DNA of 64,000 nucleotides from Tuwongella immobilis (GTDB lineage Bacteria > Planctomycetota > Planctomycetia > Gemmatales > Gemmataceae): NCBI RefSeq assembly GCF_901538355.1, contig NZ_LR593887.1:6114920-6178919 (forward strand). The letters run 5' to 3'. The position numbers were made by a program, and so were the translations under genes. The first letter of the stretch is position 1; every line of letters starts with the position of its first letter. The notes below the pieces were generated by a model that was not told the origin of the DNA, ran no database searches, and saw only the letters and a list, made by a program, of their open reading frames with translations. Below are positions 1 to 64,000 of this stretch, one piece after another.

Positions 1-858
1 GAGGCAAACAACGCCTACTTTAGTAAGTAGGTTTGCTGCTGTATTTGCCCACACATCTGCCCATTTGCTCTTGATCGTTGTCCAGATAGCATAGAAGAAT
101 TCAAGCAGAGCGTCGTTATCGTCGATGAGTGGTTGCAACTGTTGATCCTGTATGTATCGCAACGCCACGTCAATAGCTGCCGGAACCACAGGCCGCTCAT
201 TAGCATCCGGCGTTGGCCAGCGGATCAAGGCTTTGAACGGACTTCCATCCTCCTCATCGATCTGCCCGACTAGCGCGAAGTTCTTCTTGAGCGACAAACG
301 GGCGGAGCGTAATCGACGCTCCAACCCCTCTTGACTGTAGTTCAGTGCTAGTTTGTGGATATGATCTTGAGGCACACGAGCCGACTTATTATTGATCACG
401 AGGAACTGGAAGGCTGTTTCAAGATCGGTTGGGTTAATCAGAGCGACAACGGAGAGTATCGTGGAGGGATCGAACGCTTTAGCGCCTTCCAGACGGTGTT
501 GACCGTCAATGACCAAGCCTGGCTTGTTGACTTCTTGGACCCCATCAGGTACTTCAAACGACAATTTTTGCGCAGACGGTTGATTGCCAACCTGCGGTAG
601 TGAGCCTTCAGGAAGTTTGATGGTCAGTGTAATTGCCGTTGGGATCGTGTTGTTTGGGTCTTGACTGAAAAAGCGTTTAACCCCTCGCACTCGCGACGGG
701 TTCGCAATCCGTTGAAACCCTTTTCCTTGATCTGTGATCCGGTCCACGGCTGACCACTCCAGAATCTCGCTTGCTGGAGCAAAGAAAATACAGAATGGCG
801 TAACCTGCTCACCATTACGCTGACGAGCAGTTACACATGGATAGCTGTAATTTAGCAT
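1..858 (-). CDS. dpdB: DpdB-like DGQHR-domain protein (3' end beyond window)
   Basis: An open frame of 286 codons runs from ATG at 858 to base 1 with no stop, so the C-terminus lies outside the window. The protein contains VIDGQHRLEGA at about residues 117-127, the signature of the DGQHR branch of ParB/DndB-like proteins. It continues with FQFLVINNKSARVP, also typical of that family. DpdB is known to act with the TGT-like enzyme DpdA to put preQ0 into DNA and has been reported to have ATPase activity. The ATG overlaps the stop of the HNH gene by one base (TGATG), so it is the last visible gene of the dpd operon. DndB-like or phage DGQHR proteins are alternatives; the dpd context makes DpdB most likely. 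Confidence 0.85.
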   Translation of the reverse strand, partial: MLNYSYPCVTARQRNGEQVTPFCIFFAPASEILEWSAVDRITDQGKGFQRIANPSRVRGVKRFFSQDPNNTIPTAITLTIKLPEGSLPQVGNQPSAQKLSFEVPDGVQEVNKPGLVIDGQHRLEGAKAFDPSTILSVVALINPTDLETAFQFLVINNKSARVPQDHIHKLALNYSQEGLERRLRSARLSLKKNFALVGQIDEEDGSPFKALIRWPTPDANERPVVPAAIDVALRYIQDQQLQPLIDDNDALLEFFYAIWTTIKSKWADVWANTAANLLTKVGVVCL

Positions 859-1694
859 CAGTTACTCTCCGTATGACCGAGCAGGTTGAAGAAGTCGGCC
901 ACATCGGCCGTCCGTTGAACTCTCGGAACAGCGACTCTATTCTGGAGTCGCAGGTGAGCCGCTTTTAAACTGAGCGATTCCTTACTCGCCATCCTGTGCG
1001 CTGCGTAGGAGAGCATCGCGAACCTTCGCAAGCCTGGGATCTTTTCAAGCGCGTTGCCACTCGGGTTAAATCCGAGCACAAGAGACTGAATATCGACCAT
1101 TGCCCAGTTCGCGAAATTGGCCTTGCGCTGATTGCAGTCATGACAAGACAATGCCAAGTTTTCAATCTCCGTGTTTCCACCAAACGCTCGCGGCCACACA
1201 TGCTCGTACTCCACAGCACGCTTCCGGTGCTCGTCGGAAGGTTCGGTATCCAGTCGCATCTCAAGCATTTGGTTACAGAGGTAGCAGCGAGGATTTCTTC
1301 CGACCTCTCCCCGCAATATCTTCTTGTCGGCATCCGAGACGTTGCCATAAGTCGCGAGAACTGCACGTTCGACCAGATTGGTCAGTTTACTCTTCGCAGT
1401 TTTTTCGAGCGAGGCCAACATGGTCTCGGTGGTTATGTCGTACAGTTGCTGCTTAAACTGCAATCCTCCCACAGTCGCTAATCCACCTAGATTCTCAGCA
1501 ATCGACTTCCCTGCTGTAACGAGCCTGCCAGTGAGTTGAGTGGCAACCACCTCTTCGACAAACTCGACCCACTGCTCTCCACGGCCAGTAGAGGAGAGCG
1601 CCACCGTAAGGTTTGGCCAAATCCCTTCATCGAGGATGTTTCGTTTGAGGTAGGTGCATAGTACTTCACCAGCAGTCATGTCTTTCTTGGGCAC
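858..1694 (-). CDS. HNH endonuclease inside the dpd operon
   Basis: A 278-residue protein. GTG at 1694 is chosen because GGGAG lies 7 bases upstream. The C-terminal half carries a zinc-finger HNH fold: CYLCNQ near residue 137, then EYEHVWPRAFGG (the His of HNH) near 163, an Asn in EIENLALSCHDCNQRK, and the second CxxC pair. The N-terminal half, about residues 1-120, resembles no family I recognise. It sits 22 bases after dpdD and overlaps dpdB by one base, so it is co-transcribed with the Dpd genes. It could be an extra nuclease of the restriction complex. I do not recall an HNH protein among the named core Dpd proteins, so the role is inference; the HNH call itself is firm. Confidence 0.85.
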   Translation of the reverse strand: MPKKDMTAGEVLCTYLKRNILDEGIWPNLTVALSSTGRGEQWVEFVEEVVATQLTGRLVTAGKSIAENLGGLATVGGLQFKQQLYDITTETMLASLEKTAKSKLTNLVERAVLATYGNVSDADKKILRGEVGRNPRCYLCNQMLEMRLDTEPSDEHRKRAVEYEHVWPRAFGGNTEIENLALSCHDCNQRKANFANWAMVDIQSLVLGFNPSGNALEKIPGLRRFAMLSYAAHRMASKESLSLKAAHLRLQNRVAVPRVQRTADVADFFNLLGHTESN

Positions 1695-1716
1695 TTACGA
1701 TCTCCCTAGCAGAAGT

Positions 1717-3882
1717 TCAGTCGCCACGCTCAAGCGACCACCGCTCAACTGCAAGCACAATGCTCGCCGCCCCGGTGCCCCGTACATACGCGATTTTCTT
1801 TCGGTCTACCTTATCGAAAGCTCGGAACACCGCGTGGGTCGTTGCTGACCAGACATAGGCAATCACGTCGGCAGTCGCGGCTAAATCGGTTTCCGGACCG
1901 CTTGTGGTGTCCGAAACTAGAACGACGGTAGCTCCCGTGCGATCCTTCAATTGATCGGCAGCTCGCTTGGCCTGTTCCTCACGCATTGAGACGATGGCGA
2001 TTTTCTTGAGGCCCGCCGCCTTGAGTGGGTCGATGACCACACCTTCTGCCGGAGAAGGCAGTGGCATGTACTCATCGAGGGTGCCTTCGTCCCAACCGAT
2101 GTCGGCTCCGACCTTTCGCCACAGCAGACGTTCTCCTTGCGTGAGTTTTGCTTCCTTGGACTTGGCGAAGGTTCCGACATCGATCCAGAAACGCTCCGCA
2201 GTACCAGTGCCCGCAAGGCGGTGGAAGATTTCGACTGCGCTAATCATGAACGGTAAGAGTGCGCGTGTTGGCCGAGTTTCCCACCAACGCGAAATCTCGT
2301 CCGAAAGCCACTTCTCCTCTTCAACTGAGAGTTGAAGCAGTCCATCAGCAAGTTCGAGGAGTATCTGCCCGTCAGGTGGGAACGCCGATCCTCGCTTCCA
2401 TACGCTCCAGCAGTTGGCAATCACCCGATACAGGTCGATGAGTCCAGCGGCAGGAAAGTCCTTTACACCAACACAAAGACCAGCCAGTTCTGCGAGGCCG
2501 GTTAGGAGAACGGTCCGTCGCCCCGAATCGAGGTGCGAAGTCTGACCGACCAGGAGGTCGGTCAGCTTGTCTGCGATTTCGCGTCCTTCGGCAGATGTCA
2601 CTGCCTTCATCCCGGCGGTGACGCGGGCACTAAGGAGTTGCTCAAGGTGGCTCAATTCCCCAGTCGGAATAGCTGTAAGCCACTCCGCCCAGGTCTGTGG
2701 CGAGTTAATGGCCGGAGTGCTTTGCTTCGCCGGGGTTTGAATGCCAGTGAGGGCATCACGCAGAGGTGCATTCGGTAGCCTATCAAGGCTTCGCGCCAAA
2801 ACAGGTACTATGTCGGGCCGAGTCGGAAGCAAAAGCATCCCCAGACGCTGAACTTCGGCCCAATCGAGGGTCTGCCAAGCGGCAAAGAACTGATCCTCAT
2901 CCGAGAGAGGAACTGGAGCAGGTTGTTGCTGAACTGGAGATAGCAGCGCCGCTACAACCGGATCATCGATGTAGCCGCTTAGTGCTTCACGCGAAAGCGA
3001 CCCCTCGCCGGTCGCCAAGCGGTAGGCCAGGAGACGCCTTACCTCAACTCCGACTTCCGGTCGAAGCGCATCGAGGAGTGAACCGATCTTGGGTAATACT
3101 TGTGTGACAAACTCATCCCGCGCAGAAGTAAGGCTCCCCTGCGATTCCTTTGGTTCGACAAAGTGCCGGTAAAATGCTTTGGCGATAGCAATTCGGGTAT
3201 TTTGTGGAAGGCGAACTCGAAGCAGTTGGTCGAGTTCGGGCAACTCGACTACGAGTCGAGAATCTCCGAAGTGCTCGAGCACACGCAGCCGAGTGAATGA
3301 TGCGTTCTGTGCTGTGTCGAGTTGAAGGCGATTGATCGTCGCAAGCGTGTCTTCGGCAGCTACACGATCATTCGCTGCAAGAGAAGTCGCAAGTTGCTGC
3401 CTAAGTTCGATGAGGGCCGGAACCGGAGCCTGAACGTGCAGCGGAACCGACTCCGCGAGTCCTCGTGCTCGGGCCAGGCGACCGGCAATCTCGATTATAG
3501 TTTCCGTATCTGCACGCGAACGCCAGCGAATGTACCCGGCTGGCGAGAGGGAGAGGATACTGGCACCAAGAGCACCTGACGCCGTGGTTACGACCGTGCC
3601 CTGTCCTTCTTCCTCCCACCCGATGCTTGGTACGATCCAAGCCCGAAGGTCTGTGAGCGATGCGAGGATGCTGTCGGTATCGGGAGCAAGCGTCATCCAC
3701 GCTACGCTTTGATTGTGCAGAAAATATGGAAGCGACGCAGCACGCCCGCTGAGGAGCGCCGACACTTCCGGTGCGAGAATGTGCGTAGGCGTTACCGTGT
3801 CGCCAGACTGGATTACAGGTGGGAGCCACGCGGGCCATGACTGCTGAATGGAGCGAACAAGGTCGCTCGCCCCGGTGCTCAT
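1717..3882 (-). CDS. dpdD: Protein DpdD
   Basis: A 721-residue protein assigned as DpdD from its size, its place in a complete dpdE-to-dpdK series and the lack of any other candidate. The chosen ATG at 3882 overlaps the dpdK stop as ATGA; an in-frame ATG at 3897 would add five residues. Most of the protein is helical and free of obvious motifs. The last ~90 residues look like a Rossmann-type segment (KKIAIVSMREEQAKRAADQL, then TADVIAYVWSATTHAVF and KKIAYVRGTGAASI), reminiscent of DUF2325 domains. In studied systems DpdD belongs to the set needed for restriction rather than modification; its chemistry is unknown. The identification rests mainly on context. Confidence 0.7.
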   Translation of the reverse strand: MSTGASDLVRSIQQSWPAWLPPVIQSGDTVTPTHILAPEVSALLSGRAASLPYFLHNQSVAWMTLAPDTDSILASLTDLRAWIVPSIGWEEEGQGTVVTTASGALGASILSLSPAGYIRWRSRADTETIIEIAGRLARARGLAESVPLHVQAPVPALIELRQQLATSLAANDRVAAEDTLATINRLQLDTAQNASFTRLRVLEHFGDSRLVVELPELDQLLRVRLPQNTRIAIAKAFYRHFVEPKESQGSLTSARDEFVTQVLPKIGSLLDALRPEVGVEVRRLLAYRLATGEGSLSREALSGYIDDPVVAALLSPVQQQPAPVPLSDEDQFFAAWQTLDWAEVQRLGMLLLPTRPDIVPVLARSLDRLPNAPLRDALTGIQTPAKQSTPAINSPQTWAEWLTAIPTGELSHLEQLLSARVTAGMKAVTSAEGREIADKLTDLLVGQTSHLDSGRRTVLLTGLAELAGLCVGVKDFPAAGLIDLYRVIANCWSVWKRGSAFPPDGQILLELADGLLQLSVEEEKWLSDEISRWWETRPTRALLPFMISAVEIFHRLAGTGTAERFWIDVGTFAKSKEAKLTQGERLLWRKVGADIGWDEGTLDEYMPLPSPAEGVVIDPLKAAGLKKIAIVSMREEQAKRAADQLKDRTGATVVLVSDTTSGPETDLAATADVIAYVWSATTHAVFRAFDKVDRKKIAYVRGTGAASIVLAVERWSLERGD

Positions 3883-4415
3883 TTGAGACTCCCCCAAAAG
3901 CGATCAAACTCAAGGTAAGCCCGTGCCACCTTCTCGACGCCCATTGTGTCGTCAGTGGCGTGAAATACGACCTTCTCGCTTCGCACATTCACGCCACTGA
4001 AAGTGATGTTCATTGAACCTTCGATGTAGAAGAACGGGGCTAGAATCCCCTTCTCGTGGTACTCGGTCGGAGCGAATCGCACTTCGAGTTTTCCTGCCCG
4101 ATGAAATCGTGGATGAGCAGCAAAACGCTCCGACACCTTGTGTTCCCGTACGGTTATGATCCTCACCGGACGTTTGCGAGAGAGCATTTCAAGGAAGCCA
4201 GTGAACCACACCTGCGGTTCATCAGGTTGTTCCGGGAAAAGCGCCGTGTACTGGCGAAACTGATTGTCAAAGAGCGGAAAGTCGCTCATCCAGGGCGAAG
4301 AGAAGTAGGCAGGACGCTCATCCTCCGGGTGGATGAGGAGCGAAGTCAGCGATCCAACTAGAAGGTCGCGAAGGGGTTCTCTCCCGCCCCGCGACCACAC
4401 GTCACGGCTAGACAT
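3879..4415 (-). CDS. dpdK: Phospholipase D-like protein DpdK
   Basis: A 178-residue protein with one HKD-like motif, EYHEKGILAPFFYIEGSMNITFSG near residues 110-133 (His and Lys two residues apart, followed by the GSxN part typical of the PLD superfamily). Nucleases of this superfamily often work as dimers with one motif per subunit, which fits the length. ATG at 4415 is preferred over 4424 because GAGGG lies 9 bases upstream of it and directly abuts the other. It overlaps dpdJ by 8 bases and dpdD by 4. DpdK is the expected PLD-like member of the Dpd restriction set and is a good candidate for the DNA-cutting activity, though that is inference. Confidence 0.85.
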   Translation of the reverse strand: MSSRDVWSRGGREPLRDLLVGSLTSLLIHPEDERPAYFSSPWMSDFPLFDNQFRQYTALFPEQPDEPQVWFTGFLEMLSRKRPVRIITVREHKVSERFAAHPRFHRAGKLEVRFAPTEYHEKGILAPFFYIEGSMNITFSGVNVRSEKVVFHATDDTMGVEKVARAYLEFDRFWGSLK

Positions 4416-7400
4416 ATGCGGCATCCCTCAGATCGAGCGTAATGACCAAGTCCGTTCCGTCTTCTTCTACTCGTCTCACACGGACGGGTAGGAGCAGGTA
4501 ATCGACTTCAATTTCGTGAGCGAGTAGCGCAGGGAGTTTCGAGGTAACATCGGCAACCATCCCGGTGCTCACACGAAGGCGAGTTACGGCACGCGCAGCA
4601 AGTTCTGACCGCACAAGTGCTAACCAGTCGGAAGGATTGTCTTCAACCGAAATCTCGGCACCTGTTCGCCCCAGATAGAACCGAGCCAGGTTTCGCGAAG
4701 GTTTATAATTCGGAGCATAGCGGTTTGGTTGGTCGAGGCACTCCGGGCAGCTATCGGCACAATCGAGCAGGAGCATCTGCTGAACGATCGCAAAGAGTTG
4801 CCGCCTTGTCGCGGTTGCTCCCCGCCCAATTTGGCCGATCACGCGGTTAAGCACTTCGCGTGTCCGTCGCGTTCGGACGCAGAGATAGGCGAATACCCGG
4901 AGATCGACCGCGATTCCAAGAGTCGCCTCTCTCCGTCGCCACAGTCGGTTTAGTGCATTCATGACCCGATCGACGGAGCGGTTACTTCCCGGACGAAGCA
5001 CGCGAGTCAGGATCGAGACGATTCCATCGCGAGTTGCAGGAAATCCTGATTCCCTGAGTGCGGTTCGGAGAGTCGCCTTTGCCCGCTCGGTCGCAGACAT
5101 ATCCCGTGCCGTTCGTACTACGGCAAAAGCTCTTGCCAGTCTCCTGTGCGCGGTGAGGTCAAGCGAGGCGCTTACGACGCCTCGCACATACGCGGTGTTC
5201 TCGCAACGTGGGCAGAAGTCAAGTGCATGATCAAGCCCGTCGGTGAACTGCGATGGGTCGCCACGGAGTCGCTTAAAGACCTGTTCGATGAGGCCGAGGC
5301 CACCCGGACTCTGTTCGGTCAGGAATATCTCGGCGTTGCCGTGCCCGTCCCAGACCACATCAGCTGTGAGGTCATCCTCCGAGACGTTATCGTCGCGGTT
5401 GGCGACAGCCTTTCTTACCGCTTGCGCGATGGTTGCGAGGTAGCGTCGCTTGCACCAATCGTGGAAAGCAGCATCAGGCGGTGCCCAAAGCACCGCTTCG
5501 AGGTGGGCTACCTCGGCTGCAACTACGGGGTCTGACCAGAGTTCGCGGATCTGACGCCTGCCTCTGCTCTCGCTCAGGCCCGAGGCATCCGCGACCTGGA
5601 AAAACGTCCGCATCACCTTGTCGGCAGCCGCAGGGCGGACGCTTAGAAGAAGCGGTTGTGCTGCCTGAAGCGAACACTTGTTCCTGAGTGCGGTTGCCGA
5701 CAGCATGGCGACCGCAGTCTGGCCGAGAAGTTCGGCTTGGAACCGGCCCGCCCGCTGCCCGATGGTCGGGTTATCCTTCAGTAGATGAAGGAAATACTCG
5801 ACTCGGAAGCGCCCAACGATTTCAGGAGGTGCAGCACTCAGAGTTGCCAAGTGTTCGGCGCGAATCCGGACACGCAAGCCGTCCACCTTCATCCGGAAAC
5901 CTACGGCGGCATCTGCCGGCCTAGAATCTGAGGTGCACTGAAGGAGAACGCGCCCTCGGATCGTTCGGCCATTTGGGCCGGTCGTGAGCACTTCGTAGCG
6001 GTTGTTCGGGGCAAATCGTGTCACCTCGACCGACGAGGACTCGCGATGCAGGAACGCCACAACTGACCTGATCGCTCCTGCCCACGTCGTGCTGCCCGGC
6101 ATAGGAAGCGAACTCCCCGGCCCTTCAACCGTAAACGCACTTTGCCATTGCCAAGTCGCGTAGCTGCTCTCGGAGATGAGGGGAACGTGCTGAATGAGTG
6201 TCGCCTCGGTCGGCTGGTAAACCCGGATACCATCGACCAAACCGAGATCGATGGCGTTCGGGTAAACAGACTGAATCGGCGCGGGTATATCACCGCCTGC
6301 GAGATTAGCCGAGAGCGGATGCCAGTTTCCCGGATCACCGGGCCTAAGTGAGTAACGCTTTGAAGCCCGGCCGGGACATGTCTCAAAGAGTGCGTGCCCC
6401 ACCCCCAACGCTTCCTGTGACGGGTTTTGTCCGGGAAGGAGGATGCGGACTTCGGATGCTTCCAGGTCTGAAAACGTCGCTTGCGGGAGAAAACCGGGGA
6501 GCGGATGCCGCACGCCGGCATCTTCAAGACGTCCCGCATTTGTTGGGTCAGCGAGTTGCCAGCCTGCGATCACCTTGCGGTAAAGGGTTGGAATCACCTC
6601 TCGCAGAAGCGGTCGCGGTGCGCGCCAAATCACGGCATCGATTTCGGCTTCAGAAAGCCTGTTGCCATCCGCGTCCATTGGTTGCCGAAGGCAGGTGATG
6701 AGTTCGGAGCGGAACTGCCCCCAGAGTTCACCGCAATCGAGCAACTCATTTAGAACCTGACCGAGCCGACACTGGAATCCAGCATCGTTCGTTGGTCTCA
6801 CGAGATAAGTGAACGGGCCTCGCCGATAGAGGCTTCTCACTCGTCGCCCCAGCCAATCAAGAAGGAAGTACGCAGCTTGAATCCGAAGCACATAGGGGTT
6901 GCCGGTCGGAAGCCGAATGGCTGGTATCTGCGGAGAGAATAGCCTTTCAGCCTGCTGGAAATCCCACCGGTCACGCCCGAAGTCAGACAAGATAACGACA
7001 GTCCACGGACGAGTCCCTCGCTTTCGCCCGGCACGGCCTTTGCGTTGAACGAATGACGCAATTGAGGATGGACTCTTGTGTTGAATGACTCCGCCTACGT
7101 TCGGGTCGTCATAGCCCACTTCGAGTGTGCTCGTCGCAACCGTAAGCACCCGGTCGGCATCAAGCCCCGGCGTCTGCGAAGTGCATCGCCCAACAGTCCC
7201 TGGGCGCGTAAGGTCATGGCCAAGCCGCCTCGGTAACTCCCAGATCTGACCGAGCGCATCCATCCGGGCGATCTCTGTCCGGGATGGTGGCGGGTTCGGT
7301 GGGGGTTGTCGATGGGTGGGGTGAAGGCGAAGCGCAGCGAGTTGCTTTCGTTGCTCGGCATCCACCAAGTCGCTCATCCAGCGGTTCACAACGTCCAGAT

Positions 7401-8988
7401 TGTCCGTGAATCCGAACACCTTTCGGGCGAAATAGTCATCAGGCGGAAGTAGTGTGCCGTTTGGTGACGGCGGCAAACTGAGAGGAGTAAGTAGTCGTGT
7501 GAGGAGCATTCCCGTCTGAATCGTGGTTGAAAGCAGGCTAGCACCCGAACCCGCATCCCCCTTCACGAGTAGGTTGTACTCCTGCGACTCGCTCTTGAGT
7601 TCTCTCTGTTCCTCATTCGGCGAAAAAGAAACGATGTCGTCAACTCGTATTCCGGCCACAGCTGACAGGTGTCGAACCGGATCTCGGAGCGTTGCTGAGA
7701 GGCCGACGACGTGTAGCGAACGCAGCTTCGCCCAATGCCGCCACCTGCGGAGAATCCACGCAATCTGCGCTCCAGGAATCCCTTCATACGCGTGAACCTC
7801 ATCGAGCAGCAGAAGTCGCGGTGCCCGGTCGGCAGGCTGACCAAGCCCAAGAACCTGCTCCCACACCGGGTTTCCCATCTCGCGGTTAAGCATTTCTGCA
7901 GAGAGAAAAAGCACATCCGGCGGTTCCCGCAACAACTCATCGCGTGTGAAAGCAATCACACCTTGCGCGACATGGGGCGTGCCTCCAGTCCTGCCGCGTG
8001 GATAAAGGGTAAATCGCCCTGCTGCGCGGTCCTCGTTCCGCCAGACGAGATCGGAACCATCGATTGGTGAACGCAGGAACGGAATCCGAAAGCCTTCCGC
8101 AAGCCGCTCCCAGTTGTTCCACGCAACGGCCTGTACCGTTCCGCCCTGTTGTTTATCAAAGTCGTCTTGCCAGGGTGTCTGGCCCAAGAGAGCACCGAAG
8201 CGAATGGGACGGAGGCCGCGTTGTTGCAAAAGCGGGGCGAGCTTAGCAGCTTCCGAAAGTGCTTCCCTTAGTTGGTCGGCGAGAAGCACGTTTCGCGGGT
8301 AGATGGCAACAATCTTCGTGAAGGGTGGACGGTGGAGGTCGCCCGCAACTTTCAGCAATGCCGGAACGTAGAACGCCTTCGTCTTTCCAGCTCCCGTGCC
8401 GGCACTCACAACCGTTCCGCTTACACCTATCTGACCGTAGGCGCGGTGGATGCGGGCGAAGGACCGTCGTTGAAATCCTGAGAAGGACAGAAGGCCACCA
8501 TCCTTACCCTGTGCCAATGCCAGGAACACCTCCCGCTCAAGGTCGGGGGATGCAGAGTTCGGTTCGAGATCGGTCCAGCAATCGAGCGGTGGCTGATCTT
8601 GCTTCGGATACCTTCGCCGTTGCAGGAACAACTTCAGATCGGAGACGAGCGTCGGAGCATTGTCCCACTGATTCGCACGAAACATCTGGCGAAGGCGGGC
8701 GATGAGTCGGACGCCCTCGCCAAAGCGCGTGCGATACGCCTCGACTCCGGGGTCAGGACGGTAGAGGAGTCCGGCATCGGCAAGCCGAACAAACAACTGG
8801 TCGAGGCGCTCGCCGCTTGCGTGTCTTGTTTGCCACAGTCGGTTAAGGCGGCGTGGGGCTTCCGATGCTAGAGTCCGTTCGATTTCGTTCGGACCGAACT
8901 TGGCGTCGAAAAAGCCCCAAGATAGGAGCTGCGTCTCCCGCCTTTCGAGGTAACTCAGCAGTTCATCAACGAACGGATCAATCGCCAT
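4408..8988 (-). CDS. dpdJ: DpdJ, large DEAD-type helicase
   Basis: A protein of 1526 residues, the largest of the cluster. ATG at 8988 is preceded by GAGGTGG. Helicase motifs are clear: Walker A AGTGAGKTKAF near residue 195, DEVHAYEG (motif II) near 400, SATLRDP (motif III), and FVQRKGRAGRKRG (motif VI) near 670. The C-terminal part has paired cysteines (FCPRCENT near 1250 and SCPECLDQ near 1440), as in DUF1998-type helicases such as DrmA-like and Dpd proteins. It probably translocates along or remodels DNA for the Dpd restriction machine. It is followed by dpdK with overlap and preceded closely by dpdI. Confidence 0.88.
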   Translation of the reverse strand: MAIDPFVDELLSYLERRETQLLSWGFFDAKFGPNEIERTLASEAPRRLNRLWQTRHASGERLDQLFVRLADAGLLYRPDPGVEAYRTRFGEGVRLIARLRQMFRANQWDNAPTLVSDLKLFLQRRRYPKQDQPPLDCWTDLEPNSASPDLEREVFLALAQGKDGGLLSFSGFQRRSFARIHRAYGQIGVSGTVVSAGTGAGKTKAFYVPALLKVAGDLHRPPFTKIVAIYPRNVLLADQLREALSEAAKLAPLLQQRGLRPIRFGALLGQTPWQDDFDKQQGGTVQAVAWNNWERLAEGFRIPFLRSPIDGSDLVWRNEDRAAGRFTLYPRGRTGGTPHVAQGVIAFTRDELLREPPDVLFLSAEMLNREMGNPVWEQVLGLGQPADRAPRLLLLDEVHAYEGIPGAQIAWILRRWRHWAKLRSLHVVGLSATLRDPVRHLSAVAGIRVDDIVSFSPNEEQRELKSESQEYNLLVKGDAGSGASLLSTTIQTGMLLTRLLTPLSLPPSPNGTLLPPDDYFARKVFGFTDNLDVVNRWMSDLVDAEQRKQLAALRLHPTHRQPPPNPPPSRTEIARMDALGQIWELPRRLGHDLTRPGTVGRCTSQTPGLDADRVLTVATSTLEVGYDDPNVGGVIQHKSPSSIASFVQRKGRAGRKRGTRPWTVVILSDFGRDRWDFQQAERLFSPQIPAIRLPTGNPYVLRIQAAYFLLDWLGRRVRSLYRRGPFTYLVRPTNDAGFQCRLGQVLNELLDCGELWGQFRSELITCLRQPMDADGNRLSEAEIDAVIWRAPRPLLREVIPTLYRKVIAGWQLADPTNAGRLEDAGVRHPLPGFLPQATFSDLEASEVRILLPGQNPSQEALGVGHALFETCPGRASKRYSLRPGDPGNWHPLSANLAGGDIPAPIQSVYPNAIDLGLVDGIRVYQPTEATLIQHVPLISESSYATWQWQSAFTVEGPGSSLPMPGSTTWAGAIRSVVAFLHRESSSVEVTRFAPNNRYEVLTTGPNGRTIRGRVLLQCTSDSRPADAAVGFRMKVDGLRVRIRAEHLATLSAAPPEIVGRFRVEYFLHLLKDNPTIGQRAGRFQAELLGQTAVAMLSATALRNKCSLQAAQPLLLSVRPAAADKVMRTFFQVADASGLSESRGRRQIRELWSDPVVAAEVAHLEAVLWAPPDAAFHDWCKRRYLATIAQAVRKAVANRDDNVSEDDLTADVVWDGHGNAEIFLTEQSPGGLGLIEQVFKRLRGDPSQFTDGLDHALDFCPRCENTAYVRGVVSASLDLTAHRRLARAFAVVRTARDMSATERAKATLRTALRESGFPATRDGIVSILTRVLRPGSNRSVDRVMNALNRLWRRREATLGIAVDLRVFAYLCVRTRRTREVLNRVIGQIGRGATATRRQLFAIVQQMLLLDCADSCPECLDQPNRYAPNYKPSRNLARFYLGRTGAEISVEDNPSDWLALVRSELAARAVTRLRVSTGMVADVTSKLPALLAHEIEVDYLLLPVRVRRVEEDGTDLVITLDLRDAAYV

Positions 8989-8996
8989 TCGCCACC

Positions 8997-9695
8997 TCAA
9001 ATGATGCGGACTCGGAACAAATCCCAGAGTTTGTGTTTCTGAATGAAGTCGCTAACGGACTGGTTATCCGCGAAACTCTTGAGTTTTGCCGTCCCGCTTG
9101 CCGCATCCTCAATGAACTGCTGTACGGCAGGGTCATTGAGGTCGAGTTTCTGAACGGCAGTCGGGAGGTTCTGGACTTGTTTCGCAACGGCATTTACTCG
9201 CTCCGTATTCCCCGGAACTGTGTCGCGTGCAGCTCGCAACAAATCCATCACCGCCGCCAACTCGTCAGCTCCTTCGAGCTTGAGTTTTCGAGCAACGACT
9301 ACCAATTTGTCGTATGGCTTCACCTTCTGGTCGATCAGGCTTTGCCACTTGGTTCTCACGTCGCGGCCCGCTTTAGCAGCAAGTTCGCTGATGTCGGTGA
9401 CTGCTTCGTTCACCTTCGTCCGGGGATAATTTACTGACTGGATGTCCTCGCGGAGTTTCGCTGCAAGCATCTTCGCGATCCGAGCAACCTTGCGTCGCTC
9501 GCTCTCTACGATGGCAACCTGCTCCTCGCCAAGAACAGCGTTCGCGTTATTCTCGTTGCGTTCAGCGGTGTCGAAGGCCACCGCTGCCTCCTTAAGCTTC
9601 GTTTGGTACTGCTCCATGCTCCCGATGAGGCCCTTTAGCTTCTTGGTCTCCGGCAACTTCTCAAGCCGATCCTTCAAGCTCTTGAGTTTCGTCAT
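8997..9695 (-). CDS. dpdI: DpdI
   Basis: A 232-residue, lysine-rich and mostly helical protein, probably with coiled-coil stretches in the first 130 residues (KLKSLKDRLEKLPETKKLKG and the following heptad-like region). ATG at 9695 is chosen because GGGAG stands 6-7 bases upstream; an upstream extension in the same frame lies wholly inside dpdH and lacks a ribosome site. It overlaps dpdH by 35 bases and ends just before dpdJ. It is placed as DpdI because it sits between DpdH and DpdJ, the position and size expected; no catalytic motif is visible. A scaffold or partner role for DpdH or DpdJ is a guess. Confidence 0.7.
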   Translation of the reverse strand: MTKLKSLKDRLEKLPETKKLKGLIGSMEQYQTKLKEAAVAFDTAERNENNANAVLGEEQVAIVESERRKVARIAKMLAAKLREDIQSVNYPRTKVNEAVTDISELAAKAGRDVRTKWQSLIDQKVKPYDKLVVVARKLKLEGADELAAVMDLLRAARDTVPGNTERVNAVAKQVQNLPTAVQKLDLNDPAVQQFIEDAASGTAKLKSFADNQSVSDFIQKHKLWDLFRVRII

Positions 9696-12600
9696 CGCTA
9701 CTCCCTTCTGCCGTTCTGGCGAGTTGGTCCAATGTGGACAAGAGTTGAGTCTTGATTGCCTCCGGGTCTCCGTCCACAGCAAGGTCAACTTCTGTGTCCG
9801 AAACTTCCTTCTCGAGGCGGGTCAGGAAATTGTTAAGTATTCGGACTGCTGAGTGGAGGTCGAGCAACTCGCGCGGGTCGAACGTGAGAACTTCAATTGA
9901 ATCGGTTCCGCTCGCGACGGAGCCTGCCTCAGTTAGAGCCTTACCCCAAATTTCGACTCGCCTGGTGAGGTGCTGAGAACGCTGGAGGCTCTCGAATTCA
10001 GAATCCGACACGATAACATTGCTAATTTTGCGGGCTTCGTGAACCTCAGCGAAATCCGACAGAAATGCTCTTAGCGCCCCCGCCGAATCTGAAGCGGGGT
10101 AGCCCCATGCTTCCAGCTTCTCTTTGACCTCACCCGCAATCCGACCAATTTCCGCTCGTTCTTCAGCGAGGGCAGTGGAGAGTTCGCCGTACCGCTCCGT
10201 TTTTCCAAGACGTGTGAATCTGTTTTCCCAGAAATCGCTGAAATATGCATCGTCCAGCCGACCAATACTGAGGTCCTTCCTCAGTGGTTCGATAACCGCG
10301 AGAAGTGGCCGAGGATCAATGAAGTTCACTTCCCCCGTTCGTCCTTGCGGAACTTCGAGTTCCTCATGAACGAACCGCAACCAAGATGCGTGCCGCGAAT
10401 AGAGGTTGCCTGCTAGGTCTTGCCAGCGTTTTGTGAGGGCCACGACTTTCCCTGGCTCCCCCAATTTTGAGTCATCCCGAACCAGAGAACGCCAGTCCTC
10501 TTTCTTCGGCGAGAAGGGAACAAGTTTGTCCCGACCTTCCGCAAGAGGCTTCACGATCGAGGCTACGAACTCTGTCTGAGACTCCGGCAACTTTCTACGT
10601 TCGCGGATAATGGCAGCAAGGCTTAGAAGGGAGGCGGCGACACCGATTGCCACGTCGGGCGACACATCGCCCTTCGGTTGCAGGGACTGGACGACCTCGG
10701 TCTCATGCGACCTGAGCCAGCGAGCGACTACTCGCTTATGCCATTCGCCCTGCTCGAACGACCACGAATTACTGCCTTCGTACTGGAAACGAGCGAGGGC
10801 TTCGATTAGTTCCCTGGTCTCCTGAGTCCGTGGGAAATCGACAAAGAATCGCTGACTAGCTACTCTTGCGACTTGCCCTTCGATCCGGATGTACGCATAA
10901 GCCTCAGCATCTTCGTCTTTCCCCTTGTTAATGAGTGACTGCCAGACAGCACGGGGAGGCTCTCTCAAGTCGTCCCACGGGATGCACTTGCGAATCAATG
11001 CAGCGAGCCACTCGCGAACCCTCTTGTCGTCCCTGAGCTCACCGCCATTAATCCAGACATCCAGATTCCCAAGCGTTTTGGAAAGCTGTGGTGGTATCGT
11101 ATTCTGCTTTGGCTTTGTCGGCTCATTCGCAGGAGTCGCAGGTTTTGGTTGCGACTCTCCCTCAGGTATCTTCTTTACCTTCTCGGTAAAGTCCGGAAGC
11201 CCAAGCACACCCAAGAAGCCGTCGAGGGCCTGAGCTGCACCTTCAGCCGAACTGATATCAGACGATGCCCAATACTGAGCGAGCAACCGAGCACGGCGTT
11301 TGTCGGTATCCGACCAGTTGCCACCGAAGTTATTTTCAAATGCAGTCCAGTAGTGCGGCGGAGTCTTATCGACATGCGTCAGCGTTTCGGGACGTGGGAA
11401 TTCGTGCTCAACAATCGCAGTAGTATCGCGAAGGACAGGTCCTACGACGTTTTCAAGGTAGCCGCGTGGCGTTTTTGCAATTCCTAGGTTTTCGTTCACA
11501 GTTAGGCCAGACAGAAGTCGGATCGGAGCTTGTAACGTGAATGGGTAAAGACCCACATCTACCCCATCGAACGTGACCTTGCCGAATGCCTTGTGGCAGC
11601 GATCAGCCTGCTTGCAGTGAGTACACTTGCTAATCGAGACATCGTCGCCCTTACGGCGGTGTGCAGCTACTTTCTCAATTTCTTTCGGCGAGAGACGCAC
11701 CGCGTTCAAGTACCGGGCTGTGAACTCAGCGAGCCCCTCTGCATCCTCTTTCCAGTAGTTAACTGCTTTGTTGCCCAAACTCGCAATGTGCGTCACACGC
11801 TGCTTGTCGTTGTCCCGCAGCCTATTCTTAAACCCGGCATCGGTAACACCCATGACCGCGAGGAGCGGGCAGAGGCTGTCATCCCCACGCGGCTCCACGG
11901 CTTTCACAACCTCAAGGTCGAGTACCGACATTGCCGACACATCTTCGATAAAGAGCGCAAGTCGCTTCTTTTCCGCTTTAAGATCTCGCCGAATGTTCTC
12001 AAAAATTCGATACAGATTGCCGCCTGAAAGGCCGGTCATCTCCGCGATGGCGTCGTCCATGGCTTCGTTGATGAGGGCGGCGGCTCGATGCAGGAGGGCG
12101 TCATTGCTGTCCAACTCATCAATCAGTTCGCAGACTTCACCACTATTTACTTTAGCATGCTTGTCCGCCGCATTGAGGATTTTTAGATCATCACCCGTAA
12201 ACCGTGGTCGATTCTCGCGATCAGTGACATCACTTTCTTCGATTAGGAGTTTGATAGCCCGTGCCACTACGCCACCATCCCGAGTGAGCCATCGGCCGAA
12301 ACCCGTCGACTGTCCGCAGGCCGCAGCGAGGTAACGCAGTTTCTTGTCGGTCTCGACAATCGGCTTCCGTCCGCGATCAATTCTTCGTGGGCCAAGTTCC
12401 AAGGCAATCGCTTGTCGAAGTTGTTGTCTGGCAGTCTCTTCCGAAAGGCGCGCGATAGCGTCCTTCACGGGTTGCAGATACTTCCCGAACTTCTCACCCA
12501 GTTGTTCGATGATCTGCGAAAGGGCATCCTTTAGGCTTCCGTTCTTTCGACGAACAAGAACCGCGAGGACGTTTGGGTATTTATGAGCATCCGCATCGAG

Positions 12601-12903
12601 ACGAAGTTTTGTCCAAGTGATCAGGTGAGACTTACCTGTCCCGGCTTCACCCCACACGAGAACCGAGAGATCCTGACCCGGTTTCCGATGTTCCCAACCT
12701 TCCATGAGTTGTTCGTACAACTCCTGATCCCGAAGTTTGCCGCCCTCTTGCGTAACAAAGCCCTTCTCGCCAATCAAATGCTTGATGGGTGCATGAGTTG
12801 CCAGGAAGTATCCAGCCTTCTCCTCGCTCACCTTAGCAAGCGTGGTCACGGCATCGGCAACTCGTTCTACTTCCCAACAAACCGGGAGCGGTATCTGTGC
12901 CAT
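9661..12903 (-). CDS. dpdH: DpdH, AAA-type ATPase
   Basis: A 1080-residue ATPase. ATG at 12903 overlaps the dpdG stop (TGATG) and is preceded by GGGAGGGG. Walker A WGEAGTGKSHLI lies near residue 85 and a Walker B-like RLALFIEDVS near 310. A cysteine cluster CTHCKQADRCHKAF near 435 could bind zinc. The rest is long and helical, with no known domain that I recognise. In described Dpd clusters DpdH is the ATPase encoded between DpdG and DpdI, exactly as here. It probably powers assembly or DNA handling in the restriction complex; the mechanism is not known. Confidence 0.85.
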   Translation of the reverse strand: MAQIPLPVCWEVERVADAVTTLAKVSEEKAGYFLATHAPIKHLIGEKGFVTQEGGKLRDQELYEQLMEGWEHRKPGQDLSVLVWGEAGTGKSHLITWTKLRLDADAHKYPNVLAVLVRRKNGSLKDALSQIIEQLGEKFGKYLQPVKDAIARLSEETARQQLRQAIALELGPRRIDRGRKPIVETDKKLRYLAAACGQSTGFGRWLTRDGGVVARAIKLLIEESDVTDRENRPRFTGDDLKILNAADKHAKVNSGEVCELIDELDSNDALLHRAAALINEAMDDAIAEMTGLSGGNLYRIFENIRRDLKAEKKRLALFIEDVSAMSVLDLEVVKAVEPRGDDSLCPLLAVMGVTDAGFKNRLRDNDKQRVTHIASLGNKAVNYWKEDAEGLAEFTARYLNAVRLSPKEIEKVAAHRRKGDDVSISKCTHCKQADRCHKAFGKVTFDGVDVGLYPFTLQAPIRLLSGLTVNENLGIAKTPRGYLENVVGPVLRDTTAIVEHEFPRPETLTHVDKTPPHYWTAFENNFGGNWSDTDKRRARLLAQYWASSDISSAEGAAQALDGFLGVLGLPDFTEKVKKIPEGESQPKPATPANEPTKPKQNTIPPQLSKTLGNLDVWINGGELRDDKRVREWLAALIRKCIPWDDLREPPRAVWQSLINKGKDEDAEAYAYIRIEGQVARVASQRFFVDFPRTQETRELIEALARFQYEGSNSWSFEQGEWHKRVVARWLRSHETEVVQSLQPKGDVSPDVAIGVAASLLSLAAIIRERRKLPESQTEFVASIVKPLAEGRDKLVPFSPKKEDWRSLVRDDSKLGEPGKVVALTKRWQDLAGNLYSRHASWLRFVHEELEVPQGRTGEVNFIDPRPLLAVIEPLRKDLSIGRLDDAYFSDFWENRFTRLGKTERYGELSTALAEERAEIGRIAGEVKEKLEAWGYPASDSAGALRAFLSDFAEVHEARKISNVIVSDSEFESLQRSQHLTRRVEIWGKALTEAGSVASGTDSIEVLTFDPRELLDLHSAVRILNNFLTRLEKEVSDTEVDLAVDGDPEAIKTQLLSTLDQLARTAEGSSDDETQELEGSA

Positions 12904-13784
12904 CAAGAACCCCTCCCGGTTCGGTCAGTCGCATGTTCCAGCCATGTGATGCGGTCAACCTTGTTGCTCCGTAGGTCGGCACCATCACGTGGGGGATCAG
13001 CGTCGGCAATCGACCAACCGTCGCTGTCCGATGGGCAGTGAAGGCGAAGGACTTTGTCCAGATGCAGTTCGATAAGTGCCCGGCTTAGGCCGAGGCTGCA
13101 TCGACGTTCTCCAAGCCCACTCCCTGCGATTACTGCTCGATATATGTCGCCCCCATCGAGTTCAGGACATGCCGATGCAAGCTGATTGAAGAACTTGACA
13201 GCCGGAAGTTCTTTCTCTTTCCCGAAAATTTTGGGCAGACGGCGAAGCAGGCGTTTGTAAGGATCGCATTGGAATACGTCGCGAGCATCATACCAGCCAA
13301 GCCCAGCGTAGGAGTACCACCGACGAAGTCCGGTAAGCTTTGTCTCGTTGAACGGGTTAGCATCCTTGGCTTTCGGGTACGCACTTCGAAAGCAGTTTAC
13401 CCAGTAATCCCTGGTATGTTCCTTATCGGCATCGGGTCCGAGGCTAAGGACGTAACTGTAGAACGGCGCAAAGTACGGCTCCACATCGAGTTTTCCCAAC
13501 ACATGTTTGTCGAGCGATTCGCAAAGCATCGTTCTTGAATCTCGCTCGTCCTCAGCAGGAAACGTAAGGCACATCGTTTCGTTACCTCGCTCAACGAGTC
13601 CGAGTTTCTCGGCAGCCGCGATCATTTTCACGGCCTGCGGGCGCCTGTCCTTTACACCAGGTAGTCCATCGGGTTGGAGGAGTTCCGCTACCTGCGACTC
13701 GTCCCAGCGCTTCTTCGGCTGGGTGCGCATCAAATCGAGTAGAGTCTCTAACCGTGTCGGTGTTGCTAAATCGTCAGTAAACAT
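12903..13784 (-). CDS. dpdG: DpdG
   Basis: A 293-residue protein between dpdF (15-base gap) and dpdH (overlap TGATG). The first ~80 residues look like a winged-helix unit: helices around LLDLMRTQPKKRWDESQVAE, a recognition-like helix RRPQAVKMIAAAEKLGLVER, and a short strand pair. The remainder is without recognisable motifs. Position and size match DpdG of the Dpd restriction genes. A DNA-binding or adaptor role with the neighbouring ATPase DpdH is plausible from the winged helix and the coupled translation, but is not shown. Confidence 0.75.
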   Translation of the reverse strand: MFTDDLATPTRLETLLDLMRTQPKKRWDESQVAELLQPDGLPGVKDRRPQAVKMIAAAEKLGLVERGNETMCLTFPAEDERDSRTMLCESLDKHVLGKLDVEPYFAPFYSYVLSLGPDADKEHTRDYWVNCFRSAYPKAKDANPFNETKLTGLRRWYSYAGLGWYDARDVFQCDPYKRLLRRLPKIFGKEKELPAVKFFNQLASACPELDGGDIYRAVIAGSGLGERRCSLGLSRALIELHLDKVLRLHCPSDSDGWSIADADPPRDGADLRSNKVDRITWLEHATDRTGRGS

Positions 13785-13799
13785 ACAAACCTCGGGCGT

Positions 13800-16256
13800 T
13801 TACGAGCGGAGCCAATCTTCCGGACTCGTAAAAAATCCAGGATCGAGTATCCCCCGCTCATGAAGCGGGTAACGGATATTTTCTCGGGTAACTGGTGGTC
13901 GAAACCAGTGAATAACCTTGGCTCCGCCGCGTACAGCGAAGGCACCGGATGCGGTTTGGCCAAGGTGGAAGACCGCTAGCATCTCTCCAGGAAGAAGTTC
14001 CGCCGGCGAGTCTTCAATGACATCTATACGGTACGGTTTTCTAAGGTAAATCGGCAACTCTTGATAGAGGTCGTCCATGATCGAAGCTAGTTGGTCAAAG
14101 TAACCTGGCGTGGTCGCAAAACGCTGAATCTGTTTTAGTTCAAGGCACTGCCGGAACAAGGTACGGAAACGATCCCGCTCTTCCACAGGATCGGGAAGGC
14201 CGCTCACAATCACAGCCGGCGGCGTACTCTCATCGCGGGGCGACAACTCCCACTCCAACTCCGGGGAGCGGCGAGGAGTCACCTCATTAACTCGACAGTA
14301 CCTGCATCCCGCGCAAACTCGCTGCACGTTGTCACCGTAGAGAGCGGCAAGTACCACCGATACACACCGCTTGCCGCCGAGGTATTCGGCGACTCGGTTT
14401 AACCCGCTTGCCGAGGCGGCGAGTTCCTCCATTCGCGATTCCTCGACTAACTCGCCGACTTTGCGGTACGGATTGAAGTTGAGTTCGACCTCGATCCATT
14501 CTCGTGACTTCTCACCGTCCTGCCCCTGCTCGTAACTCACTCCTCGCAGAATCAGCAGGTTGGCACGTTGCAGTTGAAGCAGGAGTCGTTTGTTCCAGAG
14601 GATATTCTCTTGGCCGGTTCGCTTGCCAAGCATCTCCGTACGGACGGCAGCGGGATCAATCTGCCGCACGGCTTCATTCGCATTCGGTACCTTCCGCATG
14701 AACTCGGGCTGAGACAAGGACTCCCAACGCTCAGTCAGAAGCTCTGGGGTTATAAGTTTGGGGCAGAGACCATATGCAACCTCCTTGTCCTTCTCAGTCG
14801 GCATCAGAACACATACCGTAGTCCACCCATCCCGGCCACCGCGTCCAACCTCTTGGTAGTAGCGGTTCATGTCTTCTGGATAACAGGCATGGAGCACGCT
14901 ACGCACGTCGGGCTTATCCACGCCAAGCCCGAAAGCGGATGTCGCCACCATCAGGTCGATTTTGTCTCCCCGCCACTCCTCGAGTAGTTTCTTCCGCTCG
15001 GAAGCAGGTGTATCACCGTGAAAGCAACCGACCCTTTGGAATCCTTCTTCATACCGAAGTTTCCGAAACCAATGAACTGCCTCTTTTCGTTCCGTGACGT
15101 ACAGGATTGCTGGTCGTGGCAAACGCCAGACGCACTGCATTACACCTTCTGCTCGTTCGTCTTCAGAAGCGAACCGCTGATCAAAATACACCATCTCCGG
15201 GCGAAGGCGTTGACTTAGAAACTCCCACCAAACCCCGTTCTTCGCAGCGGGAAACAAGCTGCGAAGGTCTTCCCTCCCGGACGGTGTTAGCGTTGCCGTA
15301 AAGAGCAGCGTGCGAAGCCTGCCTGTGGAATTTGTGAGCCACGTCTTCCGAACGCCTGCGAGCAGTTGAAAATCAACACGAAAGAACGCGCCCCAAGTTT
15401 CTACGATGTGGACTTCGTCGATGACGAGGTTGTCGAGCCTACCATCGGTTGCGAGCTTTTCTAACACCGCCCTGAGTTTCCCGGTTACGCACGCTTCAGG
15501 CGATGTAATTAGGAGTCTTGTGTCCCCAGACTTCACCGCATCAATTACGGAATCTGCGTTGTCGTTAGCGGCATAGTATCGGGGTTTCAACGATGGTACG
15601 ATTTCACACGCAGATCGCCACTGGTCCATTGCGAGGGCAACGGTTGGCACCACCACAACCGTAATCCCTTGGCTGTGAGCAGCGAGAAGCTGAAAGACGA
15701 GACTCTTGCCTGTGCCCGTCGGAAGCACGACGACACTTGTGCTTCCGCGTGGCATCGAAAGTGTTCGCCAAACAGCTTCCTTTTGAGGGGCGGACTGCCA
15801 ACTCTTATAGGCAGATTTGCCGTCACCCGATCCGAGATCAAGAAGGTATCGCTCCCCAGGAAGTGCCTTGTCGGTTCGCGCGTGCCGCGGAGGAGAGTCA
15901 ATTCCGTCCGCAGGATCGAGTTTGTCATTTACGATCCATTTTGGGCAGAACGGAATCGCTTGCAAGCCTCCTGACGAAGTGATCTCAATCCCGGCGAGAG
16001 AGAGTTGCGGAAGTGCGCTATCACGTATCTTTGGAAGCCTTACTTCGCCTCCGCTCCAACGTAGTACTTGCCTCAAAAGCACAGCAGAATCAGCTCCAAA
16101 CTCAGTGCCAACCATTTCTCGGTCGTATTTCCACCCAGACAGGAACCTCCAAACCGCGTAAGGAAGCCCAGGCTGGTCAGGCTTTGGCCCTGCCTCGACA
16201 GATGCCGGGTTCCAGTCAGCAATCGCCTTCCGGAGGTGGTCAATGGAATCGCTCAT
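13800..16256 (-). CDS. dpdF: DpdF, RecQ-like helicase
   Basis: A protein of 818 residues starting at an ATG that overlaps the end of dpdE as ATGA. RecQ-type motifs are all visible: LPTGTGKSLVFQ (Walker A, about 178-189), DEVHIVETWG (motif II, about 280), TSAFGLGVDKPDVRSV (motif V), and YYQEVGRGGRDG (motif VI, near 460). A zinc-binding-like CAGCRYC occurs near 655. This is a 3'-5' type SF2 helicase by family. DpdF is the RecQ-like member of the Dpd restriction set. Together with DpdE and DpdJ it makes three distinct SF2 motors in one operon. Confidence 0.9.
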   Translation of the reverse strand: MSDSIDHLRKAIADWNPASVEAGPKPDQPGLPYAVWRFLSGWKYDREMVGTEFGADSAVLLRQVLRWSGGEVRLPKIRDSALPQLSLAGIEITSSGGLQAIPFCPKWIVNDKLDPADGIDSPPRHARTDKALPGERYLLDLGSGDGKSAYKSWQSAPQKEAVWRTLSMPRGSTSVVVLPTGTGKSLVFQLLAAHSQGITVVVVPTVALAMDQWRSACEIVPSLKPRYYAANDNADSVIDAVKSGDTRLLITSPEACVTGKLRAVLEKLATDGRLDNLVIDEVHIVETWGAFFRVDFQLLAGVRKTWLTNSTGRLRTLLFTATLTPSGREDLRSLFPAAKNGVWWEFLSQRLRPEMVYFDQRFASEDERAEGVMQCVWRLPRPAILYVTERKEAVHWFRKLRYEEGFQRVGCFHGDTPASERKKLLEEWRGDKIDLMVATSAFGLGVDKPDVRSVLHACYPEDMNRYYQEVGRGGRDGWTTVCVLMPTEKDKEVAYGLCPKLITPELLTERWESLSQPEFMRKVPNANEAVRQIDPAAVRTEMLGKRTGQENILWNKRLLLQLQRANLLILRGVSYEQGQDGEKSREWIEVELNFNPYRKVGELVEESRMEELAASASGLNRVAEYLGGKRCVSVVLAALYGDNVQRVCAGCRYCRVNEVTPRRSPELEWELSPRDESTPPAVIVSGLPDPVEERDRFRTLFRQCLELKQIQRFATTPGYFDQLASIMDDLYQELPIYLRKPYRIDVIEDSPAELLPGEMLAVFHLGQTASGAFAVRGGAKVIHWFRPPVTRENIRYPLHERGILDPGFFTSPEDWLRS

Positions 16257-19200
16257 TTCCCCCTCCCCAATTGGCCATTTACTGAGAGGAAGCCGGTTCC
16301 ATCGACAACGACTCGCCAGTTCCGAATTGCTAGTTCTAAATGCTTGAGTCCCTCCAACTCATGTGAGTCATTTTGCTCCGCTTGCCGCTGTTGTTCGGTG
16401 AGCGACAGGAGAACCATTTCCACTTCAGACCCGATGGAGTCCTCGAACTGGCGCTTCGCTTCCGGAATCGCAATCGAGTGAGCGTTCTGTACCGCTCGCC
16501 GCCATCCGTCTTGACCACCGAACGGGATCGGCACCCGTATCGCCTTTGATTTGGTAAGGTTCCACCAGGTGCGATCTTTGTCTTCGTTCTTGAGTTCGCG
16601 GCGAAGTTTTAAGAGTGCATCGCCGTCGATCTCAACCTTTCCGGCTCCATCGACAAAGAGGTGAAGCGGTTGCGCTGTGAAAACTCGCATCGCACGGCTC
16701 ACAAGGCCAGCGTTTCCGCCAAGCGGTTCAAGATCGGGAACTGCAAGCAACACAAACTCAAATCCAAACCACTGTGGCTTGTCGGGAACAGCGACATCAA
16801 CTGCGTACACGCGACCGCACTGCTGTGTGTGGATTGCGTTCATGACACCATCGAAGAACCAGTGCCCGACGGAAAAGAACTGAAGGTCTAATCGCGCCTG
16901 AGCAATCTGTCGCCGAAATGTCCCCTTCGGCGTTGTGGTTTGCTCAGGTTTTCCCTGTCCTGGGAACTCTACCTTTATGTGCTGAAACTGCCCCGCCTCA
17001 AACTCCCAGATGCCTTTCGGAAATTCGCGGTCATACTTCTCACGAGCCGGTTTCCCGGCCGCTACCTTCCAAATAAACTCAGTAAACGCCTTCTCCAGCC
17101 TGAGTTCCGCCTCTGCCAGTGAATTGCTACGCCGGTATCGCTCGGCAGCTTCTCGGTTAAACGAGGCTTCATCCAACACAGCCTCGTTTTCCTCGCGCAC
17201 CCGTTCCTGCTCGACTTGCTCGCAAAGATCGGATACGAGTTCATCCGCGGTGCGACGCTCTGGCCCAAGCAGGGAAGTAACAATGCCAAGCTCAAGTTCC
17301 CGAAGAGAGAACTCAAGACCGCTCACCGATCGCTCATAAACCTTGAATCCATCCGCGAGACACTTAACGAAATCATCTTCGACAGTGCCTCGACTAAAAA
17401 GGACGCCAACAGGAATTTCAGTGTTAGCATGGCCAATCCGGTCAAGCCGCCCGATTCGCTGCTCGATTCGGCTCACATACCAGGGCGTGTCGAAGTGGAC
17501 GACGGCACCTGCGAACTGGAAGTTTCGGCCTTCGCCACCACTTTCGTCAGAGATTAGGAAGTACGCTTCCTTATCCTTGCGGAAGCGATCAACGCTTGCT
17601 TCCTTCTCCGTAAGGCTCATGTCGCTTCGGAACTCGCAAACCGACTCGAACTCGAAAGCTTCGTGAAGTGGTGGAACCAGATGATCAACCAAACCGGGAT
17701 ACCCGGCGAAAATGACGATTTTCTTGTACTCCCCCCCATACTTGTCAACGAGTTCCACCAACGCATCAATGCGCGCTAGGCCAGTTTCCGAGTTTCGCCA
17801 AAGGTCAACTGCTTCGATGCACTCCGAAATATCGTCGTCAGAAAACCATGAACGGGCTGCACCCAGAAGCGAATCGAGGTATTGCACCCAACCTCTGGTT
17901 CCAGCAAGGTTCCCCAAGAGTTCAGGTGCAGCCCTTTGATGTCCGGGATTTACTCCTTTGAGCTTCGACAACAGTTCTGCCGCAGTTTCCGGATGCGAAA
18001 AACTCTGCATCAAAACCCGGCCAAAAGCCGACCAGACGATGGGGTCGAGTTGCCCGTGGAGTTTTCTTGCAAGGCGCATCGCAGATTGAATGGCATCAAT
18101 CTCCGGCTGTCCGGGGTCATAAGCGGTTGGCAGGAATTTCCGCACGGTCTTCTCAAGCAAACCGTCTTCAACGAGTCGCTCGCGGCGGTTCCGCACGATG
18201 CGGCGGTTGATTCTTGAACGATCTGCCGCAGTTTTAAGAAACCTAAGACCCGCGTGCTCGACTCCTTGCTCTGCCTGAAGGACTGCGTTTCCTTGCGACT
18301 GAAGAACTTCATCGCCTCGGAGGGCATGCACTGCGATTGCCTGAGAAACCACTTCCTTGATTTCGACAGGATCAGGTGGCGATTCTTCAAGCCGACGCCG
18401 CAACCGCCGCAGGTGGCGACCGATTTCAGGCTGTGCATCGTAGAGGCGATCGAAATCCTCTGGTGGAGTGCCGGTGTATCGTTCGGGTTCGAGCAGAGCG
18501 AGAAGCCGAAGGAACTCGGTCTTTCGCTGTTGCGCCGGCAGGGCGCTAAGAAGCAGAATTGAGCCGACGTTCTCCGACAAAGCCTTTACAAACGAGAACG
18601 CATCGTCGGCTACGAGCAGGTGATGCACTTCATCGACTATGACCAAGTCCCACTCGGCATCCTTTAGCCACGTTCTGTGCGGCCCGCTGATGGCATGAAG
18701 CGGCGCAATCACTGTCCGTCGCTGTTCAGGTGAAAGTCTGTCGGGCGTGGAGTAGAGGTCAAGCAGCGTGAAGACTCGAGTGCTGAACTTTGTGTAAAAC
18801 TCGCAGAGCCACTGCTGCGTAAGCGCTCCGGGGCAGAGGACGAGAACTTTTGCTGAGGGGCGAACGCTCAACAGATCTTGGACAACGATTCCGGCCTCAA
18901 TCGTTTTCCCAAGCCCAACTTCGTCGGCAAGGATGTATCGCCGAAGGCGGTCCTGAAGCACAACCCCGGCCACATAGGCTTGGTGTGGACGCACGTCGAT
19001 CCGGCTAGACAGTAGCGCCGTTAGTCCTCCACCCTGACGCACGACATCGGCAGACGCATCTACCAGTTCGCTTCGCGCCGCGAAAATCGGATACCCTTCT
19101 TGTTGAAGTCCAGAAAGGCTTGCGACCGGATTATCCCTGACGATCTCGGCTGGAACGAGTTCCGTTTCATTCACCTGAAGTTGAAGACCATCGTCAGTCG

Positions 19201-19453
19201 TAACCAAGTACACAACTGGTTGTCGGTCCTGAATCCACTCCTTGATTTCGTCAATCCGGCAACCGCGACCAGAGGCATCGCACCTAGTGCCCAATGGAAG
19301 GTATGTGCGAGTAAGTTCACCTTCCGAAAACGCCGATTTCTCGAAGAGTTTAGCTGCCCCATCTTGGAAGAAATATACCGACAAGATGGCCAGTTCGACT
19401 TTGTCGACTTTGCCGATTTTAAAATTCGGGTGGTGAACATAAAAACCAAGCAC
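16253..19453 (-). CDS. dpdE: DpdE, SNF2-type helicase
   Basis: A protein of 1066 residues and the first gene of the dpd operon. The start is GTG at 19453, with AGGAG seven bases upstream. Motifs of the SNF2/RapA group are present: ADEVGLGKTIEAG (Walker A, about 176-188), VDEVHHLL (motif II, near 273), LLLSALPAQ (motif III) and RIGRLDRIGH (motif VI, near 690). Such proteins translocate on double-stranded DNA and do not usually unwind it. About 110 bases separate its start from the transposon remnant upstream, so the operon promoter must lie in that short stretch; I see no convincing -10/-35 pair there. Confidence 0.88.
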   Translation of the reverse strand: MLGFYVHHPNFKIGKVDKVELAILSVYFFQDGAAKLFEKSAFSEGELTRTYLPLGTRCDASGRGCRIDEIKEWIQDRQPVVYLVTTDDGLQLQVNETELVPAEIVRDNPVASLSGLQQEGYPIFAARSELVDASADVVRQGGGLTALLSSRIDVRPHQAYVAGVVLQDRLRRYILADEVGLGKTIEAGIVVQDLLSVRPSAKVLVLCPGALTQQWLCEFYTKFSTRVFTLLDLYSTPDRLSPEQRRTVIAPLHAISGPHRTWLKDAEWDLVIVDEVHHLLVADDAFSFVKALSENVGSILLLSALPAQQRKTEFLRLLALLEPERYTGTPPEDFDRLYDAQPEIGRHLRRLRRRLEESPPDPVEIKEVVSQAIAVHALRGDEVLQSQGNAVLQAEQGVEHAGLRFLKTAADRSRINRRIVRNRRERLVEDGLLEKTVRKFLPTAYDPGQPEIDAIQSAMRLARKLHGQLDPIVWSAFGRVLMQSFSHPETAAELLSKLKGVNPGHQRAAPELLGNLAGTRGWVQYLDSLLGAARSWFSDDDISECIEAVDLWRNSETGLARIDALVELVDKYGGEYKKIVIFAGYPGLVDHLVPPLHEAFEFESVCEFRSDMSLTEKEASVDRFRKDKEAYFLISDESGGEGRNFQFAGAVVHFDTPWYVSRIEQRIGRLDRIGHANTEIPVGVLFSRGTVEDDFVKCLADGFKVYERSVSGLEFSLRELELGIVTSLLGPERRTADELVSDLCEQVEQERVREENEAVLDEASFNREAAERYRRSNSLAEAELRLEKAFTEFIWKVAAGKPAREKYDREFPKGIWEFEAGQFQHIKVEFPGQGKPEQTTTPKGTFRRQIAQARLDLQFFSVGHWFFDGVMNAIHTQQCGRVYAVDVAVPDKPQWFGFEFVLLAVPDLEPLGGNAGLVSRAMRVFTAQPLHLFVDGAGKVEIDGDALLKLRRELKNEDKDRTWWNLTKSKAIRVPIPFGGQDGWRRAVQNAHSIAIPEAKRQFEDSIGSEVEMVLLSLTEQQRQAEQNDSHELEGLKHLELAIRNWRVVVDGTGFLSVNGQLGRGK

Positions 19454-19564
19454 AAGCCATCTCCTGGGCTATCAAGCCAGATATCGTGCATCCGTGCCCT
19501 TCTGAAAATTGATTGAAGGTCGAATACCAACGAATTGATTGCCGTCCCCTCCCATAAACTCTAA

Positions 19565-20145
19565 GAGCCTGTCCAGAAATCCGGTTTAGCGCGTGAGGCG
19601 GCGAACCACTCCGCCCAGAACACCATCGCCTCATAGGCCGAGTCCGCGAACACCTGAGCCATGCGGGTGGCCGCGCGTTTCGCCTGCAGCGTCACCTCCT
19701 CGGCTCCGTCCCAGTCTTGGATCGAAACTGGTGTGATGCCCCCCCCGATTCGCCCAAGGGTATCAACGACAATGTGCCGTTTGCGGCCGTTCACCTTTTT
19801 TCCTCCATCGTACCCCCGCGGGTCACCCTGCTCAGTCGTCTTGAAGGTCTGATTGTCTACAATTCCGGTCTTTGGTCGCCGGTTTTTCCCATCGGCATGG
19901 TGGACCTGCTCGCCCAGAGAAGCGTGGATCGCCTCTTAGGTGCCGTTGGCCTGCCAGGCCCGGAAGTAGAAGAACACGATCCGGTACGGCGGCAGGTCGT
20001 ATGGCAATGCTCGCCAAGTACAGCCCTCGCGGCCCTGATACAAGATGGCGTTGACGATCTCCCGCCGGGTGTATTTTGGAGGGCGGCCACCCGGTTTGGG
20101 CTTTGGAACGAGATGGCTCCCCCGCCGCCACTGGGCATTCGTCAA
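19565..20145 (-). pseudogene. IS5-family transposase remnant with internal stop
   Basis: The N-terminal part (MTNAQWRRGS, then KYTRREIVNAILYQGREGCT and WRALPYDLPPYRIVFFYFRAW) is the DUF4096-type start of IS5-family DDE transposases. An in-frame TAA follows at ANGT. The same frame then continues with EAIHASLGEQ, GIVDNQTFKTTEQGDPRGYD and KVNGRKRHIVVDTLG, which holds the first catalytic Asp region. It ends shortly after the VFADSAYEAMVFWAE region, where the usual catalytic Glu and C-terminal part should follow. The product cannot be a complete transposase. Confidence 0.75.
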
Positions 20146-20213
20146 GTCCTAAGGATATTGTTTTCTGTTCACACCTCAAATAGTACCACAAACTGGGCTT
20201 TTTGGACAGGCTC
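19565..20213 (-). mobile_element. Internally deleted IS5-type element
   Basis: The 649-bp element is bounded by inverted repeats. The left end reads GAGCCTGTCCAGAAATCC and the right end, inverted, GAGCCTGTCCAAAAAGCC, so 16 of 18 bases match and the outer 10 are perfect. It carries remains of one IS5-family transposase on the minus strand. Intact ends with a damaged, shortened gene suggest a non-autonomous copy that could still be moved in trans. The flanking trinucleotides (TAA left, TGA right) are not identical, so a target duplication is not demonstrated. It interrupts an older transposase gene. Confidence 0.7.
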
Positions 20214-20760
20214 TGAGCCGCGAGGTTTTCACCGGACAAGCAGTCGCGCACGCCCCACAACACTTCATGCCCGAGATCAGGTTGAAGGCCGTCAATGGCG
20301 AGGATGACTTGGTTCTGGTCGGCCAACACCTTTTGGAGTCGGCGGTCTTCGGTGAGAGTGGCGGATAATAATTCGTTATAGCGATCGTACAGGTTGAGCA
20401 CAATACGTTCGCAGCCGCGAACCACGCGTTCGAATAAGTGGGTAGCATCTCGGGGATCGAGGGATGTTCGCGATAGCGAAGTCGTCCGATTCGGGCAATG
20501 ACATCGAAGCCAAACTCGTGCCTGGGCAGAGCGAAGAGCCCCTCCGCTTCGGGGCGGTAGTGCTTGTGGAAACGCGGGCACACGGGAAGGTGGCAGCGAC
20601 GAATGGTGAGGTTCAAGCGGGTGACACCGTCGAGAGTGGTGAGGGGGCGTCGATTGGTATAGTCGGCCCGGAAATGGCGTCTGCAGTTGGGGCAAGTGCT
20701 GAGCTGGAGCATCCAGTGATGTGTGATGGTAGGCGTTAACTGCTTGGCGGTTTTGGGCAT
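20214..20760 (-). pseudogene. Older DDE-like transposase gene, frameshifted and cut by the IS5-type element
   Basis: ATG at 20760 has GGAGG eight bases upstream and opens a protein beginning MPKTAKQLTPTITHHWMLQL, with zinc-ligand-like CPNCRRHF. After about 105 codons (near 20440) the reading moves to another frame. That frame continues with THLFERVVRGCERIVLNLYD and then VILAIDGLQPDLGHEVLWGV and RDCLSGENLAAQSL, which I recognise as the DDE-like core of an unclassified transposase family common in cyanobacteria and planctomycetes. The sequence stops at the IS5-type element, and I find no continuation on its far side, so the 3' part has been lost. Confidence 0.65.
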
Positions 20761-20958
20761 CGGTCGATCCTCCATGGCGAAACCTATTGTAATCGATCAG
20801 CCAATGCTGTAGCCAGTCACGTTTGTAGGTTAAGAAACAAAAAAATCTTACCAAACGTCCAGAATGTCATTGATCCTAAAGTGCAATCATATCTAGAATC
20901 ATCACACCGTGTTATCCCAATGTGACCGGCCGTTTCCGTTTTCTTGGGAGGTGTGATT

Positions 20959-22401
20959 GTGTCTGATTCGAAACCAATCGATTCAAGTGTTCCAGATCCA
21001 AGCCCTGACACCCAAAAGACTGGAACCACATCGGAGCAGGAAACTAAACGACTCAGCCTGAATCATATTCACACGTTCCGATTAGTTGGTACCCGGATCA
21101 TGAACAGCCGGGAAGTAACCTCGATTCGCCAACTTGCAAAAACGCTTCGTGGAAAAGGTCATTTAGAGATCACCGCATCTGGGATTCGAGATGCTGAAAA
21201 ATGCCTCCGAACACACTTCAACTCAGAGACTCGATTGTTTTCGTTTGTAAATAAAAAACGTCTGGTCGGATTAACGGATAGTGGAGCCCAAGTGCTGGCA
21301 CGTTGCCACCAGATTCACGCAGCTCTCGACGGGCAGACAACGAATCACCAACGAACTTACAGCGTCGTCGCGACAGCAGGGTCCGTTTTACATGATGTAA
21401 TCCCAGATGTGATTAGAAATCAGTTTGATCATTCGGATTCGTTCACGCGAATTTTATTCGACACATTCGTGCCGTCTCGGATCGCCATGCAATTGGCGGA
21501 AGGTCGTGTCGATCTCGGCCTCGCTTGGCATGGCGGTACCAGCGAAACGGCTCCGTCTTCGAGCCTCAAGAACGTCGAATTGCTTGAAATTCAACCGATC
21601 AGCGATCCTGTCGGGCTTTGCGTTTTAGTACACTCAGACGATCCTTTGGCATCTCGGTCAGGATCGTTGACACTCGCCGACTTGGCGGATAAGACAATCG
21701 TCTATCCTCCATTGGCTCCGATTCGACAGACTGCTGCTGAGATCCCGAATTCTCGCCGGGTACGGGTTGCTGATTTTCCAGCTGTTGCAAAACACGTTGC
21801 CTCGGGGCTTGGGCTTGGTCTCTATCCCAATCATCCTGTGCACACGCGCCCGATTCGCCGTCAGCATGGAATTCGAATCATTCCGCTCGATTTTCATCGG
21901 AAAATTCAACTCTGTTCTTACACCCGATTAAGAGCTCGAATCCCGGACTCGGTTCAGGAACTGCTCGATGCCTTGAAAGACGTGGTTAGTCAATCCGTTC
22001 GCGAATCTCGCTGGCAGGCAGACCGATCCATCTTGTTCGATCAGATCGATTGGTGTGGGGAATGGACTCTGTGGGAACCTAGTGGCAATAATCGATTCCG
22101 TTCCTGTCGTGCCATCATCAATGGTGATCTGACATTAACAGTTGAGGGAACCAACGGAACTGCAAAATATAGTGGGCGTTGCTCGGCGAATTATCTCAAC
22201 TTCTGTCTCGAGGAGGGGACCGGTTATGCATCATTGACGTTTACTCTCGCTATCCGCCATGAAGATTTCAGATCGGCATTTTTGGGAACAGCGGTTCGAT
22301 TCTTCGATAACCTAGGATCGCTCGTCCAGCCAGTTGTCCTGACTCGAAATACCTTGAGAGCTTCGGAACCGTACTGGATTGCTGATCGTCTTTATGTTTG
22401 A
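20959..22401 (+). CDS. LysR-like transcriptional regulator with extra C-terminal domain
   Basis: A protein of 480 residues. GTG at 20959 is chosen because GGGAGG lies seven bases upstream; a TTG at 20944 precedes that ribosome site. Residues ~30-115 resemble a LysR-type winged helix (the wing ends KKRLVGLTDSGAQVLARC). Residues ~120-330 follow the periplasmic-binding-like effector fold of LysR proteins (VVATAGSVLHDVIPDVI, LAEGRVDLGLAW, PAVAKHVASGLGLGLYP). The last ~135 residues form an additional domain that I do not recognise, starting about WCGEWTLWEPSG. It is first in a plus-strand group leading to the vWA/ParB/VirD4 operon, so it may regulate element functions; that is inference. Confidence 0.65.
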   Translation: MSDSKPIDSSVPDPSPDTQKTGTTSEQETKRLSLNHIHTFRLVGTRIMNSREVTSIRQLAKTLRGKGHLEITASGIRDAEKCLRTHFNSETRLFSFVNKKRLVGLTDSGAQVLARCHQIHAALDGQTTNHQRTYSVVATAGSVLHDVIPDVIRNQFDHSDSFTRILFDTFVPSRIAMQLAEGRVDLGLAWHGGTSETAPSSSLKNVELLEIQPISDPVGLCVLVHSDDPLASRSGSLTLADLADKTIVYPPLAPIRQTAAEIPNSRRVRVADFPAVAKHVASGLGLGLYPNHPVHTRPIRRQHGIRIIPLDFHRKIQLCSYTRLRARIPDSVQELLDALKDVVSQSVRESRWQADRSILFDQIDWCGEWTLWEPSGNNRFRSCRAIINGDLTLTVEGTNGTAKYSGRCSANYLNFCLEEGTGYASLTFTLAIRHEDFRSAFLGTAVRFFDNLGSLVQPVVLTRNTLRASEPYWIADRLYV

Positions 22402-22581
22402 GCTTTATTTCTGCGCAGGTGCGCAAAGCGGATGCGCACCGATTCAGCGATCTCTCGGCATCTCCCAGTTCGGCTGTGTACCATTGAGTCAGGTTTGATC
22501 ATTCGCTTCTTTCAAGGCGAGCGATCAAATCTAACACTGGTATCTCATTTCTGATCCACCGAATCGTTGGCGAGGTGAGTG

Positions 22582-23163
22582 ATGACGAATTCCAACGGCA
22601 TCCGCACGAATGCTCTGCAGCACGCCCAGCAACAATCCTGCCCCCCGCGAATCACGTTATGCCAGAACAACGAAGTCTGTTCCAAGGCGATGGATTTCCT
22701 CTTTCACAGCTATGTGTGCGTGATCTACGGCATTGGGTGTCGGTTCGCTTCGGGACATGAGGACGATGTTGTTCAACGAACCGTTCTCAAGATTTTGCAA
22801 AACCCTGGACTTTTTGATTCGAGTATGAATCAAGAAGCATTCATCAGGACGATTGCGTTTCGAGAAGCAATGGAAATTCATCGGGAAGAAGGGCGCTTCA
22901 ATCGTGCCCGACAGGACAAAGCTCGGACGGCATCCTTGCCATCCGATTCAGACCCGCAATATTTAGCAGAAGTCCGCATGGATGTTCAGGAGCTTCTTGA
23001 ATCGCTCCCCACCAACGAGAAAGCTGTTGTTCGGTTGGTCCTCGCCGGCATATCAAGTGAAGCCGGAGCAGCGTCGCTACAAATCTCCATTTCCGCATTC
23101 CGCAGTCGGAAACAGCGGGCATTTCAACGCCTTCGACGTCGAGTCGCCCAATTGGTCGACTGA
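22582..23163 (+). CDS. Small sigma-70 family (ECF-like) sigma factor
   Basis: A 193-residue protein from ATG 22582, which follows GAGGTG. The centre matches sigma region 2 (SGHEDDVVQRTVLKILQNPG and EAFIRTIAFREAMEIHREEG). The C-terminal part matches region 4 (LLESLPTNEKAVVRLVLAGI, then a helix-turn-helix SSEAGAASLQISISAFRSRK). This layout is that of the ECF sigma factors abundant in planctomycetes. No anti-sigma gene is adjacent; the next gene is the vWA protein. It stands 180 bases after the LysR-like gene. I see no clear promoter of ECF type (AAC/CGTC) before neighbouring genes. Confidence 0.75.
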   Translation: MTNSNGIRTNALQHAQQQSCPPRITLCQNNEVCSKAMDFLFHSYVCVIYGIGCRFASGHEDDVVQRTVLKILQNPGLFDSSMNQEAFIRTIAFREAMEIHREEGRFNRARQDKARTASLPSDSDPQYLAEVRMDVQELLESLPTNEKAVVRLVLAGISSEAGAASLQISISAFRSRKQRAFQRLRRRVAQLVD

Positions 23164-23341
23164 TTGAGCAGCAAAAAATCACGTCTTGTTCGATCCAAAA
23201 AAGCCTCAGTCACCGTCTTGATTCTTGCCAGGCAGCACAAAACTGCCTGGCGAGTGCTCCCCACATCAACCACGCGATTCGGTCTCCGCGGAAGTCCATG
23301 ATCGTGGTCAGCAATCGCGCTGGATCGGAAAGGATGAGTTC

Positions 23342-24124
23342 ATGACAACTCAACATGTGTCGTCTCGATTCGGAGCCGATCTGTGCCGCTTTATTTTCGA
23401 ACGAGGTGTTTATCGTGGGTATTACTCTTGCTTTGGGAAACAGTACCGAATGAAAGCCGAGGTCGCGATTCAAGAAGCTCAGAATGCGGTTTCGGTTTTG
23501 GATCCCAAGTTGGATCGGATTGGATTCGCGGCATTTGATCAATCTTACTCCACGGTGCTCGCGCCGACCCATGACTTTCGGCGGGTGAAACCCGCGCTTC
23601 GACAAGTCTGGAACATTGTTACGAATCCCGAGCCTCGTGGCTCCAATCTCTTTCGCGCAATTGGAGAAATGGAAGATGCGTTTCACGCCCACAGTGCGGA
23701 TCGCATTCAAGTCGGATTGGTGCTTACGGATGGCGGCGATAGCTCTGGAGACGCCGCGGAAGCCGCTGGATTCCGTTCTCAATTGTTCATGCAGACTCGT
23801 CCAGGAAAACGGCACATTGAAGTGATTGCCATCGGCCGCGATCAATCCGTTGATTACGGTGCGTTAGGGCGTTACGCCAAAGTTGGCAATTTGAGCTTGC
23901 TCGATGGCCCAGATAGCCTTGGGGCCGTCGTCCGTCGGTCGCTCTTTCGCGTCGTCGCGAAGGTGACAGGAGCCGCAGAGATCAGCACCGAAAACGTAAC
24001 GCTGAAAATGTTGGCGGCAACACTCGCTGTTGAGCGGATCGGGATCGACCTGATGTTCTTGTTTGATTGCAGTAGCAGTATGAATCGCTTTGAAGTGACA
24101 CTGCCAGAGGCGACAACACGATGA
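23342..24124 (+). CDS. von Willebrand factor A-like protein with rearranged motif order
   Basis: A 260-residue protein; ATG 23342 follows AAGGATGAG. Standard vWA pieces are present: RIGFAAFDQ strand near residue 65, GSNLFRAIGEM (second metal-site Thr/Ser) near 105, and VGLVLTDGGDSSGD (third motif, Asp) near 125. The metal-site motif I, DLMFLFDCSSSMNR (DxSxS), which normally opens the domain, is instead almost at the C-terminus (near 238). Either the domain is circularly permuted, or a first vWA with a degenerate site (RFGADLCRFIFERG at the N-terminus) is followed by a truncated second one. The stop overlaps the ParB start (ATGA), so this end is not simply a random break. Confidence 0.75.
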   Translation: MTTQHVSSRFGADLCRFIFERGVYRGYYSCFGKQYRMKAEVAIQEAQNAVSVLDPKLDRIGFAAFDQSYSTVLAPTHDFRRVKPALRQVWNIVTNPEPRGSNLFRAIGEMEDAFHAHSADRIQVGLVLTDGGDSSGDAAEAAGFRSQLFMQTRPGKRHIEVIAIGRDQSVDYGALGRYAKVGNLSLLDGPDSLGAVVRRSLFRVVAKVTGAAEISTENVTLKMLAATLAVERIGIDLMFLFDCSSSMNRFEVTLPEATTR

Positions 24125-24921
24125 ACACCCAATTGCTGGCAATCGATGACATTGTCCCAAGCCCACATAATCCGCCTGGTCGATTGACACCGGAGGACCC
24201 CGAACTTCAATCGTTGTGCGAATCGATCCGTTCCTATGGGGTACGTGAGCCGCCGACGGTCTATCGAGATGTCAAAACAGGACGGTATGTGCTCCTGTCC
24301 GGGCATCGCCGCTGGTATTGCGCGAAAGAGTGTGGCCATGCTGAGCTGCTTTGTCTGGTGACGGAACCGCCGAATGGGGCTGGGGAAGAACAGCTTCGTC
24401 AAGCGACCGTCAACATTCATCGCCGGGACTATACGCCCATTCAGTTCGCGAAACTAATCGAAGGTCTGATGACCGAGTGCTCGCTGACTGGCAAAGAGGT
24501 CGCCGCGAAACTCAATGTATCGCCCGCGTTAGTGTCAACGCACCTCAGCCTTCTGCGCCTGAACGAAGAGCACCAACAGCAGATCGAAGCGGGGAACATT
24601 TCGCTCTCCGTGGGGCAGTTGATGAGCCAAACGGAGAATCCTTCTCTGCGTGTTCAACTCGCGGAGATGGCTTCTCGGGGGGCCAGTCGGAAACAAGTGG
24701 CCGATGCAATCAAAGGAGAACGATCCAAACCCAAAGGCAAACGGATTGCAATCCGCAGCGGAGCGATTTCCGTGGCGGTTGATCATCAATCATCGCTTGC
24801 CGCACTGATTCGCGAATTAGGGAGCATCCTTCGGGATGCACGGCGAGCGGCTGCGAACGGGAAAAACTTAGACGAATTCACCCAGGATTTAACCGCGAAC
24901 CCGGAGGGAGAAGCACCATGA
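24121..24921 (+). CDS. ParB/Spo0J-like DNA-binding protein
   Basis: A protein of 266 residues overlapping the vWA gene at ATGA. The N-terminal nuclease-like/CTP-binding fold shows IRSYGVREPPTVYRD and LLSGHRRWYCAKE, where GHRRW corresponds to the GERR box of ParB. The middle has the HTH (LTGKEVAAKLNVSPALVSTH) and the flanking LNEEHQQQIEAGNISLSVGQ helix. The last ~60 residues form a basic then helical tail. There is no ParA gene beside it, so classic plasmid partition is uncertain. It is translationally coupled to the vWA protein before it and the VirD4-like ATPase after it, so it may target this operon's machine to DNA. Confidence 0.85.
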   Translation: MNTQLLAIDDIVPSPHNPPGRLTPEDPELQSLCESIRSYGVREPPTVYRDVKTGRYVLLSGHRRWYCAKECGHAELLCLVTEPPNGAGEEQLRQATVNIHRRDYTPIQFAKLIEGLMTECSLTGKEVAAKLNVSPALVSTHLSLLRLNEEHQQQIEAGNISLSVGQLMSQTENPSLRVQLAEMASRGASRKQVADAIKGERSKPKGKRIAIRSGAISVAVDHQSSLAALIRELGSILRDARRAAANGKNLDEFTQDLTANPEGEAP

Positions 24922-26391
24922 AGATGCGTCAATTCCGTTTCCAACAATCGCTGCAAGTTGAACAACCGGTCGCGGATCTCCTCGACGAAACACTCGTCTC
25001 GTTCACGATGAATGACCGGATGACCCTTCGAAATGCTTGTGAAGGTGTTGGAATATTCGGAAGTACTGGTTCCGGAAAAACGAGCGGTTCCGGTCGCGCC
25101 ATCGCAGATGGACTTCTGCGTCACGGTCTTGGCGGGGTAGTTCTGTGTGTGAAACCGGGGGATGCCGCAGAATGGCTGGAGCGTGCGAAATCCCTCGGGC
25201 GTGAGAGCGATCTGATCTTTTTTCGGTCCTGATCACCCAGCGACATTCAATCCGCTCCAACGCGAAGTGGATGTCGCCGGCCCAAGCGGTGACCCGACTG
25301 AGCAGTGTGTCAGCATCGTGAGTGAATTAGGGGAACTTTCGGATCCAGGATCCGCCAAGGGACATGAAGACAGTTTTTTTCGAGCAGCCAGCCGGGATTG
25401 CCTTCGAAACGTTGTGTCCCTGATTATTCTGGCAAAAATGCCGCTGACTCTCGATGCCATTTACGAAGTCATCGCATCCGCTCCAACCGATCTGAAAATT
25501 GCCGCTCGTCCGGATTTGATGAACGAACGGGTCGTCGGCCAATTGCTGACGCTCATGGAGAAAAAACTCACTCCGGAAAACGTGTCTCGGGCATTACGGG
25601 TTCGGGATTACTGGCTCGTCCGTTTTCCTGGATACCCCGATAAGACTCGTGCTAGTGTGGTCGAAGGAATGTTAGCACGTGTCGGAGCACTGTCAAGTGG
25701 CACGTTGGGCCGACTTTTTGGTAGCGAAATGAGCTGGACGCCCGATCTGGTTTACAACGGGGCGATCACAATTGTCGATTGTCCTCAACTGAAGTTTGGA
25801 GAAGCAGGCCGACTGGCAACCTGTTTGTTCAAGTGCTCATTTACACGTGATGTTCAACGGCGAAAAGTTGGACTGGACACGCGTCCAGTATTTCTGTGGT
25901 GCGACGAAGTCCAATATGTGCTCACGAGTTCCGATGTGATGTATGCAACAACTGCTCGATCGTCTCGGTGTATAACTGTATTACTAACTCAAAGTATTTC
26001 GACGTTAACCGCGATGCTGGGAGGGGATATGGGAGCCGAGGCGTTCGTGCATTCGCTTCTTGGAAATTTGCGAACCAAGTTCTTTCACAGCTGCGAAGAA
26101 TCGCGTACCTGCATGTACCTGGCGGAACTTGCTGGCCACGAATTTCTGCCGATTCCGAGTTGGACGGTTCCAACGGGAGTGGCTGGGGAAGGGAGCCCCG
26201 GCCCATCGGCCTCGATGGGGATGCAACGCATCTACCGCGTCGAGCCGAGTGCCATTCAAGCCTTGAAAACAGGGGGACCGGCCAATGACTTCAAAGTCGA
26301 AGCGGTGGTGTTTCGCGGCGGTCAACCGTTCGCAAATGGCAAGAATTTCCTGAAGGTGACCATCGACCAACGCAGCGGGGTAATTCAATGA
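24918..26391 (+). CDS. VirD4/TraD-like coupling ATPase, frame broken at a T6 run
   Basis: The first frame, from ATG 24918 (ATGA overlap with parB, GGAGGGAG upstream), encodes 104 residues with Walker A GIFGSTGSGKTSGSG near residue 48, then stops at 25230-25232. Reading one base further within the run of six T at 25218-25223 restores DLIFFGPDHPATFNPL and an open frame to 26391. That part contains a Walker B-like RPVFLWCDEVQYVL and TARSSRCITVLLTQSISTL, as in TraM-recognition/TraG_C domains of type IV coupling proteins. The restored length is about 490 residues with no N-terminal membrane helices. The break could be a sequence error, a real mutation or transcript/ribosome slippage. Confidence 0.8.
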
Positions 26392-27107
26392 ACTTCTTCG
26401 ATGACCAAATGCAGGCAGATGGCTGCCAGCCACAAACCGCACCGCTTCTATGTATCCTACTGTTGCCTCTGTTACGCACACAGATCGGTAGCAGCTATAT
26501 CTCGTTTTCTGATATCGGGTTTTCGTTCGCCTGCTGGTTCGCGATCACCGGCGTGATCACGCTGGCGGTAATGCCGAACGATCACATCCAGCTGGAAATG
26601 ATGTTACACGGGCTCCTGATGCTTCTATTGACCGTAGCAGCCGTGCGGGAACGAGCCCGTACGAAGTTGAAAGAATTGAGCCGATATACTGCCATCTCGC
26701 GGTATTATTCGGGGAATCCGCGATTGTCGCGTTGTCTGCCCGATCCGATGGGGTGGCTGAGTCGACTCCATGGCAAAAAACCAAAGACAGCAGCACGACT
26801 CATCCGGATCCTGATTCCGATTTACGCAGCTCAGGATTGGCTGGACCAGCGACCGGTTTGGTTGCTCAAAGCCGTTTTTGAGCCTCTTGCCCTGGCGATC
26901 CTCAGCGGGATCTGTTTTTTGCTCTACTGGTACTTCCAGGTACCATGTCTATTCGCTGGCCTCCATTTGCTCACCGTAGGATTCTTTCTGAGTATCGATC
27001 AGATGAAGCGATCACTCACACTGTATGAGGAAATTCGAGCCAACGAAGACGGGGCAATTGTCGCAACCAAAATGGCCGAGCGACTCATGCGTCGGCGAGG
27101 TCCATGA
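26388..27107 (+). CDS. Integral membrane protein of the vWA-ParB-VirD4 operon
   Basis: A protein of 239 residues whose ATG overlaps the stop of the VirD4-like gene (ATGA). Hydrophobic stretches near residues 18-32, 45-65, 68-88, and a pair near 165-205 (FEPLALAILSGICFLLYWYF, FAGLHLLTVGFFLSI) suggest four or five membrane helices. A basic cytoplasmic loop of ~75 residues lies between. I do not recognise the family. Because the neighbouring ATPase lacks the membrane anchor usual in VirD4 proteins, this protein may be the anchor supplied as a separate chain. That is inference from context and topology. Confidence 0.6.
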   Translation: MNFFDDQMQADGCQPQTAPLLCILLLPLLRTQIGSSYISFSDIGFSFACWFAITGVITLAVMPNDHIQLEMMLHGLLMLLLTVAAVRERARTKLKELSRYTAISRYYSGNPRLSRCLPDPMGWLSRLHGKKPKTAARLIRILIPIYAAQDWLDQRPVWLLKAVFEPLALAILSGICFLLYWYFQVPCLFAGLHLLTVGFFLSIDQMKRSLTLYEEIRANEDGAIVATKMAERLMRRRGP

Positions 27108-27159
27108 ATGCATCAGTGATCCACCGGATCGTCAAATTCGAACAATCGGGAGAAACATC

Positions 27160-27480
27160 ATGTCATTCCGGGACGCGTTGAACAACGAAATGCGCGAAGC
27201 TGGCCGTGGTGTCGCAGCCAATCTCGAGGGCCGTGCGGGCGACTATCAGCGATTAGACAACGGACCAGTTCAAAGTCAGGCTCCAGCCCAAGCATCCCAG
27301 ACCACTGGTCAAGAGCAGGATGTCAACCAGGCCCGTCAAACGGCCAACGAAAAACAACAAGAGCACCATACCGCGGCACACGCCGACTACGATGCCCAGC
27401 GAGAAGTAGCGGCCGCTGAACAGCAAGCGGCGGCACAGGAATCTCAAGCGGAAAAAGATGGGCCGGAATACGGTGGTTGA
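27160..27480 (+). CDS. Small hydrophilic Gln/Ala-rich protein
   Basis: A 106-residue protein from ATG 27160, which has GGGAG eight bases upstream. It begins MSFRDALNNEMREAG and then becomes rich in Gln, Ala, Glu and Asp with few large hydrophobic residues (HTAAHADYDAQREVAAAEQQ). It is likely disordered or a single coiled coil. No known family. It follows the membrane protein by 52 bases and is the last gene before the replication origin. Its composition resembles small structural or accessory proteins of conjugation modules, but no function can be assigned. Confidence 0.5.
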   Translation: MSFRDALNNEMREAGRGVAANLEGRAGDYQRLDNGPVQSQAPAQASQTTGQEQDVNQARQTANEKQQEHHTAAHADYDAQREVAAAEQQAAAQESQAEKDGPEYGG

Positions 27481-27680
27481 GATCCAACGTCGGTGAAATT
27501 CGATCTCACCGATTGGATGACCTCCACCAATCGCTAACGACAGACGCGCATCCGATGGCATCTTCCTTGAATCCGTGCAGCAAGCATGGGCCGGGGAGGT
27601 GCCTTCTGTCGTTTCACCAGACTCCATTTGACGAGCCATGGGGACGCATCAACGACTCATGTGTGAATTGAATTCACAGA

Positions 27681-27726
27681 ATGATCACATCCCTTAAAGG
27701 TATGTTATAGGTATATATAGGTTTGT
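27681..27726. other. AT-rich stretch beside the iterons
   Basis: This short stretch is clearly richer in A and T than its surroundings (it includes GTATGTTATAGGTATATATAGG) and directly adjoins the first iteron. In iteron plasmids an AT-rich tract next to the repeats is where the strands open. Role inferred from position. Confidence 0.45.
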
Positions 27727-27934
27727 GCGACTAACTTACCGTGGCAGGGCCGCGGAAATTGAGGAGCGCCTGCGACCAACTTACCGCCTCCCGCGCGACC
27801 ATGTTGCCGTGGATAACTCGATGGATCGGAACACCGCGACCAAGTTACCGTGCGGCTGAAATCCGCTCGATCAGCGCGACCAACTTACCGCCCGTTTTGC
27901 TCATTTTTGAGGCTTCGGCGCGACCAACTTACCG
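27727..27934. repeat. Replication origin with six iterons
   Basis: Six direct repeats close to GCGACCAACTTACCG start at 27727, 27772, 27795, 27836, 27876 and 27920. Copies 2, 5 and 6 are identical over 15 bases. Copy 1 has T for C at position 6, copy 4 has G for C at position 9, and copy 3 (GCGACCATGTTGCCG) has three differences. Start-to-start distances are 45, 23, 41, 40 and 44 bases, about two or four helical turns, so all copies lie on roughly the same DNA face. The RepA-type initiator gene ends eight bases beyond the last copy. Together these mark an iteron-controlled plasmid origin. The remainder of the 27481-27941 gap holds nothing else I can name. Confidence 0.85.
27808..27816 (-). 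promoter_or_regulatory. DnaA-box-like site
   Basis: On the minus strand these bases read TTATCCACG, one mismatch from the consensus DnaA box TTATCCACA. It lies between iterons 3 and 4, where iteron origins commonly recruit host DnaA. It is a single site and could be chance. Confidence 0.4.
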
Positions 27935-27941
27935 TGGAATG

Positions 27942-28859
27942 TTATGCGATCAGGGAGGATTTTTCCGAACGGGCCGCGACTGGTGGCGAGCTGTGAAAGA
28001 GCGTCAGGCCGCGGCCATCCGCATCGATTCGGGCCTTGGGATAGACCAATATTACCTCGCGCAACGTCTGTAAAAATCGCCGACGGAAATCACGAACGCG
28101 GCCAAATCCTTGACCAAATTGCTCATATAGCGACACCCAATCAATGAATTGCGGCCGATTGGGAGCGATTCGATGCAGTCGTTGAGCAAGCCACACATAG
28201 ACATCTAATGCCATGGATGAGGAGCCTAACGCAGATACTGCCCGCCGATCTAACGGCACCGCATGCTTGCCCAACGAACGATAATATTCATCGCTTAACC
28301 GGACCGTTGATGGCCACAGAACGCGTTGATCTTCCTGTCGCGGAAACCACAAATCGAAGGCGGATACAAATTGAGCATTCACCTGCACCGCGCGGCCATC
28401 TTCGACCACGCCCATTCGCACGGTCGCGGCCGCGAGACGGGCCAGTTGATCCTTCAGCGTCCGCAACTGCTGGCCGTTGGTTTCCATCCGCAATGCCCGC
28501 GCGAACGCGGTCATCGAGTCTTCGACTTCGACCACCGGCGAGCCCGTTCGCACCGCTTCGGTGGCCAAATGAATCAGTACCAGTCGCGGTTTTTCCCCAT
28601 ATGGCAGGCCCATTTTGACAAATTCGCCGGTGCGTGGATCAAGAGCGGAACCCGCCTCGATGCGAAGCGACGCCAGCCCTTGCCGACGGTCCCATTCGCG
28701 GACGTTATCGCCTGGATTGCGATACGGAATGCCGCATTGACAATGCACGGTATGCAGAAAATCAATGCGATTGGGCGGCGATCCCTGAATCTCGGCGGAT
28801 GCCTCGATGAGCCGCATTTGCTGTCGCGTTGGCAGAAATTGCGAGAGTTTATTGGCCAT
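27942..28859 (-). CDS. repA: RepA-type plasmid replication initiator
   Basis: A protein of 305 residues. ATG 28859 is preferred over GTG 28865 because GGGG lies five bases upstream. The sequence matches RepA_C-type initiators of broad-host plasmids: LHTVHCQCGIPYRNPG near residue 38, GLPYGEKPRLVLIHLATEAV near 85, the DNA-binding section LKDQLARLAAATVRMG, and ALDVYVWLAQRLHRI with DWVSLYEQFGQGF. It is encoded facing away from the transfer-like operon, with its 3' end beside the iterons it should bind. It gives good evidence that this block is or was a replicon. No copy-number or antisense RNA is evident. Confidence 0.85.
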   Translation of the reverse strand: MANKLSQFLPTRQQMRLIEASAEIQGSPPNRIDFLHTVHCQCGIPYRNPGDNVREWDRRQGLASLRIEAGSALDPRTGEFVKMGLPYGEKPRLVLIHLATEAVRTGSPVVEVEDSMTAFARALRMETNGQQLRTLKDQLARLAAATVRMGVVEDGRAVQVNAQFVSAFDLWFPRQEDQRVLWPSTVRLSDEYYRSLGKHAVPLDRRAVSALGSSSMALDVYVWLAQRLHRIAPNRPQFIDWVSLYEQFGQGFGRVRDFRRRFLQTLREVILVYPKARIDADGRGLTLFHSSPPVAARSEKSSLIA

Positions 28860-28984
28860 CGCCACCCCGCGATTCCGCTCGAATATCGCCTCGGAAAATG
28901 CCCCTTTTCATGTCGGCAAGTGTAACAGGTTGCTCGGTTCGCGCAACTGCTGTCTGAAATCTCAGGCCGGTTCGCGTGCGGATT

Positions 28985-29983
28985 TCAGCCAGGAATGCTG
29001 TTGACGAGATCCCACGTCACACGCTTCTTCCGCCGGTCATACAGTCGCGTCGTCCTCGGATCCGCATGGCCAACGAGATATTGCACATCCTCCAGTGGTT
29101 GGCCGGCTTGCAGCAACGTCGTCACGGTTTTCACGCGAAAACTATGCGGGGTGATTCGCTCGGAGAGGTTAGCTGCCTTGCAACGCCGCTTGATCATTCG
29201 GCGCATATATTCTGGTGTCATGTTCGATTTATTTGTGATCAATCGACGGCTTGATTTGTCCCACTGAACGCAGCGAAACAGTGGCGCATCGCGGTTCATT
29301 CGTGGATCACAATCGATATCAGCAGCATGCTGATAGGCTCGCAGCCATGATTCCAAGTCGGGCCGCACCGGAACCGCCCGCCGTTTGCCGTTTTTCTCCC
29401 GGAAATGCAGCGTGGTGATGCTCCCATCGTCCCGGATGTCGCCCAACCGCAACGCCGCGATTGCCCCGACACGAGCCCCCGTGAAATTCAGCACGCCGAT
29501 GATCGCCCGATCACGCAATCCAAGCACATTGGATGTGTCGATTGTCGAGAGTAAACGCCTCACCTCGGCGGTGGTAATTTCAGCCGTTTTCCCCTCATCT
29601 TGGCTGTATCTCGCCCGCCGAACGGATGCCGCCGGGTTGATGTCCAGCAGACGCTCAGCCACCAAATGATCAAAAAGCGATCGCAACGCGGCCAAGTGTT
29701 GTTTTTCCGTCGGCACCGCCCAACCCCGCTCGTTGAAATACCGAGCGATCAGCCCCGCCGTGACACCTTTCGGGGGTACGCCGCGAGTATCACACCAGGC
29801 AAAAAACTGCCGAGCGGCCCGCAGATATGCCTTCCGCGTGTGCGAATTCGCAATCCGCCCCGCAAAGAAGTCATCGCACGCTCGACGAAACGAATCGATT
29901 TCCTCAAATGGAAGAATCTCATGTTTATTTCGCGACGTTAATTGGTGATCGATCATCATGAATGACCGTAGCGCGAATCCCAT
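28985..29983 (-). CDS. Xer-like tyrosine recombinase
   Basis: Up to 332 residues from ATG 29983; ATGs at 29959 and 29956 are alternatives, and none has a clear ribosome site. The N-terminal SAM-like domain (NSHTRKAYLRAARQFFAWCD) precedes the catalytic part. Active-site residues are readable: Arg in GARVGAIAALRLGD, Lys in FREKNGKRR, His-x-x-Arg in TPHSFRVKTVTT, His in YLVGHADPRTT and the nucleophile in RLYDRRKK. It sits 125 bases from the initiator gene, as resolvases of planctomycete plasmids often do, and could resolve multimers. A perfect dyad lies just upstream of its start. Confidence 0.85.
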   Translation of the reverse strand: MGFALRSFMMIDHQLTSRNKHEILPFEEIDSFRRACDDFFAGRIANSHTRKAYLRAARQFFAWCDTRGVPPKGVTAGLIARYFNERGWAVPTEKQHLAALRSLFDHLVAERLLDINPAASVRRARYSQDEGKTAEITTAEVRRLLSTIDTSNVLGLRDRAIIGVLNFTGARVGAIAALRLGDIRDDGSITTLHFREKNGKRRAVPVRPDLESWLRAYQHAADIDCDPRMNRDAPLFRCVQWDKSSRRLITNKSNMTPEYMRRMIKRRCKAANLSERITPHSFRVKTVTTLLQAGQPLEDVQYLVGHADPRTTRLYDRRKKRVTWDLVNSIPG

Positions 29984-29996
29984 ACGCTGTCAATCA

Positions 29997-30028
29997 CTGG
30001 GTGGGATAACGTCCTTTATCCCACCCAG
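29997..30028. repeat. Perfect 13-bp inverted repeat upstream of the recombinase
   Basis: CTGGGTGGGATAA and its exact complement TTATCCCACCCAG are separated by six bases. It starts 14 bases upstream of the recombinase ATG at 29983. Perfect arms with a 6-bp centre resemble a tyrosine-recombinase core site or an operator; as RNA it would be a stable hairpin. It lacks a following T run on either strand, which argues against a simple terminator. Confidence 0.6.
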
Positions 30029-30178
30029 CCTGTAAAAATTAAATATCTTCACAGGAATGCTCATGGTGATTTTTAAACTGAGAATCACTCCGGACGTTGG
30101 AGTCGCTGGAGCGTCCCGATTGAGCCACCAAAGTCCCCCAACCTCACGCGCTTTTCTTGAAACACCTTTGCGGATCCA

Positions 30179-30221
30179 TGGAACAAGCCCCCCCAACATG
30201 GATGTTGAGGGGCTTGTTCCA
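30179..30221. repeat. Long hairpin downstream of the integrase gene
   Basis: TGGAACAAGCCCC pairs perfectly with GGGGCTTGTTCCA, and an inner AACAT/ATGTT pair extends the stem. It stands 46 bases past the integrase stop at 30268. It could be a transcription terminator for the integrase (minus strand), although no T run follows, or part of the attachment region. Apart from this and the other dyad, the 29984-30267 gap shows nothing I can name. Confidence 0.5.
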
Positions 30222-30267
30222 GTTACCGGAGCCTGTTCGTTGGGTGAATCGCCAATGGGCTGGCTGC

Positions 30268-31335
30268 TTACATGGATTGGTTCGCGTTGGCTTCGTTCAA
30301 AGTTCGCATCAAATGCTCGCTACTCTCCGCGAGGTGCTGATAAGTCTTTGCAATCATGGTGCCATCGCAATGACCGAGTAATTCGGCCACGGTCAGGTGA
30401 TCGACGCCGGACACCAGCAGACGTTGTGCAAAGCTATGACGAAAGCTATACGCTGCATACTTGACGCCGAGCGACTTCTTCAGGCGAGCGAAACGGCAGG
30501 ACATGGCCGATGCAGTCCACGGCAACCCATCGGCGTTTTTGAACAGGATGCCGGTCGGCGTTGCGACAAGGCGGCGTGATAGCGCTGCTTCAGCACGTGC
30601 AGTCAGGTAGATCACTCGGGCTTTTCGCTTGCCTTTGGATTCGGCGGGGGGAAAGACCACGCGGTGACGTGGCAGATCCACGTGCCGCGCCTCGATCCGT
30701 TTGATCTCCATCGGCCGGCATCCGGTTTCCCACGCAAACTCAAGAACATCGCGGAATGGATCTCCTTCCGGGTAATGGTCGCGGATTTTGATCCAGTCAT
30801 CGGGTGTGATTACCTGTTCACGCCGGGCTGGCGATGGTTTGCGAATCTTGCGGATCGGGTTGGATTCGATGTACCCGAGTTCTTCACCCCAGGCATACAC
30901 TCGTTTGATTGCTGCAATGGCGTTGCGGCGATAGGTTTGTCCCCAATCGGGGTACTTGTCGATCCATTCGACAATGTGATAGGGACGCAGGCTTGTTGCT
31001 GGAAGCGAAATTGCATCGGGCAGTGATTCGATAAACCGCTGCAAATGCCAGAGATAGCCGTCATAGGTGCGTGAAGCCCGGTGTGTCTTGCACCAATCAA
31101 GATATTTGTCACACAAGTGGGCGACTGACAAGGCTGCAGAGTTGTCAGAAGGTTGCGCCGTGTTGGATCGTAAAGAGATTTTTCGCTGAGCAACAATCTC
31201 ATGAAATTGAGACCATGCTGCTTTTTCAGTAGTAGAATTTTTGGGTCCAGGTGCCAACTTGATTTGTTGACCATCGAGCTGGATGTACCAGGCGTTTCGA
31301 GCAGTGCGGAAAAACGGCTTTGGTTGATGTGCCAT
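30268..31335 (-). CDS. int: Tyrosine integrase next to a tRNA gene
   Basis: A protein of 355 residues; ATG 31335 has GGGAGG eight bases upstream. The N-terminal arm-binding-like part is basic. A core-binding domain (YLDWCKTHRASRTYDGYLWH) and the catalytic domain follow. Catalytic residues: Arg in ETGCRPMEIKRIE, Lys in SKGKRKARVIYL, Arg in YSFRHSFAQRLL (with Tyr where most have the first His), His in ELLGHCDGTMIA and Tyr in KTYQHL. It is a phage-type integrase. The gene's 5' end lies 89 bases from the 3' end of a tRNA gene, the classic arrangement for an element integrated at that tRNA. Confidence 0.88.
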   Translation of the reverse strand: MAHQPKPFFRTARNAWYIQLDGQQIKLAPGPKNSTTEKAAWSQFHEIVAQRKISLRSNTAQPSDNSAALSVAHLCDKYLDWCKTHRASRTYDGYLWHLQRFIESLPDAISLPATSLRPYHIVEWIDKYPDWGQTYRRNAIAAIKRVYAWGEELGYIESNPIRKIRKPSPARREQVITPDDWIKIRDHYPEGDPFRDVLEFAWETGCRPMEIKRIEARHVDLPRHRVVFPPAESKGKRKARVIYLTARAEAALSRRLVATPTGILFKNADGLPWTASAMSCRFARLKKSLGVKYAAYSFRHSFAQRLLVSGVDHLTVAELLGHCDGTMIAKTYQHLAESSEHLMRTLNEANANQSM

Positions 31336-31423
31336 GGTCAGAACCTCCCGTAAGTAAGACGGGTGGGGAGGCGTTTCTCTGCCACAGTTTTCTGCCAGCG
31401 AAGGCAGATTTGTCGTAAGTCAT

Positions 31424-31495
31424 TACACCCGATAGGATTCGAACCCACGACGATCGGTTTATAAGACCGACGCTCTGCCGTTGAGCTACGGGAGG
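31424..31495 (-). tRNA. tRNA-Ile(UAU)-like gene
   Basis: The minus strand folds as a tRNA: D-arm GCTC...GAGC, anticodon arm TCGGT-CTTATAA-ACCGA with anticodon TAT, and a T-arm with TTCGAAT loop. No CCA is encoded. The acceptor stem pairs at only five of seven positions (CCTCCCG against CGGGTGT), and the T-stem uses two G-T pairs. An AUA-reading UAU tRNA is uncommon in bacteria, which usually use a lysidine-modified CAU tRNA. The 3' end faces the integrase gene, so the 3' half may have been replaced on integration. It could be a non-functional hybrid. Confidence 0.7.
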
Positions 31496-31791
31496 GAGTG
31501 CGAACCGACATATGCCATCGCGTATCATGCGCTCCCCTCCTTTCTCACAACGACACTCGGCGGCACGGGAAATCCTGCCGTCAGCCGAGCTTCCCATGCC
31601 AATCGTCGATGTTTTTCAGTTTCACAGTCTTAACAAACGATACCACCACGATCCCACGCTTGTCAATCCAATTCGACCGATGTCGGATTGTGGGGATAGT
31701 CTTGACGTTCCGGGCCGAATGTTCGATTGATTGCATGAGTGAACCAATTGAACACCCGTGATCGGACTCGAAGTTCATTCCCGGCAAGGAG
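31496..31791. other. Intergenic stretch at the element-chromosome junction
   Basis: These ~295 bases separate the tRNA from the first chromosomal gene. I see no convincing gene, terminator or promoter. A minus-strand frame can be read through part of it but has no ribosome site and no recognisable similarity. The tRNA promoter should lie in the first 60 bases. Confidence 0.4.
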
Positions 31792-32985
31792 TTATGCACG
31801 CACTTGGGCGAGTTTCGCGGCGAGGAATTGAATGGCGTCGCGGCGTTCGCGGGCGACGGATTCGATGGTCGCCCAGTCGCCCACACGTTTGGCCAACTCG
31901 TAGACACCGGGGCAGCTCAATTGGCCTTCGGGCACCGCGGCGAGGAATTGCTTGGCGGTGGCGAGTGCTTCTTCGGTGCGGCCAATGCGGACGAGCAGAT
32001 TCACCAGCACCTCGGCGGGGTAGATTTCGCCATCGACTTGGGCCGCTTCCGCTTTCGCGTGGAAATGGGCGATCCCGGCATCGACTTGTTCGCCGTCCAA
32101 CACTTGAAAGAAAATCTCCGCATCGTGATACAGCTTCTCAAACGGCGGGTTGCCTTCGCTTTGGAATGGCGTGGTCAACTGCTGACCATATTGGCAAAGT
32201 TGTCGCGCCAATTTGCGTTCTGGGCAATCGGGGAGTTGCATCGCAAATTGAATTACTGCCGAGAGATGCGACAAATCAATGTGATACGCCCCTTCTGCGA
32301 ATAGTTCGGCATTCCCGGCCAGCAATTCGGGGATGGTCGCGGATTCGGGCGGGGTCGGCTTATCGTGGGCGGCAATGTCACTGCGGAGCCGTTCGGCCAA
32401 CTGATCGGCCAGCGACTGCACCAACCGCTTGGTGCAATGCTCATGCACGTCGGGCTGCCGACTGAAATCCTGGCTGGACAATGTCGTGATGGCATTGCAG
32501 ATGCCATAGCGTTCGACAATGAGATCGAATCCGCGTTTGGGATGCACCCCTTGATAGAGCGCAATGTCAATCAGCGGTTGGACATCGGCATCCGGCGCGG
32601 GATTGGCCGCATCCAGGGCATCCATCACCGGCTGCGGTTCACCGAGCATGCGGTAATAGACCCATGCATGCGCTAAGTCGTTGCGGCTCAAGTAGATGCC
32701 GCCAACTTCACGCCCCGCTTGCCGAATGGCGTCTTCGTAGGCGTCGTGGTGCTGTTCGGGAATGTCGGTGGCGGGGCCAGAGGGAAATGGCGGGACGCCC
32801 AATTCGAGCCGCTTGCGCATCAGCAGCGCATAGAACAGAGCGTCGAAATGTCCTGCCTCGCGCAATTGGGCAATCAGGGCATCGATGGCTTGGGCGGGGC
32901 CACCGGATTGCAACGCATCGTGGAGCCGATCGAACACGGCCAATTCCAACGGGGGCGGTCCCACGGGTGCTTCGGTATCGAACAT
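31792..32985 (-). CDS. Conserved hypothetical protein (helical, TPR-like)
   Basis: A 397-residue protein. ATG 32985 is chosen because GGAG lies about 11 bases upstream; an in-frame start at 33030 lacks one. The sequence is acidic and helical with repeated ALxAA/LAxA patterns. The ends look TPR-like (EVLVNLLVRIGRTEEALATA and YYRMLGEPQPVMDALDAANP). No signal peptide and no catalytic motif are seen, so a cytoplasmic protein of unknown function. It is the first gene on the chromosomal side of the tRNA and is divergent from the large secreted protein to its right, leaving a 277-base promoter region. Confidence 0.7.
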   Translation of the reverse strand: MFDTEAPVGPPPLELAVFDRLHDALQSGGPAQAIDALIAQLREAGHFDALFYALLMRKRLELGVPPFPSGPATDIPEQHHDAYEDAIRQAGREVGGIYLSRNDLAHAWVYYRMLGEPQPVMDALDAANPAPDADVQPLIDIALYQGVHPKRGFDLIVERYGICNAITTLSSQDFSRQPDVHEHCTKRLVQSLADQLAERLRSDIAAHDKPTPPESATIPELLAGNAELFAEGAYHIDLSHLSAVIQFAMQLPDCPERKLARQLCQYGQQLTTPFQSEGNPPFEKLYHDAEIFFQVLDGEQVDAGIAHFHAKAEAAQVDGEIYPAEVLVNLLVRIGRTEEALATAKQFLAAVPEGQLSCPGVYELAKRVGDWATIESVARERRDAIQFLAAKLAQVRA

Positions 32986-33262
32986 CGGTGCCAATCTCCA
33001 GAAAATCGCAACCCATTTGCGGCGGGCCATCTTGCGGCAAGGGATGCAATTGTATCGCAGCGTTGGGCGGGTCCGCTAGTGGCGAGTCGGTGGGATACGG
33101 CAGATTCTGCCAATCGGAGCGCCGGTTCGCTGGCCACGACGGCGACGGATGGTCGGAAAACTCGCCTTTCGTTTTTTCTCAAGTGCGGGTAGATCCTCGC
33201 CGATGCGGAATTTCCCTGGGGGGAATTTCGGGGGTGTAGTTCGGATGGAGGAGCCGCTGACC

Positions 33263-36200
33263 ATGCGGAAATCACGCACGATTCCTGTTCCACGCGTGTG
33301 GTGCCTAGCCGTGGTCCTGGTGGTGGGACTGGCGGGCAGCAGCCCGGGGCAGGTCATCCATCGCAATGGCTTCGCGGGGCGATCCGTCGCCTGGATTCGC
33401 GGAGAAGACACGGTTCGCGGGGTGGAGAAGCTTCACGCCCTCACCGAGCAGTTCGCGCACAGCCTGCCCAGCAGCGAACACATCGCCATGGAATTCCCGC
33501 CCAATGCGGTCGATCCGGCGATTAGCGAATTTATCTATCCCACAAGCCACGCACCGGTTACGGAAGAACTGTCTGCCAGTGTGTGGGTAAAGGCCACGCG
33601 GCCCAATATCGAACTGCGAGCGCGAGTCGTCCTGAAAGGGATGGCCAACCCCAAACGGCCAAACGAACCGATGACCGTGGTGCTGGTCGGGAATCGCTAC
33701 CAAATGCTGGGCCGTTGGCAGCGATTGGAACTTCCGCGTCCCGAACAATTGCTCCGCAGTCAGATTACCGCCCTCCGCGCCAGTCTGGGCAACATCCCGG
33801 TCAATTACGAAGAAGCGTACATCGATCGGTTGATGCTGAATGTCTATTCCGGGCCGGGGCTGGTGGATGTCTATGTGGACGACTTGGAAATTGGCCCGGT
33901 GAAGCCGAACACGACTCCGAATCGGGGAATTGCCCCAGCGGATGCGGGGGGCATGCCGGCTGCAACTCCGCTGGGCACGCCCGGTCAAGCCGTCGGGCGA
34001 GTGCCGCGAAACGAGCGGGGAATTCTCGTTGAATTGCAGCGGGAACGGCTGATGGTCGGCGGCGTCCCGTTCTTTTTCCGAGCGATTCGCCACTCGGGCA
34101 CACCGTTAACCACCCTGCGCGAAGCGGGCTTTAATACTGTCTGGTTTGATGTCAACACTCCGGAAGCGGAACTCGAAGAAGCGATTCTGAACGGCTTCTG
34201 GATTGTGCCATCGCTGCCGTTGTTGCCCAGCAGTGAACTCACGCAAACGTCGCAAGAAGGGACGATTCCCGGCCAACTCGCCGGGCGACCGGGTGCTCCC
34301 AGCATCGCCACCGCCCGCACGACCGAAGCGCTGGCCACTTCCATCAGCCGATTCCTCTCCGGGGATAGCGTGTTGTTTTGGGATCTCGGCGGCGGCCGAA
34401 ATCGGGATCAATTCCCGAATGTGCAGCTCACTTCCCGAGCGATTCGGGCATCCGATCCGCAGCGTCCCCGTGCCGTCAGTATTGTCGATGGCTTCAGCCA
34501 ATACCCGGAAGCGGTGGATATGATCGCCGCGCACCGATGGCCGCTGATGACCAGTTTGGAACTGAACAGTTACCAAAACTGGCTGAATCAACGTCGGCTC
34601 TTGACCAGTTCGGGCACGTTCATGTGGACGTGGGTTCAAACGCACTTGCCGGAAAGCCTGTCGCAAGTGCTGTACAACCGCTCGACGCAAGGTTCGTTCT
34701 CCGATCCGGTCGGCCCGCTGCCGGAACAAATCCGCCTGCTGACGTATATTGCGGTGGCATCCGGCTGTCGCGGATTGGGATACTGGTCCGATCAGTTCCT
34801 TTCCGACTCGCACCAAGGCCGCGATCGATTGCTGCAATTGGCGCTGTTGAATCTGGAATTGAAGATGCTCGAACCAGTGCTGGTGAGCATTACCGATACT
34901 CCCGTGTGGCTGGAAACCAACCATCCCGAAGTGAAGGCGGCGGCGATTCGCTACGACAAGGGGCTTCTGGTGCTGCCGATCTGGATGGGGAGCGGCTCGC
35001 AGTTTGTGCCGGGCCAAGGCTCGGTGGCGAATCTGGAAATTGTCGTGCCGCAGGTGCCCAACTCGGCTCAACCGTGGGAAATTGGCCCCGGCCAAGTGCG
35101 CTCGCTGCAACCGAATTTGTCGCGGGTGCTGGGCGGCACGCGGATTGTGCTGCCGGAATTCGACCTCACATCCGCCATCGTCTTTACCAGCGACCTTTCG
35201 CCGACTGGAATTGTGGTCCGCTGGCAAGATAATGCCCGCGCTTACGGTCCCACGGCATCGCAATGGGCGATGGATTTGGCCGCGCTGCAAATTCAACAGG
35301 TGGCGAAGATCCATCAGGATCTCGAATTCCAGGGCATCGCCCCGCGCGTGCCGGATGGCCCATCCCTGCTGCGGGAAGCGACTCGTCGTCACGCGGAAGC
35401 GGTGCAAGCGGCCCGCAATGGCGATTATCGCACGGCGTATCTGCAAGCCACGCGGGCACTTCGGCCACTGCGAATTCTGATGCGCACGCACTGGGAAAAT
35501 GCCACTCGCGGCATGTACAATTCCACCGGCACGCCCTATGCCGTGAGCTTCTACACGCTGCCCCGACACTGGGAGATGTTCCGCGACTTGCGGACGCATT
35601 CCGTTGGACTGAATCTCCTGCGGCAAGGGGATTTGGAAGTGTCGGCACTGCGCGATCCGCAGATTCGCGTTTCCGGGGCCACCGATCTCGACCCGGTCCC
35701 GGCGATTCAACCCGCACAGGCCAAATCGGGGGAAAATTTCCAGCAATTTGTCTCGCCCAAACTTCCGGGGTGGACCATCGAATGGGATTCGATCGAAGAA
35801 GATCGCATGACCCCGAAAGTGTCGCTGGTGTCGACCGCGAAATTGCTGCCCAAACCGCCGCAACCCAAGACCGAGCCACCGTTTCGGCTTCCATATGAAC
35901 CCAGCGACACCTCGCGGTTCCCCGATCCGAATGCGGACAAACCGCAACCGAAACTGGGGACCACCGCGCTGCGACTGCAAATTGAGCCGAAGATGGTGAA
36001 GAACGAAAAAGGCATTCCCAAGCCGGTTCGTCCTACGCTGGAACGCACGTATGTCAAAGTAACAACGCCGACGCTGCAACTGCCCAGCAATAGTCTGGTG
36101 CGGATCAGCGGTTGGTATCGAATTCCGAAGGGGATTCGCGGCTCCGCAGAAGGGGCGATGGTCTTCGACACCTCTGGCGGGGAGATGTTGGGATTGCGAC

Positions 36201-36631
36201 AAACCGCCGCCGGGGAATGGACTCCCTTCCAACTCTATCGGCGCGTGGATGAACGCGGTTTGCTCGCCGTGTCGTATCTGCTGGTCGGCATTGGCGAAGT
36301 CTACTTCGACGATCTGAAAGTGGAACCCATCACGCAGTACGCACCGCCGGTGGGCACCGTCACCCGCCCTGCCCCGATTCCCGCTCCGGGATCGGCTCCC
36401 GTACCCGCCCGCACGACGGCCATGCCCGGCGCTCCGTTCAATCCGAGCGGCTCGGGCTCCATCGGTCTGCCGATCATGCCACCGACTGCGCCGACGCTCC
36501 CCGAATCGCCCGCGCCGATGCCGATGCCAGTGGCTGCGCCGACTGGTCCCGGCACCGCGAACCCGACACCGTACAGCCCACGCAGCGCCACGCCTACGCC
36601 AGCCGTGGTGCCGCCGCGCAAGCCTCTGTAA
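33263..36631 (+). CDS. Large secreted protein with glycosidase-like barrel segment
   Basis: A protein of 1122 residues starting at ATG 33263 with GGAGGAG upstream. The N-terminus is a signal peptide (basic MRKSR, hydrophobic VWCLAVVLVVGLAG, cleavage near SPGQ). Residues ~30-200 look like a carbohydrate-binding-type beta domain. From about 240, GILVELQRERLMVGGVPFFF and LREAGFNTVWFDVNTPEAEL recall the start of a TIM-barrel glycoside hydrolase, but I cannot assign catalytic acids. The final ~100 residues are rich in Pro, Ala and Thr, a typical low-complexity linker or wall segment. It is exported; the substrate is unknown. Confidence 0.75.
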   Translation: MRKSRTIPVPRVWCLAVVLVVGLAGSSPGQVIHRNGFAGRSVAWIRGEDTVRGVEKLHALTEQFAHSLPSSEHIAMEFPPNAVDPAISEFIYPTSHAPVTEELSASVWVKATRPNIELRARVVLKGMANPKRPNEPMTVVLVGNRYQMLGRWQRLELPRPEQLLRSQITALRASLGNIPVNYEEAYIDRLMLNVYSGPGLVDVYVDDLEIGPVKPNTTPNRGIAPADAGGMPAATPLGTPGQAVGRVPRNERGILVELQRERLMVGGVPFFFRAIRHSGTPLTTLREAGFNTVWFDVNTPEAELEEAILNGFWIVPSLPLLPSSELTQTSQEGTIPGQLAGRPGAPSIATARTTEALATSISRFLSGDSVLFWDLGGGRNRDQFPNVQLTSRAIRASDPQRPRAVSIVDGFSQYPEAVDMIAAHRWPLMTSLELNSYQNWLNQRRLLTSSGTFMWTWVQTHLPESLSQVLYNRSTQGSFSDPVGPLPEQIRLLTYIAVASGCRGLGYWSDQFLSDSHQGRDRLLQLALLNLELKMLEPVLVSITDTPVWLETNHPEVKAAAIRYDKGLLVLPIWMGSGSQFVPGQGSVANLEIVVPQVPNSAQPWEIGPGQVRSLQPNLSRVLGGTRIVLPEFDLTSAIVFTSDLSPTGIVVRWQDNARAYGPTASQWAMDLAALQIQQVAKIHQDLEFQGIAPRVPDGPSLLREATRRHAEAVQAARNGDYRTAYLQATRALRPLRILMRTHWENATRGMYNSTGTPYAVSFYTLPRHWEMFRDLRTHSVGLNLLRQGDLEVSALRDPQIRVSGATDLDPVPAIQPAQAKSGENFQQFVSPKLPGWTIEWDSIEEDRMTPKVSLVSTAKLLPKPPQPKTEPPFRLPYEPSDTSRFPDPNADKPQPKLGTTALRLQIEPKMVKNEKGIPKPVRPTLERTYVKVTTPTLQLPSNSLVRISGWYRIPKGIRGSAEGAMVFDTSGGEMLGLRQTAAGEWTPFQLYRRVDERGLLAVSYLLVGIGEVYFDDLKVEPITQYAPPVGTVTRPAPIPAPGSAPVPARTTAMPGAPFNPSGSGSIGLPIMPPTAPTLPESPAPMPMPVAAPTGPGTANPTPYSPRSATPTPAVVPPRKPL

Positions 36632-36651
36632 TTTAGCACATGGCCAATCAT

Positions 36652-36702
36652 TCGATTCTCGTCTCCAGCCCGATTTCGGATCGCGACTGGAACGAGAATC
36701 GA
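36652..36702. terminator. Hairpin after the large secreted protein gene
   Basis: TCGATTCTCGT-CT-CCAG pairs with CTGG-A-ACGAGAATCGA around an 18-base loop, 22 bases past the stop at 36631. The position fits a terminator, but the downstream T run is weak (GGTTTCC). Confidence 0.45.
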
Positions 36703-36845
36703 ACGGTTTCCAGATGACGGAATCAAGATTCAAGGGGTAGAACCGGCAAAGTTGGCCCGGCTCCCCTTGGCGAATGTCGTTCAGCCGTCTAAGATGGAAT
36801 TTTTGGGCAGCCGAACCGAATCAACTGCTTTTCAGGAGGGGATCT

Positions 36846-36932
36846 ATGAGTGGTCGTCGTCGTGGATCGGGTCGCCGGAAGGTCGGTCGCAAAAAGCGTC
36901 GCATGCGAGCACGGATCCGTCACCGCAAATAA
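36846..36932 (+). CDS. 28-residue very basic protein, possibly a small ribosomal-type protein
   Basis: ATG 36846 has a strong ribosome site (CAGGAGGGG) and opens MSGRRRGSGRRKVGRKKRRM followed by RARIRHRK and TAA. Nineteen or so of the 28 residues are Arg, Lys or His. The C-terminal KKRRMRARIRHRK pattern resembles the AURKAIP1/COX24 (mS38-like) short proteins annotated in many bacteria, which are thought to bind ribosomal RNA. The match is only by pattern. It stands alone between the secreted protein and the convergent SDR gene. Confidence 0.65.
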   Translation: MSGRRRGSGRRKVGRKKRRMRARIRHRK

Positions 36933-36985
36933 TCGACGCGGCGTCCTGCCGTTCCGGGTTTCCTCCGAAGCGCTTGTGGGCACGC

Positions 36986-37732
36986 TCACATGGTTCGGCC
37001 ACCATCAACGACCAAGACTTGTCCGGTTGTCAGTGTGGTTCCGGTTGCCAAGTAAATCACAGCGTCTGCAATGTCGTCTGGGGTCGCGGGACGCTTCAAC
37101 GGCGTCTGCGCCATGGCGGCTTCGATCATGTCCTGATGATCCGCCAGCCAACGCGTCTGCACCGGCCCCGGGGCGACCGCGTTGACACGAACTTTTGGCG
37201 CGAATGCTCGCGCCAAGGATTGTGTCATGCAGTTCAACGCCGCTTTGCTCGCCGCGTAGGGGATCGAACTCCCCGATCCGGCAATTCCCGCCACCGATGT
37301 CACATTCACAATATTCCCTTGCCGGGCTTGCAGGTGCGGCATCGCGGCGCGAATCGCCCAAAATGTCCCCTTGACATTCACATTGTAAATATCGTCCCAC
37401 ACTTCGGCCGTCAGTGCGTCCAAGTCCGTGTGTGGCACAAAGTGCGTCGTTCCCGCATTGTTGACCAGCACATCCAGCCCACCGAATTCGGCAATCGTCC
37501 GATCGATCATCGCGCGCACCGCCGACTCATCGGCCACACTCGCTTGATGCAGCAACACCGGCCCCCCCAGCGCCCGCGCCTCGGCGGCCGTCGCTTCGGC
37601 ATCACTCGCCGATCGGGAATAATTCACCACCACGGCGTAACCGAGTTTGGCAAAGCGCAGCACGCAGGCTCGGCCAATCCCCGTCGCCGAGCCTGTGACC
37701 AGCGCCACAGGCCGCGGAGAGGTTTCTGACAT
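36986..37732 (-). CDS. SDR-family 3-oxoacyl-ACP reductase-like enzyme
   Basis: A protein of 248 residues, the usual length for FabG-like short-chain dehydrogenases. It has the NAD(P)-binding TGSATGIG (13-20), NNAG at 91-94, catalytic Ser near 146 (VNVTSVAG) and the YAASK pair (Tyr159, Lys163). The ending GQVLVVDGGRTM is also typical. It is a cytoplasmic oxidoreductase; the exact substrate cannot be told from sequence, and no fatty-acid genes adjoin it. It lies 12 bases downstream of hemF on the same strand, so the two are probably co-transcribed. Confidence 0.85.
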   Translation of the reverse strand: MSETSPRPVALVTGSATGIGRACVLRFAKLGYAVVVNYSRSASDAEATAAEARALGGPVLLHQASVADESAVRAMIDRTIAEFGGLDVLVNNAGTTHFVPHTDLDALTAEVWDDIYNVNVKGTFWAIRAAMPHLQARQGNIVNVTSVAGIAGSGSSIPYAASKAALNCMTQSLARAFAPKVRVNAVAPGPVQTRWLADHQDMIEAAMAQTPLKRPATPDDIADAVIYLATGTTLTTGQVLVVDGGRTM

Positions 37733-37744
37733 GAATGCAAGTCC

Positions 37745-38659
37745 TTATGTGGATTGAGGAAGCGGCTCGTTGGCCCAGTCACGCGGCTTGAGCCAATATT
37801 CGGTCAACTTCGCCTCGGGCGTCCCCGCCTCGGGGCGATAATCGTAGATCCACTGCACATGCGGCGGCAGCGACATCAGAATCGATTCGATCCGGCCCGC
37901 CGTCTTCAGGCCGAAGATGGTGCCACGATCGTACACGAGATTGAATTCGACATAGCGACCCCGGCGATATTCTTGGAACTGCCGTTGTTGCGGGGTGTAC
38001 TCCAACCCTTTGCGTCGTTCGGCAATCGGGACATACGATTCGACAAACGCGCTGCCCGCATCTTTGACGAAGGCAAAGGTCCGCTCCGCATCGCCGGAGA
38101 GATAGTCGAAGAAGATTCCGCCCACGCCTCGGGCCTCGCCGCGATGATGCAGGAAGAAGTATTCATCGCAATCATGTTTCATCTTGGCATAATCTGCGAG
38201 TGGGGCATGCTTGTCGCAGACGGCCTTCCAGGTGCGGTGGAAGTGGACCACATCTTCCAGGAACGGGTAATACGGTGTTAAATCGCCGCCACCGCCGAAC
38301 CACCAGCGTTCCCCCTTGGTGAGGAATCGAAAGTTGGCATGAACCGTGGGCACCAACGGCGAGCGCGGATGGAACACAAGCGAGACGCCGGTGGCGGTAA
38401 AGTTCGTACCATCGCCGGGGAGTTGCTTGGCAAAGTCGGCGCTCATTTCGCCGTAGACTTCGGAGAATCCCACGCCGGCCTTTTCAAAGACCTTGCCTTC
38501 GGTCATGACGCGGCTTCGCCCACCGCCACCACCGGGACGTTCCCACGAATCTTCTTGAAATTTTCCGCCCCCATCGACCTGCTCAATGGCCGCGCAGATG
38601 CGATCTTGCAAATCTCGAAAGTATGTCACCGCTTCAGGATGCATCGAATGGGTCGTCAT
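37745..38659 (-). CDS. hemF: Oxygen-dependent coproporphyrinogen III oxidase
   Basis: A 304-residue protein from ATG 38659, preceded by GGAGG at ten bases; the length is standard for HemF. Family motifs: WERPGGGGGRSRVM near residue 39, VHANFRFLT near 107, WWFGGGGDLTPYYP at 119-132, HHRGEARGVGGIFFDYL, and GRYVEFNLVYDRGTIFGL. It carries out the oxidative decarboxylation of coproporphyrinogen III to protoporphyrinogen IX in haem synthesis, in the cytoplasm. It is followed by the SDR gene with a 12-base gap and diverges from the secreted protein gene to its right. Confidence 0.95.
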   Translation of the reverse strand: MTTHSMHPEAVTYFRDLQDRICAAIEQVDGGGKFQEDSWERPGGGGGRSRVMTEGKVFEKAGVGFSEVYGEMSADFAKQLPGDGTNFTATGVSLVFHPRSPLVPTVHANFRFLTKGERWWFGGGGDLTPYYPFLEDVVHFHRTWKAVCDKHAPLADYAKMKHDCDEYFFLHHRGEARGVGGIFFDYLSGDAERTFAFVKDAGSAFVESYVPIAERRKGLEYTPQQRQFQEYRRGRYVEFNLVYDRGTIFGLKTAGRIESILMSLPPHVQWIYDYRPEAGTPEAKLTEYWLKPRDWANEPLPQST

Positions 38660-38815
38660 GGCAGGAATCCTCCACCAGGGCCAGGAAGTAGGATGCAGGT
38701 AGGGTATCCGAAGCGACTCGGAAAGCAACCATTGCCGGAATGGACAAACCCGGTTAGGATCGGGACGCTGCAAAAGGTTGGTCCCGCGATGATCCCGTTC
38801 AGGAAGGAATCCGTC

Positions 38816-40396
38816 ATGACATCGTTGATCCGCAAGCTCGTGCTCTGCGTGGGGTTGCTGACGCTCCCGACGACCGTGCACGCGGTTGGTTTCGAGCCGA
38901 CAATTCGGGTTCAGATTCAGTCAATTGATACGTTGATGACCTTGGCCGAGAAGGCAGTGGATCGCTACGTGGCACCGGGGTTGGGCAAGAATCTCATTAG
39001 TGCTGCGCTGCGATCGTTGGGCGATGAGCCATTTGCCGGATTGGATCGCACCAAGCCGTTTGGCCTGTACGCCATCATCGACGAAAATCAGCTCGATAGC
39101 AAGCTGGTGCTGATGATCCCGACTCAGGATAGCAAGAAACTGCGGGAAAAACTCAAAAAACTCGACATCACCTTCCAAGACAACGCAGACAGCAACATCG
39201 CCACGGTCAACGTGCCGGATGTGCCGGTGCCGTTCTATTCGATTACCGCAGATGGCTATGCCTATTTGAGCGTGTTGAGCTCCGCGCCGCTGGAACCGAA
39301 GAACCGCCCCTGGGCCGCCGAAGTGTTCCGCAAGAAGGAATCGGCACTGGTGAGCGTGAGTGTGAATTTGGACAATCTGCCGAAATCGTACAAAGAAGCC
39401 GCCACGACAATGGTGGAAACCGCCGCGCTGGACATCAAGGAAGCCAAGGGGCCAAGCTGGGCCGGACTGGTCGGCGCGATGATTGGCAACCTGGGCAGCG
39501 AACTCATCAATCAAACCACGGAACTGACCTACCGGCTCAACCTGGCGCCCGAAACCAGCATGCTGGAATTGGAAATGGAACTGACCCCGAAGGCGGGGAG
39601 CAGCCTGGCCAAGACGATCCAAGACCGCAAGCCGGTGGGCAACCACTTCACCGGGGTGGCGTCGCCGGATTCGACGGCGGCAGTCCTGCTGCATGCGCCG
39701 TTGTTCAATTCCGACCTGCGGAAAATTGTCGGCGCGATGCTCAAAGATGCCGAGCCGAACGATCCCAAGGGCCCCGCGCTCATTGGCAAAGCCGCGCTCG
39801 ATTCGTTGAAGCAAGCCGTGGAATCGGGCAATCTCGATCTCGCGCTCAGCCTGCGCGGGCCGGATTCGGATAAGCACTATTCCGTGGTGCTGGTGACGAG
39901 CATGCCGAACGCCGATGCGGTGCTAGCAGCCATTCGCAAGGAACTGCCCAATCGCAAGGGTGGGCCGAAGATTACCGACACCGAGAAACTCGACGGTGCC
40001 AGCATTCTGGAAATCGATCTGGATGGCGCATTGCCCCCGTTCGTGGCCGATCTGGTCAGCGATACGAGCAAGCTGAAAATCGCATTCGCGAAAGATCGCC
40101 TGATCGTCTCACTTGGACCGGATAGCAAAGCGCTGATTCAAGAAGCCATCGCCGTCAAGCCGTCGCCCGCCTCGCCAGTGCGGTTGACGTTTTCCGCCAA
40201 GCGCTTGCAAAGCCTGCTGGAAACCATTGCCCCGCCGGAAGTTGCGGATGGCTTTAGCCGCGTCTGGCCGAAGAATCCCGACCTGACCACCATGGTCGAT
40301 CTGAACATCACCAGTGGCAGTTCGCTGAAGGTGAAGCTCAGCCTGAATATCGGCCTGTTCAGCTTCGGAATGGTCGCCCGCAGCACGGCCCCGTGA
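38816..40396 (+). CDS. Secreted protein of unknown function
   Basis: A 526-residue protein. ATG 38816 is selected because AGGAAGG precedes it and it starts a signal peptide (MTSLIRKLVLCVGLLTLP, cleavage after VHA). The mature part alternates beta and helical segments (DSKLVLMIPTQDSKKLREKL; HYSVVLVTSMPNADAVLAAI) in what may be two similar halves. The last 50 residues are hydrophobic strands. It resembles a family of exported planctomycete proteins without known role; no enzymatic motif is visible. Confidence 0.7.
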   Translation: MTSLIRKLVLCVGLLTLPTTVHAVGFEPTIRVQIQSIDTLMTLAEKAVDRYVAPGLGKNLISAALRSLGDEPFAGLDRTKPFGLYAIIDENQLDSKLVLMIPTQDSKKLREKLKKLDITFQDNADSNIATVNVPDVPVPFYSITADGYAYLSVLSSAPLEPKNRPWAAEVFRKKESALVSVSVNLDNLPKSYKEAATTMVETAALDIKEAKGPSWAGLVGAMIGNLGSELINQTTELTYRLNLAPETSMLELEMELTPKAGSSLAKTIQDRKPVGNHFTGVASPDSTAAVLLHAPLFNSDLRKIVGAMLKDAEPNDPKGPALIGKAALDSLKQAVESGNLDLALSLRGPDSDKHYSVVLVTSMPNADAVLAAIRKELPNRKGGPKITDTEKLDGASILEIDLDGALPPFVADLVSDTSKLKIAFAKDRLIVSLGPDSKALIQEAIAVKPSPASPVRLTFSAKRLQSLLETIAPPEVADGFSRVWPKNPDLTTMVDLNITSGSSLKVKLSLNIGLFSFGMVARSTAP

Positions 40397-40559
40397 TTCT
40401 CGCGGAGTCGGCCCCTCGCCCTGGGCGGCGGGTCGATCCCGCTCGCAACATCGTCCCCCCGGCTGTCTCGACTGCGAATTCGCTTCGCGGTCAGACAATC
40501 GGGGGTTTGTTACTAGGTTGGCCAGACTCGACATGCGGTCATCGGGAGGGTTCGCATTC

Positions 40560-40970
40560 ATGGGCATGGATCTATCCGGTCCCGGTGGGGAATTCTGGTG
40601 GGATTTCTTCCGGTGGCCGAAACTGCTGCGGATCGCCTTGCGACACGGTTGGGAACCCGCCGGCACCCTGTTGCCGCTGGTGGAAACCGTCGAATTCCCG
40701 GAAGAAGATTGGGACGGCGGCTATGTCTCGAATGACCATCAATTGGTAACCGCCGAAGATGCCGCCGCGCTGGCGGATGCGCTGGAGCGTGCCCTGCCGA
40801 CAATCTCCGACACGGTCACGTTGACGGATGCCGAGCGGGACCAGTGGGAACCCACCGACGAAACCGAACGCGCTGCCAGCGATTTGCGGTCGCTCAGCGG
40901 CCCAGTTTGGAAAGCCGCCATCCGCGAGTTCATCGAATTCTGCCGCGCCGGTGGATTCACGATCGGTTGA
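40560..40970 (+). CDS. Conserved hypothetical protein
   Basis: A 136-residue protein from ATG 40560, which has GGGAGGG nine bases upstream. It starts MGMDLSGPGGEFWWDFFRWP and is acidic overall with many Trp in the first third. The middle (DHQLVTAEDAAALADALERA) is helical, and the end (LSGPVWKAAIREFIEFCRAG) is an amphipathic helix. No signal peptide. Small proteins of this style, beginning with a short beta part and carrying a Trp/Phe-rich start, are widespread in planctomycetes and other bacteria with no function known to me. Confidence 0.65.
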   Translation: MGMDLSGPGGEFWWDFFRWPKLLRIALRHGWEPAGTLLPLVETVEFPEEDWDGGYVSNDHQLVTAEDAAALADALERALPTISDTVTLTDAERDQWEPTDETERAASDLRSLSGPVWKAAIREFIEFCRAGGFTIG

Positions 40971-41104
40971 TCGCGGATTCACCATCGGTTAAACCCTGTA
41001 ACAATTGTCGGAATGAATCCGTATTCCAATCGAGACGTTGACACCGGCTGTGGAATGGGCAACGATCGCCGAATCGTTCGATGATTCCTGACGAGAGAAA
41101 CCGC

Positions 41105-41482
41105 ATGAAGGTGGCATTGGATATTGATGGGACCATCTCGGAACATCCGCAATTTTTCGCCTGGCTGTCTCAGCAGTTGCAGCAAGCCGGGCATTCGGTT
41201 CTGATTCTGACTTTCCGAGACCCCGCCCGAGAGGCGCACACACGAGCGGAACTGACCAACTGGGGAATCGTCTTCGATGCGTTGGTGTTTGCGGAAAGTA
41301 TGACCGCCAAGGGACCTCTGTGTGGCATCCATGGCGTGGAACTATTGTTCGAAGATCAAGACGAATGCATCGTCAATGTGCCGGAACGGGTGCTGGTGTT
41401 CAAAATTCGCAATGGCGGGAATTTCGACTTTGACTCGCAACAGTGGGTCAGCACGGCTCGGCTGACGCAATTGCTGCGATAA
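41105..41482 (+). CDS. HAD-superfamily phosphatase-like protein
   Basis: A 125-residue protein from ATG 41105 (GAGAGAAA upstream). It starts with MKVALDIDGTISEHPQFFAW, the HAD motif I (DxDGT). LILTFRDP supplies the motif II Thr, a Lys occurs in TAKGPLCGIHG, and motif IV-like acidic residues occur in LLFEDQDECI. It is short for a HAD enzyme and has no cap domain, like the small nucleotidase- or polynucleotide-phosphatase-type members. It probably dephosphorylates a small molecule; substrate unknown. No operon partner is obvious. Confidence 0.75.
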   Translation: MKVALDIDGTISEHPQFFAWLSQQLQQAGHSVLILTFRDPAREAHTRAELTNWGIVFDALVFAESMTAKGPLCGIHGVELLFEDQDECIVNVPERVLVFKIRNGGNFDFDSQQWVSTARLTQLLR

Positions 41483-41616
41483 CGATTTCGGCGAACGAAA
41501 ACGACCGTCGGAATTGGGACGGTTCGCCCCAGTTTCCGGCGGTCGCAAGCGATGAGAACTCGCTCATTCACGATCGCAATTCCCAACGGATCGGGAATCG
41601 GCGTGAACGCGAGAGC

Positions 41617-41940
41617 TTAGTCGTTGTACTTCACCGACTTAACCTTGACCACTTCCTTGTCCTTCACCTTGCTCACCGTGCCAACGACTTCGCCGGCCTT
41701 CGGGGTGGAGCAGGTGTCGCCATGGTACTTCTTGTGGGCAGCGGTGTCGAAGTAGATCACCTTGTCGCCAACCTTGATGACGGTTTCGCACTTCTTGGCG
41801 ATGCCCAGATCGCACTTGGCGCAGGTCACGGTGCCCTTGAGGGTCACTTCCTTGGCGGCGGGCTTGTCTTCGGCTTGCACCGTGAACGACAGACCCATGG
41901 CGATGACGCCCATAACCAGCGCAGCAAACAACTGACGCAT
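41617..41940 (-). CDS. Small secreted cysteine-containing protein
   Basis: A 107-residue protein. ATG 41940 is preceded by GGAGG at nine bases and starts a signal peptide (MRQLFAALVMGVIAMGLSFT, cleavage after VQA). The mature part has TLKGTVTCAKCDLGIAKKCE with a CxxC and a third Cys, then repeated KVGDKV/KVKDKE strands. It looks like a small beta-barrel exported protein of the kind annotated DUF6370 in planctomycetes, possibly metal-binding. The gene stands alone. Confidence 0.7.
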   Translation of the reverse strand: MRQLFAALVMGVIAMGLSFTVQAEDKPAAKEVTLKGTVTCAKCDLGIAKKCETVIKVGDKVIYFDTAAHKKYHGDTCSTPKAGEVVGTVSKVKDKEVVKVKSVKYND

Positions 41941-42177
41941 GTGAGGAACCTCCAAAATTTGTCTTCAACGCATCGCTTCGTCTTGATCGCCCAATAGATG
42001 GGCAAAAATTCAAGAGAAGTGACGCCTACTATACCGCCTGGCAAAATCGATCGCAACGTCGCAGATTGTCTTTTGTGATTCGCTTTCTGAACAGTGGGCC
42101 ATTGACGATTGCGGAAGGGAATCCTACAGTGGATGTTTTGTGGGACTGCTGTCCTACACAGGTATGCTGGTTTGGAC

Positions 42178-43083
42178 ATGAACGAAGCGATCCAAAAAGC
42201 GCAAGTGCTGATTGAAGCGTTGCGTTACATCCGCACCTTTCGCAATCATCACACGGTCATCAAGCTGGGCGGCAGCGCGATGGAAGATCCGGCTGCACTC
42301 CGCACGACGCTGGAAGCCGTCGTGTTTATGGAGACAGTCGGCCTGCGCCCGATTCTGATTCACGGTGGCGGCAAACCGATCGACCGCGCCATGGCCGCAT
42401 CCGGGCTGAAACCGCAAAAGATTCAAGGCCGCCGCGTCACCGACCCGGACACGCTGGCGATTGTCGTGCGGGTGTTGCGCGAAGAAATCAATACCGGCAT
42501 CGTGCAGCAGATTCGCGAACTCGGCGGGCGAGCGGTTGGCCTGCACACCGGGCCACTGCAAGCGCTGTTCGGCCACAAGCTGCTGCTGCCCGGCGATGAT
42601 GGCACGCTGATCGATCTGGGCCAAGTTGGGGAAGTGACCAGCGTGGATGGCGAGATGATTTTGGATTTCGCCGCCGCGGGCCGGATTCCGGTCATCCCAT
42701 CGTTGGCCATTGGCGGAGACGGCGGTTGGTTGAATATCAACGCCGACACCGCCGCCAGCGCGGTGGCAGCGAACCTCAAGGCCGAGAAATTCATCCTGTT
42801 GACGGACACCCCGGGCATCCTCCGCGATCGCAACGATCCAACTTCGCTGCTCACCAGCCTGGATGCCGAGGATTGCCGCCAGTTGATTGCCGATGGCATC
42901 ATCGATAGTGGCATGATCCCCAAGGTTGAAGCCTGCTTAGACAGTCTCCGCCAAGGCGTGCTGAAAACGCACATCGTGGACGGCCGATTGCGTTATTCGC
43001 TGCTGCTGGAAATCTATACCCACTCGGGGGTTGGGACGGAAATCGTTCTGACTCGCGCCGAGCGAGCGATTCCCCGCCGCTAA
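42178..43083 (+). CDS. argB: Acetylglutamate kinase
   Basis: A protein of 301 residues from ATG 42178, close to the usual 280-300. Key elements are the N-terminal VIKLGGSAM near residue 27, the substrate site LIHGGGKPIDRAM near 60, INADTAASAVAANLKAEKFI (nucleotide region) near 190 and LLTDTPGIL. The C-terminal IDSGMIPKVEACLDSL is typical of ArgB. It phosphorylates N-acetylglutamate in arginine synthesis, in the cytoplasm. The N-terminal extension of about 20 residues may belong to the arginine-sensitive type. It heads an argB-argD-argF cluster with gaps of 76 and 41 bases. Confidence 0.95.
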   Translation: MNEAIQKAQVLIEALRYIRTFRNHHTVIKLGGSAMEDPAALRTTLEAVVFMETVGLRPILIHGGGKPIDRAMAASGLKPQKIQGRRVTDPDTLAIVVRVLREEINTGIVQQIRELGGRAVGLHTGPLQALFGHKLLLPGDDGTLIDLGQVGEVTSVDGEMILDFAAAGRIPVIPSLAIGGDGGWLNINADTAASAVAANLKAEKFILLTDTPGILRDRNDPTSLLTSLDAEDCRQLIADGIIDSGMIPKVEACLDSLRQGVLKTHIVDGRLRYSLLLEIYTHSGVGTEIVLTRAERAIPRR

Positions 43084-43159
43084 GCGATGCCCGTTGAGGT
43101 GTTGCAGCCGTATTCCAAGGTTGGTTCCGATTTCATTGCAAGGGGTGACCCAAACTCAC

Positions 43160-44386
43160 ATGGCTACCGCGACCTATTCCACGCCGGACATCATGGCCCT
43201 GGCTCAGCAATACCTGATTGGAAATTACACCCGCTACCCCGTTTGCTTGGTGCGTGGTGAAGGGTCGCTGGTGTGGGACGCCGAGGGGAATCGCTACATC
43301 GATTTCTTCCCCGGCTGGGGTTGCGGCCTGTTGGGGCACTGCCCGCCGCGCATCGTGGACGCCGTCCGCGAACAAGTCGCCCAGTTGATCCATGTGCCCA
43401 ACACTTGGTACACCGAACCGCAAGCTCTGCTGGCACAAGCACTTGTGGAACGCGGCTCGTTCCCCGGAAAAGCCTTCTTCTGCAACAGCGGCACCGAAGC
43501 CAACGAAGCGGCCATCAAGTTGGCGCGGCTCTACGGGTCGGCCAATCCCAACGCCCAGGGCAAGCCACGCTACAAAATCGTCACCATGACGAATTCGTTC
43601 CATGGCCGAACCTTCGCCGCGTTGAGTGCGACCGCTCAGCCGAAGTATCATCATGGCGTCGAACCGATGCTGCCCGGATTCTTGTACGCGCCGCATGGCG
43701 ATCTCGACGCCGTCCGCAAACTGATCGACTCCGAAACAATCGGCATTATGTTGGAACCCATTCAGGGCGAAGGGGGCATCAACCTGCCGCCGGAAGGCTA
43801 CCTGGAAGGGCTGCGGGCCATTTGCGATGAGCACAACATGCTGCTCATTTTCGACGAAGTGCAGACCGGCATGGGCCGCACCGGCAAATGGTACGCATAC
43901 CAACATTGGAATCTCACTCCGGATATTGTCACGCTCGCCAAGGCATTGGCCGGCGGTGTCGCCTGCGGGGGACTCGTCGCCAAGTCGGAAGTGGCCCAAT
44001 ATCTGAAGCCCGGCACCCACGCCGCAACCTTCGGTGGCAATCCACTTTCCGCCCGCGCGGCCCTGGCCACCATCGAAACCATCGACGCCGAGGGACTGCT
44101 GGAGCGCAGCCTGCAACTGGGCCAACGATTCGCCGAGCGATTCAACGCCCTGAAGGAACGCTGCCCGCTGATTCACGACGTGCGGGTGCGTGGGGTGATG
44201 ATTGGCGTCGAGCTGGTCCGCGAGGGTGCCCCGATTGTCAAGGGCTGCTTGGAGCGTGGCCTGCTGATTAACGTCACCCATGGCACGGTGATTCGCTTGC
44301 TGCCGGCCATGAATTTGTCGGATGAACTGTTTGACGAGGGGTGCGACATCCTGGAAGAGGTGCTGCTGGCCCACGCCGCAACCTGA
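43160..44386 (+). CDS. argD: Acetylornithine aminotransferase
   Basis: A protein of 408 residues from ATG 43160. Class III aminotransferase motifs are visible: FFCNSGTEANEAAIKLAR near residue 108, SFHGRTFAAL near 148, LIFDEVQTGMGRTG near 235, and the PLP lysine in TLAKALAGGV near 262. It converts N-acetylglutamate semialdehyde to N-acetylornithine using glutamate, the step after ArgB and ArgC in arginine synthesis. It lies between argB and argF on the same strand, which supports ArgD over other omega-aminotransferases. Confidence 0.95.
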   Translation: MATATYSTPDIMALAQQYLIGNYTRYPVCLVRGEGSLVWDAEGNRYIDFFPGWGCGLLGHCPPRIVDAVREQVAQLIHVPNTWYTEPQALLAQALVERGSFPGKAFFCNSGTEANEAAIKLARLYGSANPNAQGKPRYKIVTMTNSFHGRTFAALSATAQPKYHHGVEPMLPGFLYAPHGDLDAVRKLIDSETIGIMLEPIQGEGGINLPPEGYLEGLRAICDEHNMLLIFDEVQTGMGRTGKWYAYQHWNLTPDIVTLAKALAGGVACGGLVAKSEVAQYLKPGTHAATFGGNPLSARAALATIETIDAEGLLERSLQLGQRFAERFNALKERCPLIHDVRVRGVMIGVELVREGAPIVKGCLERGLLINVTHGTVIRLLPAMNLSDELFDEGCDILEEVLLAHAAT

Positions 44387-44427
44387 ATCCTACCAATGAC
44401 TTCTGACCGAGTGGGAATGAAACCGAA

Positions 44428-45363
44428 ATGAGTGTCCTTCACCGAGTGGAACCGATGCGGCATTTTCTGCATCTGCTCGATCTAACCGGCGAGCAAATTT
44501 CCGAGCTGCTGACCGAAGCGATTCGCTTCAAGGCGGCTCGTGCGCGACGTGCCTTGCCCAAACCGTTGGCCGATCGCGTGATCGCTCTGGTGTTCGAGAA
44601 ACCCTCGTTGCGCACTCGCGTCAGCTTCGAATCCGCCATCCTGCAACTGGGCGGCTCCAGCCTCTATTTGGCCGGGGCCGATGTCGGGCTGGGCTGGCGG
44701 GAATCGAACGCGGACATCGCCCGCACCTTGAATCAATTCGTCGATGCCGTCGTTCTGCGCGTCTTCAAGCAATCGACGCTCGATGAATTGGCTCGCTGGT
44801 CGAGTATTCCCATTGTCAACGGATTATCTGATCTCGAACATCCCTGCCAAGCTCTGGCGGATGTGATGACGATTGTGGAACTCTTTGGCACCGTCGCTGG
44901 CAAGACTGTGACGTTTGTGGGCGATGGCAACAACGTCTCGCGCTCGCTGGCCGTCGCGGTCGGCAAGCTCGGCGGCACGTTTATCCTGTCGGCCCCAGCC
45001 GGATACGGCTTTGATGCGGAATTCACCCAGTGGTATGCCACGAACATCGGCAACCCCCTGAGCGAAATCAGCGATCCCACCGCCGCGGTTGCCCATGCGG
45101 ATGTCATTTACACCGACGTCTGGACAAGCATGGGCCAAGAAGCCGAGCGCGAAAAGCGGCTCAAGGATTTCACCGGCTATCAGGTCAATGAATCGCTGCT
45201 GGCCAAGGCACCTTCGCACACCAAAGTGCTACACTGCCTCCCGGCCCACCGCGATGAAGAGATCACCGATGGCGTCATGGAAAGCCCGGCAAGTGTGGTT
45301 TTCCAGCAAGCGGGCAATCGCATGTACGCCCAAATGGCCGTCCTTGCCAAACTCGTCAGCTAA
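44428..45363 (+). CDS. argF: Ornithine carbamoyltransferase
   Basis: A 311-residue protein, the expected length. The carbamoyl-phosphate loop appears as EKPSLRTRVSFE near residue 53 (SLRTR instead of the common STRTR). The ornithine part is seen in LEHPCQALADVMT near 133, FVGDGNNVSRSL near 162, YTDVWTSMGQE near 227 and HCLPAHRDEEI near 270. ATG 44428 follows GGGAATGAAA; the second Met at 44455 is an alternative. It makes citrulline from ornithine. It is last in argB-argD-argF and is followed by a strong hairpin. The Ser-Leu substitution is also known in other OTCases, so activity is expected. Confidence 0.95.
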   Translation: MSVLHRVEPMRHFLHLLDLTGEQISELLTEAIRFKAARARRALPKPLADRVIALVFEKPSLRTRVSFESAILQLGGSSLYLAGADVGLGWRESNADIARTLNQFVDAVVLRVFKQSTLDELARWSSIPIVNGLSDLEHPCQALADVMTIVELFGTVAGKTVTFVGDGNNVSRSLAVAVGKLGGTFILSAPAGYGFDAEFTQWYATNIGNPLSEISDPTAAVAHADVIYTDVWTSMGQEAEREKRLKDFTGYQVNESLLAKAPSHTKVLHCLPAHRDEEITDGVMESPASVVFQQAGNRMYAQMAVLAKLVS

Positions 45364-45385
45364 TCGACGCAAACGCTCGATCATC

Positions 45386-45436
45386 ACACCCCTTGCCCCG
45401 CGAATATCGATTCGTGGCGCAGGGGGTGTTCGTTTT
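45386..45436 (+). terminator. Terminator after argF
   Basis: ACACCCC pairs with GGGGTGT at the base, and CCGCGAAT pairs imperfectly with ATTCGTGG near the loop; TCGTTTT follows. It starts 23 bases past the argF stop, as expected for an intrinsic terminator of the arginine cluster. Confidence 0.65.
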
Positions 45437-45565
45437 CCGGGTGCGGGTGCGTTGCGACTCTCGATGAATCGAATCGGGAAGCGACACCGAGTTGGGTGGT
45501 GAATGAAATGCGGAGTCGATCCCATTCCGCGGATTGGAATCATTGTTGGATGTGGTGTCAAACGA

Positions 45566-45597
45566 AAAAAGAGCCACGGGATTCCCGTGACTCTTTC
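45566..45597 (-). terminator. Intrinsic terminator of tRNA-Leu
   Basis: Read on the minus strand, AAAGAGTCACGGG and CCGTGGCTCTTT form a stem around AAT, followed by a run of T. It lies directly after the tRNA-Leu 3' end, so it is its terminator. Confidence 0.75.
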
Positions 45598-45599
45598 AG

Positions 45600-45683
45600 T
45601 GCCGAGGAGAGGACTTGAACCTCCACCCCCTTGCGAGGACTAGCTCCTGAGGCTAGCGCGTCTGCCAATTCCGCCACCTCGGC
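45600..45683 (-). tRNA. tRNA-Leu(CAG)
   Basis: An 84-nt class II tRNA with GCCGAGG/CCTCGGC acceptor stem, D-arm GGCGGAATTGGCAGACGC, anticodon loop CTCAGGA (anticodon CAG, codon CUG), a long variable arm and the T-loop TTCAAGT. All stems pair. CCA is not encoded. Confidence 0.95.
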
Positions 45684-45897
45684 ATTTCGATCAATCGTCG
45701 TTGTCAATCGGGTGATTGCCAACGTCAATAAACGCATCATAGAGGTGATTTTAGGTTCGTCAAGGGGAGATTCTGCGCGGGTTTGCTCTCGGATTGGTGG
45801 CAGGGGGAAAGTGGTTTCTGGATCGCCCGCTGGCTACTAATCTGGCGAGGCTGATTCGCGGCCCGGTCCCGGTTCTTGGCATTGCGGAGTGGATTGC

Positions 45898-47466
45898 ATG
45901 GAACGCTTTCGTCACCCCAGTTTGGCCGCGCGTGTCCGCCCCGCGAATCCGCACCCGATCCGCGAAACCGGCGACTATGTGCTGTATTGGATGCAGCTCT
46001 ATCGACGCCTCCGCTGGAATCATGCGTTGGATTATGCCATCGAATCGGCGGCGAATTTGGGCAAGCCGTTGGTCATCTACGAAGGGCTGAAACGGTCGTA
46101 TCCCTGGGCGAATGCGCGGCTCAGCCAGTTCATGCTCGAAGGGATGCGTGACACCGCGCGCGATGCCGCCCAACTCGGGGTCACGATTTGGCAGTTCGTC
46201 GAAGGCTCGCCCGATCACGAGAACAATCGCCCGGCGTGGTTCCATCCCGATGGTCGCGGGCTGGTGCGGCATCTGGCGGCGAAGGCATGTTTGGTCGTTA
46301 CCGACGATTATCCCATGTACATCGTGCCGGAACAGTCGCTGGCGCTTGCCCAGAAGACCGACACAGCGGTGCATCTGGTCGATGGCAATTCGATCATTCC
46401 GCTGGCGAATTTGGGCGATCCGGTAGGTGCCGCCGCGCACATGCGACCGCGGATTCATCGCCAATTTGCGGAACATTGGCCGCATGGCCCGATCGCCGAG
46501 CCGGTGCTGCCTGCGGTGGTTCGTCAAGCGGTGCCCGCCCCATTCCCGACCTGGACGCCGCCGGAAGATCTGCCGCGATTGGTGCAGAGCATTGGCGTCG
46601 ATCCCACCGTCCCGGCCGTCGCCAATATCCCCGGTGGCCGCGAGGCGGGGTTGGCCCACCTGCGGGAATTCGTCCGCAAGCGGCTGACCCGATATGCCGA
46701 GGAACGCTCGATCCCCGATTCGCTGCAACGCACCGCCGCCAGCGGATTAAGCCCGTATCTGCGTCATGGCCACGTTTCGATTCACGAAATCGTCTCCGCC
46801 GTGCTGAACCATCGCGGGAATTGGTCGGTCGATCAAATCAATTTCAAGAATCGCAACAAACGCGAGGGGTTCTACTGCGACGATGCGGATGTGAATAGCT
46901 TCCTGGATGAAGCGATCACCTGGCGGGATCTGGGCTATCACTGGCATCGGCACCGTCGCACGGATATTCGCAGTTTGCAGACCGCGCTGCCGGATTGGGC
47001 CTACGCCACGCTGCATCGCCACTCGACCGACCGCCGCGCGCACGTCTACACCCGCGAACAGTGGGAGCATGCCGATACGCACGACCACATCTGGAACGCC
47101 GCCCAGCGCGAACTGGTGGCCACCGGTCGCATCCACAACTACTTGCGCATGCTGTGGGGCAAAAAGGTGCTGGAATGGTCGGCCAGCCCCGAAGAAGCGT
47201 ATCAGACGCTGGAATATCTGAACAACAAATATGCGCTCGATGGTCGAGATCCGAATTCGTATTCGGGCATTCTGTGGACCTTCGGATTATTCGATCGCCC
47301 CTGGCCACCGGAGCGGCAAGTCTTCGGCAACATCCGCTACATGTCGTCGGAGAATACCGCCAAGAAATTCAAACTCGGGCCGTATCTGGATTGGGTGCGC
47401 TCGCTGCCGACCATCGGCCAAGTCCATCGCGGCGTGACCAGCCTGACCCCGGCGACGCTGTTTTGA
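45898..47466 (+). CDS. phr: Class II CPD photolyase
   Basis: A protein of 522 residues from ATG 45898. Class II signatures are present: DYVLYWMQLYRRLRWNHALD near residue 23 in the antenna-binding alpha/beta domain, then the FAD-binding helical domain with LSPYLRHGHVS near 285, and the end block RMLWGKKVLEWS, ALDGRDPNSYSGILWTFGLF, and FGNIRYMSSENTAKKF. It repairs cyclobutane pyrimidine dimers using light and FADH-. Length agrees with bacterial class II enzymes (about 450-530). It is a single gene divergent from tRNA-Leu. Confidence 0.95.
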   Translation: MERFRHPSLAARVRPANPHPIRETGDYVLYWMQLYRRLRWNHALDYAIESAANLGKPLVIYEGLKRSYPWANARLSQFMLEGMRDTARDAAQLGVTIWQFVEGSPDHENNRPAWFHPDGRGLVRHLAAKACLVVTDDYPMYIVPEQSLALAQKTDTAVHLVDGNSIIPLANLGDPVGAAAHMRPRIHRQFAEHWPHGPIAEPVLPAVVRQAVPAPFPTWTPPEDLPRLVQSIGVDPTVPAVANIPGGREAGLAHLREFVRKRLTRYAEERSIPDSLQRTAASGLSPYLRHGHVSIHEIVSAVLNHRGNWSVDQINFKNRNKREGFYCDDADVNSFLDEAITWRDLGYHWHRHRRTDIRSLQTALPDWAYATLHRHSTDRRAHVYTREQWEHADTHDHIWNAAQRELVATGRIHNYLRMLWGKKVLEWSASPEEAYQTLEYLNNKYALDGRDPNSYSGILWTFGLFDRPWPPERQVFGNIRYMSSENTAKKFKLGPYLDWVRSLPTIGQVHRGVTSLTPATLF

Positions 47467-47626
47467 TCCTTCCGCGTGATGGAATCGCCCTGGAATCGCC
47501 ATTGATTCGCGGATGCTCGTGAATTTGCGGTTCCCCTCTTGACAGCACGCGACGATTTGGCAATTGTCCCCCGCTTGGAGCAACCCCGTGAATCGTTCGG
47601 GGGCGGCAACTCATGAGGGTGAGGCA

Positions 47627-48274
47627 ATGAACGGGAGATCGTGTCGAATTGCTGCCGGCATGCTGATGGGCCTAACCGGGCTCTTGTCGCTATCCGGCTG
47701 CTCGGGAATGTCCAATACGCTCAAAGGCGGGGGCATCGGTGGACTCGGCGGCGCCGGGTTGGGAGCCGCCATTGGCTCCATCTCGGGCAACGCCGGAGCC
47801 GGTGCCGCCATCGGAGCGGCCGTTGGCACCGCGGGTGGTGCGATTGTCGGCAATAGCATCGACCAAGACGAGAAAGCCGCCGCCGAGGCCCAAGTGGCCA
47901 GCGCCGAAATGGCCGCCGAGCAAGCCCGTCAACAACTCGGCCTAACCGACATCGCCAAACTGGCGCAAACCGGCGCATCCGACCAGATTATTCTCAACCA
48001 GATCGAAGTAACGAATTCAACATTCCAACTCACGCCCAACGATATCACTTGGCTGAAAGAAAACGGCGTCAGCGATTCGGTGATTCTCTGCATGCAAAAT
48101 CGCCGCACGCGCCCGTTGAAAGCCCCAGCCCCGCCGCCGGTGCAGATCAAGCGTGAGATTGTCCATGTCCACCAGCCGCCACCACCGCCAGTGGTCGAGC
48201 GCGTGTACGTGATGCCCGCCCCGCCGCCACCACCGCCGCCGGGCATCCGCATCCGCTACTCGCAGCAGTGGTAA
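47627..48274 (+). CDS. Glycine-zipper lipoprotein
   Basis: A 215-residue protein; ATG 47627 is preceded by GAGGG. The signal peptide ends with the lipobox LLSLSGC (Cys about residue 25), so it should be lipid-modified. Residues ~35-75 are a Gly/Ala-rich double glycine-zipper (GGAGLGAAIGSISGNAGAGA), which can insert in membranes. A helical stretch and PNDITWLKENGVSDSVILCM follow. The tail is poly-Pro with basic and aromatic residues, ending RIRYSQQW. It is probably an outer-membrane or periplasmic surface lipoprotein. The role is unknown. Confidence 0.75.
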   Translation: MNGRSCRIAAGMLMGLTGLLSLSGCSGMSNTLKGGGIGGLGGAGLGAAIGSISGNAGAGAAIGAAVGTAGGAIVGNSIDQDEKAAAEAQVASAEMAAEQARQQLGLTDIAKLAQTGASDQIILNQIEVTNSTFQLTPNDITWLKENGVSDSVILCMQNRRTRPLKAPAPPPVQIKREIVHVHQPPPPPVVERVYVMPAPPPPPPPGIRIRYSQQW

Positions 48275-48302
48275 TCGACGATCCCAAAATCGCCCCTCTC
48301 CC

Positions 48303-48342
48303 CGCCCGCCCGGCGATCATCCGCCGGGCGGGCGACGTTTTT
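48303..48342 (+). terminator. Intrinsic terminator after the lipoprotein gene
   Basis: CGCCCGCCCGGCG pairs perfectly with CGCCGGGCGGGCG around ATCATC, followed by ACGTTTTT. It begins 29 bases past the stop. Confidence 0.85.
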
Positions 48343-48373
48343 CCATCCCCCACGCAGGATGATTTCGGGGTTG

Positions 48374-48382
48374 TGATATAAT
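48374..48382 (+). promoter_or_regulatory. Extended -10 promoter of the AAA/TOPRIM pair
   Basis: TGATATAAT is a consensus TATAAT with the extended TG. It lies 50 bases before the AAA gene start and just after the previous terminator. No good -35 box is present, as is usual for extended -10 promoters. Confidence 0.5.
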
Positions 48383-48432
48383 CGCATGACTGCCACCGCC
48401 GCGGGTTCGATCGGACGTTCAATGAGGCTGTC

Positions 48433-49572
48433 ATGATTACACGTCTCTATGTTGACAACTTTAAAAGCCTGGTGAATTTTGAGCTTCAATTTACGGAGGT
48501 AACTTTGCTGGTGGGACCCAACGGAATTGGGAAAACCTCCGTGCTCGACATTCTGCATGCGCTTCGACAATTGCTTGCAGGCATCTCCAATTTACCCGCG
48601 AAAGACAAACCGGGCACTCACACCGTGTTTGAAACCTCCACCCTCACCCGTTGGCAACAACGCCGGACGCAAGTGGTAGAACTCGATGCGAAACTCGATG
48701 GCCACGACTATCGCTATCGCCTGGAAATTGAGCACGAACCCAGCAATCGGCAAGCCCGAATCATCTTGGAATCACTCACACTCGCCGGCAAACCACTGTT
48801 CCAATTTATCCAAGGCGAAGTCCAACTTTATCGCGATAACCATTCCCGTGGTCCCAGTTTTGGCGGCGATTGGTCCGAATCGGCACTCGCGCGAGTCACG
48901 GCACGCAATGACAACAACCACCTGACCCGCTTTCTGGAATTCATGCGCAAGGTCATCGTCTGTGGATTGTATCCCACCACCTTCACCGCAGAATCGAGCA
49001 GCGAAGATGCCGTTTTGGAGCGAACGGGGCGAAACTTTGCGGCATGGTATCGGCATCAATTGCTGGAACGCCAAGAATTAGTTCCGGAATTCACGAAAGC
49101 ACTCCAAGAAGTCATTCCCGGATTTCGCACCATCCGCATGGAAAAAGTGGGGCTGGATACCCGAGCACTGATGGTGATGTTCGACCAATTTGGCCAAAAA
49201 TTCGAATTGCGGCTCGACGAAGTTTCAGACGGTCAACGCATGTTGATCGCTCTCTATTCGCTGGTCAAACTCGCAGTTGGGCAAGGATACACCCTATTTC
49301 TGGATGAGCCTGACAACTACGTTGCCCTCGCAGAAATCCAACCATGGCTAATCGAGTTGGCAGATGCTTGCGGGAACGAAATCCCGCAGGCCGTTCTCTG
49401 CTCCCATCATCCCGAGTTGATCGACTATTTGGGTCGGGATAGCGGCATCCTGCTCCAGCGAGAAATCACGGGCGTCACGACCGCCAAATCGATCGCCGCC
49501 TCGGCCTCCAAACAATCCACTCCACCTCACCTGAAACTCTCCGAACACCTCGCACGAGGATGGCAACCATGA
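48433..49572 (+). CDS. AAA ATPase of a two-gene module (OLD/RecF-like)
   Basis: A protein of 379 residues; ATG 48433 follows GAGG. It starts MITRLYVDNFKSLVNFEL, the usual opening of RecF/OLD-type ABC ATPases. Walker A is GPNGIGKTSVLD near residue 29. An ABC signature-like EVSDGQRMLIALYSL lies near 268, Walker B TLFLDEPDN near 294 and the switch His in CSHHPELIDYL near 327. It has no nuclease domain of its own; the overlapping downstream gene supplies a TOPRIM-like protein. Such split pairs are typical of anti-phage modules (PARIS AriA/AriB, RloA/RloB-like, split OLD). Assignment to one named type is not possible by eye. Confidence 0.8.
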   Translation: MITRLYVDNFKSLVNFELQFTEVTLLVGPNGIGKTSVLDILHALRQLLAGISNLPAKDKPGTHTVFETSTLTRWQQRRTQVVELDAKLDGHDYRYRLEIEHEPSNRQARIILESLTLAGKPLFQFIQGEVQLYRDNHSRGPSFGGDWSESALARVTARNDNNHLTRFLEFMRKVIVCGLYPTTFTAESSSEDAVLERTGRNFAAWYRHQLLERQELVPEFTKALQEVIPGFRTIRMEKVGLDTRALMVMFDQFGQKFELRLDEVSDGQRMLIALYSLVKLAVGQGYTLFLDEPDNYVALAEIQPWLIELADACGNEIPQAVLCSHHPELIDYLGRDSGILLQREITGVTTAKSIAASASKQSTPPHLKLSEHLARGWQP

Positions 49573-50117
49573 GCCGGGGCGTGCAGTTGGTGCTCGTTTG
49601 CGAAGACAGCCAGCAAGAAGCGTTTGTCCGACGATTTCTAAAACTCGCCGGCTGGAATATGCGAAGCATCCGCGTCGAAAAAGCACCTCCCGGAGTCGGA
49701 GCCGCTGAGCAATTTGTCCGCGATCGCTATCCGATCGAACTGGAAGCATTTCGCGCCAATCGTCATCGAGTCACACGCGGACTCATTGTCATTACCGATG
49801 GAGACCGATTCGGGCGGATCGAACGCAAGCGGATGCTCGAAGAAAGCTGTGAGCGGCGCGGTATCTCACCCCGTCAAGCAGATGAGCCGGTGGTATTGTG
49901 TATTCCGACTTGGAATATCGAATCGTGGATTGCTTATCTCCATGGCGAAGATGTCGATGAATCCAGGGGGGACTATCCACGGCTCGAACGCGCTCGGGAC
50001 TGCCACCCCATGGTGGAACCGTTGTTCGAGATGTGCCAACAGCAAGCACTCCGCCTTCCGGCACCAGAATCGTTGCTCGATGCCTGTCAGGAATACCATC
50101 GTCTCGACCATTGCTGA
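49569..50117 (+). CDS. TOPRIM-like nuclease partner of the AAA ATPase
   Basis: A 182-residue protein whose ATG overlaps the AAA stop (ATGA). The order of acidic motifs suits a TOPRIM fold: LVLVCEDSQQEAFVRRFLKL near residue 6 (Glu), then GLIVITDGDRFGRIERKR near 76 (DxD). The C-terminal part has PTWNIESWIAYLHGEDVDES, also seen in DUF4276/DUF4435-like partners. The likely role is a metal-dependent nuclease controlled by the ATPase. The fold is inferred from motif spacing and hydrophobic strands; other phosphotransfer folds cannot be excluded. Confidence 0.6.
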   Translation: MSRGVQLVLVCEDSQQEAFVRRFLKLAGWNMRSIRVEKAPPGVGAAEQFVRDRYPIELEAFRANRHRVTRGLIVITDGDRFGRIERKRMLEESCERRGISPRQADEPVVLCIPTWNIESWIAYLHGEDVDESRGDYPRLERARDCHPMVEPLFEMCQQQALRLPAPESLLDACQEYHRLDHC

Positions 50118-50273
50118 CGGAATCGGACCGGAATTCGCCGAGGCCGATTCCTCATCAGTTTGGCACCATTCCAATTCCCCGCATGGATTCTCTCGGATTG
50201 CTCCACGAAACATGCGACAATGCACCATCAGCGAAGCGAATCTCAGCGGCATTCTGCGACAGGGGGCAATCGC

Positions 50274-50990
50274 ATGGGGTGGATCTTGCGGGGGCGGGAG
50301 ATGGGGGCGGTGGTGGGGCTGGTTGCGCTGAGCGTGATCGGGTTATCGCCGATGCGGACGGTGGTGGGGGCGGACTCGGCGACACTGTTCGAGGACCGCT
50401 TTGAGGGGAAATTGGCCGAACGGTGGCAGGCGGTTGGGCTAAAGTCGGCGGATTATCGCATCGACGATGGCGCGTTGGAAATTCGCATGCAGCCGGGGTT
50501 ACTCGACGCCAAAACGCCGCGATTGCAGGTGCTGCTGCCCATCAACGTCGGCCATGACACCGTGGTCGCGTCGGTGCGGGTGACCATGCGCGATGCATTT
50601 CGCGAACCGGGCGAGCTGGCGGGGCTGATTCTGCTGGATGAATTTGGCCCTGAATTCAGCGTTCGCAAGGAGCGAATTGCGGGAAAAACCCTGTTCCGCC
50701 CCGGACCGGTTCGATTTACCGGAAAGCCCGGCGAAGAAGGCGATCCCACGAAGTACACCACCACTGAGATACCTGCCATGGATGCAGCCGGGCCGTTGCG
50801 GTTGATTGTCGATCGCGGATATGCCTTCGCCCAGATCGGCCCATCGCAGAAAGACGACTACTTGAATTTGTTCCATTCGGCGATCCGGAAGGAGTCGCGG
50901 CAACGTGGGTTCGCCTTGGTTGCGGTGGGTGCGCCGCGAGATGCCAACCGCTGGGTGCGATTTGAGGATTTCCGCATCACACGTCGGTGA
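50274..50990 (+). CDS. Secreted protein with jelly-roll-like domain
   Basis: A 238-residue protein from ATG 50274 (GGGGG upstream). A signal peptide (VVGLVALSVIGLSPMRTVVG, cleavage after GAD) precedes a beta-rich domain starting LFEDRFEGKLAERWQAVG. This opening (EDRFxGxLxxxW) is typical of concanavalin-like/DUF1583-type exported planctomycete proteins. Strands recur through RLQVLLPINVGHDTVVASVR and GPLRLIVDRGYAF. No catalytic motif. Its 3' end is part of a block repeated 2.1 kb downstream. Confidence 0.7.
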   Translation: MGWILRGREMGAVVGLVALSVIGLSPMRTVVGADSATLFEDRFEGKLAERWQAVGLKSADYRIDDGALEIRMQPGLLDAKTPRLQVLLPINVGHDTVVASVRVTMRDAFREPGELAGLILLDEFGPEFSVRKERIAGKTLFRPGPVRFTGKPGEEGDPTKYTTTEIPAMDAAGPLRLIVDRGYAFAQIGPSQKDDYLNLFHSAIRKESRQRGFALVAVGAPRDANRWVRFEDFRITRR

Positions 50991-51229
50991 GATTCATCGG
51001 CTGACTTGCATGCGCCGCAATTCAGCCCGCCGCGATTCAGCCCGCCGCAATAGGCCGTTCGCCGACAAAGAGCCTCGCAATATCTCACACACCATTTGAC
51101 AAACGGTCGCCGATCGGTTAGCCTATCCAACCCGGCTGGCGTCGCGAAACCGGCTTGCCCCGGCTGGGACAGATTGCGCACGGCGCAATCGAATCACAAG
51201 TTCGGCGGCAGGAGGGCGCTCGGATGGCG
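50874..51229 (+). repeat. Direct repeat, copy 1 (about 350 bp)
   Basis: This stretch, from CATTCGGCGATCCGG to GCTCGGATGGCG, recurs at 52971-53310 with most bases identical. It holds the 3' end of the secreted-protein gene, a GC-rich run of repeated CAGCCCGCCGC units, the CAATAGGCCGTTCGCC box, a TTGACA promoter and the leader of the next gene. Copy 1 has about 30 extra bases near 51135-51175. Confidence 0.9.
51096..51124 (+). promoter_or_regulatory. Promoter in direct repeat copy 1
   Basis: A perfect -35 TTGACA is followed after 17 bases by TAGCCT (three matches to TATAAT). It lies 100 bases before the first cassette gene. The same pair stands before the ferritin-like gene in copy 2. Confidence 0.5.
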
Positions 51230-51607
51230 TTGCTGTTCTTGGGTGCGAGCCGGTGCTCGATCTGCCGCGAGGTGCTGCACCCCGGCCAGGCGATCGTGGC
51301 CACTACACACTTCATCGGCGAGCCGACCGACCCGCTCTCCCGGTTCTCGGACACCGGCATGCACCATGAGTGCTTCGCCGGGTGGGAGCACCGGGACGAG
51401 TTCGCCGCCCGCTACCACGCGGCCCTCGGCGTGAGGCTGGCCGGGTGGGTGCTGGTGGTCCCCGCCCCCCCCGGTGGCCCGCCACTGCCGCGGTGCCGGC
51501 TATCGGTGCTGGGCACGCCGGAAGCGCGGGCCGGGTACTTCGAGGCGTTGCGGGCGCGGGTCGCCCAAGACGCCAACCCCGGCGCTGCAGCCGACGGCGG
51601 AGCGTGA
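51224..51607 (+). CDS. Small zinc-ribbon-like protein of the cassette array
   Basis: A 127-residue protein; ATG 51224 follows CAGGAGGGC. It opens MALLFLGASRCSICREVLHP with a CxxC that, with the later His/Cys in GMHHECFAGW, could bind zinc. It continues with Leu-, Ala- and Pro-rich stretches. The end, ANPGAAADGGA, is encoded by the repeat element that follows, a sign that the gene and the repeat form one unit. Family unknown to me; similar short CxxC proteins occur in Gemmata-like genomes. First gene after direct repeat copy 1. Confidence 0.7.
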   Translation: MALLFLGASRCSICREVLHPGQAIVATTHFIGEPTDPLSRFSDTGMHHECFAGWEHRDEFAARYHAALGVRLAGWVLVVPAPPGGPPLPRCRLSVLGTPEARAGYFEALRARVAQDANPGAAADGGA

Positions 51608-51685
51608 TTCGTTTCTGGGATTTCGAGCGCATCGGATGCCGCCGAACAGGTGAGCGGTATCGTTCAGCCGCAGGAGGGCATACGG
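51580..51685 (+). repeat. attC-like cassette repeat 1
   Basis: It runs from CGGCGCTGCAGCCGACGGCG through GATTCGTTTCTGGGATTTCG to GTGAGCGGTATCGTTCAGC and the ribosome site of the next gene. Order and spacing recall integron attC sites: a GCGCTGCAGC-GAC left arm and a TGAGC ... GTTNNGC right arm with imperfect complementarity. The inner GATGCCGC/GCGGTATC forms a hairpin. The core recurs at 52148 and 55097. Confidence 0.55.
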
Positions 51686-52165
51686 ATGGTGACAGTCGGC
51701 TCGGTGACACGCGAAGCCGCTGCCGCCCGGTTCCCGTTTCTGGCCGCGAAGGTGTCCGGCCGCCGCGGTCAGATCAAGGAGTTCACCCACCGCGACCCGG
51801 ACTACGTGTTCTGGGTCCACCCGGACGGGCGGTTGCACGATGCCAAACGGTCACACCGGGACAACGTGCCCCGCGGCCACGAGGGGATCGAGGACGACGA
51901 GCCGGACTACGGGGGCTTCCTGCGGGGTCGGATCGCGTCGCTCGGATCGGACCAGTTGGTCGTCGTGTACTGCCGGCCAGAGGCGCTGGCGGTCGCCGGC
52001 GACAAGCTCAGGCAGTTCCTCCGTGGGCTGGCCCAGTTGCCGGTGCCACTCGACGACAGAGCGCTGGTGGTCAGCGACAACGCCGACCTGTATGGCACCG
52101 TGGCGGACTTGTACAGGCGAGCCCAAGAAGCCGAACCAAGCGGCAGAGCCGACGGCGGAGCGTGA
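51686..52165 (+). CDS. Hypothetical protein of the cassette array
   Basis: A 159-residue protein from ATG 51686 (GGAGGGC upstream). It contains DPDYVFWVHPDGRLHDAKRS near residue 38 and a strand-helix pattern in the last half (QLVVVYCRPEALAVAGDKLR). It is soluble, without signal peptide or known motif. The C-terminal EPSGRADGGA is again encoded by the following repeat. Third-position G/C is very high, more so than in neighbouring chromosomal genes. Function unknown. Confidence 0.65.
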   Translation: MVTVGSVTREAAAARFPFLAAKVSGRRGQIKEFTHRDPDYVFWVHPDGRLHDAKRSHRDNVPRGHEGIEDDEPDYGGFLRGRIASLGSDQLVVVYCRPEALAVAGDKLRQFLRGLAQLPVPLDDRALVVSDNADLYGTVADLYRRAQEAEPSGRADGGA

Positions 52166-52242
52166 TTCGTTTCTGGGATTTCGAGCGCACCGGATGCCGC
52201 CGAGCAGGTGAGCGGTATCCTTCGGCGAGGGAGGGCTTGCGG
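52148..52242 (+). repeat. attC-like cassette repeat 2
   Basis: Nearly identical to repeat 1 from GCCGACGGCGGAGCGTGATT through GAGCGGTATC, ending CCTTCGGCGAGGGAGGGC before the next ATG. It overlaps the last codons of the preceding gene. Confidence 0.55.
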
Positions 52243-52782
52243 ATGAGGAGATCGCTTGAAAACACTTGGCGGTTCCTGGAGTCAGAGCACTCGGACGTAC
52301 CCCGCCACCCCGACGGCAGGCCTATCGTCCGAGACCGCATGCCGAGCGTCTTCGACGAGAAGCCGCTCGGGTTCAGCTACTTCCGCGCCAAGCTCGAGGA
52401 TGCCGACCGCAGCCACCTGACCATGCCCCGCACCCTGTTCAGCCGGTCGTGGCTGGTCCGCACCAGCTTCGTCGGCACCGACCTATCCGAGTCGTGCATG
52501 TGCTGGAACGACTTCGACGGATGCGACTTCAGTGGGGCGGACCTGTCTGGATGTGACATGCGGGCATCCCACTTCCGCGGGTGCCGCTTCGCCAAGGCGA
52601 TACTGCGGGGCGCGGACCTCCGCCGGTCGTCGTTCGAGGGCTGCGATTTCGCAGGGGCCGACCTGAGCGACGCGGTGGCTGAGGACGAGGACTTCGATGG
52701 GTGCATCCACGATTTCCTCAGCTCAGAGCAGCAGGCAACCATGACACTCACCGACGAGGGGCCAGAACCGCCGGGCGGGTGA
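52243..52782 (+). CDS. Pentapeptide-repeat protein of the cassette array
   Basis: A 179-residue protein from ATG 52243 (GGGAGGGC upstream). From about residue 80 it has tandem five-residue repeats of A(D/N)LXX type: TSFVGTDLSESCM, DFDGCDFSGADLSGCDM, HFRGCRFAKAILRGADLRRS and SFEGCDFAGADLSD. This predicts a right-handed quadrilateral beta-helix of about 4 coils. Such proteins sometimes mimic DNA (as in QnrA/MfpA), but most have unknown roles. The first 70 residues are non-repeat. The frame upstream of the ATG is also open but lies in the preceding gene. Confidence 0.8.
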   Translation: MRRSLENTWRFLESEHSDVPRHPDGRPIVRDRMPSVFDEKPLGFSYFRAKLEDADRSHLTMPRTLFSRSWLVRTSFVGTDLSESCMCWNDFDGCDFSGADLSGCDMRASHFRGCRFAKAILRGADLRRSSFEGCDFAGADLSDAVAEDEDFDGCIHDFLSSEQQATMTLTDEGPEPPGG

Positions 52783-52970
52783 GCAACGGCACGCCAACCC
52801 CAGCACCGCACCGGACATTGGCCGCATGGAGGCGTTCCCAGATGGATCGCCACCTGAGCGGCCGGGCGGCAGAGCTGGGGCGTTTGCTCCAAGTCTGAAA
52901 GCGGCATCGTTTCGAAACTTCGGCACGTGAGTCATGCCCCGGATACGCCACAATCCATCAGCATTGGTTT

Positions 52971-53087
52971 CATTCGGCGATCCGGAAGGAGTCGCGGCAA
53001 CGTGGGTTCGCCTTGGTTGCGGTGGGTGCGCCGCGAGATGCCAACCGCTGGGTGCGATTTGAGCATTTCCGCATCACGCGGCGATGA
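52971..53087 (+). pseudogene. Duplicated 3' tail of the secreted-protein gene
   Basis: This frame encodes the last ~38 residues of the protein at 50274-50990 (ending VRFEHFRITRR, with His for Asp and stop TGA). It lacks a start and the rest of the gene. It was carried along when the repeat block was copied. Confidence 0.8.
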
Positions 53088-53205
53088 GATTCGTCGGCAG
53101 GCTTGCATGCGCCGCAATTCAGCCCGCCGCGATTCAGCCCGCTGCAACAGCCCGCTGCAATAGGCCGTTCGCCGACGAAGAACCTCGCAATATCTCACAC
53201 ACCAT

Positions 53206-53234
53206 TTGACAAACGGTCGACGATCGGTTAGCCT
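53206..53234 (+). promoter_or_regulatory. Promoter in direct repeat copy 2
   Basis: TTGACA, 17 bases, TAGCCT, as in copy 1, here 71 bases before the ferritin-like gene. Confidence 0.5.
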
Positions 53235-53304
53235 ATCCAACCCAGCTGGGATCGATTGCGCCAGCGCAATCGAATCACAAATTCGGCGGCAGGAGGGCGC
53301 TCGG

Positions 53305-54168
53305 ATGGCGGTCGGCCAAGATAATCTACCCTTCGTGCGAAGCTCTTCAGAGTGGGTCGCCTACTTCGAACGGAATGCCGCCGAGTTGCGTGCAATCCCG
53401 TGGGAGATGGGCGCGGGCGTGACCGATGCCGAGTTGTCCGCCATCTCGGCGTCTCTTCGTGGCTGGCAACTCGGCGAGACATCCGATGGGTCGCACCTTC
53501 TGGCTGCGGCCCGCCACTACGCGGCGGCGGTCGGCGACCCGGAATTTATCGACGCCGTCCGGTTGTTCATCACGGAAGAACAGCGGCACGGCGGTAACCT
53601 TGGCCGGTTCTTGGACTTGGCCGGCGTGGAGCGAGCCAGCTCGGACTGGGGCGACAGCTTGTTTCGAGCAATTCGGTATGCTATGCCTCGGATGGAGATC
53701 TGGGCGACCCCGGTGGTGATGGTCGAGACGCACGCGATGGTCTACTACAACGCCGTGCGACGGGCGACGCAGTCACCGGTATTGCGGGCGATCTGCGAGC
53801 AAATCCTTGCCGACGAGGTTGCCCACATCCGATTCCAGTGCGAGCGACTTGCCATCCTGCACCGCCGACGTCCGTGGTGGCAGCGGAAGCTCACGATGGG
53901 CCTGCATCGTCTGCTGTTCGCCGGGATCACGGTCGCCGTCTGGGGCGGACACCAGCGAGCGTTGCGGGCCGGCGGGTATGACTTCGGTCGTTTCTGGCGT
54001 GCCGCCTGGCGCAAAATGCGGTTCGCTTGGCGGGCCATGTCTCCTAACACCTATTGTTGGCAGCCGCCGCAGCAGCCGCCCCAGGCACCACAGCAGAGCG
54101 CGGCCTCATCGATCCTTTCCCCAGTTTCAGTCGGCCGTGGCGCGGCGGCTGAGCTGGGTCGACGATGA
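53305..54168 (+). CDS. Ferritin-like di-iron protein
   Basis: A protein of 287 residues from ATG 53305 (CAGGAGGGC upstream, the shared cassette leader). A four-helix ferritin-like core is indicated by FITEEQRHGGNLGRFLDL near residue 90, VVMVETHAMVYYNAVRRA near 139 and ILADEVAHIRFQCERLAI near 168. The Glu and His residues of E..H pairs could bind two metals. The last 40 residues are Gln/Pro-rich and contain repeat-derived sequence. It may store iron or act as a hydroxylase-type di-iron enzyme; no partner is near. It probably entered as a cassette. Confidence 0.75.
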   Translation: MAVGQDNLPFVRSSSEWVAYFERNAAELRAIPWEMGAGVTDAELSAISASLRGWQLGETSDGSHLLAAARHYAAAVGDPEFIDAVRLFITEEQRHGGNLGRFLDLAGVERASSDWGDSLFRAIRYAMPRMEIWATPVVMVETHAMVYYNAVRRATQSPVLRAICEQILADEVAHIRFQCERLAILHRRRPWWQRKLTMGLHRLLFAGITVAVWGGHQRALRAGGYDFGRFWRAAWRKMRFAWRAMSPNTYCWQPPQQPPQAPQQSAASSILSPVSVGRGAAAELGRR

Positions 54169-54430
54169 AGCCGTCGGTTGGTCAAGTCCAAGCGCGTTGG
54201 CTTTCAGGGCGAATGGTTCCGTGAATCGTCCTCACTCGATGTTCGGTGGTGGATTCTCGGGTACGACGATGGTAAATCCAAACGACGCTCTTGAAGCGTC
54301 TCAAATCAATCCCGAGAATCCAATCGGTGAACATCGCAAGCCTCCCGAACGGGTGTATTTCTCGGAAGATGCACCCACGGCTTGCATGGATTCTTTCGGC
54401 GAACCGAAGATGGCCCCAAGGAGGAGACCG

Positions 54431-55078
54431 ATGCGGCGAGGCATCTTGCTGGTACTGTGTTGCGTGTCGTTTCCGTCAAGCATCGCCTCGGCGGCAGAAA
54501 CGGATGCTCAGGAACTCGTCAAGCAGGTCGTGAAGACTGCCGGCGGCGAGGACAAACTGTTGAAGCTGTTTCGGTTTCGCGAGCGTGTCCTGATTACCGA
54601 AACACCGGCGGCGCCAGTGGTGAAGAATGAGAAAGGGAATCGCACATCGGTCGTGCAGGTCGCCGGCGACTGGTGGATCGGCAAGGAGAAGCGCGACAAG
54701 GACAAGGTGCGGGTTCTGTGCTGGGCTTGGAGCCTCCGTATCCTGCTGGATCCGAAGTCCAAGATTGAAACCGTTCCCGAAATCCTGGTGAACGACAAGG
54801 CCGCATCTGGTTTACGAGTGACCGAGTCCGTCAAGGAACCGATCAAACTGTACTTCGACAAGGAAACAAGACGTCTCGTCGCGATCGACTACACCGATAC
54901 GCGGCACGTCTTCAGTGAGTGGCGGAAGACCGAAGCAGGCCACGAGTATCCATCACACGTGGCTGGCTTCCGCTTCACGGATCGCAAGGCCGGCACACTC
55001 AAAGACAAGCAGTGGTATCAAACCGACATTCTGGAGCTAACGCCCCTCAAAGAACTGCCCGTCGAGCTGAAACGGTAG
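54431..55078 (+). CDS. Secreted protein of the cassette array
   Basis: A 215-residue protein. ATG 54431 follows AGGAGG and begins a signal peptide (MRRGILLVLCCVSFPSSIAS, cleavage after SAA). Mature beta-rich sequence AQELVKQVVKTAGGEDKLLK resembles the start of lipoprotein-sorting (LolA/DUF-type) exported proteins common in planctomycetes, which often begin with a helix then strand pairs (RVRVLCWAWSLRILLDP-like). The upstream 262 bases in frame are open but have no ribosome site. The stop is followed by the attC-like repeat 3. Confidence 0.7.
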   Translation: MRRGILLVLCCVSFPSSIASAAETDAQELVKQVVKTAGGEDKLLKLFRFRERVLITETPAAPVVKNEKGNRTSVVQVAGDWWIGKEKRDKDKVRVLCWAWSLRILLDPKSKIETVPEILVNDKAASGLRVTESVKEPIKLYFDKETRRLVAIDYTDTRHVFSEWRKTEAGHEYPSHVAGFRFTDRKAGTLKDKQWYQTDILELTPLKELPVELKR

Positions 55079-55082
55079 TGCC

Positions 55083-55196
55083 ACCCCGGCGCTGCAGCCG
55101 ACGGCGAAGCGTGATTCGTTTCTGGGAGTTCGTGGCTCAGCGTGCCCCGCCGCTGCTGAGCTTAGTCGTTCGGCGGCGGAGGGCTTGCGAGGCGCG
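55083..55196 (+). repeat. attC-like cassette repeat 3
   Basis: It shares CCCCGGCGCTGCAGCCGACG and GTGATTCGTTTCTGGGA with repeat 1. Its right arm (GCCGCTGCTGAGCTTAGTCG then TTCGGCGG) is closer to a classic attC: GCT-CAGC-GGCG on one arm answers GCTGCAGC..GGCG on the other with an extra G. Confidence 0.55.
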
Positions 55197-55487
55197 ATGC
55201 GTGCAGAGATCAGCTACGACCTCGTCATGAGCGACGACATGGGGTTCGTCGAGGGCACCTTCCGGTTGCCCGGTGGTGACTGGCAGGTGGTGATCGTGTC
55301 GCAGTACGATGTGTCCGTGCCGGTCGCCGTCCCGCAGGTCTGGGACAGCGGGGTGCGGGGCGTGTTCGTCCGGTTCCCGCGCGGGTGGCCGCTCAACGCC
55401 GCGGCCGTCGAGCGGGTGCTGTCGGCTTCGCTCGGCGTCACGGAGTGGTTGGTGGTGCGCGGCCCCGACTCGATGCAACTGCGGTAG
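55197..55487 (+). CDS. Small hypothetical protein, last of the array
   Basis: A 96-residue protein from ATG 55197; the leader GGCGGCGGAGGGC is the array type. It reads MRAEISYDLVMSDDMGFVEG, strand-rich and amphipathic, with the DWQVVIVSQYDVSVPVAVPQ segment resembling an immunoglobulin-like sheet. No known family. The 97 bases after its stop carry GC-rich repeats and the CAATAGGACGTTAGCC box that also forms the end of the convergent gene. Confidence 0.6.
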   Translation: MRAEISYDLVMSDDMGFVEGTFRLPGGDWQVVIVSQYDVSVPVAVPQVWDSGVRGVFVRFPRGWPLNAAAVERVLSASLGVTEWLVVRGPDSMQLR

Positions 55488-55584
55488 CTCACAGACACCG
55501 CCCCAGGCGCCACGCAACCGACGACGGGGGCGGTCGGCTTTGCAGGGTTCGCAGGTCACTCGGCAGCCCCGCCCCAATAGGACG

Positions 55585-58584
55585 TTAGCCGACGAAGATT
55601 CCGTCTTGGAAATTGGGATCTTCGAATCGGAATCGGTTGATTCGATTCGGTTCACCGTTCTCGGAGAGAGTCAACGGCTGCACCAGATCGATATAGGCCG
55701 AGGTTTCATCGCGGCTGGCGAGGACCAATTCGGGCGAATCGACACCGTCAAAATCACGGACGGCGACTCGGATTCCGCTCCGCGAATTGATGTCGCCATT
55801 GAAGAAATTCGCCAGCGGCAGCAACTCGGTTCCGCCGGATTGCAGCACGCGGGCGGCATCCAGCACCAGCACACGTGGCCCGCCGCCTGGCCCGGCTCCA
55901 AAAATCAGATCCGCCGATCCATCGTCATTCAAATCGCCCAGGGCGGGATAGGTGCCATCACGCAGTTCCGGCTCGAATGCGAAGAAATCGCCGATGAGTT
56001 TTACGGGGCCATCGGGAGATCGCAGGGTGGAGCCATCGAACAGGGCGATTCGCGGGCCACCAGTCGGGCCGGCCGCCACCATGAGGTCGACAATGCCATC
56101 TCCGTTGAGATCGCCCACCGCGACTCGGGCACCGCCGCGGAAATCCGGATCGTCGATGCCGAAGAAATCGGCAATCACCTGGAGCGAACCACCCTCATAA
56201 ATGCGGATGCGCGGCCCGCCGCCGAAATCGGCAGACACCACGATTTCATCCAGCCCATCGCCGGTGAGATCGCCGGTGGTCACATACAACCCACCGCGGA
56301 ACGAATCTTCAAACACCAACAGACTTTCCAGCCGCTGGAACGTGGTCCCGGAATAAATCTCCAGAATCGGCCCACCTCCCGCTCCAGCAACCACCAACAC
56401 CTCCGGGTCAGAATTGCCCAGCACAAAACCAGTGGTAGCCCGCGATGGCCCGGCGAAATCGCCACTGAACGGGATGATTCGGCCAATTTCACCAGTGGCG
56501 TCGAATAATCGCACCTCGGCCGAAATGCCCGCAAGTGCAGTCACCGCAAACGTGCGCTGCGTCAACGGCCGTTGGGGACCATCCTGGAATGATGTAATCG
56601 GATCCGTGGGATCCGCGGGATCCGTGGGATCGGTCGGCAGCGAGTCCTCATCTTCTGCGGTCACCCGTTCATAAGTCGCCCGCAACGTCGTGTCTTCCAA
56701 CGGTGTGGGAAACTCAAAGAATTGGTTCGCCCCGTTGCTCCAACCGGTAAATCGATAGCGTTCCCCTTCCACGATGATTTCCGGCAGGGCTTCTAACGAT
56801 CGCTGCAGCCCGGAAACCCCTTCAAATACCAACGGAGTCACAATCGGCTGCCCATCCAAGCGAATGGTTCCGGGGAAATCACTTTCCACGGTAATCATCG
56901 CGGTTTGCGGGAGAATATCACGAAATGTCGTCGCCGTTAAGCCAACGCTATCCACAACCGAAATGTGAATGCGGAAAAAGACATCGGCTGTTTTATAGGG
57001 ACTACGATCCGGGATCGTGAATTCCCCCGAGGTCACCCCCGTGCGCGGCAACACCAACGGTCGAACCGCCGCCCCGGTGTGATAATCGACTCGATAGGTC
57101 ACTTGAGAGGGGTCTAACACACCATCTTCAACATCCAATCCTTGGAATGCAAACTCGATGGTCTCCCCCGCGACAAATCGTTGCGATAATGCCGGCGACT
57201 CGATTTCAATCGTGGGGCGGGCGTTATCCAATACCGTTAATGTCGCCACTCGGCTTGTCACGATTCCAAATTCCGAGGTAATCACAACCTGGAATTCGGC
57301 CCCACTATCGGCCAATCCCACACTCCCAAGCACCAGCGTGGGGTTGGTTTCGCCCGGCAAATCAACGCCATTGCGCTGCCACTGATAGCTCAGCGTCCCT
57401 GCCCCAACCCCTTGCGCGGTCAGGGTTACCGATTCAGAAACGGAGGCGAGCACATCTTCCGGCTCGGAGAACAAACTCGGCGGGGCTTCCGGATCATAGC
57501 CAATCCGAATCACCCGCCCCCGGGTGAGATCGCCCGTGCGACCCAAATAATATAACGCCCCATCCGGTCCCACATCCAAATCAACGGGATAATCCAATTC
57601 GGTGGCAAAATCGGTCACTTCCCCGGTGACAGGGTCCATCCGCTTTAAGAATCGCAGTAAGAAATCACCGAAGAAATAATCCCCGACATATTCTTGCGGA
57701 AAATTCGCAACTGGTGGCACATAAAAGGCCGCTCCCGCGATCGAGTATCCCGTCCCGACATGCGCATACGAATAAATCGGGGAGATAAAGCGGGGATCGG
57801 TCGTTGGCCCCTCACTCAACGGCCAACCATAATTTGCGCCGGGGAATCCCTGATTCACTTCCTCATACGCTACTAAACCCACATCATTAATGAACATCAC
57901 ACCCGTTTCTGGGTGGATGGCAAATGTAAATGGATTGCGCAACCCCGTGGCCCAAATCGAGCGATGAATTCCCGTTGTTTGCGTGTAAAATGGGTTATCT
58001 TCTGGAATGGTTCCATCGGGATTAAACCGCAGCATTTTCCCATTTAATGCGGTGAGACTCTGAACCGTATTTTCTCGAACCGCATCTCCGGTGGCGATAT
58101 ATAATTTGCCATCCGGCCCGAAGTGGAGACCGCCGGCATTGTGACTCGTGGCCGATGGATACTCCACAATCACCAATTCCGAGGATAATTCGACTCCCGA
58201 TTCGGTCGCCGTGAAGCGACTGACCCGATTTAATGTGCTGTCGGGAGTCGTGTAATAGAGATAAAAGTGGCCGTTCTCTAAATAGTCTGGATGGAATTTA
58301 ATCCCTAAGAGCCCTTGTTCGCCAAACTCCGACGCCGTCCCCGCTTCAACCGTGATAAATAGCTCAGGCAACAGCACGCCGTTATCAATCACCCGCACGG
58401 TTCCTGATTGCTCGGTGACATACAGGCGGCCATCGGGTGCGAAATCCATGGCAATCGGGGATAACAGATTATCGGCAATTAATTCTTCAACGAATCCGGG
58501 GGGCAGGACAGCTGGTGCGATTCGAGCCTCCAGAAGTTCCAGTTGCTTGGATCGCCCAATCAGACAGTTGTCAAGATGAGTCAT
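55585..58584 (-). CDS. Secreted PQQ-type sugar dehydrogenase-like protein with FG-GAP repeats
   Basis: A protein of 999 residues; ATG 58584 has GGAGG five bases upstream and starts near LELLEARIAPA, a leader motif common to large exported planctomycete proteins. Residues ~25-355 form a glucose/sorbosone dehydrogenase beta-propeller (AMDFAPDGRLYVTEQSGTVR; HNAGGLHFGPDGKLYIATGD; LRNPFTFAIHPETGVMFIND). An Ig-like domain (~375-450) and a cadherin-like region follow, then, after a DPTDPADPTDP linker, FG-GAP/VCBS repeats with GDLTGDGLDEIVVSADFGGG and GDLNGDGIVDLMVAAGPTGG (calcium-type DxDGxxD). It probably acts on sugars at the cell surface or binds polysaccharide. Confidence 0.85.
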   Translation of the reverse strand: MTHLDNCLIGRSKQLELLEARIAPAVLPPGFVEELIADNLLSPIAMDFAPDGRLYVTEQSGTVRVIDNGVLLPELFITVEAGTASEFGEQGLLGIKFHPDYLENGHFYLYYTTPDSTLNRVSRFTATESGVELSSELVIVEYPSATSHNAGGLHFGPDGKLYIATGDAVRENTVQSLTALNGKMLRFNPDGTIPEDNPFYTQTTGIHRSIWATGLRNPFTFAIHPETGVMFINDVGLVAYEEVNQGFPGANYGWPLSEGPTTDPRFISPIYSYAHVGTGYSIAGAAFYVPPVANFPQEYVGDYFFGDFLLRFLKRMDPVTGEVTDFATELDYPVDLDVGPDGALYYLGRTGDLTRGRVIRIGYDPEAPPSLFSEPEDVLASVSESVTLTAQGVGAGTLSYQWQRNGVDLPGETNPTLVLGSVGLADSGAEFQVVITSEFGIVTSRVATLTVLDNARPTIEIESPALSQRFVAGETIEFAFQGLDVEDGVLDPSQVTYRVDYHTGAAVRPLVLPRTGVTSGEFTIPDRSPYKTADVFFRIHISVVDSVGLTATTFRDILPQTAMITVESDFPGTIRLDGQPIVTPLVFEGVSGLQRSLEALPEIIVEGERYRFTGWSNGANQFFEFPTPLEDTTLRATYERVTAEDEDSLPTDPTDPADPTDPITSFQDGPQRPLTQRTFAVTALAGISAEVRLFDATGEIGRIIPFSGDFAGPSRATTGFVLGNSDPEVLVVAGAGGGPILEIYSGTTFQRLESLLVFEDSFRGGLYVTTGDLTGDGLDEIVVSADFGGGPRIRIYEGGSLQVIADFFGIDDPDFRGGARVAVGDLNGDGIVDLMVAAGPTGGPRIALFDGSTLRSPDGPVKLIGDFFAFEPELRDGTYPALGDLNDDGSADLIFGAGPGGGPRVLVLDAARVLQSGGTELLPLANFFNGDINSRSGIRVAVRDFDGVDSPELVLASRDETSAYIDLVQPLTLSENGEPNRINRFRFEDPNFQDGIFVG

Positions 58585-58884
58585 TGCCGCCTCCATCATC
58601 GGAACCAAAGCCATTCGCCAAAATCCGCAAACTACCCAAATTTCGTCACCAATGGATTCATGGTAACGTTTCGGTCTCCTTCAGGCAAAATCTTTTGCGT
58701 GCGAACAATCGCATACTTACCCCATGCGGAATTGGGCCATTATCGGCACCAAAAACTGAAAAAATTTCCCCAAAATCTTCCATTGCAGACATTTCCGACC
58801 AATCCATCCCCATCGTTCCCCCGAATCGCCCTCAGCAAACAGCCAATCGAGTCTTGACGAATCCAATTTCTGACGAAATTGATT

Positions 58885-58914
58885 TGACATTCGCGCACGA
58901 ACGCAACAATAATC
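58885..58914 (+). promoter_or_regulatory. Promoter before the first paralogue gene
   Basis: TTGACA, 18 bases, AATAAT, 89 bases before ATG 59004. The preceding CGAAATTGAT is also found before the same promoter type at 61442. The rest of 58585-59003 contains no gene that I can support. Confidence 0.45.
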
Positions 58915-59003
58915 AACCATCCTCTCCTGCACAAACGCCCATCTCAGACCGAAACGATGCTGCCAAACGGGTTTCCTGTGCGGTTCGCTTGGAGATTGCG
59001 ACC

Positions 59004-59837
59004 ATGCTCACGATGATGCTGTCACTCACATTGACCGCCGCTCAGCCGCCCATCACCGAAGCCATGCTGCGGGACGCGGCCAACGAATATCGAAAATCGC
59101 TGATTGGAAAAGAAATCTCATTCACAGACATCGATGTGACCGAGGATGGGAAACAATTCCGGTCCGAAGGCACATTTGCCTCGATTCTTTGGAAGGGCAA
59201 ACCGCTTTATCGAATGGATGCTCGCACCTTTTACACCGAGAAGGGCGAAGAAAAATCAGTCAAAGTCGTCTACCTGCTGCGTCCCGATGGCTATACCAAA
59301 CTCGAACCCAACGGGAAGGCTTGGCAGATCACCAAATTTCAGGCAGAGATCACCGAACTTGGTCAGGATGGAACCGGCGAGGGATTTTTCGTCCCGCTCC
59401 TGTTCCCGATTTCCCGCATTGCCGTGCCGTTTGATCGACTCTTTTCAACCGACCAACGAAAATTTTCCTGGAAATCGTCCCTGGTCCCCAACGGGAAACC
59501 CAGTGATTTCCAAACCATCGAATTCGACTGGAATACCGGTGGAATTGGTTCAACCACAAAATATGAGATGAAAGACGGGCTGCTTCAAAAACTAACATTA
59601 ACCAGCCTAAAAAGCCGCATGAATAAGATCATGACCATCCAGTATCAAGATTTTGATACCAAGCAATATCCGCTCGAAGTTCGGATCGCCTGGATGATCA
59701 ACGATAAACAAGTAGAAGGCGTGACCAAATTCGCTCCCGTTCGCAAATGCAATAAACCCGCATCATTCTTCTCACGAACCGAATTCGGCCTCCCCGAAGC
59801 CAAAGGCATCGACCTCGGCAAACCCACGCCCAAGTAA
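59004..59837 (+). CDS. Secreted paralogue 1, lacking the C-terminal anchor
   Basis: A 277-residue protein; ATG 59004 follows GGAGA. A short signal peptide (MLTMMLSLTLTAAQP) precedes a beta-rich body. It is a paralogue of the protein at 61787: EYRKSLIGKEISFTDIDV corresponds to AYRKSLIGKEFTFSHDDD, and EFGLPEAKGIDLGKPTP to AFGLPEVAGVDLGKSTP. Where the paralogue continues into a membrane anchor, this one stops one residue later (PK, TAA). It is therefore an exported soluble form, or one that lost its anchor. Confidence 0.75.
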   Translation: MLTMMLSLTLTAAQPPITEAMLRDAANEYRKSLIGKEISFTDIDVTEDGKQFRSEGTFASILWKGKPLYRMDARTFYTEKGEEKSVKVVYLLRPDGYTKLEPNGKAWQITKFQAEITELGQDGTGEGFFVPLLFPISRIAVPFDRLFSTDQRKFSWKSSLVPNGKPSDFQTIEFDWNTGGIGSTTKYEMKDGLLQKLTLTSLKSRMNKIMTIQYQDFDTKQYPLEVRIAWMINDKQVEGVTKFAPVRKCNKPASFFSRTEFGLPEAKGIDLGKPTPK

Positions 59838-59941
59838 GAATCACACGAAACGAATTGGAACCTGACTCCAAAATTGCCTAAAAACCTCACAGGTATAATC
59901 TACATCACTCGATTCCACATTTAGAATAATTGAAACTTCCC

Positions 59942-60916
59942 ATGATTCAACATCACATACTCATCGCATGGCTCACGTTGTTATGGATCTCCAATCTCCA
60001 CGCATCAGATCTCCATACCGAAGTTCGCCAGACTTGGAAATCGCTTAGCAACCGTCCGTACCTTCACTATTCCACCGTCAACACAGCCAAAATCAAGGTC
60101 AGTTCCCAGAAAGATCTCATCAACCAGATTTTCAAAACGACGTATCATTCCAATCCGCACTGTTCCCTGACAGTAACCAACAACGATGGGCAACGATCGG
60201 CTTCGATCTGTAACCGGTATTACTCGACTCAGATTTCCGGGCCACCCGATCAGACCACTTGGAAAATCGACTCCATCAATCTGGATGTTTCCGATCCGAC
60301 CCGATCCTGTCACGATATTCGAGATACTCACCCCTGGCTCACATTCGCTGGAATTCGCTTACCGGAAATTCTCGACCAACATTCAGAGACCATCACGTTT
60401 GAGGCGAAATCATCAACGGAAATCCTGTTACACTTTCGCTCCAACCGTCAGGATGATTCCGCCAGTGTGCTTCCCTATGGAAATCTGACTGCGACGCTAA
60501 CACTGGATCGCAATCATGGCATGCGCCCCATTCGTTATGTGGTTCTGTATGCCAATTCTAACCCCACCTTCAAGGCGACACAACAAGGAGAAATCCAATA
60601 TCACGAGTCATCGGATAACACCCATCGAATCAAGCAAGTCAACGAAACCTTTGATGAATTGAGCATACGCCAAAATGTAGAACGTACTCGCACAGTTGAA
60701 TCCGAAACGATCTACGAATATCATTCGGAATCACGTGAGGATGATTGGTATTACACCCTGAGCGCGTTCGATCTCCCAGAACCGGTAGGCGTCCATCTTG
60801 CTCGCCCGACTCCCGTTTGGGTGTGGCTCCTCACCGCGGCGGGCGTGTTCGCTGCTGCAGCGGGGCTATTTCGCTGGCTGCAACTTCGCCCACTTCGCAA
60901 AGGAACCATCGCATGA
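59942..60916 (+). CDS. Secreted tail-anchored paralogue 2
   Basis: A 324-residue protein. ATG 59942 is preferred over an upstream TTG. The signal peptide is MIQHHILIAWLTLLWISNLH, cleavage after ASD. The body is beta-rich with two or three Cys. The C-terminus has TPVWVWLLTAAGVFAAAAGL then FRWLQLRPLRKGTIA, a membrane helix followed by a basic tail. The same ending occurs in the protein at 61787. The stop overlaps the next gene's ATG (GCATGA). Function unknown; it is probably a membrane-anchored exported protein. Confidence 0.75.
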   Translation: MIQHHILIAWLTLLWISNLHASDLHTEVRQTWKSLSNRPYLHYSTVNTAKIKVSSQKDLINQIFKTTYHSNPHCSLTVTNNDGQRSASICNRYYSTQISGPPDQTTWKIDSINLDVSDPTRSCHDIRDTHPWLTFAGIRLPEILDQHSETITFEAKSSTEILLHFRSNRQDDSASVLPYGNLTATLTLDRNHGMRPIRYVVLYANSNPTFKATQQGEIQYHESSDNTHRIKQVNETFDELSIRQNVERTRTVESETIYEYHSESREDDWYYTLSAFDLPEPVGVHLARPTPVWVWLLTAAGVFAAAAGLFRWLQLRPLRKGTIA

Positions 60917-61353
60917 CCTGGATCATTCGTGGATTGTTGATCTGTTCGCTCGGCACCCTGCTCGCTGCGGTGTGGCTTCTCGTCCAACCGACTCCCAAAC
61001 CCGCGCTCACGCTGGTCGATTCCGTCGCCGTGCTTGGACAAATCCCGGTTGGTGAGCCCCATTTTGCCGTCTTCACCTTCCGAAACGATGGCGATGCTCC
61101 CGCACAAGTCATGAACCTCGAACCCACTTGTTCCACGAAAGTTTGTCGCGGATCGTACCACAAAGTCCCGCAAACGATTCCCCCGCAATCAGAGGCCCAA
61201 TACCTCATCGAAGTGAAAGCCAACGCCCCCGGCGAAATTGACATCGACGCAGTTCTCTTCGTCAACGATCAGGGACTGCGAAAAGTGCCAATCCACATCT
61301 CCGCCACCGCCATCGCCAACCCGGAGCAAATCGATGCCTCGCCGAGGCCGTGA
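60913..61353 (+). CDS. DUF1573-like membrane-anchored protein A
   Basis: A 146-residue protein overlapping the previous stop by four bases. An N-terminal anchor (MTWIIRGLLICSLGTLLAAV) precedes an Ig-like domain with the DUF1573 pattern: LTLVDSVAVLGQIPVG, HFAVFTFRNDGDAPAQVMN, TCSTKVCRG and IPPQSEAQYLIEVKANAPGE. DUF1573 proteins are ASH/MSP-like exported domains; here two Cys remain of the usual pair. The last residues (DASPRP) share DNA with a prepilin-like start (see 63131). The paralogue at 62710 has exactly the same length. Confidence 0.75.
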   Translation: MTWIIRGLLICSLGTLLAAVWLLVQPTPKPALTLVDSVAVLGQIPVGEPHFAVFTFRNDGDAPAQVMNLEPTCSTKVCRGSYHKVPQTIPPQSEAQYLIEVKANAPGEIDIDAVLFVNDQGLRKVPIHISATAIANPEQIDASPRP

Positions 61354-61441
61354 TGGGGATCCAATCTCAGTGGAAACGAATCGATCCTCGAAGCTCTTGT
61401 GCCAGCTTGCAAGTACGAATAGAAACCCGAACGAAATTGAT

Positions 61442-61471
61442 TTGACAATCCCGTGTCACCGCGACAACAAT
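61442..61471 (+). promoter_or_regulatory. Duplicated promoter before the MauE remnant
   Basis: TTGACA, 18 bases, AACAAT, preceded by CGAAATTGAT exactly as at 58885. It now precedes a truncated gene. Confidence 0.4.
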
Positions 61472-61518
61472 TGACGACATGAGCACCGAACCAACTTTGT
61501 ACAATAGTCACCTCCCTT

Positions 61519-61743
61519 CAGATTAACCGCTACCAATCCATTGGAGCGTGGTTTCGGTTGATTGTGGGAGTCGGCCTGCTCACTGCAGCGGACTTGAAAG
61601 CGTACGGATTCAGCGTCTCGGCGATCCCTCCCGTCGGGTGGCTTGCTTCGCCGAAGATTCAACTCCTCGCGGTGATTTGGGAATCGATCCTCGGCGTCTG
61701 GTTGATCCTGGGCCGATTCTCAACACCGGCTTGGCTCGGATAA
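61519..61743 (+). pseudogene. Fragment of a MauE/DoxX-like membrane gene
   Basis: A 75-codon frame reads QINRYQSIGAWFRLIVGVGL then LTAADLKAYGFSVSAIPPVG and two further hydrophobic helices, ending with a stop at 61743. This is the N-terminal half of MauE/DoxX-type redox-associated membrane proteins, which are often found with DUF1573 genes in Gemmataceae. No ribosome site or start codon is evident, and the second half is missing. The remaining 61354-61518 bases contain only the promoter. Confidence 0.5.
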
Positions 61744-61786
61744 CGCCGAACGATTTATCAACTGGCCAATTAACCCAACATAATTG

Positions 61787-62713
61787 ATGAATATCTTTAT
61801 CTTATTATGCACTGTCTCGGTCCAACAGGATATTTCACCTAAAAAAATTGGTGATTTATCTGATGCTTATCGCAAATCACTCATTGGGAAAGAATTCACA
61901 TTTTCGCATGATGATGATGTGGCAGGAGGCGGAACCTTTCATATTGAAGGTGCATACGCCTCGATTGTGTATCAGGACAAAGTATTTCACCGAGTTGATC
62001 TCGATGAAACTTTTACCAAAGATGGGATATCTGGAAAACGAATCAAAGCAATCCTCCAGCGAAATGACGGCTTGTACGAATTAAAAAACGAATCGAATCG
62101 ATGGGTTCTCGAATTTTATTATGACAACCTAACGGACCTCTACAAGAATTACCCCTATCACAATGATGCATCCTTAATTATGGCGCCCATCTGTCGGATT
62201 TCAGATCCACTCGATTCACTGTTATCAAAAGATCCGGTCAAATCACCGTGGCGATCGATTCTGTTACCTGGTGGTGACGCATCTCATTTTCAAACTCACG
62301 AAATCAGACGGGGAGCGACGACTCCTTCATCCATCACAGATTATCGACTGGTAAACGGCTTGCTTCAACAGTTATCCATCAGCCCGATTGGAAGTACAAA
62401 ATCAAAGCAAGTTGACATTATCTATCAGGAATGGAAAGGGGTCAAATATCCGCAACAAGTGACGCTCCGGTCAACGCTATCAGATCCTCCGCTCACCAGT
62501 GTCACGAAGTTTTCCGAAATTCGGGAATGCACCAAAGATCCGTCATTTTTCTCCCTCACTGCATTCGGACTCCCCGAAGTCGCGGGCGTGGATCTCGGAA
62601 AATCAACTCCCGTTTGGGAGTGGCTGCTCGCTGGAGCGAGCGTCTTGGCGGCGGCTGCGGGGCTCTTTCGTTGGCTGCAACTTCGCTCACTTCGCAAAGG
62701 AACCATCGCATGA
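61787..62713 (+). CDS. Secreted tail-anchored paralogue 3
   Basis: A 308-residue protein from ATG 61787. A short signal-like N-terminus (MNIFILLCTVSVQQDI) is followed by a body parallel to the protein at 59004 (YRKSLIGKEF..., CRISDPLDSLL, GLPEVAGVDLGKSTP). It ends with VWEWLLAGASVLAAAAGLFR and WLQLRSLRKGTIA, the same anchor and basic tail as at 60916. It overlaps the next gene by four bases. It is therefore a copy of unit 59004 with its tail kept, or a hybrid between 59004-like and 59942-like genes. Confidence 0.75.
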   Translation: MNIFILLCTVSVQQDISPKKIGDLSDAYRKSLIGKEFTFSHDDDVAGGGTFHIEGAYASIVYQDKVFHRVDLDETFTKDGISGKRIKAILQRNDGLYELKNESNRWVLEFYYDNLTDLYKNYPYHNDASLIMAPICRISDPLDSLLSKDPVKSPWRSILLPGGDASHFQTHEIRRGATTPSSITDYRLVNGLLQQLSISPIGSTKSKQVDIIYQEWKGVKYPQQVTLRSTLSDPPLTSVTKFSEIRECTKDPSFFSLTAFGLPEVAGVDLGKSTPVWEWLLAGASVLAAAAGLFRWLQLRSLRKGTIA

Positions 62714-63150
62714 CCTGGATCATTCGAATTTGTTCGATTGGAGCAATTGGCCTGTTCCTGGCAGCAGCTTGGTACAAATCGCAGCCTGCTCCTCAACGGA
62801 CGCTAACCCTGGTCAACTCCGAGGTGGATCTTGGCGAAATCCCGCTGGATCGCACGCAATTCGCCATATTTACCATCCGAAATGAGGGTGATGAACCCAA
62901 GCGGATTCTCGATTTTGCAAATACCTGCACTTTCTATTGCTGTTATCAAGCGGTTCTTGAAGGACCACAAGTGATCCCCCCGCATTCAGAAATCCAATAT
63001 GTGATTGAAGTGAAAGCCACAGCAACCAAACCATTTACCGTGAACACGACTCTATCACTCGAAGATAACGGCCTCCGGCCAGAACGCATTTTAATTCATG
63101 GAATTGGGGTATCTCAATCGGAAACCGCTGATGCCTCGCCGAGGCCGTGA
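62710..63150 (+). CDS. DUF1573-like membrane-anchored protein B
   Basis: A 146-residue paralogue of the protein at 60913: MTWIIRICSIGAIGLFLAAA anchor, LVNSEVDLGEIPLD, FAIFTIRNEGDEPKRILDFA, TCTFYCC and VIPPHSEIQYVIEVKATATK. It ends with the same ADASPRP. It overlaps the previous stop by four bases, repeating the two-gene arrangement of 59942/60913. Cys positions differ from copy A (CTFYCC instead of CSTKVC). Confidence 0.75.
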   Translation: MTWIIRICSIGAIGLFLAAAWYKSQPAPQRTLTLVNSEVDLGEIPLDRTQFAIFTIRNEGDEPKRILDFANTCTFYCCYQAVLEGPQVIPPHSEIQYVIEVKATATKPFTVNTTLSLEDNGLRPERILIHGIGVSQSETADASPRP

Positions 63151-63190
63151 TGGGGTGACGCTGATCGAACTATTGGTCGTTTCTGCCAGC
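63131..63190 (+). pseudogene. Remnant of a type IV prepilin-like (DUF1559) gene start
   Basis: Reading ATG 63131, overlapping the end of the DUF1573-like gene in another frame, gives MPRRGRDGVTLIELLVVSAS, a classic prepilin leader (G-TLIELLVV). After LLVV the expected IAIIAILIALLLPAVQ helix is missing. The frame remains open without similarity and runs through the next gene. At the first DUF1573 copy (61334) the same start MPRRGRDG is followed directly by unrelated sequence. These look like stubs left by deletion. Confidence 0.55.
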
Positions 63191-63373
63191 ATCCGAGCAC
63201 GTCCTGGCCTGGTCGAACTGGCGACGCCGATACCAGCACCGCTCGCGGCAATGCCACGACCGGGAACGCGGAGCCAAACCACCCGACTGAACGAATTCGG
63301 CTGTCGGACTAGGCAAGAACTATCAGTCGCTCGCCTCAGTGAGCGAGACTGCACCATCCCATTGAGAGATGCG

Positions 63374-64000
63374 ATGAGATATTTGACCATATTGATTGTT
63401 TTTTGGCTGGTATCCTTCAACCAAACCGCACTTGCGCAGCGAGTCAATGACTCGGAAAAAGCGAGGCTGATTCGTGAGGGTTGGAATCAGTTGTACGAAC
63501 AGGATCGGCAACCGACCTATTATCAGATTCGATTTCGTGCGAGTAATGCGAATAACGGAAAAATCGAATTTGATCGCGCAACGCAGATTGAATATGGAGC
63601 CAAGCAGCAGAATCAGACTCTGAAAAGTGAAAATTCGATCATGTGCATGAATTCCATGTATAGTTTCTTACTTCATCACAAACCAGACTCATCTCCGTGG
63701 CTCCTCGCTTCATCGGAACTGAATTCAATCGATTCATCCGGTCGCACGCAGAATTCCTTTTTCCAGGATCTAACGGAAAACTCCCCATCGGCAGGGCACG
63801 TTTACCCTTCGTCATTTTTTGATTCCAGCTCATGTCACTTATTATTATCGAATAACGCGATTGAATTCCTTTCGATTCGCAACGATCTATCGGAATGCGA
63901 AATTCGTTATCGGCGTCACGTTAGCAACGTTACCGTGGAATATACAGGAACCCTCACGCTGGATCCCCAAGCCCACTCCATCATTACTCAGGCGAAGCTT
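63374..64000 (+). CDS. Secreted paralogue 4 (runs off the window)
   Basis: An open frame from ATG 63374 to the last base (209 codons). A signal peptide (MRYLTILIVFWLVSFNQTAL, cleavage after AQ) is followed by a body like that of the protein at 59942: both start with a helix (RLIREGWNQLYEQDRQPTYY here, VRQTWKSLSNRPYLHYSTVN there) and then a strand pair with single Cys residues. The C-terminus, where the anchor should be, lies beyond the window. The prepilin-like frame upstream is in phase, but the signal peptide supports this start. Confidence 0.65.
   Translation, partial: MRYLTILIVFWLVSFNQTALAQRVNDSEKARLIREGWNQLYEQDRQPTYYQIRFRASNANNGKIEFDRATQIEYGAKQQNQTLKSENSIMCMNSMYSFLLHHKPDSSPWLLASSELNSIDSSGRTQNSFFQDLTENSPSAGHVYPSSFFDSSSCHLLLSNNAIEFLSIRNDLSECEIRYRRHVSNVTVEYTGTLTLDPQAHSIITQAKL

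Follow-up and report, generated by a model that had tools for sequence, protein, structure and literature searches.

A decayed integron cassette array headed by its own attI and lacking a nearby integrase in Tuwongella immobilis

The window analysed here is the whole stretch of 64,000 nucleotides from Tuwongella immobilis, in which covariance models for attC (R1) and attI (R2) identify the region at 51.1-55.6 kb as an integron cassette array whose integrase is absent locally. The array contains two or more clustered attC (four with E < 0.01, using a family-specific model and not IntegronFinder's own), and its features, together with the gene preceding it, are as follows:

50160..50990 (+): gene upstream of the array and not part of it; without a Pfam family, start codon uncertain; the array contains a repeat of its 3' end
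51095..51124 (+): promoter-like element at the array head, TTTGACA-N14-GGTTAGCCT, corresponding to TTGACA-17-TAGCCT
51168..51206 (+): attI 1, inverted repeat GATTGCGC..GCGCAATC, then GTTCGGC; R2 28.5 bits, E 1.1e-7
51224..51607 (+): cassette 1 gene, 127 aa with a CxxC motif, no known family
51572..51668 (+): attC 1, decayed; R'' GCCAACC, R' GTTCAGC; 33.2 bits, E 1e-6
51686..52165 (+): cassette 2 gene, 159 aa, orphan
52130..52226 (+): attC 2, decayed; R' CTTCGGC, crossover GTT lost; 18.9 bits, E 0.009
52243..52782 (+): cassette 3 gene, pentapeptide-repeat protein (PF00805, E 3e-31)
52798..52890 (+): attC 3 remnant, arms mostly lost; 9 bits; folding z -4.0, better than shuffles
52963..53254 (+): duplicated block, copy of 50866-51144 at 93-94%; roughly 350 nt in all, to 51229/53310
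53205..53234 (+): second promoter-like head element
53251..53287 (+): attI 2, crossover GTT mutated to ATT; R2 16.9 bits, E 4.9e-4
53305..54168 (+): cassette 4 gene, weakly ferritin-like; attC 4 encodes its C-terminal tail
54075..54163 (+): attC 4, decayed; 20.9 bits, E 0.0025
54135..54401 (+): repeated cassette leader; four more copies in the same genome, beginning behind attC remnants of other arrays
54431..55078 (+): cassette 5 gene, probably exported protein, no known family
55080..55174 (+): attC 5, best preserved; R' GTTCGGC intact, R'' GCCACCC; 46.4 bits, E 2.5e-10
55197..55487 (+): cassette 6 gene, 96 aa, no known family
55489..55570 (+): attC 6 remnant, left half only, at the right end of the array

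Model R1 was built from 33 sites located beside intact integron integrases (IntI) in other Gemmataceae, none of them from the genome of the window. The attC downstream of IntI follow the layout GCCGAAC-N5-GCT-G-CAGCAG-A-C(stem)..(stem)G-CTGCTG-AGC-N6-GTTCGGC, and the structure derived from it has standard pairs in 96% of the cells, as opposed to 84% in shuffles and 23-42% when slid. The alignment shows strong compensatory pairing, with 86 double-sided changes, and contains the R''/R' and L''/L' arms, the extrahelical base and the GTT crossover. In the window, R1 matches four plus-strand sites (46.4, 33.2, 20.9 and 18.9 bits), all of which are located at gene ends, and the next-best match in the 64 kb reaches 14.7 bits. 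With the corresponding E-values (2.5e-10, 1e-6, 0.0025 and 0.009) the layout is beyond chance expectation, and coincidence was rejected. An Rfam search of the array region returned nothing relevant, and an integrase search of the array surroundings in the window gave no match to IntI. The original prediction of a cassette array without a local integrase at 51224-55487 is thus supported; the covariance-model search that it proposed was positive, and the sites, which might have proved unlinked to gene ends, are located at such ends.

That prediction was based on three repeats, which do exist (51563-51668, 52121-52226 and 55083-55189, about 78-88% alike). All three are matched by R1 as sites with the arms of attC, although the second copy reads CTTCGGC and not GTTCGGC. 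GATTCGTTTCTGGGATTTCG occurs in three copies in the 6.69 Mb genome, one of them with a mismatch, and all are located inside the window. The sequences TTCGGCGGC.GGAGGGC, described as shared leaders, are indeed present before the genes at 51224, 51686, 52243, 53305 and 55197; however, they are not plain leaders, but consist of the right arm of an attC or attI (GTTCGGC) followed by a ribosome-binding site, and those at 51200 and 53280 are attI right arms, since R2 matches there. The claim that the repeats encode C-termini was confirmed for genes 1 and 2 and also applies to gene 4. Overlooked were the attC at 54075-54163, the degenerate attC at about 52798-52890 and 55489-55570, the duplication of about 350 nt, and the array's own attI and probable promoter.

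The attC of the window are in poor condition. Elsewhere in the genome, R1 finds 29 stronger attC in four arrays near 1.51, 4.84, 5.36 and 5.82 Mb, with scores of 55-84 bits for well-preserved sites compared with 19-46 bits in the window. One of these regions, G000:C1 1511461-1526129, contains about 18 well-preserved plus-strand attC facing a decayed minus-strand array. The GTT is kept in the window only at 55080-55174 and 51572-51668, where the arms are decayed in both cases, and it is lost in attC 2 as well as in attI 2. Hairpin folding of attC 1, 2 and 5 is no better than that of shuffles (z +0.2 to +1.6) and marginal for attC 4 (z -0.65), whereas two intact attC of the same genome fold at z -3.5 and -3.9. 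attC 5 is 92% identical to an intact attC at 1511661, and the attC 6 remnant matches the left part of the attC at 5825790-5825872 with 81% identity over 53 nt. Given the decay of the integrase, of one attI triplet and of the attC arms, and with three of the four scored attC folding no better than shuffles, the array is probably dead and most likely immobile.

For the attI sites, model R2 was constructed from 14 IntI-linked attI, all from other genomes. These lie about 150 nt beyond the stop codon of intI, contain an inverted repeat that covaries, and have the form ATAGATTGCG-n-CGCAATCTAATnACnA directly followed by GTTCGGC. In the window, R2 matches two attI at array heads and nothing else convincingly. 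TTGACA-17-TAGCCT is conserved before attI across genera, and the head-element pattern has 24 matches as opposed to 3 for the reversed pattern. A sigma-70 consensus scan did not call the head element, as the second hexamer TAGCCT matches in only 3 of 6 positions; it is the conservation of the element that suggests a possible promoter function. The motif also occurs without attI and may be a general promoter of Gemmataceae. The duplicated block carries the 3' end of the upstream gene, of which distant relatives are found in five other genomes, together with the attI head, and the copies at 50866-51229 and 52963-53310 may have arisen by tandem duplication with later turnover of cassettes. A 31-nt sequence, CCCGCCGCAATAGGCCGTTCGCCGACAAAGA, is present in both left flanks (51041-51071 and 53151-53181) and, at 87%, also at 55568-55598, which is the right border of the array and the 3' end of the downstream gene. 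Scanning genome contigs with the downstream gene revealed only distant relatives and no empty site. The plus-strand segment 48433-50117 contains a gene for an AAA_21 ATPase similar to phage-defence ATPases (PADLOC HEC-01A, AbiLi, AriA), followed by an overlapping gene of 185 aa, a pair that possibly represents a two-gene defence system.

The cassette boundaries can be traced by comparison within the genome. The segment 51181-51692 matches 5821600-5822111 at 87%, and this match begins in attI and ends at the next right arm, while the sequences upstream of both attI differ, so that one cassette is common to two attI heads. The cassette 1 gene and its twin are 93.6% identical at the nucleotide level (dN 0.054, dS 0.093), but their attC are only 67% identical; since the attC has diverged far more than the gene, exchange or conversion of the attC is more probable than its simple transfer together with the gene. 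A relative of the cassette 1 gene in another genus (G052; 62% aa identity) also starts directly after an attC. No relatives of cassette 2 were found in 102 genomes of the order. Cassette 4, which shows weak NCBIfam matches to EncB/encapsulin ferritin-like families, has relatives in 25 of the 102 genomes searched, its own included, with up to 86% identity elsewhere; as these relatives lack attC flanks in the other genomes, cassette 4 may be an ordinary gene. A block of about 240 nt within 54135-54401 is found after attC remnants in five cassettes of the genome, where it precedes unrelated genes (other copies at about 5825025, 1521320, 1523150 and 1524100), and is possibly a mobile leader or regulatory element.

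No intact IntI was found in the whole genome, only C-terminal relics. One, at 5816100, comprises residues 160-314 with its front replaced by a cassette reading frame, and the other, at 5361230, comprises residues 262-314 directly after an attC; an attI follows in both cases, and attI copies head other arrays of the genome. The original prediction had suggested an integrase elsewhere, which was probably true in the past but probably no longer is: IntI sequences with the extra region characteristic of these enzymes exist, but only as truncated relics. It is possible that an integrase was carried on a lost replicon (the genome is rated 96% complete). The two tyrosine recombinases at 29-31 kb of the window were rejected as IntI, as they reach at most 41 bits with TIGR02249 compared with a cut-off of 265. 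These two non-IntI genes adjoin a plasmid-replication-initiator-like gene on the minus strand at 27942-31335, possibly an integrated plasmid island. Taken together, we are highly confident that a decayed integron cassette array occupies the region at 51.1-55.6 kb, that it lacks an integrase, and that a promoter-like element and an attI of its own stand at its head.

By analogy with known integrons, an integron integrase supplied in trans from elsewhere in the chromosome would have captured the genes in circular form. IntI would recombine the folded single strand of an attC with the attI at 51200, at its GTT, giving genes that are each bounded by GTTCGGC and attC; exchange between attC sites would reshuffle the cassettes, and the head element would transcribe them. 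The substrates and products of such reactions are supported by the sequence, and the reactions themselves we infer from known integrons.

The other members of the family place the array in a broader context. Integron integrase sequences are present in half of 95 family genomes, of which 36 pass the TIGR02249 cut-off, and R1 detects attC sites in 80 of the 95. In these relatives, attC clusters are located directly downstream of intact IntI, and intI has the same orientation as the cassettes. Over the family, R2 reveals several attI in single genomes. The complete genome G011 contains one intact IntI and nine attI, eight of which are located away from IntI and match the IntI-linked copy over 67-209 nt with 78-90% identity. 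All eight are followed by a correctly oriented attC at a distance of at most about 500 nt, and IntI sequence was not found at any of these eight loci. Ten more attI copies (G087, G094, G053 and G006) precede attC within 1.5 kb. The head type of the window, namely TTTGACA-N14-GGTTAGCCT, a short inverted repeat and CGCGGCTAAA followed by attI, occurs without IntI in at least four other genera (G006, G015, G075 and G087) and, less clearly, in G035 and G062. At L012 9893-10607, a single reading frame runs from the start of a cassette gene into the C-terminal half of IntI, and it adjoins an attI remnant of the window type. We lean towards the view that Gemmataceae possess distributed integrons, in which one integrase serves many separate arrays, each with a promoter-attI head that is copied and inherited independently of intI, the window being a decayed member.

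A complete integron may instead once have been present here, with intI deleted in place and attI as the remainder of an ordinary degraded CALIN; the sole point of difference from the distributed arrangement would be a local integrase instead of one acting in trans. Such a process is illustrated elsewhere in the genome, where attI is left and cassette sequence has taken the place of the 5' portion of intI, and by two of the ten attI copies mentioned above (both in G053), which retain the last 61 IntI residues. However, there is no IntI remnant upstream of either attI of the window, whose head of promoter-like element, inverted repeat and attI differs from IntI-linked heads and is common to other genera at loci without IntI, so that we regard deletion in place as rather unlikely. 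Off-target insertion, in which an integrase elsewhere places cassettes at a genomic GTT without the involvement of attI, has been suggested as an origin of CALINs (PMC8618304), but the head of the window array matches attI (28.5 bits, E 1.1e-7) and not a generic GTT site, which makes this explanation very improbable. That the repeats are dispersed MITE- or IS-like elements located at gene ends by chance is scarcely credible and largely refuted by the R1 result, for although they are multi-copy and palindromic and part of 54135-54401 is a repeated block, the sites occur at gene ends in a single orientation and in relatives form clusters immediately after IntI, and they show the R''-L''-L'-R' arrangement together with an extrahelical G and stems that covary.

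Should many arrays headed by attI function in trans, the head cassette of each would have a first-position promoter, so that several 'first' cassettes could be expressed simultaneously in a single genome, and complete Gemmataceae genomes would allow the origin of CALINs to be tested. The searches also yielded a consensus for attI, including an inverted repeat that covaries, in a group with poorly described attI, as is generally the case for attI sites outside class 1 (PMC9024848). Integrons of Planctomycetes are already known (PMC2426708, PMC8618304, PMC8352920). In the open-access literature, we found no studies of integrons in Gemmata or Gemmataceae, nor any description of genomes with many arrays headed by attI.

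Among known systems, the window array resembles the CALINs, a class of IntegronFinder (PMC9024848), in having at least two attC without intI nearby and in being decayed relative to complete arrays. However, CALINs are defined by attC alone, whereas the window array has attI sites and a conserved promoter-like head besides. As in a complete integron, attI is present at the head of the array (R2 E 1.1e-7), but an intact intI is absent. The Xanthomonas CALINs away from the ilvD integron likewise consist of separate arrays without an integrase, in genomes with a present or former integron, and CALINs can be mobilised in trans; in the part of that study considered here, they are described as attC clusters at recurrent loci, not with attI copies heading them (PMC12444791). 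With sedentary chromosomal integrons, the array shares an attI followed by cassettes, attC that are highly similar within a genome, and mostly unknown genes. It differs from them in that intI is missing at the window and truncated elsewhere in the genome, in that several arrays, each with its own attI, are scattered over one chromosome, and in that intI of the Gemmataceae relatives points in the same direction as the cassettes, with attI about 150 nt 3' of its stop codon. Since integrons typically have one attI close to the integrase (PMC9024848), the multi-attI arrangement looks like an integron variant with dispersed arrays that are probably served in trans.
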